Assembly: GCA_963575645.1 (NCBI GenBank)
Contig: OY754464.1
Location: forward strand, 59,494,948-59,558,947
Source of the DNA: Xanthostigma xanthostigma
Taxonomy: Eukaryota; Arthropoda; Insecta; Raphidioptera; Raphidiidae
DNA: 64,000 bases
Direction of reading: 5' to 3'
Positions 1-64,000 of the stretch are shown here, in pieces. How positions within the stretch are numbered: position 1 is the first letter of the stretch; each line of letters begins with the position of its first letter. The notes beneath the pieces were generated by a model, which did no database searches, was not told where the DNA came from, and worked only from the letters and a program-made list of their open reading frames with translations. The position numbers and the translations under genes were made by a program.

Positions 1-202
1 TTTATAGCTATACATAAAAGTTAAATAAACTTAATACGACCTCCGACAATTTTTTATTTGATAATAAAAAATTATTTTAATATTTCTCTGAATAATAAAT
101 ACATCAACGCATATAAAAAAAATCATAAGTTTTTAACGAAAAGCATGCAAGATGTTTTCTTTCGACAGCCCGCCAGCGATCTCTACTCAGCCGATTTGCA
201 TA

Positions 203-775
203 AAAAACCGTTCAAGTGCGAGCCGGACTCGGGCACCGAGGGTTCCGTAAAAACTTATAGGTATCCATCACGGGATTCAGGTCTCGATTTTTAACTTTGC
301 CGTTGGGTTGTCCCCATACATTGACATAGGTCGCGGTTAGTTTACCAGCTGCAAATAAGTATATAATCATAATAATAATAATAATAATAATAATAAGTAT
401 ATAATAATAATAAAGTATATAATAAGTATATATAATATATATATAAAGTATATAATTGGATTTGTCTCTTTACTTGTGCTCTAAGGCATTACTTCTTGCC
501 AAATTTCATGATTCAAGGTCAACGGGAACTAACCTCCTTTGCGAGTTTTAAAATATACGCCATAAACAACAGTATCTTTTGATTGCGTTGACTTAGAAGT
601 TTGATTTTTTCACATCTCCAAGGGATTGCAGACCTGAGTAGTTAATATTAATTTCAACTCGATACATTCACGCGTTCCTTAGAAAAAAGGATCTTGACAG
701 ACAGACAACGAGGTGATTCTATAAGGGTTCCTTTTTTCCTTTTGAGATACAGAACTCTAAAAATTAAATGAAGCT
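203..775 (+). repeat. Interspersed repeat of the GGGTTCCGTA type
   Basis: Opens with a motif close to AAAACCG..CAAGTGCGAG followed by GAGGGTTCCGTA. It closes with GACAGACAGACAACGAGG and a degenerate ATACAGAACTCTAAAAA. I recognise this pair of ends from a repeat common in moth and butterfly genomes (3'-UTR-like, no coding capacity). A (TAA)n/(TA)n microsatellite has grown in the middle. The copy is old, since both ends carry many substitutions. Confidence 0.45.
366..453. repeat. (TAA)n / (TA)n microsatellite
   Basis: Runs of TAA units passing into TATA-rich sequence, inside the GGGTTCCGTA-type repeat. Confidence 0.85.
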
Positions 776-2792
776 TTTTGTTCACATATGTGTCATTTTT
801 TTATTATTATTAATAAAATTATTATAAAAAAATAATTCTGGCGTTAATTTTCAACATACCTGTATATTATTTACGTTTCAATGGAACGGCTCGGAGAAGC
901 TGAAAATACGCAATCAATCATCTCAAAAAGAAACGTTTGGAATTATCTCCTTATAATATAATACTAGCTACCTGGTCCGGATTCACTCGAGTAGAGTTAA
1001 ATTTACTCTAACATAAATTGGAAAAAAAATGTTCGTAGCGAGTTCAAAATACTCAATTCATCCGGATTTACCAACCATAATACACTGCAAATTTCATGAG
1101 GCCAAGGCTTACCGTTGAAGAGTTTTTGTGTGACGGAAAACATTTATAGTTATTCTTTTCCCTTCTAAAAGCCAACGCACAAAAGCTACTTTTTGTATCG
1201 AAAACACGTGATTTAGAGGGAGAGAGAGATTGTAAATTATAGACGCTCGACAGCAAATGTCTTCAGCATCTATTACGCGATTTAGGATATTACATCGAGA
1301 TTACTCAACTACTCGAAATGTTGTCATATTCATTTATTTTTTATTTTTGGGCTTTGTTTTTGTTCACGTTATGTGACACATTTTGTTACTTGCGTTCCTT
1401 ATTTAAAAATTTTCAAAAGTACGCGTCTATTTTCACTGCTTCCATTGTTTTGACTAAATAACATATGGTGTCTTTGTCCTAACTCTTACTAGAGAAACTC
1501 TAGACTTACGCTGTTAACTAGAACTGATGGGTCTTCAAGCGACTTAATTGCAAAAAAGCACATGTGTGCGCTGGACCTAAGATAATTTTTGAAATATACA
1601 AACGTTGGGTTACAGAAAGGATTGTCAAAAAATTTTATTTGACAGTGACCTTAGATGTGATCACATATTTATACAGTTTCCATACATCATACATCGTCGT
1701 TGTGAAACTCTCTATCATCTGAAACATTAATTACACAAAAACAAATGATTGATTTATATAGAAAAATATCGTTTTTTTTTTTCAAAATGCGTTGGAAGTC
1801 GCCACTAAACAAAAAACGGTGCTAAATACATGTACCTATAAACAGTTTAATAAAAATATCATTTCATTCGGTCAGTTATTTTTCGAGCGATTTAATTTTC
1901 TACAATGCATTTCATATGGGAAAATATGTATGGTCACAATCTAAAGTCATTGTCAAATCAGAATTTCTGACAATGCTTGCTGCAACTGAGCATTACTCCG
2001 TCAAACATCGACGGGGTTACTCTAATAGGTATTTATGAGTATGTTTAATGATAAATTGAATTCACTGTATAATTATTATGAAGCATTTTATGCTTCACTC
2101 GTTACTGTTAATTTGTTATAATTTACATAATGAACAATTAAAAAATAATTCGCATATATTATATAATAAATACACAATTGAATAATGTAACAACACATTG
2201 CATTTATTAATAATATCTTAATTAACATTTGGTCTATTCGACAAAAATTCCCTAAGTAATAATTATTTTATTAACTTGAATACAGAGATTATTAGATTAT
2301 ATTCATTAACAAGAAGTAATTAGTGTTACATACTATTTTTTCTTATTGTAATGATTTATTATCTGTTTTAGCCATTTAAAATACACATTTCATCAATTTG
2401 CAGTTTACTGAAATTAAAATTCGTTTAGTGAAACCACGAAGTCTGTAACAAGGAGACCCAGCTCAAGCGTAGCGGTGAACCGGTATCTGCCGCATGAACC
2501 AATATGGCGTCAACTACTGGGTAACTCACACTTGTTCATGGCTTACAGATGTGTAGTGTCTGTAAAGTTAAACAACTTTGTTAAACTATGGCGAAATCAG
2601 GTAGAAAGAACCGCCAGAAAACGGTCTGTCTCGACACACAGCAAGCATAGGAAGCTAAGTTTCCGGGTAACAAACTTCATGAGTGAAACTTTTTCGAGAA
2701 AAATATAGGAAAACGTTCTACTTTAAATATGATAAAAACTATGCATCCTAGTTGTAGCGTTTTGAGATTCTTGATAAATTGAAAATCTACGT
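776..2792. other. AT-rich stretch, no gene seen
   Basis: About 2 kb with only short shadow frames. The one recognisable item is the recurring hairpin motif at 1231-1262. The rest is probably decayed repeat or intergenic DNA. Confidence 0.5.
1231..1262 (+). repeat. Copy 1 of recurring motif ATTATAGACGCTCGACA
   Basis: Shares TGTAAATTATAGACGCTCGA with four other sites (13241-13266 reversed, 30777-30800, 36691-36712, 44675-44710). The AGACGCT half is followed by an inverted AGCATCT, so the RNA or single-stranded DNA could form a short hairpin. Confidence 0.6.
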
Positions 2793-2919
2793 GTATATGT
2801 TACCGGCCAAACCCGATTTAGGACAAACTATTTTGGCCTACTATTCATACTAGGACAAACTAGTTTGGCCTAGGCCAAACTAGTTTGTTCTGAAATCGGG
2901 TTTGGCCGGCAACATATAC
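2793..2919. mobile_element. Foldback MITE, 127 bp
   Basis: Near-perfect palindrome. The left arm contains CCGGCCAAACCCGATTT and the right arm is its reverse complement, with GGCCAAACTAGTTTG-like repeats towards the middle. It has no coding capacity. It is probably a non-autonomous DNA transposon, but the target duplication is not clear enough to assign a superfamily. Confidence 0.75.
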
Positions 2920-2928
2920 ATATAACAA

Positions 2929-3251
2929 AGTCCTTCAGCTACGTCTGTCTGTTCGTCTCAACGCGATAAACCAAAAAACTACCGAACGGATTTTCATACT
3001 GTTTTCACTAATAGACAGAGCGATAAACGAGGAAGGTTTCTATATATAATTTGTAAATATTTTGTACAAAATGGCAGAATTATGACGGCGTTTTGTGAAA
3101 AAAAACTGTTTTCGCACGGTTACATTGCAAACGTTGGCCAAATCTTTAGAGATACAAGACATCAAATAATCTGCTGTGTAGATGGGAAGGTCAATATAAT
3201 ATTTCCACAACAGTTTTGCACCCGGGTGAAACAGGGACGGGCCTCAGTTAG
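2929..3251 (+). mobile_element. Helitron-like 3' fragment
   Basis: Ends in GCACCCGGGTGAAACAGGGA followed by a terminal GTTAG. The same hairpin-plus-TTAG end closes the fuller element at 34152-34500. The 5' end is missing or too diverged to see. Confidence 0.4.
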
Positions 3252-4335
3252 GTATAAAACAGTTTTATCTTTAGATTTTTATTGACGACTTTATTAAATA
3301 GAAATGTGCCCTGCTGTATTTTCTTATATTTTTAACTAGCGAATAGTGACTCGGTTCAGCTTCGGCCGTATAGATTAAATTCTGTTATCTAAAGACTCGT
3401 TCGTCCAATCAGGTTAATACCTTACCTTCGCTCATTCGTTCAAATTCATAATATTATTACGTTACACATTAGCTTCGCTCATCCGATCTTCAATTTTTAT
3501 TTAATTCTATTTGCACTCGAGCTGGGCTTCTCCAAAATATAAACTATCGTGTAGTAAAAATTACATTCAAATCTGTTCACTATAGCAAATTCAATTCAAT
3601 TTTCATCCGGGCGAACTATATTTCCGCTTTGTTTACGGAAAATGGAAGTAAAAGAACACCAAACTTTTTTTTAATACAAAGGCGCTTTTCTTCTTAAGTT
3701 CGAAACAATAAATCTTTAATTTCCAGTGGCATTTCGTGGAAAATATATTATTATCGATTAATTATCAAGTAAGTATCAAAATATAAAGTACCTACCTATA
3801 TCACAATGCGTATCATCCTCAGATTAAGAATACAATAGTGGATAAATGTTTTATATATTGTCAGAAAGCGTTTAAGCCAAAGAATTACTGTTCTGTGGTT
3901 TAAGCTGTATAGTTTCTTTTTTCGAAAGGCGCTAGGTATATTAATAAAAATCGATTGCTTGGAAAATATTCCAAATGTTAAAAATTCACTATTTTCTGAT
4001 TTTTTTCCTTTATGTACACACAATTACCTAACTAGACGACAAATTTCAACTCTCTCGGTCATCTGGAAGTGGGTTAGGTTTTTGATCTATATGTCAGTCA
4101 GTGATAAAAATACCGATTTTTAGACGTTAATGTCTCAATAACCGTTTGAACTGTATTTATCAAATTTGGAGTTCTAATTAATCTAAGGGGTTTTAAAAAT
4201 AAACCAAATTTCAGATGTTTATGTTAGATAAATAAATTTTGAGTTATTAAGAGGTCAAAAGTGGCCTCAAATGGTTCTAGCAACACGCGGCTGCTGCTTC
4301 CTTTTTAGTGTTCTTGACATAAGGGACTTACACTA
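3252..4335. other. No gene seen
   Basis: AT-rich DNA without splice-bounded frames or recognised repeats. Parts around 4040-4330 resemble LINE 3'-UTR-like sequence but cannot be assigned. Confidence 0.4.
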
Positions 4336-4795
4336 TTGGCGTCGCGTCGGTGGGATGGCGGGATCAAAATTTCTCGGCGTTTCATAGCCTCCTAAGATCA
4401 CCATTTTCGGAATCCATCACCTCAAAATTTTTCGAGCCCAAAAATACCGAAAAAATTCTCGGAATCGTACAAGTGTGAAATTTAACCCTTTAGTAATTAT
4501 TAAAATGTGCTGCTAAAATTTTAAAAAATCCGACTTACAAATTTTATGAAAACACAAGTTTACTGATATAGATTTACAAACTGAAGGATGTATATAATTT
4601 GATACAGATGTTGAATTGATATTTAGTATTGAAATTAAGTAAAAAATGTTGTTTTAAGGGGTGTATTAAGGGATAATTTTTTTTATTTTGTCCAAAAACA
4701 AAGTTAATTTCATACAATAGCGCCACACTGCTTGTAAAAGCAAATGCACTATATTTTCGGCAAGGTTTGGCACTGCGACCCGGAGTTTTTTCTTG
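4336..4795 (+). repeat. Repeat family R2, copy 1
   Basis: Starts GGCGTCGCGTCGGTGGGATGG and ends near CACTGCGACCCGGAGTTTTT. The same ordered blocks (a TAATTATTAAA-like block, AAATTTTATGAAAACAC, GGTGTATTAAGG) recur at 35935-36308 and reversed at 45385-45900. No transposase or reverse-transcriptase coding is visible. It may be a non-autonomous element or a LINE 3' region. Confidence 0.6.
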
Positions 4796-5360
4796 GTTGC
4801 ACTTGATTTGACACGCTCCCGCGTGTCTAGATAGAAAATAATAATAGAAATTAAAAACTTCGCCAGAAAAGATCTGTTAACTAAATACATTATTCCATAA
4901 GTTTTGATTAAAATGTCCACATCATCTCTGTTTTTCTTAATGGTTCCTTCAGTACAGGTTTTCCTTGGAAGGAACCTATATACTTTCATTTATGTGTATT
5001 TTGTTTGTTTATAAATAACCGTATTGTCATGGAAGTAATAAATTATTATTATTATAAATCTATTTGTGACTAAGATCTATTTCCACGCAACTGTACAAAG
5101 AATTGCGTGCTCCCGTTGTTGAAGTTTTTCTTTTATAATACAAAGCTAGTGGAAATAATTACATTTTGTATTGAATTCATTTAGATTCGTAGAACGTAAT
5201 TATTTTGTCTTCTCGACAGATAGCTCTACAGATAGGTGATTTGTAAATAACAGATCACGAAAGGTCTCGACTGCAGTATTTATTTTTTTACGAACAGAAG
5301 TAATTCTTTTGTGTGCATAAATAACTGTTATATTCCACACCGACGCTTCTTGTATTTACA

Positions 5361-5689
5361 GTAGACTTCCGGTAAGTCAGCGCCTATATACGACCAGTGC
5401 CATATATAAGGGTTGCATTGGCGGGGTTAGGTCGCGCCAGGAAAATCCGAAGCTGGGTGACAAAATTCTAATTTCGTTTTAAAGCCGTTCGTCAAAGTTA
5501 TGTTGTTTTGTCCTCCTTTAGCCAGAGGCGCTAGGTTTCCTAGATATAGCACTGCCCACGAAACTGTTGGGGAAGAAAGCACTGACTTAACCAGAAGCCT
5601 ATCATCTTGATTTGAAGATTTCTTCTTATAGTCTACATTAGTATTTCTCAAAGATGTTTTTATGCGAGCCACATATAATTTTACAATAT
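5361..5689 (-). other. Unassigned 5' flank of R1 with an open frame
   Basis: On the minus strand an open frame (5427-5726) reads from the R1 repeat into unique sequence and ends at 5427. It includes residues such as LYVARIKTSLRNTN and KTKLEFCHPASDFPG, and has no similarity I recognise. TACAGTAGACTTCCGG at about 5360 resembles a pogo/Tigger-type left end, but no matching right end was found. It could be a relic of a coding element or chance. Confidence 0.25.
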
Positions 5690-6272
5690 CTTTTCTTTTT
5701 GAGGTCCCCCTGAATCCAAGAAACATATTTATGGAAAAACTATGCGTCTGTTAGTCTGTGAGCACGATACAGGTCAAACGGATGAGCGGATTGAAACCAA
5801 GTTTTGGAAGGATATTTGGTAGGTATGCAAATATAAAGAGCCTTATTGTTTTTGAGGAAAATCGGCGCATGCGCAGAAGAAATATATGCTATAACGGCGT
5901 TTTTTTATATAATAATGGTATACTTTTCATAACGGCTTAGTATTCTATTTATTTTTTTAAGAAAGTTTCGTTAAAAAAATTATTCTAAACTTTATAATTA
6001 GTTTCGGAATAATTTAAAAATAAAAAAAAATCAGCTGTTCTTTTGTATTGTAGATCTGTCAGAAATAAACTAGTTAAGCATGCTTTGATTAATTTTAACA
6101 TGGCGTGGAACCTATTATGTAGGTAACCCATGGCAACGAATATTGAATACTAGCCATTACTCGCGTCACCTCACGCGATATTAGAAATTTGATTTTCGTT
6201 ATTATAACTATACCAAATGTCAACATTTTGAAGTTGGAATAGTTCCGTCGCCCAATTGGCTGGATTTTTTTT
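5690..6272 (-). repeat. Repeat family R1, copy 1
   Basis: Order on the minus strand: CCAATTGGGCGACGG end, GATATAGTA-like block, CACCTCACGCGATA, an X-box-like GTAACC-CAT-GGCAAC (6123-6137), AATCAAAGCATGCTTAACTAG, CTGTCAGAAATAAAC, a GCGCATGCGC palindrome (5865-5874), then the ATCCGTTTGACCTGTATCGTG block. The outer end of the family (the ACCATTCC hairpin end) is missing here. Confidence 0.75.
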
Positions 6273-7561
6273 AATAATCAATTGATACTTTTATCAGTTC
6301 TCAGAGTAGAAGCTGCAAACTGGGGGCCTGTAGTAAAGGAGCCATGGAAAATTCATTTAAGCAACGGCATCGCTACGCAGCGGGCTTTTCTCAAATCTTG
6401 TAAGTTATTATCATCTAATTCCATGTTGATCGATTTAACTAAATATTTTAAAACATGACATCATTTAATTAAAATTTTCAAAGTTGACACAAGAATTCGT
6501 ATTTTAAGACACAAAGAAGCGTATTATAAATAATATGCATTCGTTTTAATACAAAGGATAATTTTTTAAAATCCCCACGAAAGGTATGCGCGAACAATTT
6601 TCAAAGTATGATGTCTTGTTTCTATTTTTATTTTGTGTTCATTATTTGCTCTAATTTTACACACATTCTTATCTTGACATGCGTTTAATCTTTGAAGAAA
6701 TAATTAAAATTTCATCCTCATGACTAATCACTCGCGATTTATAAAATAAAAATTCGAATACTCACCTATTTTATTTTCGTTCCCTTTTCAACTTTCTTTT
6801 AATTTTTTGATGCTTTTACCAGATCTCAGATTAGAAAGTGCCGGTTTGTTATAGTACAAAAGAGAGAGTGCGAATTTTTTGACTTTGTGTGTATGCGGAG
6901 AGTAATCTCCGGAACCACTGCACCTATTTGAAAAATTAAGGATTAAGGATACAAACACCTTTTTTGTCGCTACAGGTCCTCGCAGTATTTTAATTTCAGA
7001 ACTAGAAGGCGTAACAGACGAACACAACAATTATTACAATAGGGTTTTGTTTTGGATACGAAATCATAAAAATTAAATATGCACTAATTATGAAAAATAT
7101 CTCCTGTAACTATTCATTTGTTGTTTATTAAAAATGACATCGCTGTTTTACTCGCACGTTTACGGTAAAAATAAGGAAATAATAAACAATAAATACGATT
7201 GTCGGCGATAAAAGGGTCACGCTTGTGGAATTAGTATTCGGAACACACACGTGTTTCTATCAGAGATATTTAATATAAGCAGATCCAACTGTTTACATTT
7301 TAACCTGATCATACACCGTTTCTATCAGAATTCAACGTTGACAAACTTCGGCGAGCTGAAGACGAAGGGTATATAACTTATATTAAATGCATCTGTTGGA
7401 AAATACATGTGACAACACTGCATGAACGCATGATTCACTTTTCATTCAATGCATTCCTTTTATTGTCATTACGGAAGTTGCAGTGTTGCTATGTGCTTTG
7501 TGTGACATTTTGCGAAAATCAAGTATTTTTCATTTTTTTTTATTAGTATTGACAATTTACA
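6273..7561. other. No gene seen
   Basis: AT-rich DNA upstream of the THAP relic. No core promoter could be chosen with confidence. Confidence 0.4.
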
Positions 7562-8121
7562 ATGGTTCGGCAGTGCGTAGTTTGCAAAAAAATGGATTAT
7601 TCTAATCCCGGATTGATATTTCGGCGGTAAGTAAGATATGTTTTTTTTAAGTTAAGCAGTGGTGTAGACGTAGTTAAAAATTATTTTTATTAAATTATTG
7701 CAAAAACAATTTTACATGTGCACTTCTTTAAAAAAGATCTTGATGGAGGATTAAAAAAATGATTGTTAAATTCTAAGCTAGATTTCCCATCTTTAAGCTG
7801 AATAGATAATTTTGTTGGACTTATTTACTAAACCTAGATTTTTCGAAGGTAAACATTTCGTTTACCTTTTACAGCACATTTTAGTATACTTTAATGTTTA
7901 TTTATATTGTTGTAGCTTTCCTGTAAATCATGAGCGCAGACAAAGATGGATGATATTTTGGATTTACGAAACCAGCATGTCAAAAAGTTTGCTCAAATTT
8001 GTTCAGATTATTTTGATCGGAGCGATATTATGACTACTCAACTAACTGGACGAAGGCAAATAAGACCAGATGCTGATCCCCAATTTAATACCACAGTTTT
8101 TACTGATCGTTTATCTTACAG
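7562..8121 (+). pseudogene. THAP-domain gene relic (two exons)
   Basis: THAP domains are C2CH zinc fingers that bind DNA. They occur in host regulators and in P-element-type transposases. Exon 1 (7562-7626) begins ATGGTTCGGCAGTGC and encodes MVRQCVVCKKM..., giving the first Cys pair with spacing CxxC, and ends at a clean GTAAGT donor (phase 2). Exon 2 (7916-8121) follows an acceptor TTGTTGTAG and completes the hallmark RFPVNHERRQRW. Directly after this the frame is lost. The remaining THAP-like sequence (LDLRNQHVKKFAQICSDYFD) continues in another frame to a GTAAAA donor at 8122. The usual CxxHF zinc-binding motif reads CSDYF, so the last zinc ligand is replaced by Tyr. Frame loss plus a lost ligand argue for decay over a single sequencing error. 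No further exons were recognised. Confidence 0.7.
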
Positions 8122-9142
8122 GTAAAACAAATAAACTCAACTTATTTGCAGTAGTCTTTAATTATGCCATTAATAATTATTATATTTAAGACTGATTATT
8201 GTCTAAAAATTTCTTGTGATAATATGTAATAAATAATATAAGAAAAATCCGATGTTGTCTTTTATTACCTACTCAAAATAACTAAAAAATATATAGATAC
8301 GGAAATTGCCCTACCTTAGCGGTCAGGTACAAAAGAAAGAATAAATATTTAATATGTACCGAAATCCTTCACTCCAAAACTACTGAGTCTAAAATTTGGA
8401 AAAAATAGCGAATATAGGGCCCCCTCTTATAGTTTACAGGAAAACTAAAACGAAAATCTTAAGTATTAAAGTTTTCACAAAAAACGGAATGGTACATACC
8501 CTCTCCTCGCAAGTTCTACTCGCACGTGGCCAGTTTATTATTCTCATTTGTTAGTAAAGGCACATTATTGCATTTAAAATCGTTTAGTAAAATGCCACTT
8601 TACTACACAGTGACGTTTGGCAATTAAAATGCTTTGACCACCAGATTATATGCGATAAAACAAATCACGTTAAAATCTTTATGATTCAAATTACATACCA
8701 AATTTTATCTTCTAGAGTAAATTATTTAATAAAACGTAAAATCAGTTTCTATTGCGTCTAGAACCTCTCCAGTATTAATTACTTCTAACTGATATTCAAG
8801 TAAATTTTGCTCCTTTTATTAAATAAATATTGTAAAACCTGGCTTTACAATTGTTAGGTATGTTCTAATGTTATATGAATATTCCATTAACACAAAATAT
8901 ATTTTTAATTTACGTTAAAAATTCTTGTTTTTAATAATCCCGAAAAAACCATACGCCCCTGGTTAAGATAATGCTGAAGAAGCTTCCGTTACAACGTTGC
9001 CTTTTTAAAGCCATCTCTTTCCAACTTATTTAAAACTGTGAAACTATGTATGATTATAAACAAATCGTGTTTTATGAATGGGATGTTGTGTCTCCTTATA
9101 TTAAATGTCTCTGGTTTCTATCAAGCGTCTTGTAAGTCCGAT
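8122..9142. other. No gene seen
   Basis: AT-rich DNA downstream of the THAP relic; no splice-bounded coding exon found. Confidence 0.4.
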
Positions 9143-9268
9143 GTTCAAGTCAGGAGCGGATTTGACTCCAATAATATTCCTTAGGCCTCGGCTATTATCG
9201 CGCTCCTCTTATACCCGATTTCTGATAGGACTTTCAAAGGAAATTTTTAGATAAATGGACTTCAAAAA

Positions 9269-9998
9269 ATTCCAGCCAATTGGGCGACGGGACCATTCCA
9301 ACTTCAAAATGTTGACATTTGATATAGTAGATACCTATATCTAATAAAGAAAATAAAATTTCTGATATCGCGTAAGGTAACGCGGGTAATGGCTACTATT
9401 CAATATGACATTTGCTATTCGTTACCATGGTTACCTACATAATATGTTCACGTCATGTAAAAATTAATCAAAGCATACTTAACTAGTTTATTAAATAAAA
9501 TTATCGACCAATTAGTCGATAATTTATTTATTGAAGAGTTCTAATCAGACGTTAATCAAAGATTTGATTAACTAGTTTATTTCTGACAGTTCTACAATAA
9601 AGAAAAGAACAGATGCTTTGTTTTTATTTTCAAATATTTCTGGAACTATAAAGTTTAGAAAACAAAAATGTAACGAAACTTTCTTGATATAATAAATAGA
9701 ACAATAAGCCGTTATGAAAAGTATACCATTATTATGTAATAAAACACAGTTACAGCATATATCTCTTCTGCGCATGCGCCGATTTCCCCCAAAAACAATA
9801 GGGCTCTTCGAAATTTCGTTTAAATCCGCTCATCCGTTTGATCTGTATCGTGCTCACAGACAAACAGACGCACAAAGTTTTTCCAAAAATATGTTTTTTG
9901 GATTCGGGGAGCCTCAAAACGAAAAGATATTGTAAAATGTTTGAAAAGTGATTTTTGACCTAAACTAGTTCCATTCCCCACTTGTGGGCTGGAATGGT
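9269..9998 (+). repeat. Repeat family R1, copy 2 (both ends)
   Basis: Complete at both ends: begins TTCCAGCCAATTGGGCGACG and ends CCCACTTGTGGGCTGGAATGGT. Internal marks include an X-box-like palindrome (9421-9434) and GCGCATGCGC (9770-9779). The terminal TTCCAGCC / GGCTGGAA inverted match suggests a non-autonomous DNA transposon. It is interrupted by the insert at 9493-9567. Confidence 0.8.
9493..9567. mobile_element. 75-bp retro-insert with 14-bp target duplication
   Basis: Inserted in R1 and bounded by TTAACTAGTTTATT at 9479-9492 and 9568-9581. The insert is AAATAAAATTATCGACC, its inverted copy, then a tail GAAGAGTTCTAATCAGAC...AAAGATTTG. The same tail occurs after the palindrome at 28373-28731 and at 41455-41522. 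A 13-14 bp duplication of variable sequence points to target-primed reverse transcription, as in Penelope-like or LINE elements, and not to a cut-and-paste transposon. Confidence 0.75.
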
Positions 9999-10075
9999 AA
10001 AAGTTGGTTTAATCGTTCCAGAAAGTAGAAACCGAATATACAATGCTTCTATTAGCACAAATGATGAAAAGTAAC

Positions 10076-10387
10076 AAACAAAATAGGTAAAAAAACTTTT
10101 TAAGATAAACAGCTTTATTGTACAAGTATTCAAAACTAGAAAATAGTTTTGAGTCACCATAGGGGGCTTTGATTTAGTAGAAAACTTTCATTTGTTTGAG
10201 TTTGAAAATCATATTTAGCTTTCGACTGTATTCTTCGACCATAATGTACCTAAAAATAACGATTTTATTTTAGTTTAATCAAAGCTCCCTATATGGTGAC
10301 TCATAATTATTTTCTAGTTTTTAATACATCACTGATTGTACAATAAAACCATTTAGCTTAAAAAGCTTTTATACCTATTTTATTTTT
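10076..10387. mobile_element. Foldback element
   Basis: Imperfect palindrome. The left arm carries CAAAACTAGAAAATAG, GAGTCACCATAGGGGGC and CTTTGATTTA; the right arm repeats them inverted. Not coding. Confidence 0.65.
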
Positions 10388-10410
10388 AAGTTTTCAGTAT
10401 GGTTTATAAA

Positions 10411-10560
10411 AAGTGCGATTTGCATCCGGACGAAAGCCGGACCGGTCAGTTAGGTATTATAATATTGTATTGTCATCAGAACACGTATGCAAAATTTCAG
10501 CTTAATCGGATAACGGGAAGTAGTTGAAAAAGCTGTCGCAAGACATGTAATCAGTTGCAT
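10411..10560 (+). repeat. Repeat family R3, fragment
   Basis: Shares GCGATTTGCATCC, GACGAAAGCCGGACCGG, TCAGTTA and the AAAATTTCAGCTTAATCGG block with 40435-40680. It looks like a LINE 3'-UTR or tail; no coding part is present. Confidence 0.5.
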
Positions 10561-10738
10561 ACTAAAAAAATATTTATATATTATACAAAACTACGCATCT
10601 AATGTGCTTAAAAAAATTGTAAATCAAAACTCAAAAAATCAACCTGAATGTGATATCCAATTTTTTATTCAAAAAAAAAAGGCAAGTGTCGTGGCACACA
10701 CGCCCAAAGGGAAACTAATAATAATACAATATATATTA

Positions 10739-11011
10739 CAGTCGAACCCATGTATTTTCAACTCATGTATTCTCAACTCCATCTATTTTCAACTGAAATT
10801 CCTCGCGCATTTTCATGTTTTTTCTAGTTCCTACTTCTCACGCAAAGTATCTCGTCATCTGCTGCTTATCCAATGGAAAAATACTTTTGACGTTTAACCC
10901 AAAAAAAAAAATCTGATTGATCTATGACTGCCACGAAGCGAGGATGAAGAAGAAGTTGAAAATACATGAGTCGATTAGTGCCGCCAGGTTGAAAATACAT
11001 GAGTTCTACTG
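10739..11011. mobile_element. Mariner/Tc1-type MITE, 273 bp
   Basis: Terminal inverted repeats CAGTCGAACCCATGTATTTT and their inverse ending GAGTTCTACTG, with a TA before the left end. The interior has no coding capacity. A second member, split apart, spans 26661-29195. Confidence 0.65.
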
Positions 11012-11343
11012 TCTAAAAAAGACCTCGCGACAAAAGGAGGAATCTATACCATAATATAAAATAGCCCAGACCCAGCGATGTGATTCGTGCAAAGTAAGAA
11101 CTCGAATGAAACTTGAAATTAACTTACACAGACCCCATTTGAAGAGAAGGTGGATTCCAAATATCCCTTTCCGTGACGTATTCACGTTTCAACGACCTAT
11201 AGCAAGTTACACTTCAAATCACTGCATAAGAAGTTTCACTTTAAAAGTTAATTACCAGTTTCCTCTCTCTGTTGAAGGTGTCCCCGAAAAATTTGTCGCT
11301 TTAAGCCCGGGCCTATAAGCCTAAATCCACTCCTGGTTCAAGT

Positions 11344-12018
11344 GTGGCGTCAAAGGTTCAAAGAGTGCGTGTTGTTTATTGGTTATTGATTGCATGCAAC
11401 TAATGTTAAAACTTTAACCCAAACTAGTAACAACTATGGCTAATGTTAAATTATAAAATCATAACACGGTCTACGGTGAACGAGTCACAAATAACATTAT
11501 CGGTTGAGGTAGCTCAACAAGTTTCTTACTGGACTCTGACATGAGAAGAGTTAAAAAACTTATCTGTCATTCAGTTAATAGAACATATTTTATTATGAAA
11601 CTTTTAAAATTCCAGTCAATACCTATAATAATTTTTTACAACTATTTCACATTACTCTTGATATTTATTTATGTATTATTTATATTTATTTACAGGTTGT
11701 CTCAAAACTCGATTTTCAAAAAAATCGAGGTGATAGAGAAGATCATTTCTAATCAAAACAACTATAAATGTTGTTATTCAATTTTTAGTGATTCAAAAAT
11801 TTCATTTTGCCTGTGAGCTGCCAAGAAGGAAACTTCGCCCGCTGCCACACCGCCTTTAATAATGTCTGCCCAAAAACCAAGAAGATTTAAAAGAAAAAAC
11901 CTCTCTTCATTTATTTTTTACCGACAGTGACTATCGTCCGTAAACCGACTTTACAGACAACCAATTTTTTGTTAAGTCGTAAGAGCTCGTTGGCTCTGAT
12001 TGGCTAACGTTATAGATA
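11344..12018. other. No gene seen
   Basis: AT-rich DNA after the hAT element; small frames here show no family match. Confidence 0.4.
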
Positions 12019-12275
12019 GAGAGAAAGTTTTTGAAACAAATATACTATTGATTGCTCTGTGTTGAGATGTCTATTGCATTAACAGCTGTCAAAAGCTTTG
12101 TTTACATTTTATCAGAATGAAATAGAAATATCTTTTATTTCAACGTTTCGTTCAGATGAATGCAAGTACATCACCAATCCTAATCATAGGAGAAATTAGG
12201 GAATTACTTCGAAAAAAGAGACGCAGATATATTTTCGATACGCCTTGCTGCCTTCACTCAAGTGAATTAATGTTT
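12019..12275 (+). repeat. Relic coding segment, copy 1
   Basis: A short segment translating to NAST...GEIREL.R.KRRRYIFDT recurs reversed at 21741-21876, where it reads NASTLTNPIIGEIRELHRRK. The conserved reading frame in two diverged copies suggests descent from an element coding sequence. I cannot name the family. The 21.8-kb copy lacks about 130 bases just upstream of this frame. Confidence 0.4.
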
Positions 12276-12330
12276 GATATAGTTAATTATATGTCATTTC
12301 TCTTTCACCTCCACTTCCAAAACTCATTAA

Positions 12331-12839
12331 CCGATTTCAAAAAAGGAGGAGGTTCTATGTTCGACTGTATATATTTTTTTTATGTATGTTCACCGATTTC
12401 TCCGTCAATTATGGACCGATTTTCAAATTGTTTTCTATTCGAAAGAGTGCAATTCCGAGGTGGTCCCATCGGAACCAAGTCAGGATCTGATGGTGGAATC
12501 CGAAGAAATCGAGGGAAACTCTCAAATTTCAAAGGCACGCATACTTGGCCTACCCATTGCAATACTTTATCTAACACTAAAAAGAGAAAAATAAAATATT
12601 TTTAACAAAAAAATTGAACCGACTTCAAAATATGCACTAAAAAGTAAAAAATAATAATTATTGTTATTTTTGGAGTCGGTGTCAGCCAAAATGAAATCTA
12701 GAGGACATGTAAGATTTAAATTGCTACTTTCGAATTCCGATGTGACACCGACTCTAAAAATAACAATAATTATTATTTTTTACTTTTTAGTGCATATTTT
12801 GAAGTCGGTTCAATTTTTTTGTTAAAAATATTTTATTTT
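12331..12839 (+). mobile_element. AAAAAAGGAGGAGG hairpin repeat, copy 1
   Basis: Begins ACCGATTTCAAAAAAGGAGG, passes TGGTCCCATCGGAACC and TCTGATGGTGGAATCCG, and ends in a 253-bp near-perfect palindrome (12587-12839) whose arms contain ATTGAACCGACTTCA and GGAGTCGGTGTCA. I know this repeat as widespread in insects. The second copy (42133-42475) is in the opposite orientation. Confidence 0.7.
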
Positions 12840-13301
12840 ACATATATACGATCGTATTCATCGAGCCTAAAAAATGTTCAACGTATTGCTGATATGCGGA
12901 AGTAGGTATACTGTCAATTACTTGGCACGAATTTGAACGACTGTTTTTGCGTGAAGTCAATATCGTTTAAGTCTCAACCATACAAAGAAGCCAGGTGTCT
13001 CGAACATCAGTCACTGAATAAATTGATGAGATATCACAAAGTCAAAACATACAGTGTCACTGATAAAGTGATAAAAATACATACTGAGCACTGTCGTAGA
13101 CCAGTGACGTAGATCACAACCAGCACTGATTTTAATCTGACAATGTCAAACCAGCTCTCCAAATTATAATTGATTTTTATTCTTGATCGGTAGTTGAAAC
13201 TATATTAAGAACTAACACAATCATACGTTTATGGCTTAAGTTGCCGAGCGTCTATAATTTACAATCAATCAAAACGAACATTCGAAACTTGATTTTAGTG
13301 T
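12840..13301. other. No gene seen; holds one copy of the AGACGCTCG motif
   Basis: The recurring motif lies reversed at 13241-13266. Otherwise nothing was recognised. Confidence 0.4.
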
Positions 13302-13990
13302 TCCGTGCAAAACGAACCACTTCTGGAATCATCTATTCGTCGGCTATAGGCGATTTTCTCTGAAATTATTTAACGTAAAAATTTGAAAGAAACCCTCACA
13401 AATCTTATGGGATTTGGTTCTCGGTTAAATTGATTGAAAATGGTTTTATTTTATAGTTTAAAGGTCACAAAGTAAAAGTGTCCATGGGCGCATAGCCTAA
13501 AAGTCTGGATTTTTAGCTACAGATATGTTTATGTTTATTGCGAATTTATAGATATAGGGATTCACAAACATGTTCCATGTTCTACTTTTGTGCTTTTTTT
13601 AGAAATAGAAAAATAGTCGAAAACTAGGTAATGTTGGAAGATGTCAACCTGTATAAAATAATAATGTCATATTCGAATTCAGAGCACTTGAACAGAGCTT
13701 AGGATTTTTTAAGATTAAGAATTCAATGGATATCCCTATATCTAAAACCTCTCTAAACAGATCTGTAGCTGAAAATCTATTGGTTTTTAGGCTATGCGCC
13801 CGTGGACAGTTTTTTTAGTGATCTATAAATTATAAAATTAAATCATTTGCAATTAATTTAACCGAGAGCCAAATTCCATAAGGTTTGCCCAGGGTCCTTT
13901 CGAACAAAAATAGAGTGTGTAGACCCAAATACAGACCTGAAGTATAAAAAGTTGAATTTTGATTTTTTAATTTCAGGGAGTATATACTGA
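13302..13990 (+). repeat. GTTCCGTGCA repeat (R4) split by an inverted repeat
   Basis: The left part (GTTCCGTGCAAAACG...TTAACGTAAAAATTTG) and right part (CTGAAGTATAAAAAGTTGAA) are contiguous in the second copy at 41941-42132. Here an imperfect inverted repeat of about 500 bp (13391-13896) sits between them. It has arms such as GGTTCTCGGTTAAATT and AATTTAACCGAGAGCC, and GGGCGCATAGCC inverted as GGCTATGCGCCC. Confidence 0.55.
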
Positions 13991-14019
13991 GAAATGGTGA
14001 AAAGCTAGTATTTTACATA

Positions 14020-14939
14020 TAGTTTAAGCTCCCATGACACAAAAAGTTACCCCAAAGAACACCTCAAAATTATAAAGTGAAAATGGCTGAAAAACATGTC
14101 AGAAACATGTTACGCCCGCCAGACAAGTAAAAATTTTAATTGTTTTATGAATTTTTGAATTTAAAAAAAAAAACATGATTTTACTTTCCAAAACACCTGC
14201 TTGAAATTTATACAATTTGTAGTAAATAATGTACCATTTTTGAAAAATGTGGTCTGGCTGACAATTTTTGTTAATAAATTAGCCAGACTTCACTTGTTAT
14301 AAACTATTTTTTTTATGAAAATACATTTCATAACACCTCCTTGAATTTTTTTTTAAATAAAGTTTAAGATCTCTTCTATCGAATACAAAACTGGTCTGGC
14401 TGACAATTTTTGTTAATAGACTTCATTTGTTATAAAATTTTTTGTTTATAAAATCTGTCATAGTAAAAAACATTTTTTCGCTGACAGACCAATTTTTATG
14501 CATAAAATAGATGTCAAACCTTCTTTCAGAAAAAAATTAAGATGGTGTTTTGACACGGCCCTTGTAAAAGCTAATTTGTTTATAAAAAAACGCTGTTACG
14601 GCGCTTAAAAATTGAATCTGGCATGGTAAAAAACAATATTTTGATGAAAAATGTATTAAAGTATATAAAAGGGATCTACCGTATTAATTTAGAATAAAAA
14701 AAAAAATTTTTTCTAGTTAGCAACGATTATACCATATTTTTTCATTAAAAAATGTGGTGTTTTGGAAAGTAAAATCATGATTTTTTTTTTAATTCAAAAA
14801 TTCATAAAAAATAACAATTAACAAATTTTTACTTGTCTGGCGGGCGTAACATGTTTCTGACATGTTTTTCAGCCATTTTCACTTTATAATTTTGAGGTGT
14901 TCTTTGGGGTAACTTTTTGTGTCATGGGAGCTTAAACTA
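14020..14939. mobile_element. 920-bp foldback element
   Basis: The left end TAGTTTAAGCTCCCATGACA and right end TGTCATGGGAGCTTAAACTA are exact inverse matches, and the arms run about 165 bp, including GCCCGCCAGACAAGTAAAAA. The centre has a direct repeat GGTCTGGCTGACAATTTTTG at two places. Possible TA target duplication. No coding capacity. Confidence 0.75.
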
Positions 14940-15335
14940 ATATTAGTTGTTTATAATTTAAAATAAACATTAACAAAATAATTTTAAACAAACAGGAAGT
15001 ATATAATGTTCAAAATAATTTACACGCCCACATGTTTATTGTACGTTTATGAGTTTTCATTAATAAACAAGACGCGTTGAAGAGATAGCGATTGCCGATT
15101 AGCGGTAAAACAATGTCATTTTCCTAACCAATAAAACGGCTGATTCATATGCGAAGACTTAATATGCCAATTCTATAAACTCATTGACATTGCAAAATTA
15201 CCACCCGTATAATTAGCACTGAATAATCACGTGTCACGACTATACTTCTTTTGTTTCTTGACTGCATCTATTAAAGGGAAACTGTGATTAAAGTCATCCC
15301 GCATAGAGTTTTGCATGTCGCTTGACTTATAAAAT
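14940..15335. other. No gene seen
   Basis: Short AT-rich gap between the foldback and an R1 copy. Confidence 0.4.
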
Positions 15336-15999
15336 TTCCAGCCAATTGGGCAACGGGACCATTTCAACTTCGAAGATATTAGACATTTGATATAGTATAA
15401 TGAAAAAAAGAAAATTTCTGATCTTGCGTGAGGTGACGCGGGTAGGTAATGGCTAGTATTCAATATGATATTTGATATTCATTGCCATGGTTACCTACAT
15501 AATATCTTCCACGTCATGTAAAAATTAATCAAAGCATGCTTAACTAGTTTATTTCTGACAGATCTACAAAACAAAAGAACAGCTATTTTTTTTTATTTTC
15601 AAAATATTTCCGAAACTATAAAGTTTAGAAAAAAAGTTAACCAAATTTTCTTGAAAAAATAAATATAGAATAATAAGCCGTTATGAAAAGTATACCTACC
15701 GTTATTACATAAAAAAACACCGTTACAACATGTATCTCTTCTTCGCATGCGCCGATTTTCTTCAAAAACAATAGGGCTATTCACATTTGCGTATCAAACA
15801 TCTTTCCAAAATTTGGTTTCAATCAGTTCATCCGTTTGGCCTGTATCCTTCTCACAGACTAACAATCAGACGCACAGAGTTTTTCCAAAAATATGTTTTT
15901 TTGGATTTGGGGGACCTTAAAACGGAAAAATATCTTAAAATTTTGAAAACTGATTTTTCGATCTAAACTAGTACCATTCCCCACTTGGGTTGGATTGAT
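15336..15999 (+). repeat. Repeat family R1, copy 3 (both ends)
   Basis: Begins TTCCAGCCAATTGGGCAACG and ends ACCATTCCCCACTTGGGTTG. It keeps the GCCATGGTTAC block (15481-15493) and CGCATGCGC (15744-15752). About 660 bp, the cleanest uninterrupted plus-strand copy. Confidence 0.75.
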
Positions 16000-17214
16000 A
16001 AAAAATTCTCACGAATAAAAAAAAATCGACCAAGCGCCAGACGAACTTACATGAAGTGTATTTTTCAGATTTTTCTGAGCCATATTTTTCGAGATATGGT
16101 AGGTAGACAGCAATTTATTTAATTTTTTTTTTTTTGGAAAAGTGAATTATGTACATAAAACGTTTTAAATGTACCACCGGTCGCCAAGTGGTCAAAAAAT
16201 TCGACCGTAAATCTTTAGATTTTTAAGTTTAAGCGTTGTCATAATATGGATTTCTCCTGGATCGATTTTACCTGTGTATATTCGTACACATCGTGATGAA
16301 ACATACATTGTGCACTTCCTCTCATTAAAAAGAGAAAAATGATGTATGTTTCATCACAATATGTGCGAATTAACACACCCAAATCGGTACTACAACTTTT
16401 TCCTTTCTGTATTTATATATATTATGATAAGCAAAAACCCCATCATCAGAGCTGATTCGACACTTCTTTCATGTTGCCATATTGATTACGTTACAAACTC
16501 CTTCCCCATATGCCAGAATCCAATACAGGAAGTGAATTTAACTTTGATTTAATATTATATAAATAGCATACATACTTTTGATTAAAAGTTCTGACAAAAT
16601 AATAACATGAAATTAACAATTATTTATAATGTTATAAAAGTGCAGTGTGTTTGGTTTTATTCAATTACAATTTTATCTGCACGCTTTTATTCAGAATATG
16701 ATAAGTTTTTAATAGTATTTTAACAGTGTATGCGTTGGTTATAGGACACTAATGCACAAAGTATAATTTATTTCTAAATACAACATATATAGTACCCCAG
16801 CTAATATGTAATTTATCATATCTTGTCGTCTGTGTATTTGTAATAACATATTTGTTACTACACGAGTCTCGTACTTATCACCATCACTATACAGAACTAT
16901 GCCAGGACGGAACTAAATTACATTACCCACTATTCCAAATGCAGCGAAAGTCGATTTTAATGACAACAGTAAATTCCAAAATCGGCCTGGCAATTACCGT
17001 TTGATTCAACAAAATGAACAGAAATAATAAAGCGACACAAAGCAGGCATAGTTTTCGTAAACAACTCAAATGAAATCCAACATTGTTGCACATGGTGTTG
17101 ACACCAGCTATCAGCAAAATTATTACGAAGTGAAAATCAACTATTTTATATAATGAGGTACACTCAGAAACGTAATGCTTTTATGATTCGTGTTACTGTT
17201 ACAACCATGGAGAT
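16000..17214. other. No gene seen; one small hairpin
   Basis: 16283-16376 is a hairpin with arms GTGATGAAACATACATTGTG and its inverse, probably a tiny MITE. A minus-strand frame at 16923-17117 has a hydrophobic segment but no other support. Confidence 0.4.
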
Positions 17215-17412
17215 ATTAGACTAGAGTACGCGAGTGAGTCGTGAAAGTGTCTGCAATTCAGACAAAGAACAGTTCCATGGTAACTAATGATAAAAAACAA
17301 TGCTGATTTGAGTAAACAAATATCTGGTTTTCTGGAATCTCTGCAACGTTCTCTCTCTCAACTGAGGACACTTTCACTTATGGCAAGCATACGACCTAGC
17401 GTACTCTAGTTA
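17215..17412. mobile_element. Small inverted-repeat element (MITE-like)
   Basis: Ends ACTAGAGTACGC and GCGTACTCTAGT, with a second inverted pair GAAAGTGTC / GACACTTTC just inside. The arms are diverged. Confidence 0.5.
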
Positions 17413-17611
17413 CTTATATCTTAAGGGATAAATTTCAACGAAATTGGTCAGCCAAACAAATTTATATTTACACGCTTCAAGACCTTCGATGACAAATTGA
17501 CAAAAAAAAGTTTTTTTTTATTATAAATGTGATATCCGGCTTTAAAAACGTACCTATGTACGACTTTAAAAAGGTATGTCTGGCTTTTAAAAAATATATT
17601 CTTGCGTGCCC

Positions 17612-18259
17612 CCTGTTGGGACGATAATGTGTTCCATAGAATGTTCCAGACCACGACAACAAAAACAATGGAAAGCAGGTAAAACCCGACCTTCTTAGAA
17701 TTGCCTGGAGAAGGCAATGCATGTAAAAAAAGGTTGAGATGCTTCTAGAACATTAGACAGGCGGGGGACGAAGCTATAAAAAGCGAGCGGAGTGGTTGGC
17801 AAGTCAGTTAGTCAGCCAGTTGGTTAGTTGTTCGTGAGTTGTTGATGTGCTCTAGCGTTGCGACATAAATAATTCAGTTATACTGTAAAGATAAATAAAC
17901 TTTTGTGTATGTAAATCATTGAGTGCAATTATATAAATCTGGTTTAACATAAATTTTGTAAATAGTCGTGTGAATATAGTTAATATACAAGTGTGAATAA
18001 GTGTACTAGATAAACATTGTTGGGTTTGTGTGTTGTAAATATTTTGTGTTCATAATTTAGTGACTCTATATTCTCTGTTACTTAGTCTTTTATTTTATTA
18101 TTTAGAACTGTCGCTATTTTATTTCTGTTAACATTATTATTTCTGTTAAGTTAAAGAAGTACGCTTTCGTTTGTGTATTTAACTGTTTTGTTAAACATTT
18201 ATTATTGTAAAATGTAAATAAATAATTTCCAGCACGGACTAGAACAGTTTTGTTACAAC
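17612..18259 (+). mobile_element. Possible lone LTR (retrotransposon fossil)
   Basis: A 648-bp block starts TGTTGGGACG and ends GTTACAACA, the TG..CA form typical of gypsy-type LTRs. It holds a TATAAAA box at 17775-17781, TCAGT initiator-like motifs about 28 bases on, and an AATAAA at 17894-17899. No internal region, second LTR or clear target duplication was recognised, so it would be a solo or partial LTR. A host promoter is the alternative. Confidence 0.35.
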
Positions 18260-20504
18260 ATGTAAAGCTTTTAGGGCAAAATGTCTGGCCTATAATACAG
18301 CGTCGAGTCCAGCTTTTGTATTTTAGGGCCTGGTAACCCCTCAGTGTAAAACGTCATACTTATAGTTACAGATATAGGTTAGCATTAGCATGTCGGTTAC
18401 GAGAACTCATAAGATTTTACCCATCCAAAAATCGCATAACGTGCCAATAGGAACTTTCACTTCAAAAATGTATTACAATCTAAATATATAAACTACTATT
18501 AAGATTGAGGGAGCAATGTGAGTTATTCAAAATTATTAAATTTTGACATGGTTCAATTGGTGCCTAGAATAGTTCTAGAGTGTCTGAGTTACAGTTGTTA
18601 TGTACATAACGTACTTCAGTAAATGTACGCTCAGCTGCCATGTTGATTGATATGCAAATGTAGCATGTTTTGATGCCACTCCCTTCTTGCCCCCCTACAC
18701 CGTGTCTCCCAGTTAATCCTTCTATCATTATATGTGTCTTGTATTCAACTTAAATGTTCGTAATTTTATCATTTCAAAAGTTACTACATGAATTTCTTTT
18801 TGTTGTTAAAGTTATAAATTACACGTAATTGCCTCTCTTCAATTTAACATCGCTTTTATAGAAGCGTTTAACAGAAATCGTTAATTGTATAACTGAAAAT
18901 ACACGGTTAATCATTCATTAGGTATAATACTTTATGAAACATTTTATGGTCATAATTTTAAAATTATTGGTCTCTTTCAAGAAAGAGCTGATCTGGAGTT
19001 CCGTCCACTATACCTAAGAAAAGTAACGTTTTTCGCAGGTATACCTACACACAAATTCCGTCCAGAATTACTCAAAATTCTGTCCGCCGTGTTACGCCCT
19101 GTTTCCCGTACTTTGAAACCAATGAATAGTAAACTTGCTAACAAAAAGTGCTTTGGGCAACTATAAAATGTACCTACAAACAAAAACAAAAACTGATTGT
19201 ACATCACATAACGTTTTTAGATTTGATATTGTAGAAGAAGAAGAGGAAATCTTTATTTACAATAATAATTATTATAATAATTATTTACAACTATGTACAA
19301 TCTAATATAGGGGTTTCAGCAAAATTGCTAAAGCCCACCTGAAAGAATTAATGATTATTTGTTTTTATCGATTTCGATATTATAGAAAAACTCACGACAT
19401 TATTGATGGAATCGTTAATTTGTAAAAAAAAATTTTGACTCATTCGTCACAAAATTCATGCCCATATTCACCGAACACTATTAAAGATAGAAGTTAATAA
19501 TCTTGGAACAAAATTATAAATGTACTTTCAATTCACCAAGCAAAATATGACATAGAAAAGTTAGTTATAGAATAAATATACACTGCACTATACTCCTTGC
19601 TCTTTTTTTTGAATATTTGTTCACCCAAAAATCCGACCGATGGCATTATTTTAAACGTCAAAAAAATTTCACAATATAATAATGTTTTATCCTAATCCAA
19701 TTTTACACAAAACTTCCGCTAACTTTAATGTTTTATAACTATACACTTCACAAAAGGTTAATAAACAACACATAAAATAATAAATTCACAAGAGCAACTG
19801 TAGATATAATACTCCCCGTTTATAGGTTAGGTATTATGATATACGTGGCGGCCACTATTATTTTATCAGGCGAATAAATATTTATACCCTAGAAGTAAGA
19901 CAGAATAGATACCTACAGTAACCATAATTATGGTTAGTGAATTGAATTATCGCTATTTATTCGGAGGATTAGTTACCTGAAGAACAAACGAACCGAATAA
20001 ATAACTACTTACGTTGGGTGAATATGACCATTAATCATTTCGCTTCCAAATAAAAATGTTGCCGGGCGAACCCGGGCCGGTCGACTAGTTGTACAATAAA
20101 ACAAATTCGTTTATAAATAGCGTCGCCACCCCAGTCCTTGTTGCGCGCCGTGCATATTTGAATTGCATGCAACACAATATTATACGACATATTGATGTGT
20201 CCCAGTGGGACGCCGTGCATTTGTTTACTCTCGATGGAGAGCCGTGGGACGACACAGCGGCGCTATGCATATTTCATCCAGCTAACAACCTGTAGTTGTA
20301 AATGCAAGTACTGCATTATTTGACATTATTATACAAATACATATTGCAGTTTAACATTTTTTCCGGAAATATGCTTTTTAAAATATGAAGAATGGGGCCG
20401 TCCTACCAAATTAAAATCCGCGTTTTTTATATAACACTGCAGTCATTTAACACTCCTCTTGTCTGTTATAATGACTCGGTAAAATGTTACAGATAGCTGT
20501 CGTG
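18260..20504. other. No gene seen
   Basis: Mostly AT-rich. 19229-19335 reversed ends in TTGTAAATAAAGATTTCCTC, like the tail of a Jockey-type LINE, but no coding remains. 20100-20290 is GC-richer with short frames on both strands that I cannot assign. Confidence 0.35.
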
Positions 20505-20512
20505 GAAGTAAC

Positions 20513-20707
20513 CAGGGCCCGATCCAGCTATTTCGCCGCTCCGGGAAAAATAATATTTGCCGCCTTTTACCCATGCGTTGTTCCATAGATGGTGTAATTT
20601 TATTTTGTTTATCCATCTTTCAAATTTTCGCCGCCGACGCCGCGCCACCCTCAATTTTGCCGCTCCGGACAATTGCCTGGTTTGCCCCCCTTCTAGATCG
20701 GGCCCTG
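20513..20707. mobile_element. hAT-type MITE, 195 bp
   Basis: Inverted ends CAGGGCCCGATC / GATCGGGCCCTG and an 8-bp target duplication GAAGTAAC (20505-20512) versus GAAGTGAC (20708-20715), one mismatch. GC-rich compared with its surroundings. No coding capacity. Confidence 0.8.
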
Positions 20708-20715
20708 GAAGTGAC

Positions 20716-21163
20716 GCTTTCTAACTAAAAACAATTATTACCAGAATGTCTATCATGCAGTCTATCTGCTTGTTTGTTGGTACTAGGATCACTGAGAACA
20801 ACTGACCGATTTTTAGAATTTTTTTGGTTGGTTTAAAGAAAAAAATATATGTATTGTTTACATGTTTTACTTCAACCGCCGTAAAGGTTACAAGCACGAG
20901 TTTTTATTGTCTCACTTTATGTTCAAGTAGTGCTTCGTGAGTTCTTCACAACGACACCTTGCTAAATGCGTCTCCACACTACATTACTTTAAAATTTTGC
21001 ACAAAGCTAATTCGTAACTTTCATAATCATGCGCCTACACTCGTGTGATGACGTCACAGGCAAAACAAATCCTGCGTGACGAACACGTACAGACACGATC
21101 TACCCGTTGTGGGCTCAACTATTGTTTACGCTGCAGTCTGTCGAATTTTGCATATATTTAATA
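20716..21163. other. No gene seen
   Basis: Spacer between two hAT elements; nothing recognised. Confidence 0.4.
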
Positions 21164-21171
21164 ATTTACTA

Positions 21172-21705
21172 CAGTGATTCCCAAAGTGGTCTATATTGAC
21201 CCCCAGGGGTCGACGACAACTTGCAAGGGGTCCATGTCAGGGAGAAAAAAATTGGGGGTCCATTAAATGAAAATGGGGACAACGATAGTGAATCTCTAAA
21301 CAAAAAAAGAAACAAACTGGACATCGTTAACCGAAGAGATTTAAGATTAAATCTAACTAAATTGATGACAAATGTTAAAAATTTATTATTAAAGCATCAG
21401 GTTCATCCCTCACACTAAAAGCATTTTTTTTTGCTTAGTTGTTTTATGTAACAGAAATTAAATTTTAATTTTAATCGTTTAATTTGAATCTAATTAATAA
21501 ATGTATAAAACTAAACATTTCACACTACATTTCACTACCGTTATAAATTTAAATCGTTCAAAGTGAGTAGCACTATACCGGTTGTCAAAAATACATTTGA
21601 AATTAATGAATTTGCAAAAAATCAATATCAGATAAGCAGGGGGTGTACCCAAAACCGAAAAACATGGCAAGTGGTCTACGAGACAAAAATGTTTGGGAAC
21701 CTCTG
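21172..21705 (+). mobile_element. Internally deleted hAT element keeping the transposase C-terminus
   Basis: Ends CAGTGATTCCCAAAGTGG and TTTGGGAACCTCTG, with a perfect 8-bp duplication ATTTACTA at 21164-21171 and 21706-21713. A plus-strand frame (about 21317-21418) ends RRDLRLNLTKLMTNVKNLL...HPSH-stop. This is the characteristic last segment of Charlie/ZBED5-like hAT transposases (DLRL.LT...I..L...HQ.HPSH). The catalytic domain is gone, so this is a deletion derivative of an autonomous element. Confidence 0.85.
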
Positions 21706-21740
21706 ATTTACTATATGAATCATCTACCGAATGTGCCGTG

Positions 21741-21876
21741 AGCGAAGGCAACAAAGCGTATCGAAAATATATCTGCGTCTCTTTCTTCGATGTAATTCCC
21801 TGATTTCTCCGATGATAGGATTAGTTAATGTACTTGCATTTAATCTGAATAAAGTATCTCTGTTTCAAAAACTTTG
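21741..21876 (-). repeat. Relic coding segment, copy 2
   Basis: Reverse-strand partner of 12019-12275. It encodes NASTLTNPIIGEIRELHRRK followed by KRRRYIFDT. Family unknown. Confidence 0.4.
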
Positions 21877-22147
21877 TGTTTTGGCCCAGGAGGAAGCAAA
21901 TTAGAACTTTCTTAAGCCAGGTCCATCGTGCTTGTTTTGCCCTCCTGGATACGCCAGTGCTTACGGCGTAAAAAAAGACAGAGGTATATGTTTGCACCCT
22001 AATGGTTCGATTGCGATTTCATTCCTATGCTCAGTATAGAATAAAAGTACATGGGATTTTGTCACACATAGATAGTTCAAGCGGCTGTCACTGCAACGAG
22101 CGAATAGACGTTTTCACGTCAACACGAAATCTAGGTATTCCTATTTC

Positions 22148-22605
22148 AGCGGTCGCTGCACACTAAACTGGAAACACTACTTGGACTTCTGCTGGCCGGC
22201 TGGCTGGGTACAAAGCTAGAAATTACGTTACTGCGGGCTCGTCTGCTAGCTCACAAGATAGATTTTAAAATTATAACAGGAGCTATTTTTCTTGCTACGT
22301 CCTCTGCTTGTTCTGAGCAAGAACTAATCAGGAAACAGTATCTTGTCACGTGGGCGACATGAAAAAACGCCCAACAACCAACATGGCGTCATTCTACTCA
22401 GAGTCAGACAAGAGACACGTTTTGCTCTGTCTTATATTTGAACTGTCACTGCGCGCGTACCAGATCTATCGACAAAACAAGCTTGAAAAGACGTCTCGTG
22501 CGAAGCGAGCACATAAAAGCAATTAAGAAAACCAGCGCTAGAAAACTAGTAGTCAAATCTAGCAAGGAGTCTAGCGGCAAATCCAGCCTCGTGGTCAGCG
22601 GTCTT
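22148..22605. mobile_element. PIF/Harbinger-like MITE, uninterrupted copy
   Basis: Same family as 49352-50256. It shares CGCTGCACAC at the left, ATGGCGTCATTCT, GAACTGTCACTGCGCGCG, AACCAGCGCTAGAAAACTAG and the inverted right end. It preserves the unoccupied site CACGTTTTGCTCTG (about 22416-22429), where the 49-kb copy carries a 475-bp insertion. Confidence 0.7.
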
Positions 22606-22717
22606 TACAAGTAAAAGCCAAAGAGTTCGGCAGACTTTTAGGGATGGAAGATAAATGCTCAGAAAGTTGGAAATAAAAAAATATTTTTAGAACCTCTACT
22701 GGTACCGAAACGTGTTA

Positions 22718-22852
22718 GGCCTAGCTCACATGAAGAGCGTTCAACGCGCCACCAACGCGCGTTATCATATAAACAGTTATATACAATTGTATAGAAATTG
22801 TAAACGAGCGTTGGGCCAACGCGCGTTGAACGCTCTTCATGTGAGCTAGGCC
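22718..22852. mobile_element. Foldback MITE, 135 bp
   Basis: Ends GGCCTAGCTCACATGAAGAG and its exact inverse; the arms continue through CGTTCAACGCG. The core is AT-rich. The target duplication is unclear. Confidence 0.8.
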
Positions 22853-23267
22853 ATACTCATCCCGCTGCGTTGAATTGTTATGTAATTCGAAGAATATATT
22901 CAAGGCAATAATATATAGGGGAGAATGTGGAGGAATGGGACACAGGAGGAATGGGACAGTAAGGTTTTTTTAAATTTGGCGGGTGTTTAAATGTTTCAAT
23001 TCGTCACAACAGATGACATATGCTGCTCAAAAGTATATGATAAATTTTAATACATGTTGAAGTATGTATGTTCGAGCTATTAAAAAAAGTGTGATTTTGT
23101 GGAAAAAAGTAAGTAGGTATATGTGCCAACCTATTTTTTTGTACTGTGTAGACTATTATTACTTAAGCAAATATCTATGATAAAATAATAAATAATGAAA
23201 GATTGTAGAAGAGAATCGTGATAAATGTGATGCTATATTCTTAATTTAGAAATTACAATAATAGTAT

Positions 23268-23391
23268 ATTGTGCGACTAGTGAGAGAAGGAGAAGATTCC
23301 ATGAGCGTGAAATTTGCCGCACGAGCGCAGCGAGTGCGGTAAAACACACGCGAGTGGAATATTCTCCTTCGATCAATAGTCGCACATAATA
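23268..23391. repeat. Hairpin with GCACGAGCGCAGCGAGTGCG core
   Basis: Inverted arms AGTATATTGTGCGACTA / TAGTCGCACATAATACT and GGAGAAGATTCCA / GGAATATTCTCC surround a GC-rich loop. It directly abuts the next element. Confidence 0.6.
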
Positions 23392-23392
23392 C

Positions 23393-23786
23393 TTTATTCA
23401 ACTAGCAGGAGTAATATGTAATCGGGGCCCTGATAAAAGAGGGAAAAATAATAAATCACTTCATTGATTGACGTACCACCGTCAGTGTATACACAAGATT
23501 GCCATGATTTCGCTGAATTGCGATGCTGTTTTCATATAAGTATACAATACCGCCTACCACGTTCCTATTGGTCCAGAAGCTACTTGCAGTTTTTTTCATT
23601 ATTTAGCGCTTGGGCTTGTTACTGAGTTTCTATTGGTCCAGAAAATTCATTATTACACTAGTGAAGTAATACATTATTTCTCCCACGCCAGAAAATTCAT
23701 TATTACACTATAGTGAAGTAATATATTATTTCTCCCACGTTTAGCAGGGCCCCGAAATTACATATTACTCACGCGTGTTGAATAAA
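23393..23786. mobile_element. TTTATTCAAC-ended MITE with internal tandem repeat
   Basis: Ends TTTATTCAACTAGCAGGAG and its inverse ending GTTGAATAAA; subterminal AATATGTAAT...GGGGCCCTG is also inverted. Inside, a roughly 50-bp unit (CCAGAAAATTCATTATTACA...TTTCTCCCACG) is repeated twice at 23638-23740. Confidence 0.7.
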
Positions 23787-24784
23787 CTCTTTTATTAATG
23801 GTTGGCAATGCAGGAGGTTTGGGACTTACTGCTGCAGGATGTATGGGACATGTTCCATACCACCTACATATTCCGTTTTGCATGTTTTCTTGTAAAATGT
23901 GTTCTTATGAATTCTTGCATTACAGATATTCACCAGTATGCCACCGAAAGAGTTCGTACTTTTTATAAATTTGAAATAGACTTAAAGCGTCGGTTTCCTG
24001 GTTTACGTTAACTTTATACTTTAATTACAATTGATAAAATGAGAATATATTTTTTTAATTATAAAATGAATTGTGATTTTTTTTGTTATGATAATAAAAT
24101 GCAAATTTAAGTTAAATAAATAGTTTTCTTTTGAAAAAAATAAAGTGGCCCATTCTTCCTGCGATCTGTTCCAATCCACCTGCATGCAGGAGGAACGGAA
24201 CGTAAGCACACTTGTTTTTATTTTTACTAAAATATCTTTCCATTTTAAGTATTTAATTAGTATGATTACATATAACTCATGCAGAATAGTTGTATTTCGT
24301 TATTAGCTAAAATAGATTTGAGTTATTAGCATGCAAATAAAAATAACAATAAAAAATTAAAAAATGTCTCATTCCTCCACATTCTCCCCTATATTATAAT
24401 AAAAAATACAAAGTTTTTTGTTCTAAATATATTTATACTTTAATTACTGTATCTCAATTGATTTTTTGTTAGAATAAGAATTGTGTTAATTAAGTACGCA
24501 CTATTCAAATTGCACTTTAGAACATATGTTCGACTTATTAAGTCACTATTAAGTGTTCGAGTGTAAATTCAAGTGTTAATCGACTCAAGGCTCTTAAACT
24601 CGAACATTTATGTATATGCCGTTACTTTTGTCATTTCACTTGAATCTCCTGTATGTAAAGTTATAAACACAAACTTAAATCAAAGTAGAGATGTTCTATA
24701 AGAGGTGACACTTTGACCGGTTCCTTTGACCAATCGTATGAGGTTTTACACATATAAAAGGATATTTCTTTTATATGTGAATAA

Positions 24785-25248
24785 CCTAGCCGTTTCCCGC
24801 GGCTTCACACGCGATTGAGACAAAACACGGATGCATTCCCATTATTTGGTATAGTTACTTCTTTCTCGACGTAGACCTCCCTAATAAATTTCGAAGTTGA
24901 TGATGTCCACGTGACCAGCGTCCTGACAAACATTGAAAATGACTCCCACGTTGATTTTTAGACTATTTATCTCTTTTCACCCTCTGAAGGGGCTGTTTTT
25001 GAAAAACCATGAAACACGTGTTTATTTATTTTTTGAGAGGAGGAATCCTGCGCATTTTTGAATTGATATTTATATCTTATATGATTTCTTCATGCAAATT
25101 TGAACCCCCGTAAGACCCTTTTAAGGGTTGAATTTAATCCGTTCTTAGCGGATACCTACGTCACAAAGAAAATTTCAGCCCAATCCGTCCAGTAGTTTGA
25201 GCTGTGCGTTGATAGTCAGTCACCGCGATTAACTTTTATATATTTAGA
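24785..25248 (-). mobile_element. Short Helitron, copy 1
   Basis: On the minus strand it starts TCTAAATATATAAAAG, passes CTATCAACGCACAGCTC and AAATTTTCTTTGTGACG-like text, and ends CGCGTGTGAAGCCGCGGG...CGGCTAG. TC start, hairpin and CTAG end without target duplication are the Helitron signature. Confidence 0.7.
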
Positions 25249-26340
25249 TATAATCAGGCTGACCGCTTTGATTACGCCCGGATTTGTAGATTCCCGATTA
25301 AATTCTTTCGGATCAAAACGACGTTAACATTCTTCGATTGACGCACAACGAAGTCGATATAATTTGTTTTCGCGAGATTTTGTTTAAAATCTATTTTTTA
25401 CAAGAAAAAAAATAGCTGGACTGAGCATAAGTAAACTATCACAAAGTTTTGGTAGAGAACCGATCGAAATTTGTTGCCGGGTAGTGCGTTGAGAAGGAAA
25501 CTCGATCGGCACGCCCCTTTCAGTTAGCATAGTAGAAACAAAAAACAGGCGGCAGGGCTGAAAACTTCTTTTACAAAGCCTACTTTTACAATTGAGTAGA
25601 CTAATAAATCCTTGCGAGGAGTATATTTTTTGTGCTTATCAAAACACTGCTAAAACGTGTAGGCAAGAAACTAGGCATATTTTCTACAGTTCGATTATTT
25701 CTTAAAAATAAAAACACAGTTGAAACGAGAACTTGACTCATTTTTTTCACATTTATGTTTTTGGTGGGATAAAAAATAAATACAATTAGAATTACGCTTT
25801 TGAAAAAAAAAAAATTATCGATTTTTTTATTGTATTTTAAAACTTTATTATAAATAATATTGATAATCGATGCGAAAAACTTTCAAAAAACTTTTTTTAA
25901 ATTAATTATAAGCAATTTAAAATTACTAAAATATTTAAAAAAAATCACGTGACTGCAAACTCACTAAAATTGTTTTTGACAGTTGTGACGTCATAATGGT
26001 AAAATGTATATACGCAGTATACTATCAATGGCTTCTACATGTGTATTGACTAAAACATTATGACGTCACATTATGTTCGGGAAATGTCGGCGCGTTCTCG
26101 GAACTGGGTACAAAAATTTATTTTTAATTTGATATAACTTTTGAATTATAACGAAAATAAAAAAAAGAAAAATAGTTTTGTTATAAAACTTATATACGAT
26201 CTTTCCATTTATGACAAAAAAAATTTCATTCAAAAGCTTAATTGTGTTGAAAGTTATCTTCACTTTTCAGTTTTCTCTGTCGAACGCTACCTTCGTTGTT
26301 CGAGCGTCGTCTCTTATAGAAGTATCTACTCTTTGTCTAA
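25249..26340. other. No gene seen; one CRE-bearing hairpin
   Basis: 25985-26076 is a hairpin with TGTGACGTCATAATG and its inverse; the palindromic TGACGTCA occurs in each arm. A tract of long A and T runs lies at 25800-25950. TCAGTTTTC at 26266 could be an initiator for the frame at 26341. Confidence 0.4.
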
Positions 26341-26466
26341 ATGGCAAAAGATCCAAATCGAGTCAGAGTGATCCAAGCAGGCGGTAGACCGATGGCACGT
26401 GTCTCAATCGCCCCAGAGGCTGCTGGACAGCTTGACTATCAGATCAGGCACCAGTACCATAGTTGT
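26341..26466 (+). CDS. Candidate first coding exon, unknown protein
   Basis: The ATG at 26341 opens a frame with balanced codon use that is unlike the AT-rich surroundings: MAKDPNRVRVIQAGGRPMAR then VSIAPEAAGQLDYQIRHQYH. It runs to a good GTAAGC donor at about 26467. An arthropod-type initiator TCAGT lies 75 bases upstream. I do not recognise the protein. The region is 194 bases upstream of a mariner-type MITE and no downstream exon was found. Possibly an orphan exon or an element fragment. Confidence 0.3.
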
Positions 26467-26712
26467 AAGCAACCTACACCTGCCAATTTCATAACACATG
26501 CCTACTATATTTTATACAGCTGATTGTCGCGTGCTCACAACGCTCAGTACTGTTACAAATAAAATTTACCGAGTTCAAAATATGAAAAAAATTTACCATT
26601 ACAACACTACTTGACGCCCCCGGAATGTAAAAAATATGTTTTTGCAAAAGGTTGTTTGTACAGTCGAACTCATCTATTTTTCACAGTATTTATTTTCGAC
26701 TGATTTTATTCG

Positions 26713-27472
26713 CATGTTCCTTTTTGGTGAATTCCAGTTCTCCTTCACCGAAAATTATGATCATGGTGCCATTCGATTCGGAATGACATCTAGAAACTTT
26801 CTGAAAAAATTGAAGTGGAGGACGAAAAAATTACAAAAATTATAAACATTTTACTAAAAGAAAAGACTATTGCAAATAACTGAAATAACAAAAAAGATTC
26901 TGAAAGAGTAGGAAATCTCCTACAAGAAGTTCCATCTCCCGGAACTCTACCACCAATATGTCTAATTTTAATTTAGAGGTGAAAATAGGGCTAAAAATGT
27001 TTTTTTTTTATTTTTTATATAATATTCAATATTTTCGTGTTTTCTAGCTTAATTGTCGTATAACTATAAAAGATAGAAAAGGCCTTTTTAGCCCTATTTT
27101 CACATCAAAATTATAATTAGAAATATTGGTGGTAGAGTTCCGGAAGATGGGAACATGGGAATTTTATGCTTTTTCAGAATCTTTTTTCAGTTATCAGCAA
27201 GAGTTTTTCAGATACGCGCAAAAAAACAACCCCTCTTTTTTCTTTTACTAAAATGTTTACAATTTTCGCAATTTTTTTTGTCCCCCCCAACTTCAATTTT
27301 TTTAAAAAGTTTCTAGATGTCATTCCGACTCGAATGACACTATGATCATAATTTTCGGTGAAGGAGGATTGGAATTCATCAAAAAGGAACATGTGCACTA
27401 TAGAGTATAGTCGAGTGCACTGTGCACATGTCCCTTTTTGATGAATACCAATTCTCCTTCACCGAAAATTAT
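26713..27472. repeat. Three alternating inverted copies of one repeat
   Basis: Block CATGTTCC...GAATTCC...CTTCACCGAAAATTATGATC is plus at 26713, minus at 27341-27393 and plus again at 27420-27472. The first two form arms of about 300 bp around a loop near 27050, with TTGGTGGTAGAGTTCCGG at the inner ends. The second and third are separated by only about 27 bp. Confidence 0.7.
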
Positions 27473-28199
27473 AGCGAAATTGAAGGGACCGGTTAGTTTA
27501 ATGCGTTATAAAGAGTTTTCGTTAAACGGAGAGTAAAAGAAAACAATATAACTTTACGGTAATTTTGACTAAATTTAGTGAAAAAAATGTGCATAACAAA
27601 ATAATTTATAATCTGTTAACTTTGTTGGTCGTTGCCAGTATTTTGATTGTATCTTTTTACAACAAACAACTAAGCATCCCATTATTGGGATCTAAATAAT
27701 GACGTATTGTTTCACCATTGAGAGTGGTTGTTACGCTATATTCTAGTTTCAATATATAAACCAAACAAACCTTAGCAATTTCTACGTTCTAAGGAGTTTT
27801 TCGTTAAATAGAGGTTCGCTTTATAGATTTTACACTATATTTTCAAGATTTTAGTTCTTACTTCTCACGCAAAAGGTCTCCTGTGATGCTCTGTCGATTG
27901 AAAAATAATAATGAGCAGTATAAACATATTGTAGATTTTTTCAAATTAATAAAATGTTAAATCCCGGTATTGGAAAACCAACAGAATTTGTGTTTAATAA
28001 ATGACTGAAAATAATAAAATTAATTTTGTTATGTATTAACTTTTTTATGGAATTATTTTAATTTCTACTCACAATTCTTCTTGATTAATTATTTCTTCTA
28101 GTAAAAGAATCTCAACTAAACCTCCTAACGCCATAACACTTTAAAATTTGACAGGTTATTAAACAGGTTATACGTCGCTATATGAATAACTGGTGCTCT

Positions 28200-28365
28200 C
28201 GAGTTAACGCTAAATATAACACATATAGCGAGAAATTATAGCGAGAATAGATAAAAAAATTAGCGAGTTTTATTCCGTAATCGCGTTTTGAACAAATTAT
28301 CGCTATATCGCCAGCATAGCGAGTCACGTGACTCGCTAACAATAGCGACATACATCCGTAATAGG
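28200..28365. repeat. Cluster of TAGCGA motifs
   Basis: TAGCGA or its close variants occur about seven times in 150 bases, with a central GAGTCACGTGACTC palindrome (28320-28334). This is dense beyond chance in AT-rich DNA, but no family is recognised. Confidence 0.4.
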
Positions 28366-28372
28366 GCCCAAT

Positions 28373-28765
28373 AATAAATAAAATTATCGACCAATTTTTC
28401 AGACAATATATTAACAAAATATAATTAATACAATAACGTTTCGATCCCGATTTGGATCTTCTTCAGATTGGATCTAAAAATATAAAAAACAATTAATACT
28501 TATTTAGTTTCTGTTTATTTTTAATGAAATTTGTCAAAGATTTTTTTAATAATATTAAAAAAATCTTTGACAAATTTCATTAAAAATAAACAGAAACTAA
28601 ATAAGTATTAATTGTTTTTTATATTTTTAGATCCAATCTGAAGAAGATCCAAATCGGGATCGAAACGTTATTGTATTAATTATATTTTGTTAATATATTG
28701 TCTGAAAAATTGGTCGATAATTTTATTTATTGAAGAGTTCTAATCAGACGTTAATCAAAGATTTG
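28373..28765. mobile_element. Penelope-like foldback with hammerhead-like motif
   Basis: A perfect palindrome of 359 bp (28373-28731, centre 28552) is followed by the tail GAAGAGTTCTAATCAGACG...GATTTG. Each arm carries CTGAAGA, then AGATCC-AAATCG-GGATC, then GAAACG (28637-28667). This order matches the conserved core of hammerhead ribozymes that Penelope-like elements carry (CUGANGA, stem II, GAAA), with one extra A. No reverse transcriptase is present. The related inserts at 9493 and 41455 have 13-14 bp target duplications. Confidence 0.55.
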
Positions 28766-29060
28766 AATAATAATAATAATTTTATTCGTTTCAGAAAAGC
28801 TCTGTTGAGCATGAAACATAGTCATAACAATATACAAATACAAAATTTAAAATTTATTTATTAAAAAACTCCAGAGTACTACAATAACATTTATCAGTGA
28901 GGTACTTAATAAGACATAGTTTAATTAATTTAAAAGAAGCTGCATTTTTTATGAAATTCGGCACTTTATTATATATTTTAGTGGCCATATAGACAGGGCC
29001 ACGCTGATATAACACCAAAGATGCTTTAGGCAATGCATTTGACAACGTTTAGCCTCAAAT
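28766..29060 (-). mobile_element. LINE 3' end (reverse transcriptase C-terminus)
   Basis: The minus-strand frame 28854-29045 reads KIYNKVPNFIKNAASFK then LIKYLTDKCYCSTLEFFNK-stop. This fits the final segment of insect Jockey/CR1-like reverse transcriptases (YN.LP..I......FK..L...L....YYS..EF). After the stop comes a short 3' UTR ending in ATT repeats (28766-28783), the microsatellite tail such LINEs use. Everything upstream is missing, as expected from 5' truncation. Confidence 0.75.
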
Positions 29061-29293
29061 GAATAAAGTTTTTTTTTCTGATTGGTTTATGACTGTCGCG
29101 AAGTGAGGATGAAGGAGAAGTTGAAAATACTGTAATACAGGAGTGGGAATTTGCCCAACCAAGTTGAGAATAGATGATGAGTTCTACAATCTACTGTATG
29201 GAGTTACTCGAATTGCTTACGGGATTGCAACAATTGGCAAATGCCCGTGCTCTTTTAACAAGGCGAGTCGCCACTGAAGATAATCATGAATAA

Positions 29294-29612
29294 GTAATTT
29301 ATACTTAAAGTGTCATCGCAGACCCAGTGACGGCGCATTTATTTATAATATCAGCACGTTCAGCGTGCATGAATACTTACCGTTACTTTTTAGCATTTAT
29401 GATAATGTTTTAATACAGACTCTGACACAAACAGCGTCAACATTTTGAATTATATTTTTCTTGCTCTACGAGTTCTAAAATATTTTGAGGTCAAATTGCT
29501 TTATCCGCGATGAGAGTAATTTCGCTCAATAGCGTAACGCAAACCAAAACCAAATCCTATATTTATGCAAAGATTCAACTTCCTAGGTCTTTGTATGGAA
29601 GCTAATATTTTT
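29294..29612. other. No gene seen
   Basis: AT-rich spacer. A 31-codon frame just before it (29198-29293, MELLELLTGLQQLANARALL) is leucine-rich but unsupported. Confidence 0.35.
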
Positions 29613-30138
29613 ACCATTCCAACCCACAAGTAGGGAATGGTACTAGTTTAGGTCAAAAATCACTTTTCAAAAATTTAGAATAACTTTCCGTTTTGAGGTC
29701 CCCTGAATCCAAAAAACATATTTTTGTGAACACGATACAAGTCAAACGGATGAGCGGATCGAAACCAAATTTTGGGAGGATTTTTGGTATGCAAATATGA
29801 AGAGCCCTATGGTTTTTGGAGAAAATCTGCGCGTGCGCAAAAGAGATATTTGCTATAACGGTGTTTCGGAAATATTTTGAAAATAAAAAAAATAAGCCGC
29901 TCTTTTGTTTTATGGATCTGTCAGAAATAAACAAGTTCGGCATGTTTTGATTAATATTTACATGACGTGGAACATATTATGTAGGTAACCACGGCAACGA
30001 TTAGCAAATATCATATTGAATACTAGCCATTACCCGCGTCACCTCACGCGATATAAGATAATATTGTCTTTTCTTTATTTTAATCAAATGTCAACATTTT
30101 TGAAGTTGGAATGGTCCCGTTGCCCAATTGACTGGAAT
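29613..30138 (-). repeat. Repeat family R1, copy 4
   Basis: On plus, starts ACCATTCCAACCCACAAGTA and ends TTGCCCAATTGACTGGAA, that is, the minus-orientation copy with both ends. It keeps GTAACC-AC-GGCAAC (29985-29998) and GCGCGTGCGC (29829-29838). A second truncated copy follows at once. Confidence 0.75.
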
Positions 30139-30145
30139 TTTTTTT

Positions 30146-30280
30146 ACCACTCAAACACCATAAGTAGGGAATGGTGGGTACTAATTTAGGTCCAAATTTA
30201 CTTTTCAAAATTTTACAATATTTTTTTGTTTTGAGGTCACCTGAACCTAGAAAACATATTTTTTTGAAAAAAGTCTGTAC
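30146..30280 (-). repeat. Repeat family R1, truncated copy
   Basis: Carries only the CACCATAAGTAGGGAATGG end through TTGAGGTCACCTGAACC and AAACATATTTTTTTG, directly after copy 4. Confidence 0.65.
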
Positions 30281-30351
30281 ACTGTACAGTATGTGCACTA
30301 CGCCTTTCTTACAGTAGGTATGATTGATGAATGTCAAGAACACTGAGGTGA

Positions 30352-30390
<39 letters not shown>

Positions 30391-30411
30391 GTTTTTTATT
30401 ATTATTATTAC
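30352..30411. repeat. (ATT)n microsatellite
   Basis: About 19 ATT units with one interruption. Confidence 0.9.
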
Positions 30412-31654
30412 ATAAATGTGTTGCCCTTGATAATTTAATTTTTAAACCAAAATCTACCTGGACGAATCCGGGATGGTTAGCTATCCTAAAGATATAAAAA
30501 TAAATGTTGTTGGTGTCGGACCCAGTATTATAATTAAAACGATCGGAATATTTTCAACTAAACTGAACTGGTTAATATTTTAATTACTAATAATCATTTA
30601 TGTTTTGTTTACCACTGCTTCATTTGTTATTGTTTGATTCGTGTGTCTGTAAATTTTAAATGAATAACCCAATTCAGATAATTCGGTAATTAAATTAATT
30701 AAGAAAATGTAGGCCTGTATATTATTATTTCATTAGAATAACATTATCTAGGACAACGATATAAATCAAAGATAGATTGTAGATTATAGACGCTCAACAA
30801 CTGAAGTCATTAACATATTTAAAAAAAAAATTTCAATATTTCGATCGAATTTTATAGAAACTAATTATTAACTAATTTCTATATTTTTTAGCTCAATTCT
30901 GAAGCAGATCCAAATCCGGACCGAAAAATTATCTGAAAAATTGATCGATAATTTTATTTATTGTTAATGTATTGAATTATAATTATATATTTTTGTTAAT
31001 ATAATTGTTTGAAAAATTAGTCGATAATTTTATTTATTAACATCTTTATAAAATAACTCAATATATAGATACCTACAGTTATATTTTTACTATAATATAT
31101 ATGTGCTTCATAATATATTTATCTATAATTACTAAGAATTTAACAAACTACTTTTCTGCAGCACAAAAAATTTGCAAGAAAGCCAATAACCTGCAAAGCA
31201 GGCATGTTAAACTCGCCAGTCGATTGGAGCGAGGTGATTAGAAATAAAAATGGTAAAGTTATTTGTATTTTGTTGATTGTAAATAAATCCTTGTGTTGAT
31301 TGGTTTCGTTTGTTGATTCGAGAAGTTTTTTGCGTTTTGTAACCGACAGATGAAGTAATTGAATCGCCGACTAGTTGAACCGTTGATCAATTAACGCCCA
31401 CTGCTATAAGTTAGCATATGAACATATCGAAGGTTGTCGCGTCCCTTGGCATTATTTTAAAACTGACATGTAAATTGAACACAACCACAAATTTAATCAC
31501 GTACTATAGTTTATCAAATTAGTAGGTAGTATCTACTTAGCGAATGGTAACAGATCGCGTGTGAAATCGGAGTATATGCTATAGCATTCTACAAGGCAAG
31601 TGAGGAAACATCTCTGATTCTCTGACAGAGGACATGGTTCCTGATGCTATACAT
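30412..31654. other. No gene; Penelope-like debris and a recurring motif
   Basis: 30777-30800 carries the AGACGCTC motif. 30840-31045 carries degenerate Penelope-like sequence: CTGAAGCAGATCCAAATCC, then two copies of the GATCGATAATTTTATTTATT block. Confidence 0.5.
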
Positions 31655-31970
31655 GTCTGAAATAGTGATGTCGATTATCGTTACTTTTAAGTATTCGTTA
31701 CTATTCAGTACTTTGGTATTAAGTAATCATTTCAACTTCTCGTTACTTTGATTACTTAGGTTACATACTAGTGATGTCGATTATCGTTACTTTTATGTAT
31801 GCGTTACTACTATAGGTACTTGGGTATTAAGTAATCATTTCAACTACTGGTTACTTTGATTACTTAAGTTACATACATAAAATGTAGTACGTAGTGTCTG
31901 AACCAACAAATAATATTGTGTATAAAAACGTACTGAATAAAGTTAAAGTAGTGTTGATCCAATAGAATAT

Positions 31971-32148
31971 TAAGATGAAGGAAGGTTTTGGTTGAGGATC
32001 ATAAAATAAGCTTTACCAGTGTTTCGCTAGTGGCCAACGTTTCGAAAAATTTATTTTTTATTAAATAAATTTTTCGAAACGTTGGCCACTAGCGAAACTC
32101 TGGTAAAGCTTATTTTATGATCCTCAACCAAAACCTTCCTTCATCTTA
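31971..32148. repeat. Perfect 178-bp palindrome
   Basis: Arms of about 87 bp, differing at one base, from TAAGATGAAGGAAGG to its inverse, centred at 32059. GTACTGAATAAA occurs at 31930-31941 and directly after the palindrome (32149-32160), so a unit of about 207 bp may have inserted with a 12-bp duplication. CGAAACGTTGGCC in the arms is reminiscent of Penelope-type hammerhead flanks. Confidence 0.7.
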
Positions 32149-32364
32149 GTACTGAATAAAATAAATATCGACACAAGATGATTACTGACCGCGAAATATC
32201 AACATATCAACAATACAATAATACACAATTAATTTTGCTAAGGGCTATTGATATCGGCGGCATATTTATATTATACGTATCAGCTATCAGCGGCTCCTTT
32301 GTAGTGCTCCGAAATCTTAAGGTTCGCAGGAACTCAATGAATATCCTTATACTCGCATAATAAA

Positions 32365-32461
32365 ATAATCAATAGTAATCAGTAATCAATAGTAATCAAT
32401 AATCAATAGTAATCAATATAATCAATAGTAATCAATAATCAATAGTAGTCAATAATCAATA
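32365..32461 (+). repeat. AATCAATAGT tandem array
   Basis: About nine imperfect 10-bp units (AATCAATAGT, some AATCAATA). It matches the flanking hAT sequence style and borders the large inverted repeat. Confidence 0.8.
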
Positions 32462-32466
32462 TAGCC

Positions 32467-33592
32467 GGAGAGCTGATGACACAATTTTGGGTACGTATTT
32501 TAGGCAGGTTGAAATAATGAAAAAACAGTAATTTATCAATGGCTGAATCTGGAATGGTGAGTCTGCCTGAGCGTTTGCGGTTATTTCGCGCCTGCGCAGC
32601 ATATGACATCTGCAAAAAAATATCCCCAAAAAACATGTTTTAGGCAACTTGAAATTTTTATAATCTTTGAGTTCAGCATTTATATAATCCAGAAATGAAA
32701 ATGCCAGAACATTTTGTCGGTTATAAAGTAGGGGCAGAACACCCCGAAGATATTTTATTAATATACGCAATGAGCACGATACAGGTCAAACGGATGAACG
32801 GATTGAAACCAAATTTTGGGAGGATGTTTGCTATGCAGATATGAAAAGCTCTATTGTTTTTGGGGAAAATCGGCGCATGCGCAAAAGAGATATATGCTAT
32901 AACGTTGTTTTTTATATAATAATGATATACTTTTCATAACAGTTTATTATTCTATTTATTTTTTCAAGAAAGTTTTGTGAAAAAAAAATTCTAAACTTAA
33001 TAATTTCGGAAATATTTTGAAAATAAGACAAGAACCAACTGCTGTTTTGTTTTGAAAATCTACCAGAAAAAAAATAGTTCACAAAACTTTCTTGAAAAAA
33101 TAAATAGAATAATAAACTGTTATGAAAAGTATATCATTATTATATAAAAAACAACGTTATAGCATATATCTCTTTTGCGCATGCGCCGATTTTCCCCAAA
33201 AACAATAGAGCTTTTCATATCTGCATAGCAAACATCCTCCCAAAATTTGGTTTCAATCCGTTCATCCGTTTGACCTGTATCGTGCTCATTGCGTATATTA
33301 ATAAAATATCTTCGGGGTGTTCTGCCCCTACTTTATAACCGACAAAATGTTCTGGCATTTTCATTTCTGGATTATATAAATGCTGAACTCAAAGATTATA
33401 AAAATTTCAAGTTGCCTAAAACATGTTTTTTGGGGATATTTTTTTGCAGATGTCATATGCTGCGCAGGCGCGAAATAACCGCAAACGCTCAGGCAGACTC
33501 GCCAATCCAGATTCAGCCATTGATAAATTACTGTTTTTTCATTATTTTAACCTGCCTAAAACACGTACCCAAAATCGTGTCATCAGCTCTTG
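32467..33592. repeat. Inverted repeat with arms of about 515 bp
   Basis: Mirror centre near 33029. Arms run from AGAGCTGATGACAC to its inverse and include the first half of R1 (ATCCGTTTGACCTGTATCGT, GCGCATGCGC at 32873 and 33177). The roughly 90-bp loop is also R1 sequence. Arm identity is very high; the mirrored 104- and 118-codon frames differ at only a few residues. Confidence 0.8.
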
Positions 33593-33721
33593 GGCTAATA
33601 GTAATCATTCAAGTAAAAGTAACGATTTACTTTTCAAATCGGTAATCGTTACTTCGGGTATTCTAGAGTAACGAGTAGTTTCGTATCGTATCGTTACTTT
33701 GTCGACATCTCTAGTCTGAAA

Positions 33722-34151
33722 CTACCCAAGTCTGGTAATTTGCCATGCCTGCTACAGGGGACAGTGCATTGAGCATTTAACTTATGAGATTAAAATATGC
33801 CACTGATTATTTAAAAACTGCAATGTATTCATTCCTCGCCTCGGTACGTTTAAGGTTTCATGTAAGATTAGACGGTCTCAAAACTCGACTCCAATGCAAT
33901 TTGCATCGCTAATTGTATAAGTTTTGGGGCTGCCGAAATTCCTATACTTATATTTTTAGCTCTTTATTCAATTAAAGAACACCTCTATTTGCACATTAAC
34001 AATATTGATTTTCGAAACAAAATTCAACTATACGCTGTCCCATGAACCGATGAGAATTAAATTTTATCCTAGCAAAGTAAGAATGGCCAGGTTACATATA
34101 TAAAAAAACTTGTGTGAAATTTGAGAGTTCATAAAATAATATGGTATTTAA
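33722..34151. other. No gene seen
   Basis: Nothing recognised between the hAT element and the next Helitron. Confidence 0.4.
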
Positions 34152-34500
34152 TCTATACTAATATATAAAGCCAAAAAGTTTGTTTGTTTGTTTGGTTGAA
34201 CGCGCTAATCTCAGGAAATGCTGGTTGGAATTGAATATTTTTTTTGTTGGATACCCCATTTATCGAGGCTATAAGTTATATAATATCAGGCTACGACCAA
34301 TAGGAGCGGAGCATCAATGAAAAAAGTTGCAAAATATAACTCAAAATATGTCCGTCCGACAAAAACTTTTGAACGGTAACTCCGATCATCATGAAATTTG
34401 TACACAACATTCATCTCGGCAAACGAAGATTAACGTGCGTACTCATGTCCGTCCCCCATTCGTTCTTTTGCACCCGGGTGAAACCGGGCGGAACCGTTAG
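34152..34500 (+). mobile_element. Helitron/Helentron-like non-autonomous element
   Basis: Starts TCTATACTAATATATAAAGC directly after A, has TTTGTTTGTTTG and GAACGCGCTAATCTCAGGAA, and ends GCACCCGGGTGAAACCGGGC...CGTTAG directly before T. This start/end pair and A|T insertion are familiar from moth Helitron repeats. Confidence 0.7.
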
Positions 34501-35525
34501 TTTTCAAATAAGTACTGATTACTTACCAACATATAAATATATACGCATATACAGAGTGATTTTTAAGTTGATTCTTTTTTTTACAGCGTGTAGAAATCAA
34601 ATAGACGAACAAATATTTCAAGTAACTTTTCTATCAAAACTCAAAAATAAGAGAGAAACGGGCTTTCAAAGTTTTATTATATTTTATCTTTTTTGAGGTC
34701 GGTCCTGTTCGTATGTTATGTCACTATTGAAATATGTTATGTTATTATTATTCACAAAAATTGTTCGTTTTTTTCTTTTTTTTACTAGACATTTTTATAC
34801 ATTAAATTTAATTATTTTGATTTTTATATCACTTGTAAAGAAATAAAAAAAATGTAATTTAATGTTTTTTTTTTGTGTAGGTATACGTAAATCTTAAACA
34901 TTAATATAAAATGCGTAAGGAGCATAACTTCCGTCGTGTGTCCATGCACCGACGGTACCTACCTCTTTTTTTATTATATTTGTGAATGATTTAAATTTTA
35001 AATGAAGCATTGGAATGTTTTCATTCAGTTATTTTACAGCCTGAAAACACGAAAAACTGTAGGAATTCTGTAATAAGAGACAAGAAAAGAATAAAAAGAA
35101 AGTAATGTATAATAATATATGAAGTTTGCGGAACGCACATAAAAAGATGATATAAAAATAATACTGTGAACGGATCCTAGTTTACTGGGACACATATTTT
35201 GAAACTCTAAAGATTTTACGAACTGAAAAGAAAGTTATAAGTTTTTTTTAATAAAACACACAGCGACGTAACCATAAAATAGCGTGAACTATCGCGAAGA
35301 ATGCCCTGCCAAAAAAATATTGCTTAGATGACGATTGTAAAATATGCACGTTATTCGAAAACAAACAATTTTTTTATGTATGTAAAGCTGGGGTTACATT
35401 TCAAGTAGAGTAGACGAGTGACGAGTGACGAGAGGCAGTAGAAAACAGTTGTGGCCCCGTCTGCTCCAGAATTAAGTACGAGTAAATGATTCGGATAAGA
35501 TAATCAAATTTAAGAGCATATGAGT
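34501..35525. other. No gene seen
   Basis: AT-rich with homopolymer runs; nothing recognised. Confidence 0.4.
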
Positions 35526-35528
35526 TTG

Positions 35529-35928
35529 ACAGGTACCTAATCAGTCCTTTTTTGAGGTATTATTTCGATATCTATCGGAAATTATTGAGGAAAACATCAA
35601 CAAGATGGCCGGTACAAGAACCATTGTTTCTTGGCGAGAGGCAGTAGAAAAAAGTTCTAGCCGCATCTGCCCCTCCGGGTTTCGAACTAGTACTTGACAG
35701 GTACCTAATCAGTCCTTTTAAAGAATCATTTCTATATTCATCGGAAATTATTGAGGAAAACATCAACAAGATGGCCGGCACAGGAACCATTGTTTCTTGG
35801 CGAGAGGCAGTAGGAAAAAGTTCAATTCGCATCTGCCCCACCGGGATTCGAACCAGTACCTACATACCGAATGTGAGTTTAGTCTTTAGTGCTTAAGCCA
35901 AGCAATTCACTCGGTTAATTTTTTTGTA
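35529..35928 (-). mobile_element. tRNA-derived SINE with duplicated body
   Basis: On the minus strand a tRNA-like head has an A-box-like TGGCTTAAGC and a B-box GGTTCGAATCC (about 35848-35858), followed by CGGTGGGGCAGATGCG. A body of about 167 bp (from the B-box through GCCGGCCATCTTGTTGATG to GGTACCTGTC) is present twice in tandem; the second B-box is degenerate. Pol III-type internal promoter layout; no coding. Confidence 0.65.
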
Positions 35929-35934
35929 TATTTA

Positions 35935-36308
35935 CCATATCGCGTCGGTTGGATGGCGGGTCCGCATGTTAAAATCCATCACCGAATGAAGCCCATTTAA
36001 AGTGAGCTCAGCCTGTTTATTTTAAAGGTTAAAAAACGTTTTCGGGTCTAAAAATAACGAAAAATTTTCATTATTATTTCAAAATTGAAATTTAACCCTT
36101 TATAGTACATATAATGATTACAAGGCGCCGTTACAATTTTAATAAAATCGGATTTACAAATTTTATGAAAACACTAGATTGCAAATAGTAAATGTTCTGA
36201 AGAGTGATTTGAATTTGGTGCAGATGTTATAGATTGATAATAATTATTAAAAAAATATTTTAAGAGATTGCTGGCAGGATATAACGCTGCGACCCAAGTT
36301 TTTATATA
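35935..36308 (+). repeat. Repeat family R2, copy 2
   Basis: Starts ATCGCGTCGGTTGGATGGCG and ends CGCTGCGACCCAAGTTTTT, matching the order of 4336-4795 with internal deletions. Confidence 0.55.
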
Positions 36309-37285
36309 TTATATTAGTGCCGATTATTATCATAATTAACATCTGCTCAGGAATCCTCTGAGCGGCCCTGCGCTTATCTACAATCCATTAATTAGAGATC
36401 AGTGACCGAAACACTTAAATATGCATATATAAATTTCAAAAAGAGAAAGAAATACCTATAAATTTAAAAGAGGGATAAAGAGAGAAAGGTTCATAGATAC
36501 ATTATATTTGAAAAAAATATATATAAGTGAACAATATATCTCACTTAAAATTTGATGAGACAAAATAAATTGCTTATGGTTGGTATGTTATTTACTTTCC
36601 TCGACATTTTTTGTATTTATGAAACTTTGAACCACATTTAAATCACGTACTTACTTTTAGAAAGATTGTAGGTCTTACGAAGAAAGTGCTTATTATTGTA
36701 GACGCTCGACAGCTTAGATCGTGGATATTTTTATCGCAAAACCATTTATTTATCATATAATATGTCTTCTGACTTTGGCTCATGTCCAAGTCAAATTTCG
36801 TCAAAATCTGTTCACGCATCCATATGCGTAGTCATGGAACAACGCAACGATACAAACAAAAAGTTATGTTATAGTGATTAAAAAGTGGCATCTCTCTCAG
36901 TCAAAAATGATAGATTTGGAGGTTATGATCATACTTAATTCTGTTCTTAAGGCACTGAATCACTCGAAGCATAAAATCCAATTCACACATACATACGTAA
37001 CCGACTGCCATGTTCTTAGCAAGTACAGCTGACTTACATTGCCCTGTAGTACCTACACACAAACCCGCAAAACTAAGGTGTGCCTACTGCCTATAGCGTA
37101 ATCCAAGGTCACAGGAATTCGTCAACAAACATCAAAGTGCCGGTACTGATTCTACTGATCTTTATACTGTGATTGAGGGTTCATGACGTCATATAGTCGG
37201 TATGACAGGCCTTGCAAAAACGTCAGCTGTGGTAGAAAAGGACAAACTATATAATATACACGTAGTTCTAGGTCCGTATAAAACA
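36309..37285. other. No gene; one AGACGCTCGACAG-type motif
   Basis: The recurring motif lies at 36691-36712. The remainder is unassigned AT-rich DNA. Confidence 0.4.
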
Positions 37286-37680
37286 GTGGTTCCCAAAGTG
37301 GTTCCTTCGGAGCGCCATGGGTCTATGCAATCACTTTTAGGGTCTGTGGAAAATTAAAATTATTTTAGGAGCGAATGGACAACGTCACGGAGCTCGCGAA
37401 AAGCTTAATATAAAAAAAAAATTGTGACCCATTTTCATTGTTATAATAATTAATAAAAATAGATAACAACATGTAAATAGACAGCCATTTTTATGTCCTG
37501 TGTAAAATTGTAAAAACGAGATGAAGATTTGCTTGCGTATTGTCAACACTTAACGGCTCTTCATTCTGACCTCAGCCAAAGATTCGAAGACATTTTTCAC
37601 TTGAGCATCCCCGATTGGAAATAGACCCACAAATTCAGATTAATTCATACTAGTGAACAATTAATTATTTTCCGCCCCGT
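37286..37680 (+). mobile_element. hAT relic, ZBED5-like transposase fragment
   Basis: Starts CAGTGGTTCCCAAAGTGG, the same end type as 21172. A short plus-strand reading near 37548-37618 gives LTALHSDLSQRFEDIFHLSI then PDW, which fits a segment of ZBED5/Charlie-like hAT transposases. The right end and target duplication were not found, and the copy is old. Confidence 0.5.
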
Positions 37681-38478
37681 AGTTTTGCTAAATTTTATTC
37701 TGTAAATAAGTGGTGCATGCAAAGAGAAACCTAATTAGCCTATGGGTAAATCAGGCCCTGTGAATGAATGTAAATTTTTAGACATTCACGAATGCGAGCA
37801 ATCAATTTTTTGAAATCTGGCGTCACTTGTCTAAGGCTAAAATTTGCCAGCTGATTGACGCGCAAGTCGTACATTTGTAGTGGGTCTGGGTACTAGGTTG
37901 AGTATTTTTAAAGCTTCATTACCTAATGTTAAAGTCACGGCTGACAAAAGATATAATTACAAGGTTACCTTAGCAAAAATTTAAGTTTTTTTTTAAAGAA
38001 TAAGAAAAAACTTTTCTAATAATAATGTTAGGAAATTATATTATTTCTACATCGGAAATAAAATGATTTTTTTCTGATATCCAAATTCGCAAAATATTTG
38101 CATGAATTTTTTGAATTTGAAAGTCAAAAAATATGTGTATATTCGCGGAAGCAAATATTCGTTACATCGCTATAACCCATAATAATGTAGGATGGACTAA
38201 TTGAATCATTCACAAATAAGGAGCTGAAACCAATGTTTGAACTACAAACTCTGGTTACCTGCAGGCTGCATTATGGGCCACATAAGCTGCTTTCCTATTT
38301 AGTAGAACGTGGATTTGATGCAATTATGAAATCTGATCACGAAAGAAGGAAACCGACTGAGTTTTAGGCTATTGGAAACTTACGAATTGTCTCTCACAAA
38401 CATCGAGCAGATAATCTTATATCATTCCATCAGAATCAACCATCTCATTGAAATATAACGTGATTTTGTATTTTAAAA
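37681..38478. other. No gene seen
   Basis: May contain further decayed hAT sequence but nothing can be assigned. Confidence 0.35.
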
Positions 38479-38897
38479 TCTAAATATATAAAAGGAAACC
38501 GTGACTGATTGACTGACTGAGTGATCTATCAACGCACAGGTCAAACCACTGGACGGTTTGGGCTGAAATTTGGCATACATATAGTTATTATGACGAAGGC
38601 TTTTGCTAAGAACGGATTTTTGAAAATTCAACCCCTAAAAGATGTAACGGGGATTCAAAATTTGCATAGATAAATCATATAAGATATGTATCAATTCGAA
38701 AAGGCACAGGATTACTCCTGTCAACAAATAAACATGTTTTTCATGCTTTTTCAAAAACAACCCCTTCTGGAGGTGAAAAGAGGTAAATAGTCTAAAAATC
38801 AACATGGGTGTCATTTTTAAGGTTTGTCAGGACGTTGATCACTTGAATGCCATCAATTTTTGTCTCAATCGCGTGCGAAACCGCGAGTAACGGCTAG
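38479..38897 (+). mobile_element. Short Helitron, copy 2 (complete)
   Basis: TCTAAATATATAAAAGGAAA start after A, then GACTGACTGA repeats and ATCAACGCACAGGTC. It ends GCGTGCGAAACCGCGAG...CGGCTAG before T. Inserted precisely between A and T. Confidence 0.8.
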
Positions 38898-39683
38898 TAA
38901 AATTCATAATTTGAATAAATACTACTTTAAATATCGAAATGTTTCCTTTATATTTTATTTTTACGTCACCATTCAAGAAATCAAAGTGCTTGTAATTTTA
39001 ATACAGTGAAGTTGTATCGAGTGTTCACATGAGGCTCCTTGGCCAGGTTTTTGTAATGAGAAGGAGTACGCGGGCATAATAAGTTTGGAAGCCACTGCTA
39101 TAAAATATATAATATGGGCTGGTTGTAGCGATGCAAAGGGGGTGGTGCGGAGCCCTTGCTGGGCGGACATGAGCAACGCAAACACCATACGCTATTGAAA
39201 TAAGAAACTTGGCCCATTTCTGGCCAACAGTAGAAAGCAATATTCATCTTCCGGTGCGTTCATGTATGTATATTTACTGGGAACGGAAACGTGTGCGTTT
39301 ATAGGAATTCCGTCAGATGATTTGCGGCTGTGATTACCACTTTTCCTGTAGCCCAGGCGTCAGCGATATTCCATTTATTTATTATTATTATTATTTCGTA
39401 GTTAATGATAGCTGTAAATATTTTATCGTTCTGTATAGAAAACCCGGAACGTACAGAAAACGTTCTGGTTCAGTGATTTTACGGATTCGGCGTTAATGAC
39501 GTATAATGAATTATAACCTAAAATTTGCATGAAGTGTAAAAGTTAATTTTAGAAATGGTGCACAAAAATGTTCTGAATACTGTATTTTGAGTGCCGTCAT
39601 TCCGCATATTGAAAAATTTAATTTTGGATTTGCTAATAAAATATACCTGTCTTTTTAGGGTTCCGTAGTTGTGGAAAATTTGT
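38898..39683. other. No gene seen
   Basis: Overlapping minus-strand frames at 38973-39240 lack splice sites or family features. Confidence 0.35.
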
Positions 39684-39943
39684 CATTGGCGTAGCAAGAG
39701 GGGGGTGGGGCCAGGTGGGCCTGACCTACCCTAGAATATTAATTGTTCACGTACAAATAACAAGATAAATCTACAATAATCTACATATTTTCTTTGACGC
39801 GAAATTTTCCCAGATAGTCGTGTTGATCGATTTCGCTTCTATGAACAGTTTTCAAAATATGTGTAAGTGGCAGCTGGAAATGGTAGGTAGAGTTGAAAAT
39901 TTGCCCCCCCCCCCCCCAGGATAAAATCGTCGCTACGCGTATG
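39684..39943. mobile_element. hAT-type MITE, 260 bp
   Basis: Ends CATTGGCGTAGCAAG and GTCGCTACGCGTATG (inverse form), flanked by AAATTTGT (39676-39683) and AACGTTGT (39944-39951), an 8-bp duplication with two mismatches. Contains a 14-C homopolymer at 39904-39917. Confidence 0.6.
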
Positions 39944-40159
39944 AACGTTGTCCGTTCGTCTGTCAGACACTTCATTTTGAAATGAAATATCGATATAAAA
40001 TTCACATAAAATATATAAGACCTTGGCCCAAATAAAGTTATACAAATTTTTTTCCATATAGCGTACTATATACCTATGTATATGCATTTTATGTGAAATA
40101 AAATTAATAGTAAAAACGTTTTTAAAAACAAGCTTTTATTTAAATGCTCTAAAAAGAAG

Positions 40160-40427
40160 AAAATAAACTTTAAATTATGTTAATACCAACTATTCATTAC
40201 ATTATACAATATATATGATATAAAAGCTTGTCGCAAGATTTTTCTATGTAAAATTTTATGAAAACATAATTTTTTTGTTAGAATTACGTGTGTCAAGATC
40301 AAGTTAGGTAGGTACATATTGTACTTTTGTTTATTTACACAGGAAAATCTCGCGACAAGCTTTTATATCATATAAATTGTATAATGTAATGAACGGTTGG
40401 GATTGATTTAATTTAAAGTTTATTTTT
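40160..40427. repeat. Inverted repeat, 268 bp
   Basis: Arms AAATAAACTTTAAATTATG...GATATAAAAGCTTGTCGC and their inverse (GCGACAAGCTTTTATATC...), with a loop of about 105 bp. It directly abuts R3. Confidence 0.65.
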
Positions 40428-40434
40428 AAGTTTT

Positions 40435-40680
40435 TAGCGTGCTATATTAAAAGTACGATTTGCATCCAGGCGAAAGTCGGACCGGTCAGTTAGTTATTAT
40501 AATTTTGTATTGTAATCAGAACTACATAAGAAAGCAAAATTTTAGCTCAATTCGAAACCGGGGAGTGGGTCTTTGACTTGAAGGATTTGATATCATTAGA
40601 TTACAGAAATACAGACAGACACCGGACAGGTGAAACTAAATAAAAGCTTGTAAAATAGCCAAACAGAAGACACAATTAAA
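40435..40680 (+). repeat. Repeat family R3, fuller copy
   Basis: Starts TACGATTTGCATCCAGGCG, includes TTTAGCTCAATTCGAAACCG and CAGACAGACACCGGACAGG. It ends GTGAAACTAAATAAAAGC then TTGTAAAA, which looks like a LINE 3' end I associate with moth genomes. Confidence 0.5.
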
Positions 40681-41441
40681 GCACGGTAGATTTTTTTGAC
40701 TCTGAATTCTCAAGAGTCTTGAGAATAATGTACTAAAAAGTACTCACCTATATTTTTGTCATAACATCCCTTTTTGGGCGAAAAACTATCTCTGGGGCGG
40801 ACTCGTTTTAAGTTTGTCAATGAGCTAATAAATCACCTGTATAAGATAACTGTAAAGAGATTTTTGGTTCAAAATTTCTAAAAAAAATGCGCGTGTGATC
40901 AGAATCGTTGATTAAAAAATTTTATATAATACCTACAGATATATGAGTGAGTCGAGCCATCTGACTTTATTATACATACTGATATAAACACAATACCACC
41001 AATTTTCATGTACAAAATAACAGTTACTCGTAATAATTATTTAAATAATGGAAATTCGATTACTGTTCTGAATTACGCAGAAGACTTGAATTTTATAGTG
41101 ATTGTTATTTATCTATTCAAATGGGTTCGCTGACATTTTAACACACTGTTAGTTTTTCTAAGAATATTTTAACAATTCAGTAGGCTGAAATGATTATCGT
41201 TAATGTCAGTCAAATGTCAAATTTGGTTGGTTTTGTTAAATGCTCGCACGTGCATACGTAATACACAAATACAATATTTATACATAATCAGGCGGTTTTT
41301 CCCTACACTGTATGAAAAGGATATTTAAATTAGTTGGAAAATACAATTCACGAAGTCCCATGAGTCTACGGCTAGACGCGCATATTTTGTATCGACTGAA
41401 AAATCATAAAAGAAGGCTGCCATTCTCGGTCAACGCCGGGT
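40681..41441. other. No gene seen
   Basis: AT-rich spacer; nothing recognised. Confidence 0.4.
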
Positions 41442-41454
41442 AATCACGGCTAAT

Positions 41455-41522
41455 CAATAAATAAAATTGGTCGATAATTTTATTTATTGAACAGTTCTAA
41501 TCAGACGTTAATCAAAGTTTTG
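41455..41522. mobile_element. 68-bp retro-insert with 13-bp target duplication
   Basis: AATCACGGCTAAT at 41442-41454 and 41523-41535 bounds an insert containing ATTGGTCGATAATTTTATTT and the tail TTCTAATCAGACGTTAATC. Same family and same 3' tail as 9493-9567 and 28373-28765. Confidence 0.75.
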
Positions 41523-41558
41523 AATCACGGCTAATATTGTACACATATTATCTATTGT

Positions 41559-41921
41559 CAGTCCCGGCCCTGGGGTAGAGCGAGAGGTGCGGCCGCTCTA
41601 GTCGCCACGTGGCAAGGGGCGCCAAAATGCCAAATGGGTAATTTATTGTTTAGTGACTGATTGAAATTAATACCAAAATACACTAACTTTATTATATAGC
41701 GGTAGGAACTTTGCTTTATGTTAAAGAAGCAGGAATGTAATAGAGCTACTTAATTTAATTTAAATTCAATAAGTGTTGATTTTTGGAATAAAAATTGGTT
41801 ATCCTATTTCTTTAACATAAACTGAAATACAGTTTATGTGATGTGAAAGCATCGACCAAAACTCAAAAGGCGCCGAACGACAATCTCGCTCTACCTTGAT
41901 CAGGGACTAGGGCCGGCGCTG
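41559..41921. mobile_element. hAT-type MITE, 363 bp
   Basis: Ends CAGTCCCGGCCCT and AGGGCCGGCGCTG, subterminal GGTAGAGCGAGA inverted as TCTCGCTCTACC, and an 8-bp duplication TCTATTGT (41551-41558) / TCTACTGT (41922-41929), one mismatch. Confidence 0.75.
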
Positions 41922-41940
41922 TCTACTGTAAACCAATTTT

Positions 41941-42132
41941 TGGTGTTCCGTGCAGGTAAAATGCAAAACACTAATTGTGGAATCACTTCGATGTTCATCC
42001 GTCCGTCTGTTACAAGATATTTTCTCGGAAACTATTTGACCGTATTTGACGTAAACATTTGAAATTTGGCACAGAGATAGTGTGGTGGTCCAATTACAGT
42101 CGTGAAGTATAAAAAAGTCGAATTTTAAAGAT
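41941..42132 (+). repeat. GTTCCGTGCA repeat (R4), copy 2
   Basis: GGTGTTCCGTGCAGG...GTAAACATTTGAAATTTGG...GAAGTATAAAAAAGTCGAA, then cut by the following hairpin repeat. Confidence 0.5.
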
Positions 42133-42475
42133 AATAAAATATTTTTAACAAAAAAATTGAACCGACTTCACACTAAAAAGTAAAAAATAATTGCGTATTG
42201 AAATGTTTTGGAGTCGGTGTCAGCCAAAATGAAATCTATTCCGAGAACTACACCGACTCCAAAACATTTCAATACGCAATTATTTTTTACTTTTTAGTGT
42301 GAAGTCGGTTCAATTTTTTTGTTAAAAATATTTTATTTTATTATTAATAATATTATTTAACACTAAAAATCGGTGAACATACATAAAAAACATTATGCGT
42401 TTCTTTGAAATTTGAGAGTTTCCCTCGATTTCTCCGGATTCCACCATCAGATCCTGACTTGGTTCCGGTTAAAAA
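42133..42475 (-). mobile_element. AAAAAAGGAGGAGG hairpin repeat, copy 2
   Basis: Palindrome 42133-42337 with the same arms as 12587-12839 (ATTGAACCGACTTCA, GGAGTCGGTGTCA). It is followed, in inverse order, by CGGTGAACATACAT, TTTGAGAGTTTCCCTCG and TCCACCATCAGATCCTGAC. Confidence 0.7.
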
Positions 42476-45027
42476 TAAAAACAATTTTTTTCTGACCGGA
42501 CAGTCCGGTTTTCTTTACGTCTGTCCGGTCAAAAAGATCTCGATAAACTGGTTTTAATGACAATGCCGCCCGACCGCTTAATTTAAGCAGTTAAATAAAT
42601 AATTAATTAATTATTTGAAAGCAAAATTCTATACAAATACAAAAACATCAAACCACTCCAGTTAATAAAGTAGGAAGTTTGCTACTATAATATGGAATAG
42701 GAATCACAGATTTCGTGCACGGTTATTGGGTTATTAACGTTGACCGGTTTTTTCCCCAACACATCTGACAACCCTATATAGTATAATATATAATGTATAT
42801 TATTTTGTTTTTTAAACATTTTTCGTGAAAAACGCTTTAAAATTGTTACCCCTAACCCTTATCACCAAAATCTTGGCTCAAAAAAATCTCAAAAAAGCAT
42901 TGAGAATTTTGTGTAGATTGATCGAAAATTATTCTTGATAACCGCACAACCAACATTTGACTATAGAACACACAAGTAGGGCTAATGGCAGGGAGCACTA
43001 ATTGTGCAAGTATAGCTTGCACTTAGCCGTTTTTTGTCAACACAATAGTATTGATTGATTTATAATATATGAAATGTAGTGGTAGTTCCGCTAAATGCAG
43101 CAGATATCGTTATTCACATTCACTGTTCGTTGTGCTCAAAAATGCTCGATATGTTTGTTCGACTGGACGCGATAGGCTGACGCAAACTGTTCAGCCGACT
43201 TCCAAGAAACGGTGGAGAAAATATTTGTAATTAGCCTCATACTGCAACAGGATATCGTTCCCGAGCAACACCGGGCAGCATAGTTGGTATTATACACCAA
43301 TAATAAAATTTTATATTTTTCTACTGTAATTATTTATTTAATCGCCTGTACGTAGGCAAAAGTTTACGTAAAATAAAAATCAACACTTTTTCAACAAAAT
43401 GATGTATAACTGTGACCGAAGAACGTATTTCCGTCGAAAAAATGTGAATAGACTATGATTTCCCAAATTCTCATTAACATTCCCTTCAAACGTTCTTTGG
43501 TTGGTTGCCACTTGCCCCTGATGTCTCCATTTTCAGGGGTCTGTGCTTTGTTTAGTTATTCTTTAATTGAATAGTATTTTCAAAACTTATACTACTCTGT
43601 TACGAAATGCTGCGTATTTATAATAAGTTTAAATATGTGAAAGAAATCATCTGTCCACACCAGCTGCTTGCATATGGGTGAACCTGGTCATTGCGATAAG
43701 ATATTATATTTTTTTTACATACACGAGTACATACGCTTATTATTTGTGACCGCATACAGGGACTCACAGAGAGTTACAGGCAAATTTCTAGGAATTTTAA
43801 AGAAATTGAATTGAAAAAGCGAGCAAAATTCAAACTGCAGCAAGACCGTTGAAGGGAAACATCTAATGGTGCGTTTGGTTGGGAGTAACACCGTGCAAGT
43901 AGAACGTGTTACGTTTTCAAAATTTTAAAAATGGAAAATTTAAAAAAAAGATTTTATAATCTACTTGGAATGTTTATATTTTTTTATATGTTTTGACGTC
44001 ACATGTACAAACTGTCCTTTAATGTGATAGATAAATCTAGATCTAACTATACTTTCGTATCTTCTCTCATTCACATATCTACACTTAAAAAATTTAAATA
44101 ACCATCAAAGACAATTTATCGAAACAGAGAAAACGCCTTTTCATTTATGTTTATGTACTGCCATCTGTCAGCAAGTTAACAAATGCTTCTGCATTATTAC
44201 TGCGACTGTATCTATTCTCCTTCTCCCTCCCCTGTTCAACCGTTCGGATTTGGAATCATTCCTCCTCCTACCAAACGATTTTACCGTTCGACGCATAATT
44301 TTCTCGATTTAAAAGCCTATATTTTAAACTATAGTTTTCTGTTTTACCCGGTATATTGCGTAGTTTTTAACGGTAGGTACTTCATATTATGTACAACTGA
44401 AACATCTGTATATTAAACATTTAATTATTATAAATGATTATTGGGTCACATAATATTATATAAAATATATCAAAAATCATTACCCTCGTTGGTTTGGCAT
44501 TGTGGCGCATTAAAATTAAATACGTAATTATATTTCAATATATACGCACAATATCTTACCACTTTCAAAGTTCAAGAAAAAAAAAACTTTTACCATGAGT
44601 TTATTGGAACAGAGGAAATGGTTCTTCATTTCCGACCGAAATCGCTGGTACTTACCGCATCTTAAGATTACATTACAGATTATAGACGCTCGACAAGGTC
44701 GTCAGCGTCTTTCCGCGTATTAAGAAGTTTCACTTAAAAAAAAACTCTTGAACCGGGGTTGTCAACTCCCCCCAATCACAAGTTGAAATAACCCAAAAAA
44801 TGTTCTAAAAAAATAAATGTTTTACTTTGAAAAAAATTATATTTCCATTAATTTCTATATATATTAATACGCTAAGGTTAAAGATGTTTGCCTCCCTTTT
44901 TAGAAAAAACCTCACAATTTCTCCACATAAATTATATATCATTTTACAGATAATTGCTTGCTCTACTGACATCGACAACCAAAAAATTTATTATTGCTTT
45001 TGTTTTTGTAAATTAATTAAAATACAG
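42476..45027. other. No gene; small hairpin and one AGACGCTCG motif
   Basis: 42491-42531 is a hairpin TGACCGGACAG / CTGTCCGGTCA. 44675-44710 holds the best hairpin version of the recurring motif (AGACGCTCGAC...GTCGTCAGCGTCT). Otherwise unassigned. Confidence 0.4.
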
Positions 45028-45330
45028 CAACGCTGAACGTCTGCCATCTAACGGCTTTAATTTTGAAACGTCAACACTTCGATCTGTCATCTGACCTTCA
45101 TATTGTAATACAACAGACACAATACTGCATACTACCATCTGACGGCTGTAATTTTGAAACAGCGAGCAACGCTGAACAACGTCACACTTCACAGCAATGC
45201 TGCATGATGCCATCTGACGGCTTAGCTCAACTCTTTTGCTACTTGCGCCTCTATATGACAATTTTAGTAAATTATTTCTTCGATCTGTCATCTGAGCTTC
45301 ATATTGTAATACAACAAAAAGAAGAACGTT
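45028..45330 (+). repeat. Shuffled tandem repeats
   Basis: CAACGCTGAAC (45028, 45167), ATCTGACGGCTGTAATTTTG-type blocks (45050, 45137, 45212) and CGATCTGTCATCTGAGCTTC (45080, 45280) recur two or three times, giving mirror-looking frames on both strands. Confidence 0.6.
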
Positions 45331-45384
45331 ATAAGCAGTGTGCAAAATTAGAAACGAATTGAATACCTGCAATCATATTTAAAA

Positions 45385-45900
45385 AAAAACTCGGGTCGCA
45401 GTGCGAAACCCTGCCGACAATATAGTGTATTTGCTTTTATAAGCAGTGTGGCTCTATTGTATGAACTTAACTTTGTTTTTGGACAAAATAAAAAAAATTA
45501 CACCTTAATACACCCCTTAGAACAACATTTTTTTACTTAATTTCAATGCTAAACACCAATTGAACATCTGTACCAAATTATATACACCCTTCAGTATGTA
45601 AATCCATATCAGTAAACTTGGGTTTTCATAAAATTTGTAAGTCCGGTCCTGCCAGGCCGATTTTATTAAAATTTTAGCAGCACATTTCAATAATTACTAA
45701 AGGGTTAAATTTCAAATTTAAAACGATTCTGAGAATTTTTTCCGTATTTTTGGGCCCAAAAACATTTTTAAACCCCTAAATACCCCCCTTAAAATAGCCC
45801 GATCGAACCCATTTTAAATAGGCTTCTTGCGGTGATAGATTCCAACGTGTGGACCAAATTTCGTTTAAATCGATTAAGTCTGTCGAGAGTTATCGTGCTA
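45385..45900 (-). repeat. Repeat family R2, copy 3
   Basis: Starts (plus) AACTCGGGTCGCAGTGCG and runs through GGTGTATTAAGG-complement blocks to ACCAAATTTCGTTTAAATCG, then into the (TA)n tract. This end looks like LINE/Helitron-type flanks preceding a microsatellite. Confidence 0.6.

Positions 45901-45904
<4 letters not shown>

Positions 45905-45992
<88 letters not shown>
45905..45992. repeat. (TA)n microsatellite, about 44 units
   Basis: Uninterrupted AT repeat; produces an IYIYIY-type spurious frame. Confidence 0.95.
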
Positions 45993-45998
<6 letters not shown>

Positions 45999-46057
45999 GG
46001 CTAGCTATATTCAGCGGCGCTGGGCGTGGGTCGGAACTGACGTGACAGGGCACTTAC

Positions 46058-46181
46058 CTTGAGAGATGTTAGCGAAGCCAAGGTCACCCAACTACTAAGC
46101 TGTAGGTAAAGGGAAAGATGTTCAGAATGGGCGCCAGATCTATATTGACCTTAGCTTGAGTCACTGCAGGATCGATCACTC
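46058..46181 (-). ncRNA. Candidate spliced exon B (non-coding or 5' UTR)
   Basis: Minus strand: acceptor TTTATTTGCAG at 46182-46190, a 124-nt exon, then a consensus donor GTAAGTG (46051-46057). All three frames contain a stop, so it is not an ordinary internal coding exon. Together with the exon ending at 47305 it suggests a transcript running right to left. Gene identity unknown. Confidence 0.35.
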
Positions 46182-46788
46182 CTGCAAATAAATCTTAAGG
46201 GTCCTGCCAGCAAAAAATAACAACTCGAACGTAATGATCAAAAATTTAATAAAATAATTAATAATATTAACAAGAGTGATTAGCATATAAACTTTTGGCA
46301 AAATGCCCAGATCAGTACGCTACTGATTCAATTAGCGACGATATAAATTTTTACTTCAGTACCGTGAAGCGGTGATCATTAGTTTCCACGTAAAATACAA
46401 AGTGATACACAATAAACGTAATAATGGTAACAATTTATCTACAAAAAAAATCTATCATTCAGATCGCCTACGGATGAGGTTCAAAGTCCAACAATCGATC
46501 CGTCAAAACTACAACCAAAACGGCAACACAAACGTAACGCGACTCTAACAGCGACGATAAGACAAACCTCATTCGTAAGCTAAAAACTTATCTCAACAAC
46601 TCAAAATACAAATTACAACACGTTAAAATAGTTACAAATACAATGTCGAAATATTTTAATTAAACGTTGCTAACTTTATTTAACCAAATGTTAACAAACC
46701 GACAAGCGCAGTGTGAAATGAACTTTTCTTTGGAACAGCGCTATCCGTTCACAATATCACAACTGTCAAAAATAGTTCTGCCGGAAGG

Positions 46789-46970
46789 GCCATCAAACAC
46801 TGTAATCTAAAATTCAGTTAAGTTCAGCACGCCACTGACAAATTGACATACACAATGTTAAGCTTTAATTTAGCCTGAATGGCCGTCAAAACACTGCAAG
46901 TATGAAATTCATTTAAGTTTAGCACGCCACTGGCGAATTGACCTAACACAATATTAGGCTTTATCAACAA
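46789..46970. repeat. Tandem duplication, about 93 bp x 2
   Basis: Shared blocks GGCC(A/G)TCAAA, AGCACGCCACTG, AATTGAC and the AATRTTARGCTTTA pattern; lies in the putative intron between exons A and B. Confidence 0.7.
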
Positions 46971-47304
46971 ATGCAATTTCTTTATGATGGAAACTATGAT
47001 CCAACGCAGTCTAAGCACAGGTTCACGAAACAAAATAACAAAATAATTATTTCAGACCGTGAGAATTTATTGATGAAATGTTCGCATAAGGCGGCATGGC
47101 AGCATGAAGGCAACGTAGTGACGGGTGCTAGCGCGCGCAAACTTATTTCACAGTTACGACGTACGTCAATCAAAAACGTGCATTTTATTTAAAGTTGAAT
47201 TTAAGATGCGACGTACGTTTGATAAAGAATTTTAAAAGTCAAACGCAAATTATGATTTTAAATTGAACAGTTACGTAATATAGCACAAAACGTTATCACA
47301 CTAC

Positions 47305-47665
47305 CTGTAGGATGCAATGAAGGCTTTCCAGGACTCGTAGCCCTTTTCCAAGACAACTGGACTGGATTCAGTTAGCTGAAGTGATCGACCCAGCAACGCT
47401 CCAAGCCTCGTTACAGTGGTTCTTGTCAATGGTAGTAGAATCACAGCGTTTTTTATGCTGAACGGACGCCACGTGCTAATCAGGTACAACTCCAAACACG
47501 ATAACAATACGCAATTCACTAAAAGCTTTTCCCAACAGAAAAATAACAGGATGGCTTCAATTTCATAGCCACCGTACTCAATAATTTCGAAACCAACGAT
47601 CAAAACTCAAAAAAACACAACGGCAATACAATACGATACTCTCACAACGCTTGCCGGCAACCGAA
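47305..47665 (-). ncRNA. Candidate first exon A
   Basis: Minus-strand, GC-richer block ending CATTGCATCCTACAG with a GTAGTG donor at 47304. A frame of about 100 codons reads to the donor (GTTTVTRLGALLGR-like text) but stops 10 codons into exon B. The 5' limit is approximate. Best read as a UTR or long non-coding exon. Confidence 0.3.
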
Positions 47666-47892
47666 TCTCTGTATCTCGCTATTCAAAAAATCTTTACCAG
47701 TCGACATTGTACCTAACCGGACACAACACGTTTTATAACTATTCGCCAGAATCAATCGGGTAAAGGGGTCCACACACACTCAAAATTTTGTTGTGAACTT
47801 TTTACCGCCATTTGACGTTGTAGGTTCACGGGAGTGGTCGCTAAGCTCAGGGGTCGTCCTGACCTCTTTCTTACGACTAAAGCTAACCCGTT

Positions 47893-47895
<3 letters not shown>

Positions 47896-47939
<44 letters not shown>
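47896..47939. repeat. (TA)n tract at left edge of duplication copy 1
   Basis: AT repeat of about 22 units, followed by GTATATGGTTTAGGG, where identity with the 61.5-kb copy begins. Confidence 0.9.
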
Positions 47940-47945
<6 letters not shown>

Positions 47946-48986
47946 GGTTTAGGGTTAATGATGGCCAATTTTTTAAATAGCTTTGTTTAATTAAGACTTA
48001 CTTAATTAGCATTGGTTTAAGACGAATTTTTTTTCTTTTCATAATTAACAGAGATAATTAGCTTGAATTTCTTATTAGTCTTTTTGGCGGCGAATATATG
48101 TTTGAATGCAGGTATCTGTAATGCCGACAAGAGAGCCACCAAATGGCATAATACTTCAGTGGTCATAATTGAAATATAACTGTTTTGTTAAAAACATTAA
48201 TAATCATTAATTATATGGGGCAATTGCTTATACTATCAAGACCTACACATTTTATAGGGATTATAATTCATAATAAAAGTTGAATAACCGCCGAAATATA
48301 ACTGTTTTCACGAAAAAAAAAAAGTGACTGTTCAAACAGAATGACAATATTAGGTATCCGGTTGCAATTGTTAATTAGCTTTTTTAAACACAATCTTGTG
48401 TTGTTATCCAAAAATAACATTAAGACGGGATAATTTGTTTCCTATGGAAGCAATATTTATGAAATATGTCAAAATATATTCATTAATTGTTTTAAATTTA
48501 TAATTTTTCTACAAAAAATGATTCTACCACAAGTGTTTATATTATGTCAACAAAAGTTACATATATTTTAGGTCTAAATTTTATAGCGACGTAATAATTA
48601 TTAACATTTGTGATTATGATTTTATCAATCTTTAATTTAACATTTGAAGAATGCGAAAGTAACTCTTAAAAGCATAATTTTAAAATTTATAGGTCATTAG
48701 GTCTGTAATTTATTGAATATTTCCTATTTTCTCTATAAACAAATTTTCTAAACGACATATTTTACATTTTTGACCTTTAAAATGTTCATAATAATAATAT
48801 TTCGTATGATTTTGGCACAAGAAATAGATTAACTAAATTTTTGAATAAATTTTAAGTATAAATATTTCAAGTGTATTTTTATTTTCTTTAAAAATACTGA
48901 CTTATGCTATTTCTCAAATATACGGATTTCAAAGTTACCGTTTAATATATTTAGACAATAAAACGAAAAATTTTAAACAAAACGTG

Positions 48987-48992
48987 TTTATT
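48987..48992 (-). promoter_or_regulatory. Polyadenylation signal AATAAA
   Basis: Minus-strand AATAAA 66 bases after the stop of the terminal exon at 49058-49240. Confidence 0.5.
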
Positions 48993-49057
48993 TAAAAAGA
49001 TTCTACACATTGTTGGTATCACATTGTACGCTAACTAACATTATCAACAGTATATCT

Positions 49058-49240
49058 TTATAAATGACTTGAAATATCGTATATGTAGATTGTGGAAGGA
49101 CCCTCAGCCCGGCTTAGATGAGCATTTTCCAGGTTTTCGGCGTGGCGTCTCCTGTTATTAACTTCAACCGCAGAAATAAATACTTGTTTTTTGATGCTTG
49201 TTCCCGAATTTTGGAAAATATAGCAATACGTTGTTCTTCT
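49058..49240 (-). CDS. Terminal coding exon of an unidentified gene
   Basis: Minus strand: a strong acceptor (a T-rich tract then AG, 49241-49256) opens a 61-codon phase-0 frame. It reads RRTTYCYIFQNSGTSIKKQV, then FISAVEVNNRRRHAENLENA, and ends GPSTIYIYDISSHL-stop at 49058, with AATAAA shortly after. A second frame (REEQRIAIFSK...) is also open but stops earlier at 49114. I prefer phase 0 because the upstream exon at 50480-50667 ends in phase 0. Function unknown. The intron contains two nested MITEs, so it has grown recently. An identical copy lies at 62646-62828. Confidence 0.45.
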   Translation of the reverse strand, partial: RRTTYCYIFQNSGTSIKKQVFISAVEVNNRRRHAENLENAHLSRAEGPSTIYIYDISSHL

Positions 49241-49351
49241 CTAAAAAAAACAACAAAAATATTTAAAAGGTTTAGCTGTGGTGGCCCTATACACATACAA
49301 AATTTAAAAAATGTACCTAACGTAAAACGCTGACATTTTCTGTATGTGTTA

Positions 49352-50256
49352 AGGCCGCTGCACACGAGGCTAGAAACGCTACTAGGAGTTCTGCTATTCG
49401 GTAGGATGGGTACGAAGCTGGAAATGACGTCACTGCTGGCTAGCTCAGAAGATAGGTTTTAAAATTAGAACAGGGGCTATTTTCCCTGCTAGATTTGTTG
49501 CTAGGTATGAGCAAGAACCAATCAGGAAGCGGTATCTTCACGTGGGCACTTGACAAACGCCCACATGGCGTCATTCTGCCAGACAACAGACACGTTTAGC
49601 CGGGTATTCATTAGAGAGCCGTAACTGTAACATGTGTGACAGTAACGAGGTTCTAGTGTGTACGCGTGTTACAGTTTAGGCTCACGACGTCACCGGAACG
49701 CTTTCACCGAGCGTACTCATTTTGCGAGCTGTAACTGTAACCAAACAGATCAGAAACGAAGTTCTAGTGTGTACGAGAAGGCCAGTGGCCTGACAAGCCG
49801 GATTTATCCGCAGTTTCCTCTGACCATTCACTTATGACTATAAACTCGAATATTCTATTGTTGATACAACAAACAAGTTACAACCTCTCCTCTTGACGTC
49901 CACAAGCGCACTGCGAGCGCTTTTTGATTCGCGGCAAAAACCGACAATCGTCGGCTCGCTGCAAGCGGCACGCGTACCGATCGCAGCAGGTTTACGGACC
50001 ACGTACACACTATGTTTTTGGTAACAGTACATGCAACGGTTACGGTTACGGCTCGCTAATGAGTACCCGGCTTTTTGCTCTGCGTTTAATGTTTATATTC
50101 GAACTGTCACTGCGCGCGCACCAGATCTATCCACAAAACACGCTTGAAAAATAGTCCCGTATGCTTAAAAGCAATCAAGAAAACCAGCGCTAGAAAACTA
50201 GTAGGCAAATCTAGCAAGGAATCTAACAGCTTTTCTAGCCACGTGTGCAGTGGCCT
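49352..50256. mobile_element. PIF/Harbinger-like MITE with nested insertion
   Basis: Inverted ends AGGCCGCTGCACACGAGGCT and AGCCACGTGTGCAGTGGCCT, flanked by TTA (49349-49351 and 50257-50259), the 3-bp duplication typical of PIF/Harbinger. Without the 475-bp insert it is about 430 bp, like the 22148-22605 copy. No transposase. Confidence 0.8.
49598..50072. mobile_element. Nested 475-bp MITE
   Basis: Inverted ends AGCCGGGTATTCATTAG and CTAATGAGTACCCGGCT, with subterminal CCGTAAC repeats. Flanked by TTT on both sides. The 22.4-kb relative has the uninterrupted CACGTTTTGCTCTG, so exactly one TTT was duplicated on insertion (3 bp, PIF/Harbinger-like). Confidence 0.85.
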
Positions 50257-50260
50257 TTAA

Positions 50261-50382
50261 ACTCAAAGACCAAAAAGGCTCATTGAAGTAACACGAATTT
50301 CGCGATGTGGATGTTTTACAGTTACCACAACGCTTTGGGAGCTGTTTTGTAGCTCAATGAGCGTTATCGGTCTTTGAGCGTA
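50261..50382. mobile_element. Small MITE, about 122 bp
   Basis: Left ACTCAAAGACC...GGCTCATTGA and right AGCTCAATGAGCG...GGTCTTTGAGCG are inverse matches. Confidence 0.6.
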
Positions 50383-50479
50383 ACATTTGCACTAATTTTT
50401 GAGACATACTAATCGTTTCCTACAATTAAACCGATATACAAAAATTACTTAACATTAAGATTAGATAGAAAAAGATTAC

Positions 50480-50667
50480 CATAATAGATTGATTTTCAAA
50501 TATTGTGTTGACAACTGGTCTTCGAACGAACCAACGAAAGACGGATTCCAGTTGCTTCGAATCATCATACGTTGTGTTGTCGAAGGTGACCATTTCGAGA
50601 AAATCTGATTTCACAATAATCTGGGTAGTAACGATAGCTCTGAACCGTTGATTTATATTTTTTTTAC
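50480..50667 (-). CDS. Internal coding exon, unidentified gene
   Basis: Minus strand: acceptor ATATACTTTTAG (50668-50679), a 188-nt exon entered in phase 1, and donor GTAATC (50474-50479) left in phase 0. It encodes KKNINQRFRAIVTTQIIVKS, then DFLEMVTFDNTTYDDSKQLE, then FRWFVRRPVVNTIFENQSIM. Splicing to 49058-49240 keeps the frame (phase 0 to 0). No family recognised. A decayed twin lies immediately upstream (50814-51001). Alternative: a relic exon of a mobile element, but the splice sites and open frame favour a host gene. Confidence 0.45.
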
Positions 50668-50813
50668 CTAAAAGTATATAAAAATTAACTTCGAAAATCT
50701 TTTTCTTCACATATAGTAAGCAAAATATATGAAATTATTATTCAAATAACGAAATTAAACCGAGACACATACCACATAACCACATAACATTACGATTAGA
50801 TAGAAAAAATTAC

Positions 50814-51001
50814 CATAAGATTGATTTGGAAATGTGCTGACAACAGTGGTCTCCGAATGAACCTTCGATCCACGAATTACAAGTTGCTTCGAGTCGACTA
50901 AACTGTCGTATAGCTTTCGATCGTGGCTATTTCCTGAATATCCGATTTGAAAATGGTCTGTAACGATAGCTCTAAACCGCAGATTTATTTTTTTTTTTTA
51001 C
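50814..51001 (-). pseudogene. Decayed tandem twin of the exon at 50480-50667
   Basis: Same length (188 nt), same acceptor (ACACTTTTAG) and donor (GTAATT) positions, and shared RFRAIVT and DSKQL segments. A longer A-run near its 5' end (12 versus 8) puts stops in every entry frame, and internal shifts break the alignment. It may once have been a mutually exclusive alternative exon. Confidence 0.5.
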
Positions 51002-51329
51002 CTAAAAGTGTATAAAACATAACGTCGAAATTCTTTTTTTTTCATAATACATAGTAATAACTAGAAAATATATGCATTTTACCTGTATCGTTAAAAAACG
51101 AAATATAGCTAAATTCACATAATATTGTAGATCTGTTTGTTTAAAACGTCGAATTTAAATACTGAAACCGCATAAAGTATACTATATGTAAAAATTCAAG
51201 AGTTTAACCTTACATTTATGAATTGACAGCTCCGAATCTTAATCAAAACCATAGACTATGGAGGTTAAAACATTCAATATATTGTACGCTAACAATAACT
51301 GAATCGATTTGAACCCTGTTTTACCGACT

Positions 51330-53928
51330 GCGGATTTTTCTAGCGCTAATTTGAAAATGAAAGTTAGGCATTATTTTTGCTTATAATTAACTCATTTTTA
51401 GACTGATTTTGAAATTATTTATATGCAATTACATAATTTTTGATAAATAAATACGTCATTTTATTGTAACTGAAGATTTTGTGAATTTTTATAATTGAAC
51501 AAAATAATCTCACATTAAAACGAAATACATCAAATTGTAGAAAAATATGCAGTCAACTTGCTAATAATATGCGACCATTATATTATGAAGATAGAAAACT
51601 GAACATATTTTTAATGTTAACGTGGTTTTTACAGAGCTGGAATAACTATTTGTTTTTTTCTATATATTTCAAAACTTTACAATAATGCTTTGTTTGCTAA
51701 TAGTGGCGAATTTTAAGGATTGTGTATTTTTCTGATTTCGTCAAAAATTTACATAACTCTGAAAAACATGTTTTTGGGAAAAAAATCTGTTACTCTGTTT
51801 GTGAAAAAATAAATTAAACGGATGATGTACTCAAGGGCATAGATAAGGGGAAGGTTGAGGGGGTAATTATCCCTCAGGATCATAATAATAAAACAATAAA
51901 ACTGAAAAAAAACGAATACCTGACTAAAAATAAAATTTAGAAAATCTTGATTAAAAAAAAATTGGTTTGGGCATTAATATTTTGCTTGACACATTTTTTC
52001 GTGAGTATTCTTGTGTGATATTTAAAAAAGGGTAAAAAAAATTCTTTTTTTTTTTTGTTTTAAAGAGAAAAAAAAACTTTCTTTTCTTTCTTATACTATA
52101 TCAAATGTCAATATTTTTGAAGATCAGATAAATAATCCACTGTTGAAAATTTTCAAAATTAATACTTAATACGCCTCTGGAAAAACCACCGCATTACATC
52201 CACTTCGGCATTAAATAGAATTTCTTTAAATCTTTCTGTATATATAAAAGGAAACCGTTACTGATTGACTGATTGACTGACTGACTGGTCTATCAACGCA
52301 CAGCTCAAACCGCTGAACTGATTGGGTTGATATTTGGCACATAGATAGTTATTATGACGTAGGCACCCACTAAGAACGGATTTTTGAAAATTCAACCCCT
52401 AAAAGGGTGTAACGGGGGTTTAAAATATGAATGGAGAATCAACATACAGCACAAACCATTGTACGGATTGGGCTGAAATTTGGCACACATGATATTATAA
52501 CGTAAGCATCCGCTAAAAGCAGACTTTTGAAAATTCAACCCATAAAAGGGTTTAACGTAGGTTCAAATTTGCACTGACAAAAATCGTAGATGTCCCCCTG
52601 GATTTTAACGATTTTTTAAATATGGCCATTTTATCAGAGACCTTTACACACCCTTTCCACCCCCTTAGGATGCGAATTTTAAAAAATCCCTTCTTAACGG
52701 GTGCTTACGTCATTAAAAGAACCTTCTGTCCAAATTTCAAGTTTATATCTCAAGCGGTTTGACCTGTACATTTATGAATCAGTCAGTCAGGACAAACTGT
52801 TGTATTATATATATCGTAGGCGTTTTTAAGCGCCAATTTGAAACTGAAATCTAGGCAATATCTTTGCTTATAATTTACTCATTTTTAGTCCGATTTCGAA
52901 GTTATTTATATGTAATTACATAATTTTTGACCAATAAACCCGTTTTTTTGTCATAAATAAAGATTTTGACCATTTATATAATTGAAAAAGTTAATCTTAA
53001 ACCAATATAAAATTTATGAAAATGTTAAAAATACGCAGTAAACTTTCTACAGATATTCGTGCATTATATTGTGAATATTAGAAAACTAAAAATATTTTTG
53101 ATGTTAAACGTGAATTTTATAGGGTTGGACTAACGATTTGTATGTAATATACAAATTTCATTATTTTTCTTTCAAATTTAATCGAAATTTTGATTTTAAA
53201 TTTTTAAAATAATTTTTTCTTCACCTAGGATGACGGATTTTAAGGGCTGCGTATTTTTTTGAGTTCGTCAAAATTTTTCAAAATTTTACAATAACTTTCC
53301 GTTTTGAGGCTTTTTGACTCTGAAAAACATGTTTTTTGGAAAAAGTCTGTTAGTCTGTTTATGAAAAAATAAATCAAACGGATGATGACCTCAAAGGCGT
53401 AGATAGGGGGTAATTACCCCCCAGAATTATAATAATAAAAAAATAAAACTGTTAATAGTTCGAACACCTGACTAAAAATAAAATTTAGAAATACTTCTTG
53501 AAAAAATTTTTTTAAAAATGGTTTGGAAATTAATATTTTACTTGACACCTTCCTTCGTGAGTATTCTTGTATGATATTGAGAAGACTGTAAAAAAAATGA
53601 TATTTTTACTTTAAATTTTCACTTACAATCCAACCCCTAAAAGGATTTAACAGGGATTCAAATTTGCACGGACAAAAATCATGTGTCTCTCATTTTAACG
53701 ATTTTTGAAATATGGACTTAAATAGTGCCGGATTAGTAAAACTCTACTGTATTTTGAAAATAAAAAAAATCAGCTGTTCTTTTGTTTTGACTGGATCTGT
53801 CAGTTTTGCATAACGTGGAACATATTACGCAAATATCATATTAAATACTAGCCATTACCCGCGTCACCTCACGCGATATCAGAAATTTTCGTTTCTTTAT
53901 GATACTATATCAAATGTCATATTTCATA
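51330..53928 (+). repeat. Diverged tandem duplication (about 1.5-kb period)
   Basis: 51330-52130 and 52815-53928 share, in order, TTGCTTATAATT(A/T)ACTCATTT, ATTACATAATTTTTGA, AAACATGTTTTTTGG-type R1 blocks, AAACGGATGATG and GTGAGTATTCTTGT. Between them lies a Helitron (52235-52810). The end of the second unit contains R1 sequence (53755-53928: CAGCTGTTCTTTTGTTTTGA, CACCTCACGCGATATC). Confidence 0.6.
52235..52810 (+). mobile_element. Short Helitron, copy 3 (degenerate)
   Basis: TCTGTATATATAAAAGGAAA start and GACTGACTGACTGG repeats. The CTATCAACGCACAGCTC body is partly duplicated; the CTAG end is not clear. Confidence 0.55.
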
Positions 53929-54384
53929 CTAGCCGTTACCCGTGGCTTCGCACACGATGGAGACGAAACACGGATGCATTCCCATTATTTCCTTCTCGAC
54001 GCAGACTCCCCTAATAAATTTTAAAATTAATGACGTTCACGTGATCAATGTTCTGACAAACCTTGAAAATGACACCCATGTTGATTTTTAGACTATTTAC
54101 CTCGCTTCTGATACAGCATGAAAGACGCGTTGATTTATTTGTTGACAGGAGCAATCCTGCGCATTTTCGAATTAACGCATGTATAATATGATTTCTGTTA
54201 CACCCTTTAAGTGGCTGAATTTTCAAAAATCTGTTCTTAGCGGATGCCTACGTCGTAATAACTATATGTGTGCCAAATTTCAGCCCAATCCGTTCAGTGG
54301 TTTGGCCGGTGCGTTGTCTGTCAGTCAGTCGCGGAACTCTTGTATATATAGATCAGTCAGTCGCGGAACTCTTGTATATATAGA
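53929..54384 (-). mobile_element. Short Helitron, copy 4
   Basis: On minus it starts TCTATATATACAAGAG and ends GTGTGCGAAGCCACGGG...CGGCTAG before T. The 5' 33 bp is tandemly doubled. It sits in the R1 fragment. Confidence 0.7.
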
Positions 54385-54789
54385 TAGAAGATAGATTTAT
54401 AGCTTAATACGGCTCTGGGAAAACGTCAGTGCATTAAATCCACTTCACATAAAAATAGAATTTCTTCACGGCTGACAGATTAAATCTTGGTTCGTTGAAT
54501 GTTTTTTACTTCTTTTTTTCTCAAATTAAATTATATTACTAAGCTCAAAGTGTCGCAAAATTATACACCGATTTTCAAACTATGATAAAATTTTGTGAGA
54601 TAATTTTTGTGCAAAACATTTAGTAATTATTTGGACAAGTTTAAAAGTATACTGGTTCAATTAGCACAGATGAATCTGTTAAAAATTTTTAAAAATAATA
54701 CTTAATACGGCTCTTGAAAACTCAATGCATTAAAACGACTACAACTGCTTCAACATTAAATAGTAGAATTTTCAATTTCTTTACAGTAT
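54385..54789. other. No gene seen
   Basis: AT-rich sequence, partly similar in style to the 51-53 kb repeats. Confidence 0.35.
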
Positions 54790-55425
54790 TCGTCCGTGCA
54801 TTCTAATGGTATATAACGTGTGTTTCAATACGGAGTTTTGCTCAGAATGTGAATAGTCTTGTACGTAAAAAGTGTTTTTTTCAAAATTTCAGTATTCAAC
54901 TGAGTTAAAATAAATCAAATGTAATCTGTATATAATATTATTTTGTGGAAATAATTAACACTTTTCTTAAAATAGCGATAACAAAATTTATAAATAGTTG
55001 TGTTGCGTTCAGTCTAATGTATGACAAACGTGTTAATCAATACGAAGTTTTGCTCAGAATGTGAATAGTCTTGTACGTAAAAAGTGCTTTTTTCAAAATT
55101 TCAGTATTCAACTGAGTTAAAATAAATCAAATATAATCTGTATATAATATTATTTTGTGGAAATAATTAACACTTTTCTTAAAATAGCGATAACAAAATT
55201 TATAAATAGTTGTGTTGCGTTCAGTCTAATGTATGACAAACGTGTTAATCAATACGGAGTTTTGCTCAGAATGTGAATAGTCGTCGTGTACGTAAAAAAA
55301 TGCTTTTTTCAAAATTTCAGTATTCAACTGAGTTAAAATCAATCGAATATAATCTGTATATAATATTATTTTGTGGAAATAATTAACACTTTGCTTAAAA
55401 TAGCGATAACAAAAATAACAAATAG
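54790..55425 (+). repeat. 212-bp tandem repeat, about three units
   Basis: The block GGAGTTTTGCTCAGAATGTG begins near 54831, 55043 and 55255, exactly 212 bp apart. Units two and three are nearly identical; the first has a diverged start. It ends where a PIF/Harbinger-like element begins. Confidence 0.9.
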
Positions 55426-55428
55426 TAA

Positions 55429-56341
55429 AGGTGTGTTTACACTGTAAAAATGGATATTGGAAAATTGTATTCTACAGAAGGTACAGTGGAGTGTAACAAG
55501 TATTCGTACACCTAACTTTGCATAAAAAAAAACAACAACACATATTTGATAGACTTTCTTTGGTTTTTTTTTTATATAAAAAGTATAAGAATAGGGTATC
55601 AGTGTCTATGCTTCGCGAGGTGTTTCTTTACTAGAAATTGATTGTTTTCGAATTTATTTTGGGGTGGTAAATAGGATCGACGATTGAGTATTCCATGCTT
55701 TATGTTTTGGATCGTTATCTTGTAAAAATATCCAACCATTATTAAAACCTAATGCTGCTGCACTGGACAGAAGTTTCTCTTTTAGAATATTAATGTATAT
55801 CATTTACCCAATATTTCGCGCAGATCTACTATGATAATCGTTATTATGTAATACGTTCCGAACGGCACTGATCGAAATACAATTAATTTCTTGTAATAAA
55901 CGAACGAAAGTTTTAGAAGATTTTATGAGCTTTCATTTAGTATCAAACAAATTTGCCCAACGACGCAACGTTTTCGAGATATAAGCTAAAAAGTTTTCAG
56001 ATTGATAATTAACTGCGGTGCGTAGTCTCCGGAACTGCTCATCCAATTTCAATTTTTATTTCATCAATATTTAGAATGGATCTTCAGGATGAACATAGGC
56101 TACATATTATCGCGCGAAAGTAAAATCGCTTTTTATGGAGACCAAGTTTGCAACGCAGTCGACGAAAAAAACGATGGCAATCTACAAATTCAGGCCAAGC
56201 CGGCCGCTAGTTATGTATAAAAATAAACAAAAATTGTTAATTTCAAGTAAGTATTTGTATGTTAACCAAGAACTGATTTAAAACAAATCATCTTTGGAAA
56301 AAATCAATTCGATAATATTAGTTTCTGGTGTGAACGCACCT
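55429..56341. mobile_element. PIF/Harbinger-like element hosting a Tc1 relic
   Basis: Inverted ends AGGTGTGTTTACAC and GTGTGAACGCACCT, with TAA on both sides (55426-55428, 56342-56344). Most of the interior is the Tc1-like insertion at 55484. Confidence 0.75.
55484..56215 (-). mobile_element. Tc1-like transposase relic
   Basis: The end CAGTGGAGTGTAACAAGTAT after TA is a Tc1-type inverted repeat. Minus-strand reading near 55730-55790 gives AAALGFNNGWIFLQDNDPKH, the catalytic QDNDPKH motif of Tc1 transposases. Near 56150 it gives FRRLRCKLGLHKKRF, matching the N-terminal DNA-binding region. The frame is interrupted several times and the left-hand partner repeat was not found. Confidence 0.75.
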
Positions 56342-56344
56342 TAA

Positions 56345-56675
56345 TTTGACCAGAAATATTCTAAACTCTGAAATAGGTAAATATTTTCCTTTGATCAGTG
56401 TTCTTTAATTTTTTGGTAAAACTGTACTGCAGGCATATAGAGAAATGAGTTCGCAGATATTTCTATCTTTTTCCTTTACATATTACCAGAGACTTCGCTG
56501 CCATGGAGGTATAGACTATAGTTGGCCACTGCTTATTAAAATGACGCAATGCTTGTTAAGCCATGCTGTTTTTTGATTTATATTTTGTGCCTGACATTTT
56601 TCTACGATATTTTATATTTGTCAGAGACAAGTTTATTGTGTTGTTCGTGCTATTATCTACATTTGTTTGTTGTAG
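56345..56675. other. Upstream of the 56.7-59.3 kb gene; no exon chosen
   Basis: No clear promoter or first exon is visible. The hydrophobic frame from 56549 is probably intron read-through into the exon at 56676. Confidence 0.35.
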
Positions 56676-56767
56676 TGTTTGGATTTAACACACCGCCAAC
56701 AAAATTTCATTTTCAAGGTTACATTGTCATTGAAGTAAAATGCACTATTTCCCAGCTAATGAAAAAA
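56676..56767 (+). CDS. Upstream coding exon of the RRxW(T/S)TPE gene
   Basis: Acceptor TTTGTTGTAG, exon reading FGFNTPPTKFHFQGYIVIEV then KCTISQLMKK, and a consensus donor GTAAGT at 56768. It leaves in phase 0, which fits the next exon. Earlier exons are not identified. The mobile elements just upstream (PIF/Harbinger plus Tc1) may lie in the preceding intron. Confidence 0.4.
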
Positions 56768-57069
56768 GTAAGTACTTTTTAACAATAATTATCGGTAAAC
56801 ATTATGAGGTTGAAATAAGCCTAATGGTTTTTAGAATTGGCGAAAATGTATATATTTTTTGTAAGTTCTGTTACAACTCGACGAGATGGCCATTTTTAAA
56901 AGTATACCTACAATTTTTAACTCGCGTTTTTTGAAAGTATGGCGTTCCCTTACGCCTTAAAGAATTATACTTTACTTAATTAAATAAAACGCATAAATGA
57001 ACATTCACACAAATTCTCAAAATTATTATATTAAATAAATGTATCAAAATGAAGTTTTATTGTTTTCAG

Positions 57070-57280
57070 ATCCAAAATTTGTCAAGAAGCGAAGTAAATA
57101 TAATATGTCCCCGGGGTGTCACTTCGCAATTATTTGCTTCTGGTTCAAATCCGATACTTGTTTCGAAATGCAGCGAAGAAGGCATTTTTATCGAAAATTT
57201 GCGTCATGGCGTGTCGGAACAGAGTGACACCGATATCGATACAGAGGAAGATAAAAACACTACATGTGAAACCGGTTTGG
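57070..57280 (+). CDS. Internal exon of the RRxW(T/S)TPE gene
   Basis: Acceptor TTGTTTTCAG (57060-57069) and donor GTAAAA (57281). The 211-nt exon is open in phase 0: IQNLSRSEVNIICPRGVTSQ, LFASGSNPILVSKCSEEGIF, then an acidic stretch SDTDIDTEEDKN. It leaves in phase 1, exactly the entry phase of both downstream last exons. The acidic linker before a small basic domain is typical of nuclear proteins. No function can be named. Confidence 0.5.
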
Positions 57281-57392
57281 GTAAAATATTATATTATTTT
57301 TAAACGTTTTCTAAATTAACATGACAGAAGACAAACCGTTTTAATATTCTTGTATGTCTATTCGATATCCCACGTTTTGATATTGTTTTTAG

Positions 57393-57592
57393 ATATAGAG
57401 CTCGATCTCAAACCTAATATTATCAGGCGAACATGGACCACTCCGGAAAGGTATGCTGCGAAAAGGCATTTGTCTACATTTATTCCAGATGAGAAGATCC
57501 CCCCCATAAATGATTGCGAAAGGATTGTAAAATCGGTTAAAGATTTTCAAAAACGAACAGGAATGCAGCTTCGACTATCGGCTCATAACTAA
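57393..57592 (+). CDS. Alternative last exon 1 (RRTWTTPE domain)
   Basis: Acceptor ATTGTTTTTAG, phase-1 entry (G|AT, Asp). Encodes IELDLKPNIIRRTWTTPERY, then AAKRHLSTFIPDEKIPPIND and CERIVKSVKDFQKRTGMQLR, stop at 57590-57592. The pattern RR.W(T/S).PE..A...........(K)(I/V)P....C......F..R matches a small C-terminal domain I have seen in many uncharacterised animal proteins; its fold is unknown to me and may be Myb/SANT-like. Compare 59120-59337, which codes for the same domain. A donor-like GTACAATA follows the stop, so it might instead be a poison exon. Confidence 0.5.
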
Positions 57593-57746
57593 ATCAACAG
57601 ACAGAAGTCGAAAGGTACAATATGTTTTTTTTTATTTGTAAACACTTCTTCGCGGACTTCAAAGGTTAATCGTGTGCTAATTTTCTATCGGAAACCTTTA
57701 CTTAAAATATGGGATCTCTGTGAGTTAATTGAATGTTTGGTTAATA

Positions 57747-59002
57747 CAGGGTGTTCACGCGAGGAACAAAGACAAGTTTATTGCAGAAATGAAGACGCTT
57801 ACAGAAACATGTTTCAGACAAAAGTTGTTAGGTTCGATCTGCTCTACAGCTGGAAAATATTTTCAGCTATACAGGTTGTCCTATTTAAGCGGGGCAGACC
57901 AAAGTTATGTTTTCTTTAATGCAGCATCCTGTTTTTGTTTGATTTTTGAATTCTGCACCTAATTGTTAATAGAAACTGTAAGGGAAACGTTGCTCGAAAA
58001 ATTAGCAGTTTTTGAGTTATTCAAGTTTTTTTGAAATTTTTGACATAATATGCAGATCTTTACCTAAAATTCGAGTTAGCCCAAACGAAAAACTTTATCA
58101 AACTGATATTTTGCAGATCAATAGGTAATGAAAGAGCAAATTAATTTTTGTATTCAAAAAAATAATTTACTATACAGGGTGTTCAAAATATCGTACTTCT
58201 TTTATCTAACTTAAATCGCGTATAACTTGTGAAAGTTAAATACCACGGGGTGGTTTTTATGCCCGAATTGCTTTCTTTAGGATATTTACTAACACTTTTA
58301 TAAAGGGTTCCCTAGACCTAAATCTGGTATTTTCGTGTTTATTGCGACTTGAATGCGATATTGCGAAATTTCACCTTTTAAAAGTACTGTCGCAGTGTGC
58401 TGTGAAGTATTTTTACCTTAACAGTTGAAAATAGTCATTTTAAAACTCATATCAGTAAATAATTAGTAAATATCCTAAAGAAAGCAATTCGGGCATAAAA
58501 ACCACCCCGTGATATTTAACTTTCACAAGTTATACGCGATTTAAGTTAGATAAAAGTAGTACAATATTTTGAACCCTGTATAGTAAATTATTTTTTTGAA
58601 TACAAAAATTAATTTGCTCTTTCATTACCTATTGATCTCCAAAATATCAGTTTGATAAAGTTTTTCGTTTGGGCTATCTCGAATTTTTGGTAAAGGCCTG
58701 CATATGTCAAAAATTTCAAAAAAACTTGAATAACTCAAAAACTGCTAATTTTTCGAGCAACGTTTTCCTTACAGTTTCTATTTACAATTAGGTGCAGAAT
58801 TAAAAATCAAATAAAAACAGGGTGCTGCATTAAAGAAAACATAACTTTGGTCTGTGCCGCTTAAATAGGACAACTTGTATAGCTGAAAATATTTTCCAGT
58901 TGTAGAGCAGATCGAACCTAACAACTTTTGTCTGAAACATGTTTATGTAAGCGTCTTCATTTCTGAAATAAACTTGCCTTTGTTCCTCGCGTGAACACCC
59001 TG
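57747..59002. mobile_element. 1.26-kb foldback element with a second one at its centre
   Basis: Ends CAGGGTGTTCACGCGAGG and the inverse, flanked by TA on each side (57745-57746, 59003-59004). The arms are about 425 bp. Exactly at the centre a related element (58174-58579, CAGGGTGTTCAAAATATCG ends, also TA-flanked) is itself a palindrome. Lies between the two alternative last exons. Confidence 0.85.
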
Positions 59003-59119
59003 TATAATAATTTTAGTTAAAAACATCAACACAAAATTTTCACCTCTCTCCTCTGAACTGAACTGAACTGAATTAGAACTTTTAAGTCACATGTTCATAA
59101 TATTTTTGTTTTTTTACAG

Positions 59120-59337
59120 ATTCCCGGAGTCGTAGAAGTTGGTCAACTCCGGAGAAAAAAGTAGCACGTCAATTATTTGCATACGAGATAGCTGCAGGGA
59201 AAATTCCGACATCGCAGAAATGCTTACGAACAGTTTCTGAATATAATGTGTTAAAGAAAAGGTCCGTCGCTCATATAAAGTCGTGGGTCCAAGCCGAATG
59301 CAAACGACAGAAATTAAATAATAACGCCCCTTGTTGA
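59120..59337 (+). CDS. Alternative last exon 2 (RRSWSTPE domain)
   Basis: Acceptor TTTTTTTACAG (to 59119), phase-1 entry giving Asp as in the other last exon. Encodes DSRSRRSWSTPEKKVARQLF, then AYEIAAGKIPTSQKCLRTVS, then EYNVLKKRSVAHIKSWVQAE and CKRQK, stop TGA 59335-59337. Aligned with exon 1 it keeps RR-W-TPE, A, I, KIP, C-R-V and KR. The C-terminal (HIKSWVQ) half is closer to the known domain pattern than exon 1. AATAAA occurs about 450 bases downstream. Confidence 0.55.
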
Positions 59338-59438
59338 AATTCGCTTGTGAAGCTAGTTGTATTTACTTTTTATGTTAATTTATTGCTTGTAAGTTAAATG
59401 CTAGTTTGTTAATTGAAAATAGCTTTTTTGTAACTATA

Positions 59439-59610
59439 CAGGGTGAGTCAGACCACCAGTACCGCTCGTATTTTTTCGAAATCGGTTAGTCGTAGAGAGT
59501 TGTGTCAAAAATCTGCATTATAAAAGCCCTAATAAAGAATCGAATACACAACTCTCTACGGCTAACCGTTTTCGAAAAAAACGACCGCTACGGGTGGTCT
59601 GACTCAGGAC
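59439..59610. mobile_element. Foldback MITE, about 172 bp
   Basis: CAGGGTGAGTCAGACCACC and inverse GGTGGTCTGACTCAGG-like end; arms continue through TCGAAATCGGTTAG and AGAGAGTTGTGT. Lies in the 3' region of the gene. Confidence 0.75.
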
Positions 59611-59918
59611 ACAGCTTAACGAATACATGTTTTTTTGAGATATAACAAAATGCGGTAATTTGCATCTTAGACCTTCATAGAAATAAGAAATTTATTTTAT
59701 ATTAAAAATACTATATTTAAAATATATTTTTACAAATACTATGTGTTTGGCTAATAATTCATACTTTGTGAAAATTTCTATTTACAAGAAAATAAAAAAT
59801 ATATAAATGCGTATTTATTAATTTGAAACTTTCAATATACATGTCTTTGAATCTGCCTTCTGTCTCCTAGGGATTTTTCGAAGAAACGATTCTGAAATTT
59901 TTTAAATTAAATATACTT

Positions 59919-60706
59919 TATGGTTTTTTAAAAACCGAACACCTGATTTATATTCCCTTAGGTTGCATTCAAAGGAATTTTACCCCCCGTAATAATCTTC
60001 ATAGTTTCAGGGGGGAAATCGATTGCCGGATTTTTTTATGACCTAGTGCATTCCGATGCAGTGCAATGCACTTGCGCACTCATTTTTTTAAAGAGGATTC
60101 GTCCCTGCAAATACCCCCCGCACCCTTCATCTCAAATCTTTTCCCCTCGCCTATAAACGGTTCGCGCTCTCCCGACGCTATTTTTAAAGCTAGAGGGTTC
60201 TGGTAAACGCCAAATGAAAGAAAAAGAATCAGACTACAGATCCTTCAGGCGAATCATTTGAAAAACAGTTTCGCCTACGTGTGAAATATTACGTAACTTA
60301 TTATTTTTTTCAAAAGGTTGTAAGTTTTTTCAAGAATTTTTTTTCAAAAAATTCGCCTGAAGGATCTGTAGTCTGATTCTTTGTCTTTCATTTGGCGTTT
60401 ACCAGAACCCTCTAGCTTTAAAAATAGCGTCGGGAGAGCGCAAACCGTTTTTAGGCGAGGGTAAAAGATTTGATATGTTGGGTGCAGGGGGTATTTGCAG
60501 GGACGAATACTCTTAAATGGGGACCCCGTTAAAAAAAATGAGTGCGCAAGTGCATTGCACTGCACCGGAATGCACTGGGACCTAGGTCATAAAAAAATAG
60601 GCAATCGATTTCCCCCCTGAAACTATGGAGATTATTACGGGGGGTAAAATTCCTTTGAATGCAACCTAAGGGAATAAATCAGGTGTTCGGTTTTTAAAAA
60701 ACCATA
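59919..60706. mobile_element. 788-bp foldback element
   Basis: Arms of about 320 bp from TATGGTTTTTTAAAAACCGA to its inverse. They include CACCTGATTTAT, TTACCCCCCGTAATAATC, AGTGCAATGCACTTGCGCAC and CCTTCAGGCGAAT, with a short AT-rich centre near 60312. No coding. Confidence 0.8.
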
Positions 60707-60861
60707 CAGTATATGAAATTATTTTAACATGCTTGGGTAAAGGTAGGAAAAAGGCCTTTATTCTGTAGGAATTGCGGGAAACAGTTTTAAATGCCAAATA
60801 CTTAAAGTAAACATTTGTTAATGCGTTCTGAAGACACAGGTTTGACAATATCACTGCGACA

Positions 60862-60945
60862 TATAATAATCGAAACGTCAATTGAATTATAATTAAATAA
60901 TTTGTTAATATGTATGAAAAATTGGTGGATAATTTTACTTATTAA
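60862..60945. repeat. Penelope-like fragment
   Basis: TCGAAACGTCAATTGAATTA...ATTGGTGGATAATTTTACTT parallels the right arm of 28373-28731. Confidence 0.5.
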
Positions 60946-61095
60946 CTTTAATTTTACCTATAAAATATAAAACATGTATTAATTATCTTAGTAAGTATTA
61001 AAATGATAAATAATTACTTATTAACTTTAATTTAACCAAGAAAATATAAAACATGTATTAATTATCTTAGTAAGTATTAAAATGATAAATAAAAA
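60939..61095 (+). repeat. 78-bp tandem duplication
   Basis: TTATTAACTTTAATTT...AAAATATAAAACATGTATTA...AAAATGATAAATAA occurs twice in a row with few differences. Confidence 0.8.
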
Positions 61096-61462
61096 TGATT
61101 TTGTTTTCTAAGGAAAAACTTCAGTGAAGTTCTCAAAGCACAGTCAACATTGTTTTCATTTGTATAATAAATAAAAAACTAATTATATTTTATCTCTATC
61201 TAGGTATATCTATCTTTATCGGCTAAATGCCAATAATAATATATATATAGGTCATAAAATTCTCTAAAATATTGCTTGCGCGTGCCATCTCCTATACAAA
61301 TAATGATCTGCTTAGTTGCAACTTTTAACAATGCGTGACTCCACGCGTAGTCGTCAAAATTCATACTTCAGAGAATTGGTATCCGATGCCGGTGGCCATA
61401 GTCAACAAATTGTCCGACTTGTGATGGATGCGTCATTCTACGCGCCACCAATAACCATAAAC

Positions 61463-61465
<3 letters not shown>
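61096..61465. other. No gene seen
   Basis: Spacer before the (TA)n tract. 61448-61465 (GCCACCAATAACCATAAACC) is inversely related to sequence just after the tract. Confidence 0.4.

Positions 61466-61527
<62 letters not shown>
61466..61527. repeat. (TA)n tract at left edge of duplication copy 2
   Basis: About 31 AT units, then GTATATGGTTTAGGG. The tract is longer than at 47.9 kb and has a different left flank. Confidence 0.9.
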
Positions 61528-61533
<6 letters not shown>

Positions 61534-62645
61534 GGTTTAGGGTTAATGATGGCCAATTTTTTAAATAGCTTTGTTTAATTAAGACTTACTTAATTAGCAT
61601 TGGTTTAAGACGAATTTTTTTTCTTTTCATAATTAACAGAGATAATTAGCTTGAATTTCTTATTAGTCTTTTTGGCGGCGAATATATGTTTGAATGCAGG
61701 TATCTGTAATGCCGACAAGAGAGCCACCAAATGGCATAATACTTCAGTGGTCATAATTGAAATATAACTGTTTTGTTAAAAACATTAATAATCATTAATT
61801 ATATGGGGCAATTGCTTATACTATCAAGACCTACACATTTTATAGGGATTATAATTCATAATAAAAGTTGAATAACCGCCGAAATATAACTGTTTTCACG
61901 AAAAAAAAAAAGTGACTGTTCAAACAGAATGACAATATTAGGTATCCGGTTGCAATTGTTAATTAGCTTTTTTAAACACAATCTTGTGTTGTTATCCAAA
62001 AATAACATTAAGACGGGATAATTTGTTTCCTATGGAAGCAATATTTATGAAATATGTCAAAATATATTCATTAATTGTTTTAAATTTATAATTTTTCTAC
62101 AAAAAATGATTCTACCACAAGTGTTTATATTATGTCAACAAAAGTTACATATATTTTAGGTCTAAATTTTATAGCGACGTAATAATTATTAACATTTGTG
62201 ATTATGATTTTATCAATCTTTAATTTAACATTTGAAGAATGCGAAAGTAACTCTTAAAAGCATAATTTTAAAATTTATAGGTCATTAGGTCTGTAATTTA
62301 TTGAATATTTCCTATTTTCTCTATAAACAAATTTTCTAAACGACATATTTTACATTTTTGACCTTTAAAATGTTCATAATAATAATATTTCGTATGATTT
62401 TGGCACAAGAAATAGATTAACTAAATTTTTGAATAAATTTTAAGTATAAATATTTCAAGTGTATTTTTATTTTCTTTAAAAATACTGACTTATGCTATTT
62501 CTCAAATATACGGATTTCAAAGTTACCGTTTAATATATTTAGACAATAAAACGAAAAATTTTAAACAAAACGTGTTTATTTAAAAAGATTCTACACATTG
62601 TTGGTATCACATTGTACGCTAACTAACATTATCAACAGTATATCT

Positions 62646-62828
62646 TTATAAATGACTTGAAATATCGTATATGTAGATTGTGGAAGGACCCTCAGCCCGG
62701 CTTAGATGAGCATTTTCCAGGTTTTCGGCGTGGCGTCTCCTGTTATTAACTTCAACCGCAGAAATAAATACTTGTTTTTTGATGCTTGTTCCCGAATTTT
62801 GGAAAATATAGCAATACGTTGTTCTTCT
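62646..62828 (-). CDS. Second copy of the terminal exon
   Basis: Same sequence as 49058-49240, with its AATAAA at 62575-62580. Whether upstream exons accompany it cannot be seen, since the matching region would begin past position 64000. Confidence 0.4.
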   Translation of the reverse strand, partial: RRTTYCYIFQNSGTSIKKQVFISAVEVNNRRRHAENLENAHLSRAEGPSTIYIYDISSHL

Positions 62829-62939
62829 CTAAAAAAAACAACAAAAATATTTAAAAGGTTTAGCTGTGGTGGCCCTATACACATACAAAATTTAAAAAAT
62901 GTACCTAACGTAAAACGCTGACATTTTCTGTATGTGTTA

Positions 62940-63844
62940 AGGCCGCTGCACACGAGGCTAGAAACGCTACTAGGAGTTCTGCTATTCGGTAGGATGGGTA
63001 CGAAGCTGGAAATGACGTCACTGCTGGCTAGCTCAGAAGATAGGTTTTAAAATTAGAACAGGGGCTATTTTCCCTGCTAGATTTGTTGCTAGGTATGAGC
63101 AAGAACCAATCAGGAAGCGGTATCTTCACGTGGGCACTTGACAAACGCCCACATGGCGTCATTCTGCCAGACAACAGACACGTTTAGCCGGGTATTCATT
63201 AGAGAGCCGTAACTGTAACATGTGTGACAGTAACGAGGTTCTAGTGTGTACGCGTGTTACAGTTTAGGCTCACGACGTCACCGGAACGCTTTCACCGAGC
63301 GTACTCATTTTGCGAGCTGTAACTGTAACCAAACAGATCAGAAACGAAGTTCTAGTGTGTACGAGAAGGCCAGTGGCCTGACAAGCCGGATTTATCCGCA
63401 GTTTCCTCTGACCATTCACTTATGACTATAAACTCGAATATTCTATTGTTGATACAACAAACAAGTTACAACCTCTCCTCTTGACGTCCACAAGCGCACT
63501 GCGAGCGCTTTTTGATTCGCGGCAAAAACCGACAATCGTCGGCTCGCTGCAAGCGGCACGCGTACCGATCGCAGCAGGTTTACGGACCACGTACACACTA
63601 TGTTTTTGGTAACAGTACATGCAACGGTTACGGTTACGGCTCGCTAATGAGTACCCGGCTTTTTGCTCTGCGTTTAATGTTTATATTCGAACTGTCACTG
63701 CGCGCGCACCAGATCTATCCACAAAACACGCTTGAAAAATAGTCCCGTATGCTTAAAAGCAATCAAGAAAACCAGCGCTAGAAAACTAGTAGGCAAATCT
63801 AGCAAGGAATCTAACAGCTTTTCTAGCCACGTGTGCAGTGGCCT
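62940..63844. mobile_element. Second copy of the PIF/Harbinger-like MITE with nested MITE
   Basis: Duplicate of 49352-50256; nested element at 63186-63660, with the same TTA and TTT duplications. Confidence 0.8.
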
Positions 63845-64000
63845 TTAAACTCAAAGACCAAAAAGGCTCATTGAAGTAACACGAATTTCGCGATGTGGAT
63901 GTTTTACAGTTACCACAACGCTTTGGGAGCTGTTTTGTAGCTCAATGAGCGTTATCGGTCTTTGAGCGTAACATTTGCACTAATTTTTGAGACATACTAA

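Follow-up and report, generated by a model that had tools for sequence, protein, structure and literature searches.

The locus analyzed here raises the question of why a block of about 2.5 kb occurs twice, without a single difference, within one short stretch of the Xanthostigma xanthostigma genome. A base-by-base comparison in the window, i.e., the whole stretch of 64,000 nucleotides that was analyzed, showed that blocks 47896–50412 and 61484–64000 are offset by 13,588 and agree over all 2,517 bp, with 0 mismatches. The initial annotation had correctly described an exact direct repeat at this spacing, while the start and length it gave (47937 and 2,476 bp) omitted part of the TA tract. An exact match of this length is not due to chance. 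Its end at 64000 is only the edge of the window: when we read 23 kb past that edge, both copies were complete and identical, with 13,523 bp between their end motifs.

Arrangement of the repeated units

Both blocks begin in (TA)n and their left flanks differ, as had been noted before. Repeat X ends at 45904 and is followed by a (TA)44 tract (45905–45992), by unit Y (45993–47895, plus strand), a dispersed repeat of 1.9 kb that is flanked by (TA)n at either end and has a weak terminal inverted repeat (11/14), and by a (TA)22 tract (47896–47939) that forms the left junction of copy 1. Copy 1 (47940–61465, plus strand) is a complete 13.5-kb form of a transposon without an intact enzyme gene. Its left terminal inverted repeat (47946–47965, plus strand) agrees at 17/20 positions with the right one (61444–61463, minus strand), which lies ahead of the second TA tract and accounts for the “partial inverse at 61.4 kb” seen earlier. 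One (TA)31 tract (61466–61527) is common to both copies, as the right side of copy 1 and the left side of copy 2. The latter follows head to tail (61528–64000, plus strand), is cut by the window end and has its right end pattern ∼11 kb further on, at C1:59569976–59570003. The outer flanks of the pair are different, with unit Y on the left and another repeat on the right. The resulting order, X-(TA)-Y-(TA)-copy 1-(TA)-copy 2-(TA)-other repeat, is that of a non-nested microsatellite array, as described for SaTar/MULE elements, and similar neighbor arrangements were seen at C18 and C1:51.416 Mb. The left end of unit Y with its TA was found at 60 places in the genome, the window one included, with a search pattern holding 8 TA bases.

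The block belongs to a dispersed transposon bounded by TA tracts

For the whole 623-Mb genome, we searched end patterns with up to 3 mismatches and obtained 39 left ends and 38 right ends, with 0 control hits. With a pattern including 11 bases of TA, all 39 left ends matched (38 exactly, one with one mismatch), as did 36/38 right ends, with 2–3 mismatches that all fell in the arm, the TA part being exact; the remaining two right ends are one on C4, adjoining an imperfect TA tract, and one on C23. The junction table has 35 rows once multiple views of the same junction are combined; three subtype-B left rows have a tract length of 0 as the walk stops at TATGTATGT, and TA tracts are nonetheless visible there. 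Pairing of left and right ends gave 37 copies with both ends, ranging from 12.2 to 21.3 kb: 17 of ∼13.5 kb, 12 of 17.1 kb, 2 of 18.1 kb, 2 of 20.6–21.3 kb, and 4 others. Their flanks are unrelated and their two ends the same, as is characteristic of a dispersed DNA transposon. The inverted ends agree at 19/19 positions in a sister form, and an older relative also has its left end in (TA)n.

The initial interpretation is supported in part. The breakpoint lies within the TA tract, as originally proposed, since tracts of this kind are where the element resides. “Duplication,” in turn, was the wrong frame, since the block makes up the left portion of a transposon whose left ends number 39 genome-wide. 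We also found no basis for the view that a gene's last exon is duplicated in the block: its longest stop-to-stop frame is 114 aa and no Pfam family was matched there, and a captured host exon was rejected as its identity. An LTR element or LINE was rejected as well: long terminal direct repeats are absent, and none of the scanned frames gave a Pfam match to a reverse transcriptase. The whole element carries 3′-exon-like remnants of its own recombinase gene at 57.2–59.4 kb.

No allelic empty site was found. Host repeat X is uninterrupted, with its TA tract, at L007, which is a paralogue. C18, rejected as an alternative haplotype for the window locus, is 96–97% alike in unit Y and 82% alike in the X part, and is hence a paralogous array.

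Recent amplification

We compared eight window-type copies (8/17 of that length class), taking only those with both ends in the stretches examined, 12–14.5 kb apart, and counted six private substitutions in total. Five of the eight, located on three chromosomes, are identical, and each of the other three differs by two private substitutions across its 13,523 bp. Copy 1 is matched by the copies on C5, C6 and at C1:36.5 Mb just as exactly as by the neighboring copy 2. Given this near-identity of dispersed copies, the exact repeat is the product of a recent transposon burst, and the “extremely recent” origin suggested initially is supported.

A join of two haplotypes, also put forward in the initial annotation, is unneeded to explain the identity, since three other copies are equally identical to copy 1. 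A separate matter is whether the assembly wrongly joined two dispersed, nearly identical copies to form this particular pair. The 37 two-ended copies, given their size, invite such errors, and contigs C17, C18, C19, C21, and C23 all bear the element, C18 being only 74.6 kb long. Yet the tandem pair has distinct outer flanks, and identity between copies is genome-wide, not peculiar to this joint, which makes an artefact here quite improbable. We also consider it unlikely that, after a single insertion, unequal exchange between TA tracts, or slippage between them, duplicated 13.6 kb locally in tandem. Such an event would fit a pair that is identical and, by coordinates, the sole tandem pair among the 39 left ends, but the repeated unit is exactly one element, and copies just as identical lie elsewhere. 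The tandem-duplication alternative concerns only the arrival of the second copy, not the identity of the unit.

A recombinase-like gene in the long copies

A 21-kb copy on C5, which has the same ends as the window copy, carries an intact 628-aa frame that resembles tyrosine recombinases. Two copies with both ends represent this ∼21-kb form, along with a third copy of the gene that has a right end but no left one; the frame is found at 100% in three places in the genome, each 3.2 kb from a right end. The gene is also intact at 81% identity in three further places, and one of these lies at the same distance of 3.2 kb from a right end adjoining (TA)10. Copy 1 in the window retains a remnant of the 3′ region of the gene (57238–57620, plus strand) and a second 3′ exon-like region (59028–59435, plus strand), with 81 and 94% DNA identity, respectively, to the 17-kb and 21-kb copies. 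We read the 13.5-kb window copies as internal-deletion, non-autonomous derivatives without the enzyme.

Residues R317, K366, R442, H468, and Y477 are invariant in 4/4 aligned members and stand in recombinase order. In a profile comparison with XerD, XerC, FimB, FimE, IntS, and lambda Int, R442, H468, and Y477 align with XerD R247, H270, and Y279, and the H-to-Y spacing is nine residues in the element’s protein and XerD alike, i.e., the C-terminal R…H…Y spacing is canonical. K366 lies two residues off the XerD lysine in this alignment, the first arginine falls outside it, and HxxR has Thr (3/4 members) or Asn (1/4) in place of its first His. The profile score of 28.2 was reached by 0/200 column-shuffled profiles (maximum 21.8), which preserve composition only, and the reversed profile scored 15.9; the HH probability of the match was 5%. 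The element’s protein matched no recombinase family in Pfam, PHROGs, or NCBIfam, and Pfam scans of individual exons were unproductive. PF00589 was matched by 1/4 members, not the element’s own protein, at E 0.013, and none of its 84 matches in the genome is at the recombinase-like gene. PDB sequence searches gave one hit at E 0.17 (an enolase-type enzyme) and another four, best E 0.022, on the zinc-finger part. In viral contigs, 5 stretches matched a pattern and 0 were confirmed, and in Rfam none matched. Judging from its sequence, the 628-aa protein is a putative active recombinase.

Proposed mechanism of integration

The copies are dispersed, recently amplified and inverted at their ends, they adjoin TA, and a long copy with the same ends holds an intact recombinase-like frame. 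We find it probable that the window repeat represents a giant tyrosine-recombinase transposon that uses (TA)n as its attachment site and stacks end to end with other TA-bound repeats. The ends of the 13.5-kb copies would be recognized in trans by the tyrosine recombinase of the ∼21-kb form, which may bind the inverted terminal arms flanking a TA-rich core. The ends would then be joined into a circle, whose core could recombine with a (TA)n target and so leave TA at both junctions. As the TA tract beside a resident copy would remain a target, a second copy could dock next to it and produce the tandem pair, presumably in this order.

The same transposon could instead be moved in trans by a DDE transposase of Ginger2-like or MULE-like type, with the recombinase-like gene as cargo or otherwise employed. 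Short inverted ends suit a DDE enzyme, and this route has room because neither a target duplication nor a core is readable inside (TA)n. Pfam gave nothing for a 49-aa frame of the window element (55657–55803, minus strand), which looks like a remnant of a Tc1-type DDE transposase. In the available part of one report, endogenous nimaviruses of sesarmid crabs have 46-bp inverted ends and a Ginger2-like integrase and insert into (AT/TA)n (PMC10871703). Ginger2, as far as the consulted text describes it, favors RTATAY and has TGTNR ends (PMC2836005), to which the TGT-type ends and TA-rich target seen here are similar, and excerpts on plants describe TA-targeting MULEs (PMC4486113, PMC5907723). However, 39 frame scans of the 13.5-, 17-, and 21-kb copies gave no Pfam match to a DDE family, including an H2C2/DDE integrase of Ginger2 type; the scans cover a subset of frames, with one frame scanned twice and some recurring from copy to copy. 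No MULE transposase was found in the parts of the 17-kb and 21-kb copies that were read (the latter beyond its first 8.1 kb), and two lineages that are 81% alike have the recombinase gene at an equal distance from the right end. Taken together, movement by a DDE enzyme has a low probability. Harbinger as the mover was rejected: a frame in L027, presumably of a Harbinger-like family, sits, as judged by eye, within its own inverted-repeat insert.

If the tyrosine-recombinase reading is true, site-specific integration by a eukaryotic transposon of this kind becomes directly testable, as a single genome supplies the ends and the target together with a candidate enzyme that is intact and copies that lack the enzyme and are nearly identical. 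An animal, with an enzyme unrelated to that of the plant MULEs, would then also have the kind of stacked non-nested arrays at microsatellites that those elements form. The locus also cautions that repeats of several kilobases that match exactly and meet at TA tracts are not necessarily assembly errors.

Comparison with known systems

We lean, with little assurance, towards a new superfamily of giant animal DNA transposons (12–21 kb, perhaps to 29 kb) with inverted ends, a zinc-finger tyrosine recombinase and (TA)n as the attachment site. Several lineages would coexist in this one genome (recombinases 81, 44, 34, and 28% identical to the element’s, and dozens of short recombinase-fragment repeats), piled up in end-to-end arrays among themselves and with further TA-bound repeats, one lineage being active now or very recently. 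Starships of fungi are also giant transposons that carry accessory genes and are mobilized by a tyrosine recombinase, and have a DUF3435 captain at the 5′ end, whereas the gene here lies towards the 3′ end and no DUF3435-type family was matched.

Cryptons, compared by description, are DNA transposons that share the tyrosine-recombinase enzyme, a circle model, and non-autonomous derivatives; for the animal groups, the accessible portion of the source reports that no terminal repeats were found and that a C-terminal domain is absent, and no TA target is mentioned there (PMC3212892). The present element, in contrast, has inverted ends, measures 12–21 kb, and sits in (TA)n. Crustacean endogenous nimaviruses of the tyrosine-recombinase type are alike, by description, in being large, in inserting into a simple repeat and in having a zinc-binding tyrosine recombinase with incomplete key residues, five of seven being found there. 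Their target is the telomere repeat (TAACC/GGTTA)n and not (TA)n, clear inverted ends are, in the part of the paper available, unique to Ginger2-type members (PMC10871703), and they are viruses, whereas the 39 Pfam frame scans of our element matched no viral gene.

Ginger2 resembles the element in its TGT-type ends and AT-rich target, but its autonomous members, in the passages at hand, are 2.8–6.7 kb long with 45–297-bp inverted ends and a DDE integrase (PMC2836005), which was not matched here in the frames scanned. SaTar and MuTAnT of plants are, according to the consulted sections, (TA)n-bound as well (PMC5907723, PMC4486113); these are MULEs with a DDE enzyme, and SaTars are small, whereas the host here is an insect, the element is 12–21 kb long, and its enzyme is recombinase-like.

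Exact direct repeat and a tandem pair of element copies

The exact direct repeat described in the initial annotation was borne out: 47896-50412 and 61484-64000 agree over 2,517 bases with 0 differences. The window corresponds to C1:59494948-59558947 in a genome of 623 Mb and 28 contigs (C1, C5, etc.). Beyond the window end the match continues, giving two full elements head to tail (copy 1, 47940-61465; copy 2, from 61528), each of 13,523 bp between end motifs, identical over this full length, with one (TA)31 tract between them. When a 901-bp piece of the repeated block served as probe, at least 40 genome matches at 94-100% were obtained (48 candidates, 40 scored), located on C1-C11, C17, C18, C19, C21, and C23.

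Left ends were found at 39 genome places (28-base pattern, up to 3 mismatches) and right ends at 38 (right-end pattern); reversed control patterns of both had 0 matches genome-wide. With 2 left and 1 right ends unpaired, 37 pairs were obtained: 17 of the window type (about 13.5 kb), 12 of 17.1 kb, two of 18.1 kb, two of 20.6-21.3 kb, and one each of 12.2, 12.5, 14.9, and 15.1 kb. The inverted terminal repeats of the window copy agree at 17/20 positions, and a sister form has TGTATGTGGTTTAGGGTTA at both ends as an inverted repeat. A 35-place pattern including 11 TA bases detected every one of the 39 left ends, 38 of them exactly and 1 with a single mismatch, and 36 of the 38 right ends, where the 2 or 3 mismatches were all within the arm and the TA part was exact. 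Two right ends fell outside this pattern; one, in the genome stretch L032, was examined and sits in an imperfect TA tract, and the other is on C23. For the copy at C1:62410452 no right end was present among the right-end pattern matches, and L036 (C1:62396454-62397053), the expected end of a 13.5-kb copy, holds a short tandem repeat of GATCGACCAGAAAA type; this copy may be truncated, longer, or satellite-interrupted. C17, C18 (74.6 kb), C19, C21, and C23 all carry the element; assembly may have failed across long identical copies in these contigs.

Comparison of eight fully read 13.5-kb copies showed that five (both window copies and those on C6, C5, and at C1:36.5 Mb) are identical, while each of the other three has two private substitutions relative to them. 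These 6 changes in 108,184 bp are all private, the pattern predicted if a burst started from a single source. With a rate of ~3e-9 per site and generation, similar to that of butterflies but perhaps not the host's, they correspond to an age on the order of 20,000 generations at most.

Arrays of TA-bound repeats

The window order is X-(TA)44-Y-(TA)22-copy 1-(TA)31-copy 2-(TA)n-another repeat, X and Y being other repeats. The 1.9-kb repeat Y (45993-47895) has its TA-adjoining left end at 60 places including the window, a count biased towards TA since the pattern used holds eight TA bases. C18 shows the arrangement X-(TA)-Y ... Y-(TA)-element, and at C1:51416.0 kb a copy's right end and Y's left end face each other across 79 bp. 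Several of the junctions read, grouped by flank class, fall within the TA tract of X, which is present uninterrupted in the outside stretch L007. By coordinates, the window pair is the only tandem among the 39 left ends. It could have arisen from unequal exchange between TA tracts; alternatively, one window copy would have docked into the TA tract of the other.

Gene content of the element forms

No intact enzyme gene was found in the 13.5-kb form. Its 49-aa frame (55657-55803, minus strand) had no Pfam match and, judged by eye, is presumably a Tc1-like remnant; the window copy also retains recombinase 3′ remnants at 57238-57620 (81%) and 59028-59435 (94%). The 17-kb form on C11 is otherwise the same element but carries about 6.1 kb with zinc-finger frames in place of window 56428-59028; a RING domain (PF14634) in this form scored E 4.3e-6, 0.9 bit under the cut-off. 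The final 13 kb of the 21-kb copy on C5 were read; here an intact 628-aa recombinase-like frame is followed by two 3′ exon-like frames, and a second RING-like frame was detected (E 1.4e-5, under the cut-off). This copy has two accessory frames, L053:7058-7729 and L053:6164-6664 (L053 being a stretch outside the window), which we predict from sequence to be cargo. One is CCCH/RING-like, under Pfam cut-offs, and the other, which had no Pfam match, resembles the N-terminal part of BEN-type proteins. The element also holds an inverted-repeat insert (49353-50256 and 62941-63844), read by eye as GGCCGCTGCACACG...CGTGTGCAGTGGCC and TTAA-bounded. Parts of 49353-50256 are 75-80% like window 22151-22625, and we take it to be an old nested piggyBac-like MITE.

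Recombinase-like protein and its relatives

R317, K366, R442, H468, and Y477 are among the residues that stay invariant when the recombinase-like protein is aligned with three relatives (44, 34, and 27% identical); the H-to-Y distance is nine residues, as in XerD, and Thr or Asn takes the place of the first His of HxxR. When its profile was compared with E. coli XerD, XerC, FimB, FimE, and IntS plus lambda Int, columns 354-474 aligned with the catalytic part, R442, H468, and Y477 falling on XerD R247, H270, and Y279. K366 misses the XerD lysine by two residues, and the aligned part does not include the first arginine. The score was 28.2 vs. a maximum of 21.8 in 200 column shuffles (0/200 reaching 28.2) and 15.9 for the reversed profile. 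On these grounds the protein is read as a tyrosine recombinase. Against this reading, the nominal probability is 5%, no curated family matched the protein, PF00589 matched 1 of 4 aligned members (E 0.013) and not the element's own, and the HxxR motif lacks its first His.

Genome comparison of the protein (86 of 194 candidates scored) yielded three 100% matches, on C5, C19, and C21, each gene 3.2 kb from a right end; three matches at 81%, all intact; two at 44% and one at 34%. The remainder, many partial, had identities between 71% and 23%. Of the 86 scored rows, 45 are short pieces from additional recombinase kin that align with residues 429-484 of the 497-aa query at about 40% identity. At C21:50882-55595 the 100% intact gene lies with a right end, and the partner left end was not found in the contig. 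C10 (mostly 10.3-14.9 Mb) accounts for 22/86 scored matches, many broken, and may be a region where the family has long resided or has degenerated.

An older relative, whose left 1.7 kb is 92% identical, starts in (TA)n at C5:14748.8 kb. The right end found 3.2 kb from an 81% gene (C5:14773460) abuts (TA)10 and matches the element at 75-80%. If one element, these would form about 29 kb, with C5:14767000-14777499 between them unread. On C11 and C5, the repeat facing a copy or the older relative contains such a kin fragment, some 0.7 kb away from a (TA)n junction. Thus, separate lineages encoding a recombinase-like protein are found at TA tracts.

Proposed mechanism and comparison with known systems

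The element is dispersed and recent; it has inverted ends and TA junctions, and a long copy that shares these ends carries an intact recombinase-like gene. We propose that the recombinase would bind the inverted arms, and that a circle with a TA core would form and then recombine into (TA)n; enzyme-less forms would be mobilised in trans. A DDE transposase acting in trans is possible because TA tracts hide any target duplication, and (TA)n is likewise the target of crab nimaviruses that carry a Ginger2-like integrase (PMC10871703). The literature has TA-targeting DDE elements and, separately, tyrosine-recombinase elements with other targets. The combination of TA target and tyrosine recombinase was not found in the titles and abstract openings of the 10-20 best-ranked papers per search, a scope outside which Repbase and most subscription papers lie. 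Further Crypton groups are catalogued in Repbase, and a catalogued relative of the element may exist. The arrays described above resemble those of plant SaTars, which are reported to be non-nested (PMC5907723).
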